Positions 1 to 6,091 of a stretch of 6,091 nucleotides of DNA are shown in pieces. Position numbers and translations under genes: made by a program. Where the stretch lies: assembly GCA_002413095.1 (NCBI GenBank), contig DHWI01000005.1, positions 66,770-72,860 of the forward strand, read 5' to 3'. The notes beneath the pieces were generated by a model. It saw only the letters and a program-made list of their open reading frames with translations, searched no databases and was not told where the DNA came from. Numbering within the stretch: position 1 is the stretch's first letter; each line of letters starts with the position of its first letter. Source of the DNA: Thermoleophilia bacterium UBA5186 (GTDB taxonomy: Bacteria; Actinomycetota; Thermoleophilia; Gaiellales; Gaiellaceae).

Positions 1-29
1 GTCGTCCGATCCCCACGGCGCGGGGAGTT

Positions 30-170
30 ATGGCTGCGCCGGACTCCGAGCTCCGTTTCATCGTCGGCATCTGCGACGACGAGGAGCTCGCGGGACGAGC
101 TGTCGCCATCCTCAATCGCCTCGACCCTGCCCAGCTCGCGCCAGCTCGCATCAACTGGCTTTGGTTCTAG
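30..170 (+). CDS. Small hypothetical protein, or C-terminal tail of a gene entering from the left
   Basis: An open frame with mostly G/C third positions ends at TAG 168-170, four bases before the stop of the convergent gene. From the ATG at 30 it would encode 46 residues beginning MAAPDSELRFIVG and ending INWLWF. The start is uncertain: a GGGGAG purine run lies at 22-27, only two bases before the ATG, which is too close for a usual ribosome binding site. The frame also stays open to the left edge (from base 3), so this may be the end of a longer gene. The mix of acidic, hydrophobic and helical-looking residues resembles a real protein, but I recognise no family. Its reality rests only on codon bias and on the tight convergent fit with its neighbour. 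Confidence 0.4.
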   Translation: MAAPDSELRFIVGICDDEELAGRAVAILNRLDPAQLAPARINWLWF

Positions 171-174
171 AGCC

Positions 175-582
175 TCAGGCGCGCTGGCGGTCACTCAGCA
201 TCTTGCCGAGCGCCTGCAGGAGCTTCCAGCCCAGGCTCGCGTTCTCCTCGACGATCGGACGGAAGGCCCAGCTCGTCAGGCCGTAGCACCGAAGCTCCTC
301 GTCGGCGGTCACCGTCGCGGTTCGGTCGGTCTTCGCGAGGAGCGCGACTTCGCCGAAGTAGTCGCCGGGTCCGAGCTTGCGGCGCTCGCTCCCGCCGACC
401 GACACGGTCGCGTGACCCGTGTCGATGACGAAGAAGCCGACGCCGCTCTCGCCCTCGACCAGCACGGTGTCGCCCGCATTGAACGTGCGCTCCTTCATCG
501 AGCCTGCGATCCTCTCCAGGTCCCGACGATCGACATCGGAGAACAGTGGAACGCGCTGGAGAACCTCGGTCGGGGCAGGCAC
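175..582 (-). CDS. Stand-alone cyclic nucleotide-binding domain (Crp/PKA-type CNBD) protein
   Basis: The 135-residue product is essentially one cyclic-nucleotide-binding domain. Residues about 8-30 form the leading helices (PLFSDVDRRDLERIA), followed by the beta-roll with the typical turn FNAGDTVLVEGESG (34-47). The phosphate-binding cassette spans about 76-91 (FGEVALL ... DRTATV), with Glu78 and Arg87 in the positions that hold the ribose and phosphate in CAP and PKA, so binding of cAMP or cGMP is plausible. There is no helix-turn-helix after the domain, so it is not a Crp-type transcription factor; it is more likely a small sensor or partner subunit. The GTG start at 582 is the only reasonable one: an in-frame TAG lies at 594-592. 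There is no Shine-Dalgarno sequence, but a good -10 element sits just upstream, suggesting a leaderless mRNA. It is divergent from the MBL-fold hydrolase. Confidence 0.9.
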   Translation of the reverse strand: MPAPTEVLQRVPLFSDVDRRDLERIAGSMKERTFNAGDTVLVEGESGVGFFVIDTGHATVSVGGSERRKLGPGDYFGEVALLAKTDRTATVTADEELRCYGLTSWAFRPIVEENASLGWKLLQALGKMLSDRQRA

Positions 583-588
583 CCGGCC

Positions 589-594
589 ATTCTA
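589..594 (-). promoter_or_regulatory. Candidate -10 element (TAGAAT) for a leaderless CNBD transcript
   Basis: On the minus strand TAGAAT (5 of 6 matches to TATAAT) ends six bases before the GTG start codon at 582. Transcription would therefore begin at or next to the start codon, which explains the missing ribosome binding site. A -35 at the expected distance is poor (TTCATC, minus strand of 613-618, 18-base spacer). Known biology: leaderless transcripts with A or G of the start codon at +1 are common in actinobacteria. Assignment here is inference. Confidence 0.4.
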
Positions 595-630
595 TGACAA
601 AGAACGAACACCGATGAAGGGCTCCGAGTC

Positions 631-1353
631 TTGAAGCTGATCGTGGCCGGCTGCTCGCCCGCGTGGCCGAACCCCGGCGGAGCGCAGTCGGGTTACGTGG
701 TCGAGGGCGAGTCCGGCCGGCTCCTGCTGGACTGCGGCCCGGGCGTTCTGCCTCAGCTCCGGGTGCGCGAGGGCTGGCCTCGGCTCGACGCGATCGCAAT
801 CAGCCATTTCCACCTCGACCACTGGGGCGATCTCGTGCCGTGGGCCTGGGGTGTGATGTTCGGTCCGGCCGCCGACCTGGACCCGCCCGAGCTCTGGCTC
901 CCTCCCGGCGGCACGGAGCAGCTGCGCGCGTTCGGACGCTCGTTCGGAACAGAGGCGATGTTCGAGGAGACGTTCTCGATCCGCGAGTACGCCGACGCGG
1001 TCGCATTCGAGACGGCAGGCTTCGAGATCACTCCGGCGCGCGTTCCTCACTACGGGCTGCTGTCGTTCGGCTTCCGCGTGACCGACTCGCATGCCGCCCT
1101 TGCCTACTCGGCCGACTCTGGGCCGGCGGACGCTCTCAGCGAGCTCGCCAGCGACGCCGACCTGTTCATCTGCGAGGCGACGCTCGCCGAGTCGGGCGAG
1201 GAAGGCGCGCGCGGCCACCTTTCCCTGGAGGAGGCTGCGGCCGCGTTCGACGCATCCGGCGCGCGACGGCTGCTGGTGACGCACCGTCCGGCCGAGCTTC
1301 CGCTCGCCGCCGGCTTCGAGCAGGCGCGCGACGGGATGGAGCTGGAGGTCTAG
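631..1353 (+). CDS. MBL-fold metallo-hydrolase, RNase Z-like group
   Basis: The 240-residue product has a metallo-beta-lactamase fold, probably a cytoplasmic two-metal hydrolase. The metal motif HFHLDH is at 59-64 (His59, His61, Asp63, His64). Further likely ligands are His140 (VPHY), Asp162 (YSADSGP) and His218 (VTHRP); His196 (GHLS) matches the conserved GHLS block of the RNase Z/ElaC-like branch. The N-terminus reads MKLIVAGCSPAWPNPGG and then LLLDCGPG, typical of this branch. It is shorter than true RNase Z (about 300 residues) and I see no exosite arm, so a phosphodiesterase or other hydrolase role is more likely than tRNA processing. The TTG at 631 is chosen because a stop (TGA 595-597) lies upstream with no ATG or GTG between, and a GAAGGG ribosome site is at 616-621. 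It sits 48 bases from the divergent CNBD gene; a cyclic-nucleotide phosphodiesterase function is tempting but unproven. Confidence 0.9.
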   Translation: MKLIVAGCSPAWPNPGGAQSGYVVEGESGRLLLDCGPGVLPQLRVREGWPRLDAIAISHFHLDHWGDLVPWAWGVMFGPAADLDPPELWLPPGGTEQLRAFGRSFGTEAMFEETFSIREYADAVAFETAGFEITPARVPHYGLLSFGFRVTDSHAALAYSADSGPADALSELASDADLFICEATLAESGEEGARGHLSLEEAAAAFDASGARRLLVTHRPAELPLAAGFEQARDGMELEV

Positions 1354-1430
1354 ACGGTTCCGCCGCTCGCGCTTGGCGGGTCGGAAAGGGAGCGCAGACG
1401 GACGGGCGGCAAAGCCACCTGTCCTGAGAC

Positions 1431-1451
1431 GGCGCCGCCGAGAACGGCGCC
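1431..1451. terminator. Hairpin between convergent genes
   Basis: A perfect 7-bp stem GGCGCCG (1431-1437) pairs with CGGCGCC (1445-1451) around a 7-base loop; three more pairs (AGA 1427-1429 with TCT 1452-1454) form across a one-base bulge. It lies between the MBL gene end and the transporter stop and runs into that stop codon. There is no T-run on either side, so it is a weak or factor-assisted terminator candidate. The rest of the gap from 1354 holds no gene I can see. Confidence 0.4.
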
Positions 1452-1452
1452 T

Positions 1453-3108
1453 CTAGACGGGAACGGGCGGGGCCAGCCGCGACAGGACGACCATCTCCGC
1501 GGCCTGCCGGCTCTCGGGGTCGCCGTTGACGGCGGCGAGGAAGTCGTCGCGTGCGAGCGCGAGCAGGTCGACGTCGGTGCCCGCGCGCACGGTCGCCGTT
1601 CGCGGCACGTCTCGCAGGAGCGCGATCTCCCCGAAGTAGCCGCCGGCACCGTGCACCGACAGAGGCTGCCCGTCGGGAACGATCTCGACCTCGCCGCGCT
1701 CGACGATGTAGAAGCGATCGCCCGGCTCGCCGGCACGGATGATCTCGCTCCCGGCCGTAGCGTGGACGGGCACGAGGCGTGACGCGCTCCGTTCGAGGGC
1801 CGGCGCCGGCAGGGGCGCGAAGATCGGAATGGCGCGGAGCAGCTGCACTCGAGCGAGGGGCGGGGTCGCACTGGAGTCGATCACGGCGAGCCGGCGCCAC
1901 GTCAGCGCGACGAGGACCGGAAGGAAGGCGCCCGTGACAACGAGCGCGCCCCGGGCGCCTATGCCCGCGATCAGGAGCGGGGCCGCGGCCGCGCCGAGGG
2001 CGATCGAGCCGACGATGAGGCTCTCGAGCACCCCGAAGACCCTCGCCAGCACCTCGTCGTCGGCAGACCGCTGGAGCAACGTCATCCCGGCCACGTCGAC
2101 GATGGTGTTGCCGACACCGACGCAGCCGAGCATGGCGATTGCGAGGACGGCGCTCGGCCAGACGCCGATCAGCGCGATCGGAAACCCCCAGAGCACCATG
2201 CCGAGGCCAAATCCGACCGCGAGCCGTTCGCGCCCGACGAACACTGCCGCTGCGACCGCGCCCAGAAGCCCTCCGACGCCGAGCGCCGAATTGAGGATGC
2301 CGACGCCCGAGCTGCCGAGTCCCACAACTTCGATCGAGGCGACGACGACCAGCACGCTCAAGGCGCCCATGACGAAGGTCTGCGCGGCGAAGAGGCCGAC
2401 CAGCACGCGCAGGCCCCGGTCGCCTGCGATCGCGCGGAAGCCTCCCGCGGCGTGCGCGAGGAACGGCTGCCGTTCCGCGCGCTCGCTGGTCTTCGGTGCC
2501 GGCTTGGGCGTGATCCGGAGCACGAGTGCCGCAGACCAGACGAACGTGGCGGCGGTCACGAGGAAGACGACGCCGGTGGACGAGACTGCGAGCAGGAAAG
2601 CGCCCAATGCGGGGCCGATGAAGATTCCCGCGCTTTCGATCGTCGACGCGACGACGTTCGCCGCAGTCAGCTCCTGCGGCGTCCGGGCGAGGGACGGCAC
2701 AAGCGCGGCCTGAGCCGGCCTGAAGGCCGTCCCGGTCACGGCGACGAGCCCGGAGAGGACGTACACGATCCAGACAGGGGCGCCGGCGAAGACGATTGCG
2801 GCCGCCGTGACCAGGGTCGCTGCGCGGATCGCGTCGGCCGCGACCATCACTCGCGCCCGTGGGAGGCGGTCGCCGAGAGACCCGGTCAGCGGGGCAGCCA
2901 GTGCCGCCGCCGTCCAGCGGGCGAAGCCGACGAGGCCGACGGCAGTCGCCCCGCCCGCGTCGTAGGCAAAGACCACGAGCCCGACGCCATACGCCCAGGT
3001 ACCGATCATGGAGCCTGCCCAGGCGAGCTCGAGGCGTCGCAGGTCGGGATTCCTGAAGACGTCGCGGAACGCGTGCAGCGACTCTGCGACTCGTGTTGCG
3101 GCCTTCAC
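1453..3108 (-). CDS. MFS transporter with C-terminal cyclic nucleotide-binding domain
   Basis: The 551-residue protein joins two parts. Residues 1 to about 408 are a major facilitator superfamily transporter of the EntS-like (MFS_3) type with about 12 membrane segments. The loop-2/3 signature is visible as GSLGDRLPRARVMVAAD (76-92), and FRPAQAALVPSL (129-140) is a common block of this subgroup. A short linker leads to a CNBD at about 422-545, including RAGEPGDRFYIVERGEVEIV (458-477) and the phosphate-binding cassette YFGEIALLRDVPRTATV (491-507) with Glu494 and Arg503. The cytosolic CNBD presumably gates or regulates export when it binds cAMP or cGMP; the transported substrate is unknown. The GTG start at 3108 gives a normal N-terminus (MKAATRVAESLHAFRDVFRN), with no ATG nearby upstream in frame and only a weak ribosome site. 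It ends tail to tail with the MBL gene. The frame is intact over the fusion, so this is a genuine two-domain gene. Confidence 0.93.
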   Translation of the reverse strand: MKAATRVAESLHAFRDVFRNPDLRRLELAWAGSMIGTWAYGVGLVVFAYDAGGATAVGLVGFARWTAAALAAPLTGSLGDRLPRARVMVAADAIRAATLVTAAAIVFAGAPVWIVYVLSGLVAVTGTAFRPAQAALVPSLARTPQELTAANVVASTIESAGIFIGPALGAFLLAVSSTGVVFLVTAATFVWSAALVLRITPKPAPKTSERAERQPFLAHAAGGFRAIAGDRGLRVLVGLFAAQTFVMGALSVLVVVASIEVVGLGSSGVGILNSALGVGGLLGAVAAAVFVGRERLAVGFGLGMVLWGFPIALIGVWPSAVLAIAMLGCVGVGNTIVDVAGMTLLQRSADDEVLARVFGVLESLIVGSIALGAAAAPLLIAGIGARGALVVTGAFLPVLVALTWRRLAVIDSSATPPLARVQLLRAIPIFAPLPAPALERSASRLVPVHATAGSEIIRAGEPGDRFYIVERGEVEIVPDGQPLSVHGAGGYFGEIALLRDVPRTATVRAGTDVDLLALARDDFLAAVNGDPESRQAAEMVVLSRLAPPVPV

Positions 3109-3226
3109 GCGGGCAGGATCGCAGCGTGGATTGTGTTTTGAAAGGGGGACGTGGGAAGATCCGGCGTAGGTTTCGCGTCTGGTGTGCGGTAGCGCAAATC
3201 GCGCGGACCTTCCGGAAGGAGGAGAA
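3109..3226. promoter_or_regulatory. Divergent intergenic region between the MFS-CNBD gene and the 54-aa peptide gene
   Basis: The 118-bp gap must hold promoters for both directions. Towards the peptide gene, GGAAG (3154-3158), a 17-base spacer and CGTC (3176-3179) resemble an ECF-sigma promoter; the same pattern recurs before the other small gene (4927-4952). Towards the transporter, the best -10-like hexamer is CACAAT (minus strand of 3130-3135) with no clear -35. Both assignments are weak and rest on pattern only. Confidence 0.35.
3217..3223 (+). promoter_or_regulatory. Strong ribosome binding site (AGGAGGA) fixing the start of the peptide gene
   Basis: AGGAGGA is a near-perfect complement to the 16S rRNA 3' end and lies three to four bases before the ATG at 3227. 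It decides the start over an in-frame ATG-less extension and an alternative start at 3182 that would only add residues translated from the promoter region. Confidence 0.8.
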
Positions 3227-3391
3227 ATGTCAGAAGGACAGGATGAGCACGTCCGCTCCGAAGAGGAAGAGAAGGAAGAGCCGGACGTCGAGGCTCATCG
3301 CGCAGATATCGGCCGGGCCGACGTAGGCCGGGCCGACGTAGGCCGTGCGGACGTAGGCATGGAAAGCGAAACGGACCGTAACGAGCCCTAG
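3227..3391 (+). CDS. Small acidic peptide (54 aa) with RAD[I/V]G tandem repeats
   Basis: The gene encodes a 54-residue, highly charged, hydrophilic peptide. Residues 1-20 are rich in Glu and Asp (MSEGQDEHVRSEEEEKEEPD), followed by VEAHR and four exact five-residue units RAD[I/V]G (25-44), then a polar tail MESETDRNEP. There is no signal peptide, membrane segment or cysteine, so it is probably cytosolic and disordered except perhaps in the repeat. An excellent ribosome site (3217-3223) and a terminator-like hairpin directly after it support a real gene. I do not recognise its family. The acidic N-terminal part followed by a repeat core is the layout seen in some precursor peptides of ribosomally made, modified products, but no modifying enzyme of a known class lies nearby; it could equally be a small interaction or stress protein. 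It converges on the GAF/S8 peptidase operon. Confidence 0.75.
   Translation: MSEGQDEHVRSEEEEKEEPDVEAHRADIGRADVGRADVGRADVGMESETDRNEP
3299..3358 (+). repeat. Four tandem 15-bp units inside the small peptide gene
   Basis: Four in-frame 15-base units encode Arg-Ala-Asp-Ile/Val-Gly. Units 2 and 3 (3314-3328 and 3329-3343) are identical in DNA (CGGGCCGACGTAGGC); unit 1 carries GAT ATC instead of GAC GTA, and unit 4 differs by two bases (CGTGCGGACGTAGGC). The near-identity at DNA level points to recent unit duplication, so the copy number may vary between strains. Confidence 0.9.
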
Positions 3392-3412
3392 CCCGCTCGG
3401 TTCCGGCTGTTC

Positions 3413-3440
3413 ACTGAGCCCGGCTCCAGCCGGGCTCAGT
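3413..3440. terminator. Perfect 13-bp hairpin at a convergent gene junction
   Basis: ACTGAGCCCGGCT (3413-3425) pairs without mismatch with AGCCGGGCTCAGT (3428-3440) around only two loop bases, so in RNA the inner pairs would open to a 4-6 base loop. The right arm contains the stop codon of the GAF gene (3436-3438). No T-run follows in either direction. It probably ends transcription both of the small peptide gene (plus) and of the GAF operon (minus). Confidence 0.6.
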
Positions 3441-4086
3441 CGTTCTCGGGGCGTTCGGCGAGCAGCTCGTCGATCGCCCCGAGCAAACGCAGCGCCGCTT
3501 CTCGCCTGGGCTTCGCCCCGTCGTCGAGGGCCCGCGCGATCCGCGCCACGACCGCGAGCTCGCCACCCTCTACTGCGGCCCGTGCGCGCCGCGCCCGCTG
3601 GAGCAGATCGAGCGCGATCGCGGCCTGATTCGCGAAGAGGCCCAGCAGCTCGATCTCAGCCAGGCTGAAGCGGGTCTCCTGCGGTCGGTCGAGCACTTCG
3701 AGCACACCGAGCGCGCGCTCTTCATGGAGGAGCGGGACCGCCATCAGCCCGCTCGGGACGTAGCCGGTGCTCTCCGCAGCGTCTCGCGCGAAGCGAGGAT
3801 CGTCACCGACGTTTTCGATCACAAGCGGCTGGCGCGCGACCAGCACCCAGCCGGCAATTCCGGTGCTCGACGGAAACCGACGGCCCCGGAGCGTCTCGGA
3901 GCCTTCGCCGGCGACTGCTTCGAACACGAGCTCGTCAGTCTCCTCGTCGAGCAGGAAGATGGACGAAGCCTGCGCGCGGAAGATCGCCCGGGCGACTTCC
4001 ACCACGGATTGCAGGAGCCTCTGGAACGACTCCTCGGCGCCGAGCACACCAGCCGCAACCGCTGCCCGGAGCTCCTCGTCGCTCAT
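3436..4086 (-). CDS. GAF-domain protein, partner of the upstream S8 peptidase
   Basis: The 216-residue protein consists of a short N-terminal helix (1-20), one GAF domain (about 20-163) and a helical C-terminal tail rich in Ala, Arg and Glu (164-216). GAF signatures include ASSIFLLDEETDELVFEAV (40-58), GIAGWVLVARQPLVIENV (76-93), DPRF (96-99) and MAVPLL (115-120) followed by LGVLEVLDR (126-134). GAF domains bind small ligands (cyclic nucleotides, haem, bilins) or mediate dimerisation; no Cys or other obvious pigment anchor is visible, so the ligand is unknown. There is no kinase, cyclase or DNA-binding domain attached. Its ATG overlaps the peptidase stop by four bases (ATGA at 4083-4086), so translation is coupled and the two products probably act together, with the GAF protein as sensor or regulator of the protease. 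That role is inference. Confidence 0.88.
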   Translation of the reverse strand: MSDEELRAAVAAGVLGAEESFQRLLQSVVEVARAIFRAQASSIFLLDEETDELVFEAVAGEGSETLRGRRFPSSTGIAGWVLVARQPLVIENVGDDPRFARDAAESTGYVPSGLMAVPLLHEERALGVLEVLDRPQETRFSLAEIELLGLFANQAAIALDLLQRARRARAAVEGGELAVVARIARALDDGAKPRREAALRLLGAIDELLAERPEND

Positions 4087-4901
4087 CCCTCACCGCCCAC
4101 GTTCGACGCGGTCAGGTAGAGCAGGCTCTTGAGCTGGAACGGCGTCAGCTCGGGGTGCTTGCTCAGCACAAGGGCGCAGATCCCCGAGATGTGAGGGGTG
4201 GCGAAGCTGTTTCCGGTCACATGCAAGCTGCCGCCGCCGAGCCAAGCGACCTCGAGATTGAGTCCGCGCGCAAAGAACTCGACCGGTGGGCGCGGGTTGT
4301 AGTAGTACGCGAAAGGGTCGTCCTCCTCATGGCTGCCGACGGAGATGACCGAGGAAAAGCGCCAGGGATAGCTCTCGACGGGCATGTTGTGAGCCGAGGC
4401 GACCAGCATCGTGCGGCGGAAATAGGCGCTGTCGGCGAGTTCGTGCAACGTACTCGCGAATTGGCGCTTCGTTGTCGAGAGGCTCATGTTGATCACGTCG
4501 AAGTCGTGTTCGATCGCCCAGCGGAGACCTGCCAGCATGACGCTTCCGCTGCCGGTGTACCCCGCGCCCAGGACGCGCACGCTGGAGATCGAACAATCGG
4601 GCGCCAGCGATCGAACGATGCCGGCGCAGGCCGTCCCGTGCCCGCAGAGGTCGCCTTCGGTGTCCTCCACTACCGTCACGTCGTCGCCCACCGCGGTGAG
4701 CGCCACCGTTTGGTCGATCGAGCCGACGAGCGGATGCCCGGGCTCGATGCCGCTGTCGAGTATGCAGATGCGGACGCCGGCTCCGGTCGCGCCGCCCCAC
4801 GCCCAGCTGCGCGTGACGCGCTCGGGCCAGTCCGGGGACACCGCCAGCTCTCCGAGAGCTTCGGCGGAGAGGCTCCAGGCAGGACGCGGCTCGTTCGACA
4901 C
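4083..4901 (-). CDS. Subtilisin-like S8 family serine peptidase, no signal peptide
   Basis: The 272-residue protein carries the complete subtilase triad: Asp49 in ICILDSGIEPGHP (45-57), His88 in GDLCGHGTACAGIV (83-96) and Ser232 in TGNSFATPHISG (229-240). Asn172 (ASAHN) fits the oxyanion-hole position, though the usual Gly before it is His. VINMSLS (136-142) is the conserved SG-like beta strand. The N-terminus (MSNEPRPAWSLSAEALGELA) has no signal peptide and no obvious I9 prodomain, so the enzyme is likely intracellular and made in short, nearly prodomain-free form. The GTG start at 4901 lacks a ribosome site but has a -10-like TAGACT seven bases upstream, compatible with a leaderless mRNA. 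It is the first gene of a two-gene operon with the GAF protein and is divergent from the 67-aa protein gene. Substrate unknown; regulated intracellular proteolysis or peptide maturation are possible. Confidence 0.92.
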   Translation of the reverse strand: MSNEPRPAWSLSAEALGELAVSPDWPERVTRSWAWGGATGAGVRICILDSGIEPGHPLVGSIDQTVALTAVGDDVTVVEDTEGDLCGHGTACAGIVRSLAPDCSISSVRVLGAGYTGSGSVMLAGLRWAIEHDFDVINMSLSTTKRQFASTLHELADSAYFRRTMLVASAHNMPVESYPWRFSSVISVGSHEEDDPFAYYYNPRPPVEFFARGLNLEVAWLGGGSLHVTGNSFATPHISGICALVLSKHPELTPFQLKSLLYLTASNVGGEG

Positions 4902-4908
4902 TGCGCCG

Positions 4909-4914
4909 AGTCTA
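4909..4914 (-). promoter_or_regulatory. Candidate -10 element (TAGACT) for the S8 peptidase operon
   Basis: On the minus strand TAGACT fits the actinobacterial TAnnnT -10 pattern and ends seven bases before the GTG start at 4901, so the transcript would start at or beside the start codon. The layout repeats that of the CNBD gene (TAGAAT six bases before its GTG). No convincing -35 is seen. Confidence 0.35.
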
Positions 4915-4926
4915 AAAGGCTGCCGG

Positions 4927-4952
4927 GGAAGAAAAGCGGGTCGAGGCCCGTC
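4927..4952 (+). promoter_or_regulatory. Candidate ECF-sigma-type promoter of the 67-aa protein gene
   Basis: GGAAG (4927-4931) and CGTC (4949-4952) are separated by 17 bases, the general form of extracytoplasmic-function sigma promoters. The same pair with the same 17-base spacing occurs before the 54-aa peptide gene (3154-3179), and both continue CGTCT[T/G]GTG. The search was made after the fact and has not been tested statistically. Confidence 0.3.
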
Positions 4953-4973
4953 TTGTGGTCGTCACCGACGAGC

Positions 4974-4979
4974 AAGGAG
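4974..4979 (+). promoter_or_regulatory. Ribosome binding site (AAGGAG) fixing the start at 4986
   Basis: AAGGAG lies six bases before the ATG at 4986. It selects this start over the long in-frame open stretch further upstream, which is antisense to the S8 peptidase. Confidence 0.75.
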
Positions 4980-4985
4980 CCGCAG

Positions 4986-5189
4986 ATGCTGTCCCATCCG
5001 ATCGTAATGCAGGAGCTCGCTCGAGCCCGGACCGACGACCTGTTGCGCGAAGCTGTGCGCTACCGCCTGGCGGCCGAGGCCGCTCCCCGCGAGTCGCGCC
5101 TCCGGCGAGCGTTGAGCTCGCTTGGCCCGGTCTTCGCCCAGCGGCGCAAGCGGGAGGCCGCAACTCCCGCGATCGTCCAGCCGGTCTGA
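4986..5189 (+). CDS. Small basic helical protein (67 aa), unknown function
   Basis: The 67-residue product starts MLSHPIVMQELARARTDDLL and is predicted to be mostly helical, with many Arg and Ala residues: one amphipathic helix at about 5-33, a second at about 36-58 containing AQRRKREA, and a short hydrophobic tail (TPAIVQPV). There is no signal peptide or membrane segment. From memory, short actinobacterial hypotheticals with an ELARAR..DLLREA..RLA helix are frequent, but I know no function for them. A good ribosome site (4974-4979) and a strong terminator (5208-5248) make it a well-bounded single-gene transcript. It is divergent from the S8 peptidase gene, 84 bases away, and may share control with the other small gene through the ECF-like promoter. 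DNA, RNA or membrane-surface binding would fit the charge; this is a guess from composition. Confidence 0.72.
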   Translation: MLSHPIVMQELARARTDDLLREAVRYRLAAEAAPRESRLRRALSSLGPVFAQRRKREAATPAIVQPV

Positions 5190-5207
5190 GGCGAGCACAG
5201 GGAGGCG

Positions 5208-5248
5208 AGAGCCGTCCGGATCAAAGTCCGGGCGGCTCTTGTCTTTTT
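5208..5248 (+). terminator. Strong rho-independent terminator
   Basis: AGAGCCGTCCGGA (5208-5220) pairs with TCCGGGCGGCTCT (5227-5239): 13 pairs including one U-G wobble, with a 6-base loop TCAAAG, followed by TGTCTTTTT (5240-5248). It ends the transcript of the 67-aa gene and separates it from the GFP-like gene. Confidence 0.92.
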
Positions 5249-5267
5249 CAGGCCCGCGCGTTAGAAC
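5239..5267 (+). promoter_or_regulatory. Candidate promoter of the GFP-like/cyclase operon
   Basis: TTGTCT (5239-5244) and TAGAAC (5262-5267), each four of six consensus matches, are 17 bases apart. The -35 would overlap the terminator's T-run. Transcription would start near 5274, leaving a leader of about 39 bases that contains the purine-rich AAGGAAGCGAGG (5297-5308) before the ATG. Weak, because it is from pattern alone. Confidence 0.3.
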
Positions 5268-5312
5268 CCTCGCAGTTCTCGGACCTGCGGCCACTTAAGG
5301 AAGCGAGGCGCG

Positions 5313-5960
5313 ATGAACATCGTGATCCCAGACCAGCTCGAGCAACAGACCTTCCTGCACGGAACCGTCAACGGGGAGAAGTTCAAGATGCGCGGCGGGG
5401 GCATGGGAGCTCCGCACGAGGGGGCGGTCGCGACCGATCTCGCCACGAATCCCGGCCCGGTGGGCTTCCCGATGGGCCTCATGGGCTGCAGCATCATCAT
5501 GGGCTTCCCGACGTTCAGCAAGTACCCACCCGGCACCCACGACCTGTTCAAGATCTCGGACGGCTACGAGTACGAGCGGCACCTGCGCTTCGAGTCCGGC
5601 GGGACGCTCGACACGATCAGCAAGGTCACCTATCACGGTTCGCGGGGCGACGAGTTCCACGTGGAGCACGTCGAGGGCGATTTCGAGGTCGACGGCAAGG
5701 TCGAGGCCCCCGAGCTCGTCGGCATCGACCCGGTCGTGGAGACCTTCGAGCCGGCCGGCCCGGGACGGATCAAGAGCACTTTCCGGATCGTCTGGCGGAC
5801 AAAGGACGGCGGCGAGTTCGCGGCTCACGCCGACAACGTCTACCACCTCAAGCACAAGCAGGAGTTGCCGTTCAAGCACGAGCGGCGGATCGAGTTCGAC
5901 TCGCAGTTCAGCCCGGACCGCATCCGGCAGTCCGAGCGCTTGACGATGTCCCCAGCGTAA
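5313..5960 (+). CDS. GFP-like beta-barrel protein (green fluorescent protein family homologue) lacking the chromophore tyrosine
   Basis: The 215-residue protein aligns with Aequorea GFP and coral DsRed from end to end by eye, and its length fits the family (about 220-240). Seen: GTVNGEKF (17-24) matches DsRed GTVNGHEF; a glycine-rich GGGMGAPHEG (28-37) matches GEGEGRPYEG; MGFPTFSKYP (63-72) matches GFP YGVQCFSRYP (66-75); HDLFK (76-80) matches HDFFK; GYEYER (84-89) matches GYVQER (91-96); the later TKDGGEF (163-169), NVYHLK (175-180) and ELP (184-186) match DsRed KDGGHY, SIYMAK and QLP. Thus Gly64 equals GFP Gly67 and Arg89 equals the catalytic Arg96, but the triad Ser-Tyr-Gly reads Ile62-Met63-Gly64, with no aromatic residue. 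The Glu222 position appears to be Arg205, though alignment there is loose. A normal GFP fluorophore is therefore not expected; it may be a colourless scaffold, a ligand binder, or hold an unusual backbone modification. No signal peptide. A class III cyclase starts nine bases downstream. Confidence 0.85.
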   Translation: MNIVIPDQLEQQTFLHGTVNGEKFKMRGGGMGAPHEGAVATDLATNPGPVGFPMGLMGCSIIMGFPTFSKYPPGTHDLFKISDGYEYERHLRFESGGTLDTISKVTYHGSRGDEFHVEHVEGDFEVDGKVEAPELVGIDPVVETFEPAGPGRIKSTFRIVWRTKDGGEFAAHADNVYHLKHKQELPFKHERRIEFDSQFSPDRIRQSERLTMSPA

Positions 5961-5969
5961 GCTCGGCCA

Positions 5970-6091
5970 ATGGTCAGGAAGACCGTCACGGTCGTCTTCG
6001 TCGACCTGACGGATTCCACTTCGCTCGGCGAGTCGCTCGACGCCGAGGCGCTTCGGGGCGTGCTCGACCGCTACTTCTCGGTCGCTTCCGG
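5970..6091 (+). CDS. Class III adenylate/guanylate cyclase, N-terminal fragment cut by the window edge
   Basis: Only the first 40 codons are in the window. They read MVRKTVTVVFVDLTDSTSLG, then ESLDAEALRGVLDRYFSVAS, which is the start of a class III nucleotidyl cyclase catalytic domain: the first beta strand with the metal-binding Asp12 in VFVDLTDST, then the helix LDAEALRGVLDRYF. The domain sits at the very N-terminus with no leading sensor domain. In actinobacteria such genes often encode long proteins with the cyclase domain followed by an ATPase and TPR repeats, but the rest is not visible. The product would be cAMP or cGMP; substrate-choosing residues lie beyond the edge. The gene is nine bases after the GFP-like gene in the same direction, without its own clear ribosome site, so co-transcription and translational coupling are likely. 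Confidence 0.88.
   Translation, partial: MVRKTVTVVFVDLTDSTSLGESLDAEALRGVLDRYFSVAS

What the first reader, a model, noticed from the sequence alone, without database searches (positions are those of the whole stretch)
5313..5960. A GFP-superfamily protein encoded in a bacterial-type genome
Seen: ordered matches to both GFP and DsRed over the whole 215 residues, including GTVNG, the G-rich turn, GFPTFSKYP, HDLFK, GY.xER and KDGG...Y.K...LP at the spacing expected for the 11-strand barrel with a central helix. Known: characterised GFP-family proteins come from animals (cnidarians, copepods, lancelets), and the related nidogen G2 barrel is also animal. A family member within a dense bacterial gene cluster with bacterial codon use, ribosome site and a neighbouring class III cyclase is unexpected and would bear on the origin of the GFP fold. 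Inference: either an old bacterial branch of the family or an ancient transfer; the local base composition matches its neighbours, so it is not a recent animal contaminant.
Basis: partly seen in the sequence, partly recalled or inferred. Interest (0 to 1): 0.93.

Follow-up and report, generated by a model that had tools for sequence, protein, structure and literature searches.

The report
Bacterial GFP relative without chromophore tyrosine
A bacterial chromosome encodes a relative of the green fluorescent protein of jellyfish and corals that keeps the glycine, arginine and glutamate which GFP uses to build its chromophore but has methionine in place of the tyrosine, so it likely still closes the internal ring yet would not glow visibly; this matters because the published surveys that could be searched place natural GFP relatives only in animals.

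The parts
5313..5960 (+). GFP-superfamily gene, 215 aa (P0001)
5297..5308 (+). purine-rich ribosome-site-like stretch before the start codon
   Evidence: read from the sequence (one search prints it); not tested further
5496..5504 (+). codons Ile62-Met63-Gly64 at the place of the GFP tripeptide 65-67 (DsRed Gln66-Tyr67-Gly68); Tyr replaced by Met
   Evidence: gapless alignment with the DsRed derivative mPlum
5577..5579 (+). Arg89 = GFP Arg96
   Evidence: 70 of 72 family rows R
5739..5741 (+). Glu143 = DsRed Glu148, copepod Glu140
   Evidence: 69 of 70 rows with a letter
5883..5885 (+). Arg191 = copepod Arg195, Arg in lancelet
   Evidence: 68 of 69 rows with a letter
5934..5936 (+). Glu208 = GFP Glu222
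   Evidence: 67 of 68 rows with a letter, the other Asp; equivalence from the MAFFT alignment (the HMMER and hhalign alignments stop before it)
5201..5246 (+). strong hairpin (21 bp stem, -37.9 kcal/mol, z -6.35) between the upstream small ORF and this gene, probably a terminator
   Evidence: the consensus scan did not list it
5970..6091 (+). start of the next gene, 9 bp after the stop codon: class III nucleotidyl cyclase with AAA_16 ATPase domain (goes on outside the window, across a run of N); probably co-transcribed, not shown to be a partner

Best explanation
This gene encodes a bacterial member of the GFP superfamily, predicted to fold as the 11-stranded barrel with a central helix, which keeps the chromophore-building residues Gly67, Arg96 and Glu222 but carries methionine for Tyr66, so it likely still cyclises its Ile-Met-Gly backbone into an imidazolinone while it would not make a visible fluorophore. 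Mechanism, inferred: the bend in the buried helix brings the amide N of Gly64 onto the carbonyl C of Ile62; Arg89 polarises the carbonyl and Glu208 acts as base, as in GFP; dehydration gives the ring, and oxidation, if it follows, an alkylidene imidazolinone that would absorb in the UV and could serve as a UV chromophore or an electrophilic or redox group rather than a light emitter. In the branch with Phe at this place the same chemistry would give a benzylidene imidazolinone (UV/blue absorbing). Shown: homology, the substitution and the conservation, bacterial location, patchy distribution. Predicted: fold. Inferred: cyclisation and use.
Against: I saw no natural or engineered Met66 chromophore in the paper listings (one search touches it). 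PMC9202861 (passages) states that an aromatic residue at 66 is required for a chromophore. 39 columns are conserved at 95% or more, so Arg, Glu and Gly could be kept for structure. P0037 lacks the Gly, P0042 and P0065 lack the Arg, P0022 has Asp for the Glu. No neighbour gene is shared by the three genomic loci seen, so context gives no function.
Confidence: 0.5

Rival explanations
1. The barrel is a member of the superfamily but does no chromophore chemistry: it works as a binding scaffold for a small ligand or a protein partner, like nidogen G2 or the ctenophore proteins, and Arg96/Glu222/Gly67 are kept to hold the helix bend or to form a polar pocket with Glu143 and Arg191.
For: Residue 66 is not aromatic in 45 of 72 rows; further charged residues, Glu143 and Arg191, are as conserved as Arg96; the superfamily has non-chromophore members (PMC4997694, PMC9202861).
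Against: The ctenophore non-chromophore members did not keep Arg96 and Glu222 (PMC4997694); here Gly67 is present in every row but one, which has a deletion.
Confidence: 0.35
2. The protein is a light, oxygen or redox sensor that acts on the co-transcribed class III cyclase-ATPase.
For: The cyclase ATG follows the stop codon by 9 bp on the same strand, with a strong hairpin upstream of the pair; two cNMP-binding proteins lie in the window.
Against: In the stretches read around the Alphaproteobacterium and Winogradskyella genes no cyclase was seen next to them (only some of the neighbours were scanned by Pfam).
Confidence: 0.1
3. Assembly chimera, cloning-vector reporter or animal contamination.
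For: Reporter FPs do occur in phage and plasmid records; the gene is near a contig end and in none of the other 102 genomes of its family.
Against: Only 24-28% identical to seven animal FPs; resident codon use; bacterial genes beside it and a sigma factor on the contig; 22 relatives at 48-94% identity from several sources, two of them on contigs of 163 kb and 104 kb; a relative inside a 702-kb Winogradskyella contig.
Confidence: 0.02
4. The bacterial family is an ancient gift from an animal or other eukaryote rather than the older branch (a question of origin; compatible with either function).
For: Patchy distribution; part of the Phe group may be eukaryotic (odd leaders and broken ORFs in P0034, P0043, P0072).
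Against: Named bacterial members span Alphaproteobacteria, Methylococcales and Bacteroidota besides the window's lineage, and no family row nests among the seven animal rows (95/88; 88/81 without avGFP); but the animal sample is small and the tree unrooted.
Confidence: 0.3

Closest known systems
Animal fluorescent proteins (PF01353: Aequorea GFP, DsRed, copepod and lancelet GFP)
   Same: Barrel of 11 strands with central helix (predicted), Gly67, Arg96, Glu222, G-rich second strand, overall sequence similarity
   Different: No xYG tripeptide; Met/Phe/Thr/Leu at 66; Pro at GFP position 69 (72 of 72) and Thr at 70 (69 of 72); bacterial; no visible fluorescence expected for the Met type
Ctenophore fluorescent-protein-like (FPL) proteins (PMC4997694)
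   Same: Superfamily members without the canonical tripeptide
   Different: FPLs have QTN (Mnemiopsis) and lost Arg96 and Glu222; this family keeps both and Gly67
Nidogen G2 domain
   Same: Same barrel architecture as GFP (PMC4997694, PMC2467403, passages)
   Different: Animal matrix domain described as without discernible sequence similarity to GFP; here similarity to GFP is clear
MIO group of ammonia-lyases (recalled, from no call)
   Same: Would be a comparable non-fluorescent imidazolinone made from the protein backbone
   Different: Different fold; a mechanistic analogy only

Membership tests
GFP superfamily (fold and homology) | 11-stranded barrel around a central helix | tested here: met
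   Predicted, not solved; second relative. DSSP lists 13 strand segments for P0001; joining 135-138 with 141-147 and leaving out the short 2-4 gives 11
GFP superfamily (fold and homology) | significant sequence or profile similarity to known members | tested here: met
Pfam GFP PF01353 | score over the curated cut-off | tested here: inconclusive
   P0001 20.4 bits, cut-off 22; 29 of 32 relatives at E<=0.01; PF01353.28 is precomputed for 22 of 22 relatives and for 71 of 72
GFP-type fluorescent proteins | x-Tyr-Gly chromophore tripeptide | tested here: not met
   Ile-Met-Gly; no Tyr in 72 rows
GFP-type fluorescent proteins | Gly67, Arg96 and Glu222 for maturation | tested here: met
   Gly64, Arg89, Glu208
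GFP-type fluorescent proteins | autocatalytic chromophore and fluorescence or colour | not testable with these tools
   needs purified protein
Ctenophore FPL | loss of Arg96 and Glu222 | tested here: not met
   both kept; definition from PMC4997694
Nidogen G2 domain | G2F sequence profile | tested here: inconclusive
   not listed by Pfam for P0001 at E<=1; no direct comparison made

The most novel reading that the evidence does not exclude
Bacteria hold an ancient, horizontally roaming branch of the GFP superfamily that performs GFP-type backbone self-cyclisation with methionine or phenylalanine in place of tyrosine: the self-modifying chemistry is older and broader than fluorescence, and animal GFPs are a coloured offshoot of it.
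Probability: 0.35. Interest if true: 0.95.

Novelty: new variant of a known kind. Interest (0 to 1): 0.86.

Why it matters
The origin of the GFP barrel and of its self-made chromophore is an open question, because the known relatives are animal and nidogen G2 shares no clear sequence similarity with GFP (PMC4997694, PMC2467403). A 2016 survey of the public protein database set aside its seven bacteria-labelled GFP hits as probable vectors (PMC4911609, passages). A natural bacterial family with the catalytic residues but without the tyrosine gives a testable intermediate between plain barrel and fluorophore, and a new scaffold for self-modifying proteins.

Tried and rejected
Contamination or reporter transfer: considered and rejected (see rivals). 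Search in viral contigs with A3: 54 pattern stretches, none a relative. Phage and plasmid collections, with P0021 as query, gave 17 records (12 and 5) at 25.9-28.8% identity; 6 are annotated mCherry, the others are hypothetical or oddly named genes that I take for cloned reporters without checking. The search of G000 with PF01353 itself found nothing, and its control rang nowhere, as this protein lies under that profile's cut-off; the protein search finds it. Single-protein scan of genome contigs: none of 28 stretches; with alignment A2: 2 of 87 stretches. WhiB was sought to place the genome among Actinobacteria and not found, so I name no phylum for the window; sigma-70 factors show that it is bacterial. 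The consensus promoter/terminator scan found nothing. NCBIfam gave no match over its cut-off for the 4 relatives tried (one weak match of P0033 far below it), PADLOC none for the 3 tried. A shared gene neighbourhood was looked for in three loci and not seen. Paper searches for bacterial GFP relatives: I saw none in the listings; most listed papers were not opened, and subscription papers and preprints are not held. Nidogen G2 does not appear among the 60 or 50 rows shown of the PDB searches, where hundreds of fluorescent proteins fill the list; this excludes nothing.

Rows dropped: the position counts leave out fragments P0043 and P0044 (72 of 74 proteins used, other fragments kept). The trees leave out 10 fragments (64 family rows kept), that also avGFP. 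A2 held 32 of the 44 proteins known then (P0001-P0044), A4 25 and A5 42 rows. One search examined the 12 loci that handed out (one is the query's own), of 65 genomes with a match; each is only about 3.65 kb long.

Full report
What is there. The window holds five genes with clear Pfam matches, the ORF of the finding, and the start of a further gene: a cNMP-binding protein (175-582, -), a metallo-beta-lactamase-fold protein (631-1353, +), an MFS transporter with a C-terminal cNMP-binding domain (1453-3108, -), a GAF protein (3436-4086, -), a subtilase (4083-4901, -), the ORF (5313-5960, +) and a class III cyclase that begins at 5970 (+). The window lies at G000:C195:66770-72860, on a contig of 74,006 bases in a 2.6-Mb, 68%-complete genome. 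The genome is bacterial: 27 matches to sigma-70 region 2, one on this same contig at C195:1100. The cyclase goes on beyond the window, across a run of N, into an AAA_16 ATPase. A hairpin with a 21-bp stem at 5201-5246 (-37.9 kcal/mol, z -6.35) separates the gene from the small ORF before it, and 9 bp separate its stop from the cyclase ATG, so gene and cyclase are probably one transcript (inference).

The chromophore site. From Pro49 to Pro72 the protein aligns with the DsRed derivative mPlum without a gap: Ile62-Met63-Gly64 stand at DsRed 66-67-68, where DsRed has Gln-Tyr-Gly. The alignment with the copepod GFP agrees. Arg89 stands at GFP Arg96 and Glu208 at GFP Glu222 (the HMMER and hhalign alignments stop before Glu208). 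Over 72 family rows, residue 66 is Met in 41, Phe in 27, Thr in 3 and Leu in 1; Gly67 is kept in 71 (P0037 has a gap), Arg96 in 70 (Gln in P0042, Leu in P0065), Glu222 in 67 of the 68 rows with a letter (Asp in P0022). Other near-invariant charged residues are Glu143 (DsRed Glu148, copepod Glu140) and Arg191 (copepod Arg195). In all 39 columns reach 95%, so the retention of the triad is not unique; but the ctenophore relatives that lost the tyrosine also lost Arg96 and Glu222 (PMC4997694; the first quarter of the text and the Discussion read). That contrast is the main reason to think the chemistry persists here. PMC3468514 (abstract) shows that a coral protein with Phe at this place forms a fluorescent chromophore. 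PMC9202861 (passages) holds that an aromatic residue is needed; for Met types this speaks against a fluorophore, not necessarily against ring closure (recalled work on Y66L GFP; only its title was seen).

Relatives. Searches found 22, 43 and 72 proteins; with P0045 they make 73 different relatives. Named ones: uncultured Winogradskyella (P0046; 702-kb contig), an Alphaproteobacteria MAG (P0045; 46-kb contig), a Bacteroidota MAG (P0059), a Methylococcales MAG (P0063, Phe type). Where a source gives a name it is 'hypothetical protein', apart from P0027 (an actin label) and P0040 (unreadable). In the tree of 64 family and 7 animal rows, chromophore columns left out, family and animals are parted at 95/88, and the 23 Phe rows with the one Leu row are one side of a branch at 95/97; the Met and Thr rows make up the rest. 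Without avGFP the animal split has 88/81 and the Phe rows 92/98; the AU test does not reject the Phe rows as one clade (p 0.474). The tree is unrooted and the animal branches are long, so it cannot tell which way the gene moved. Part of the Phe group may be eukaryotic: P0034 and P0072 have odd leaders, P0043, P0072, P0073 and P0074 broken frames; their source organisms are unknown to me.

Distribution and mobility. The gene was found in 1 of 103 genomes of the window's family, 1 of 129 of its order, 1 of 399 drawn from its class and 1 of 396 drawn from its phylum, each time the window's own genome (overlapping sets). Around the Winogradskyella genome it is in 1 of 68 of the genus and 1 of 329 drawn from the family, around the alphaproteobacterium in 1 of 316 drawn from the order, again the query genomes alone. 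In Winogradskyella the gene lies in a 940-bp unit bounded by 59-bp direct repeats (86% alike), one of them the 3' end of the arginine-deiminase-family gene. Of 11 relatives' loci of about 3.65 kb, none shows the GFP-like gene or the neighbouring AAA gene; in 6 of them the PS-decarboxylase and deiminase genes are both within reach and lie 0.27-0.67 kb apart, against 3.4 kb in L005. So this copy is probably a recent insertion. In the alphaproteobacterium the gene has 57% GC against 67-73% in its flanks. In the window the gene has the resident composition (GC3 0.92), which suggests a longer stay. The pattern is that of a gene passed among bacteria (inference).

Function. Committed reading: backbone cyclisation without a visible fluorophore, used as a UV chromophore or reactive group (confidence 0.5 for this mechanism; about 0.97 each, by my judgement, for superfamily membership and bacterial location). 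The main rival is a plain binding barrel (0.35). The cyclase neighbour could be a partner, but no cyclase was seen next to the gene in the two other genomic loci.

Novelty. Paper searches in the held open library listed no report of natural bacterial GFP relatives that I could see. PMC4911609 (passages) found seven bacteria-labelled GFP hits in the 2016 database and set them aside as probable vectors; the Discussion of PMC4997694 ends by expecting that non-bilaterians and single-celled eukaryotes may show an older origin. The family is a new variant of a known kind.

Noticed in passing
L005:9764-10762: GFP-like gene of Winogradskyella in a 940-bp unit with 59-bp direct repeats that copy the 3' end of the deiminase gene; relatives' loci lack it. 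Looks like a single-gene insertion at a gene's 3' end.
   Followed up: partly
L005:7747-9741: AAA-domain protein of 664 aa, 27% GC, next to the GFP-like gene and also absent from the relatives' loci seen; no PADLOC match.
   Followed up: partly
L004:9484-11696: Imperfect inverted repeats (24-29 nt, 79%) flank the GFP-like gene and its downstream genes.
   Followed up: no
window 3311-3358: Tandem array of a 15-bp unit (3.2 copies) inside a small ORF.
   Followed up: no
window 175-582, 1453-3108, 5970-6091: Two cNMP-binding proteins and a class III cyclase within 6 kb: a possible cyclic-nucleotide signalling cluster.
   Followed up: no
phage and plasmid records H1, H4, H5, H10-H17: Matches to FP-like genes annotated as hypothetical, of unknown function or oddly named in phage and plasmid records, probably cloned reporters.
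   Followed up: no
P0072, P0074: Broken Phe-type relatives on contigs over 1.2 Mb; perhaps eukaryotic exons or frameshifts of long-read assemblies.
   Followed up: partly
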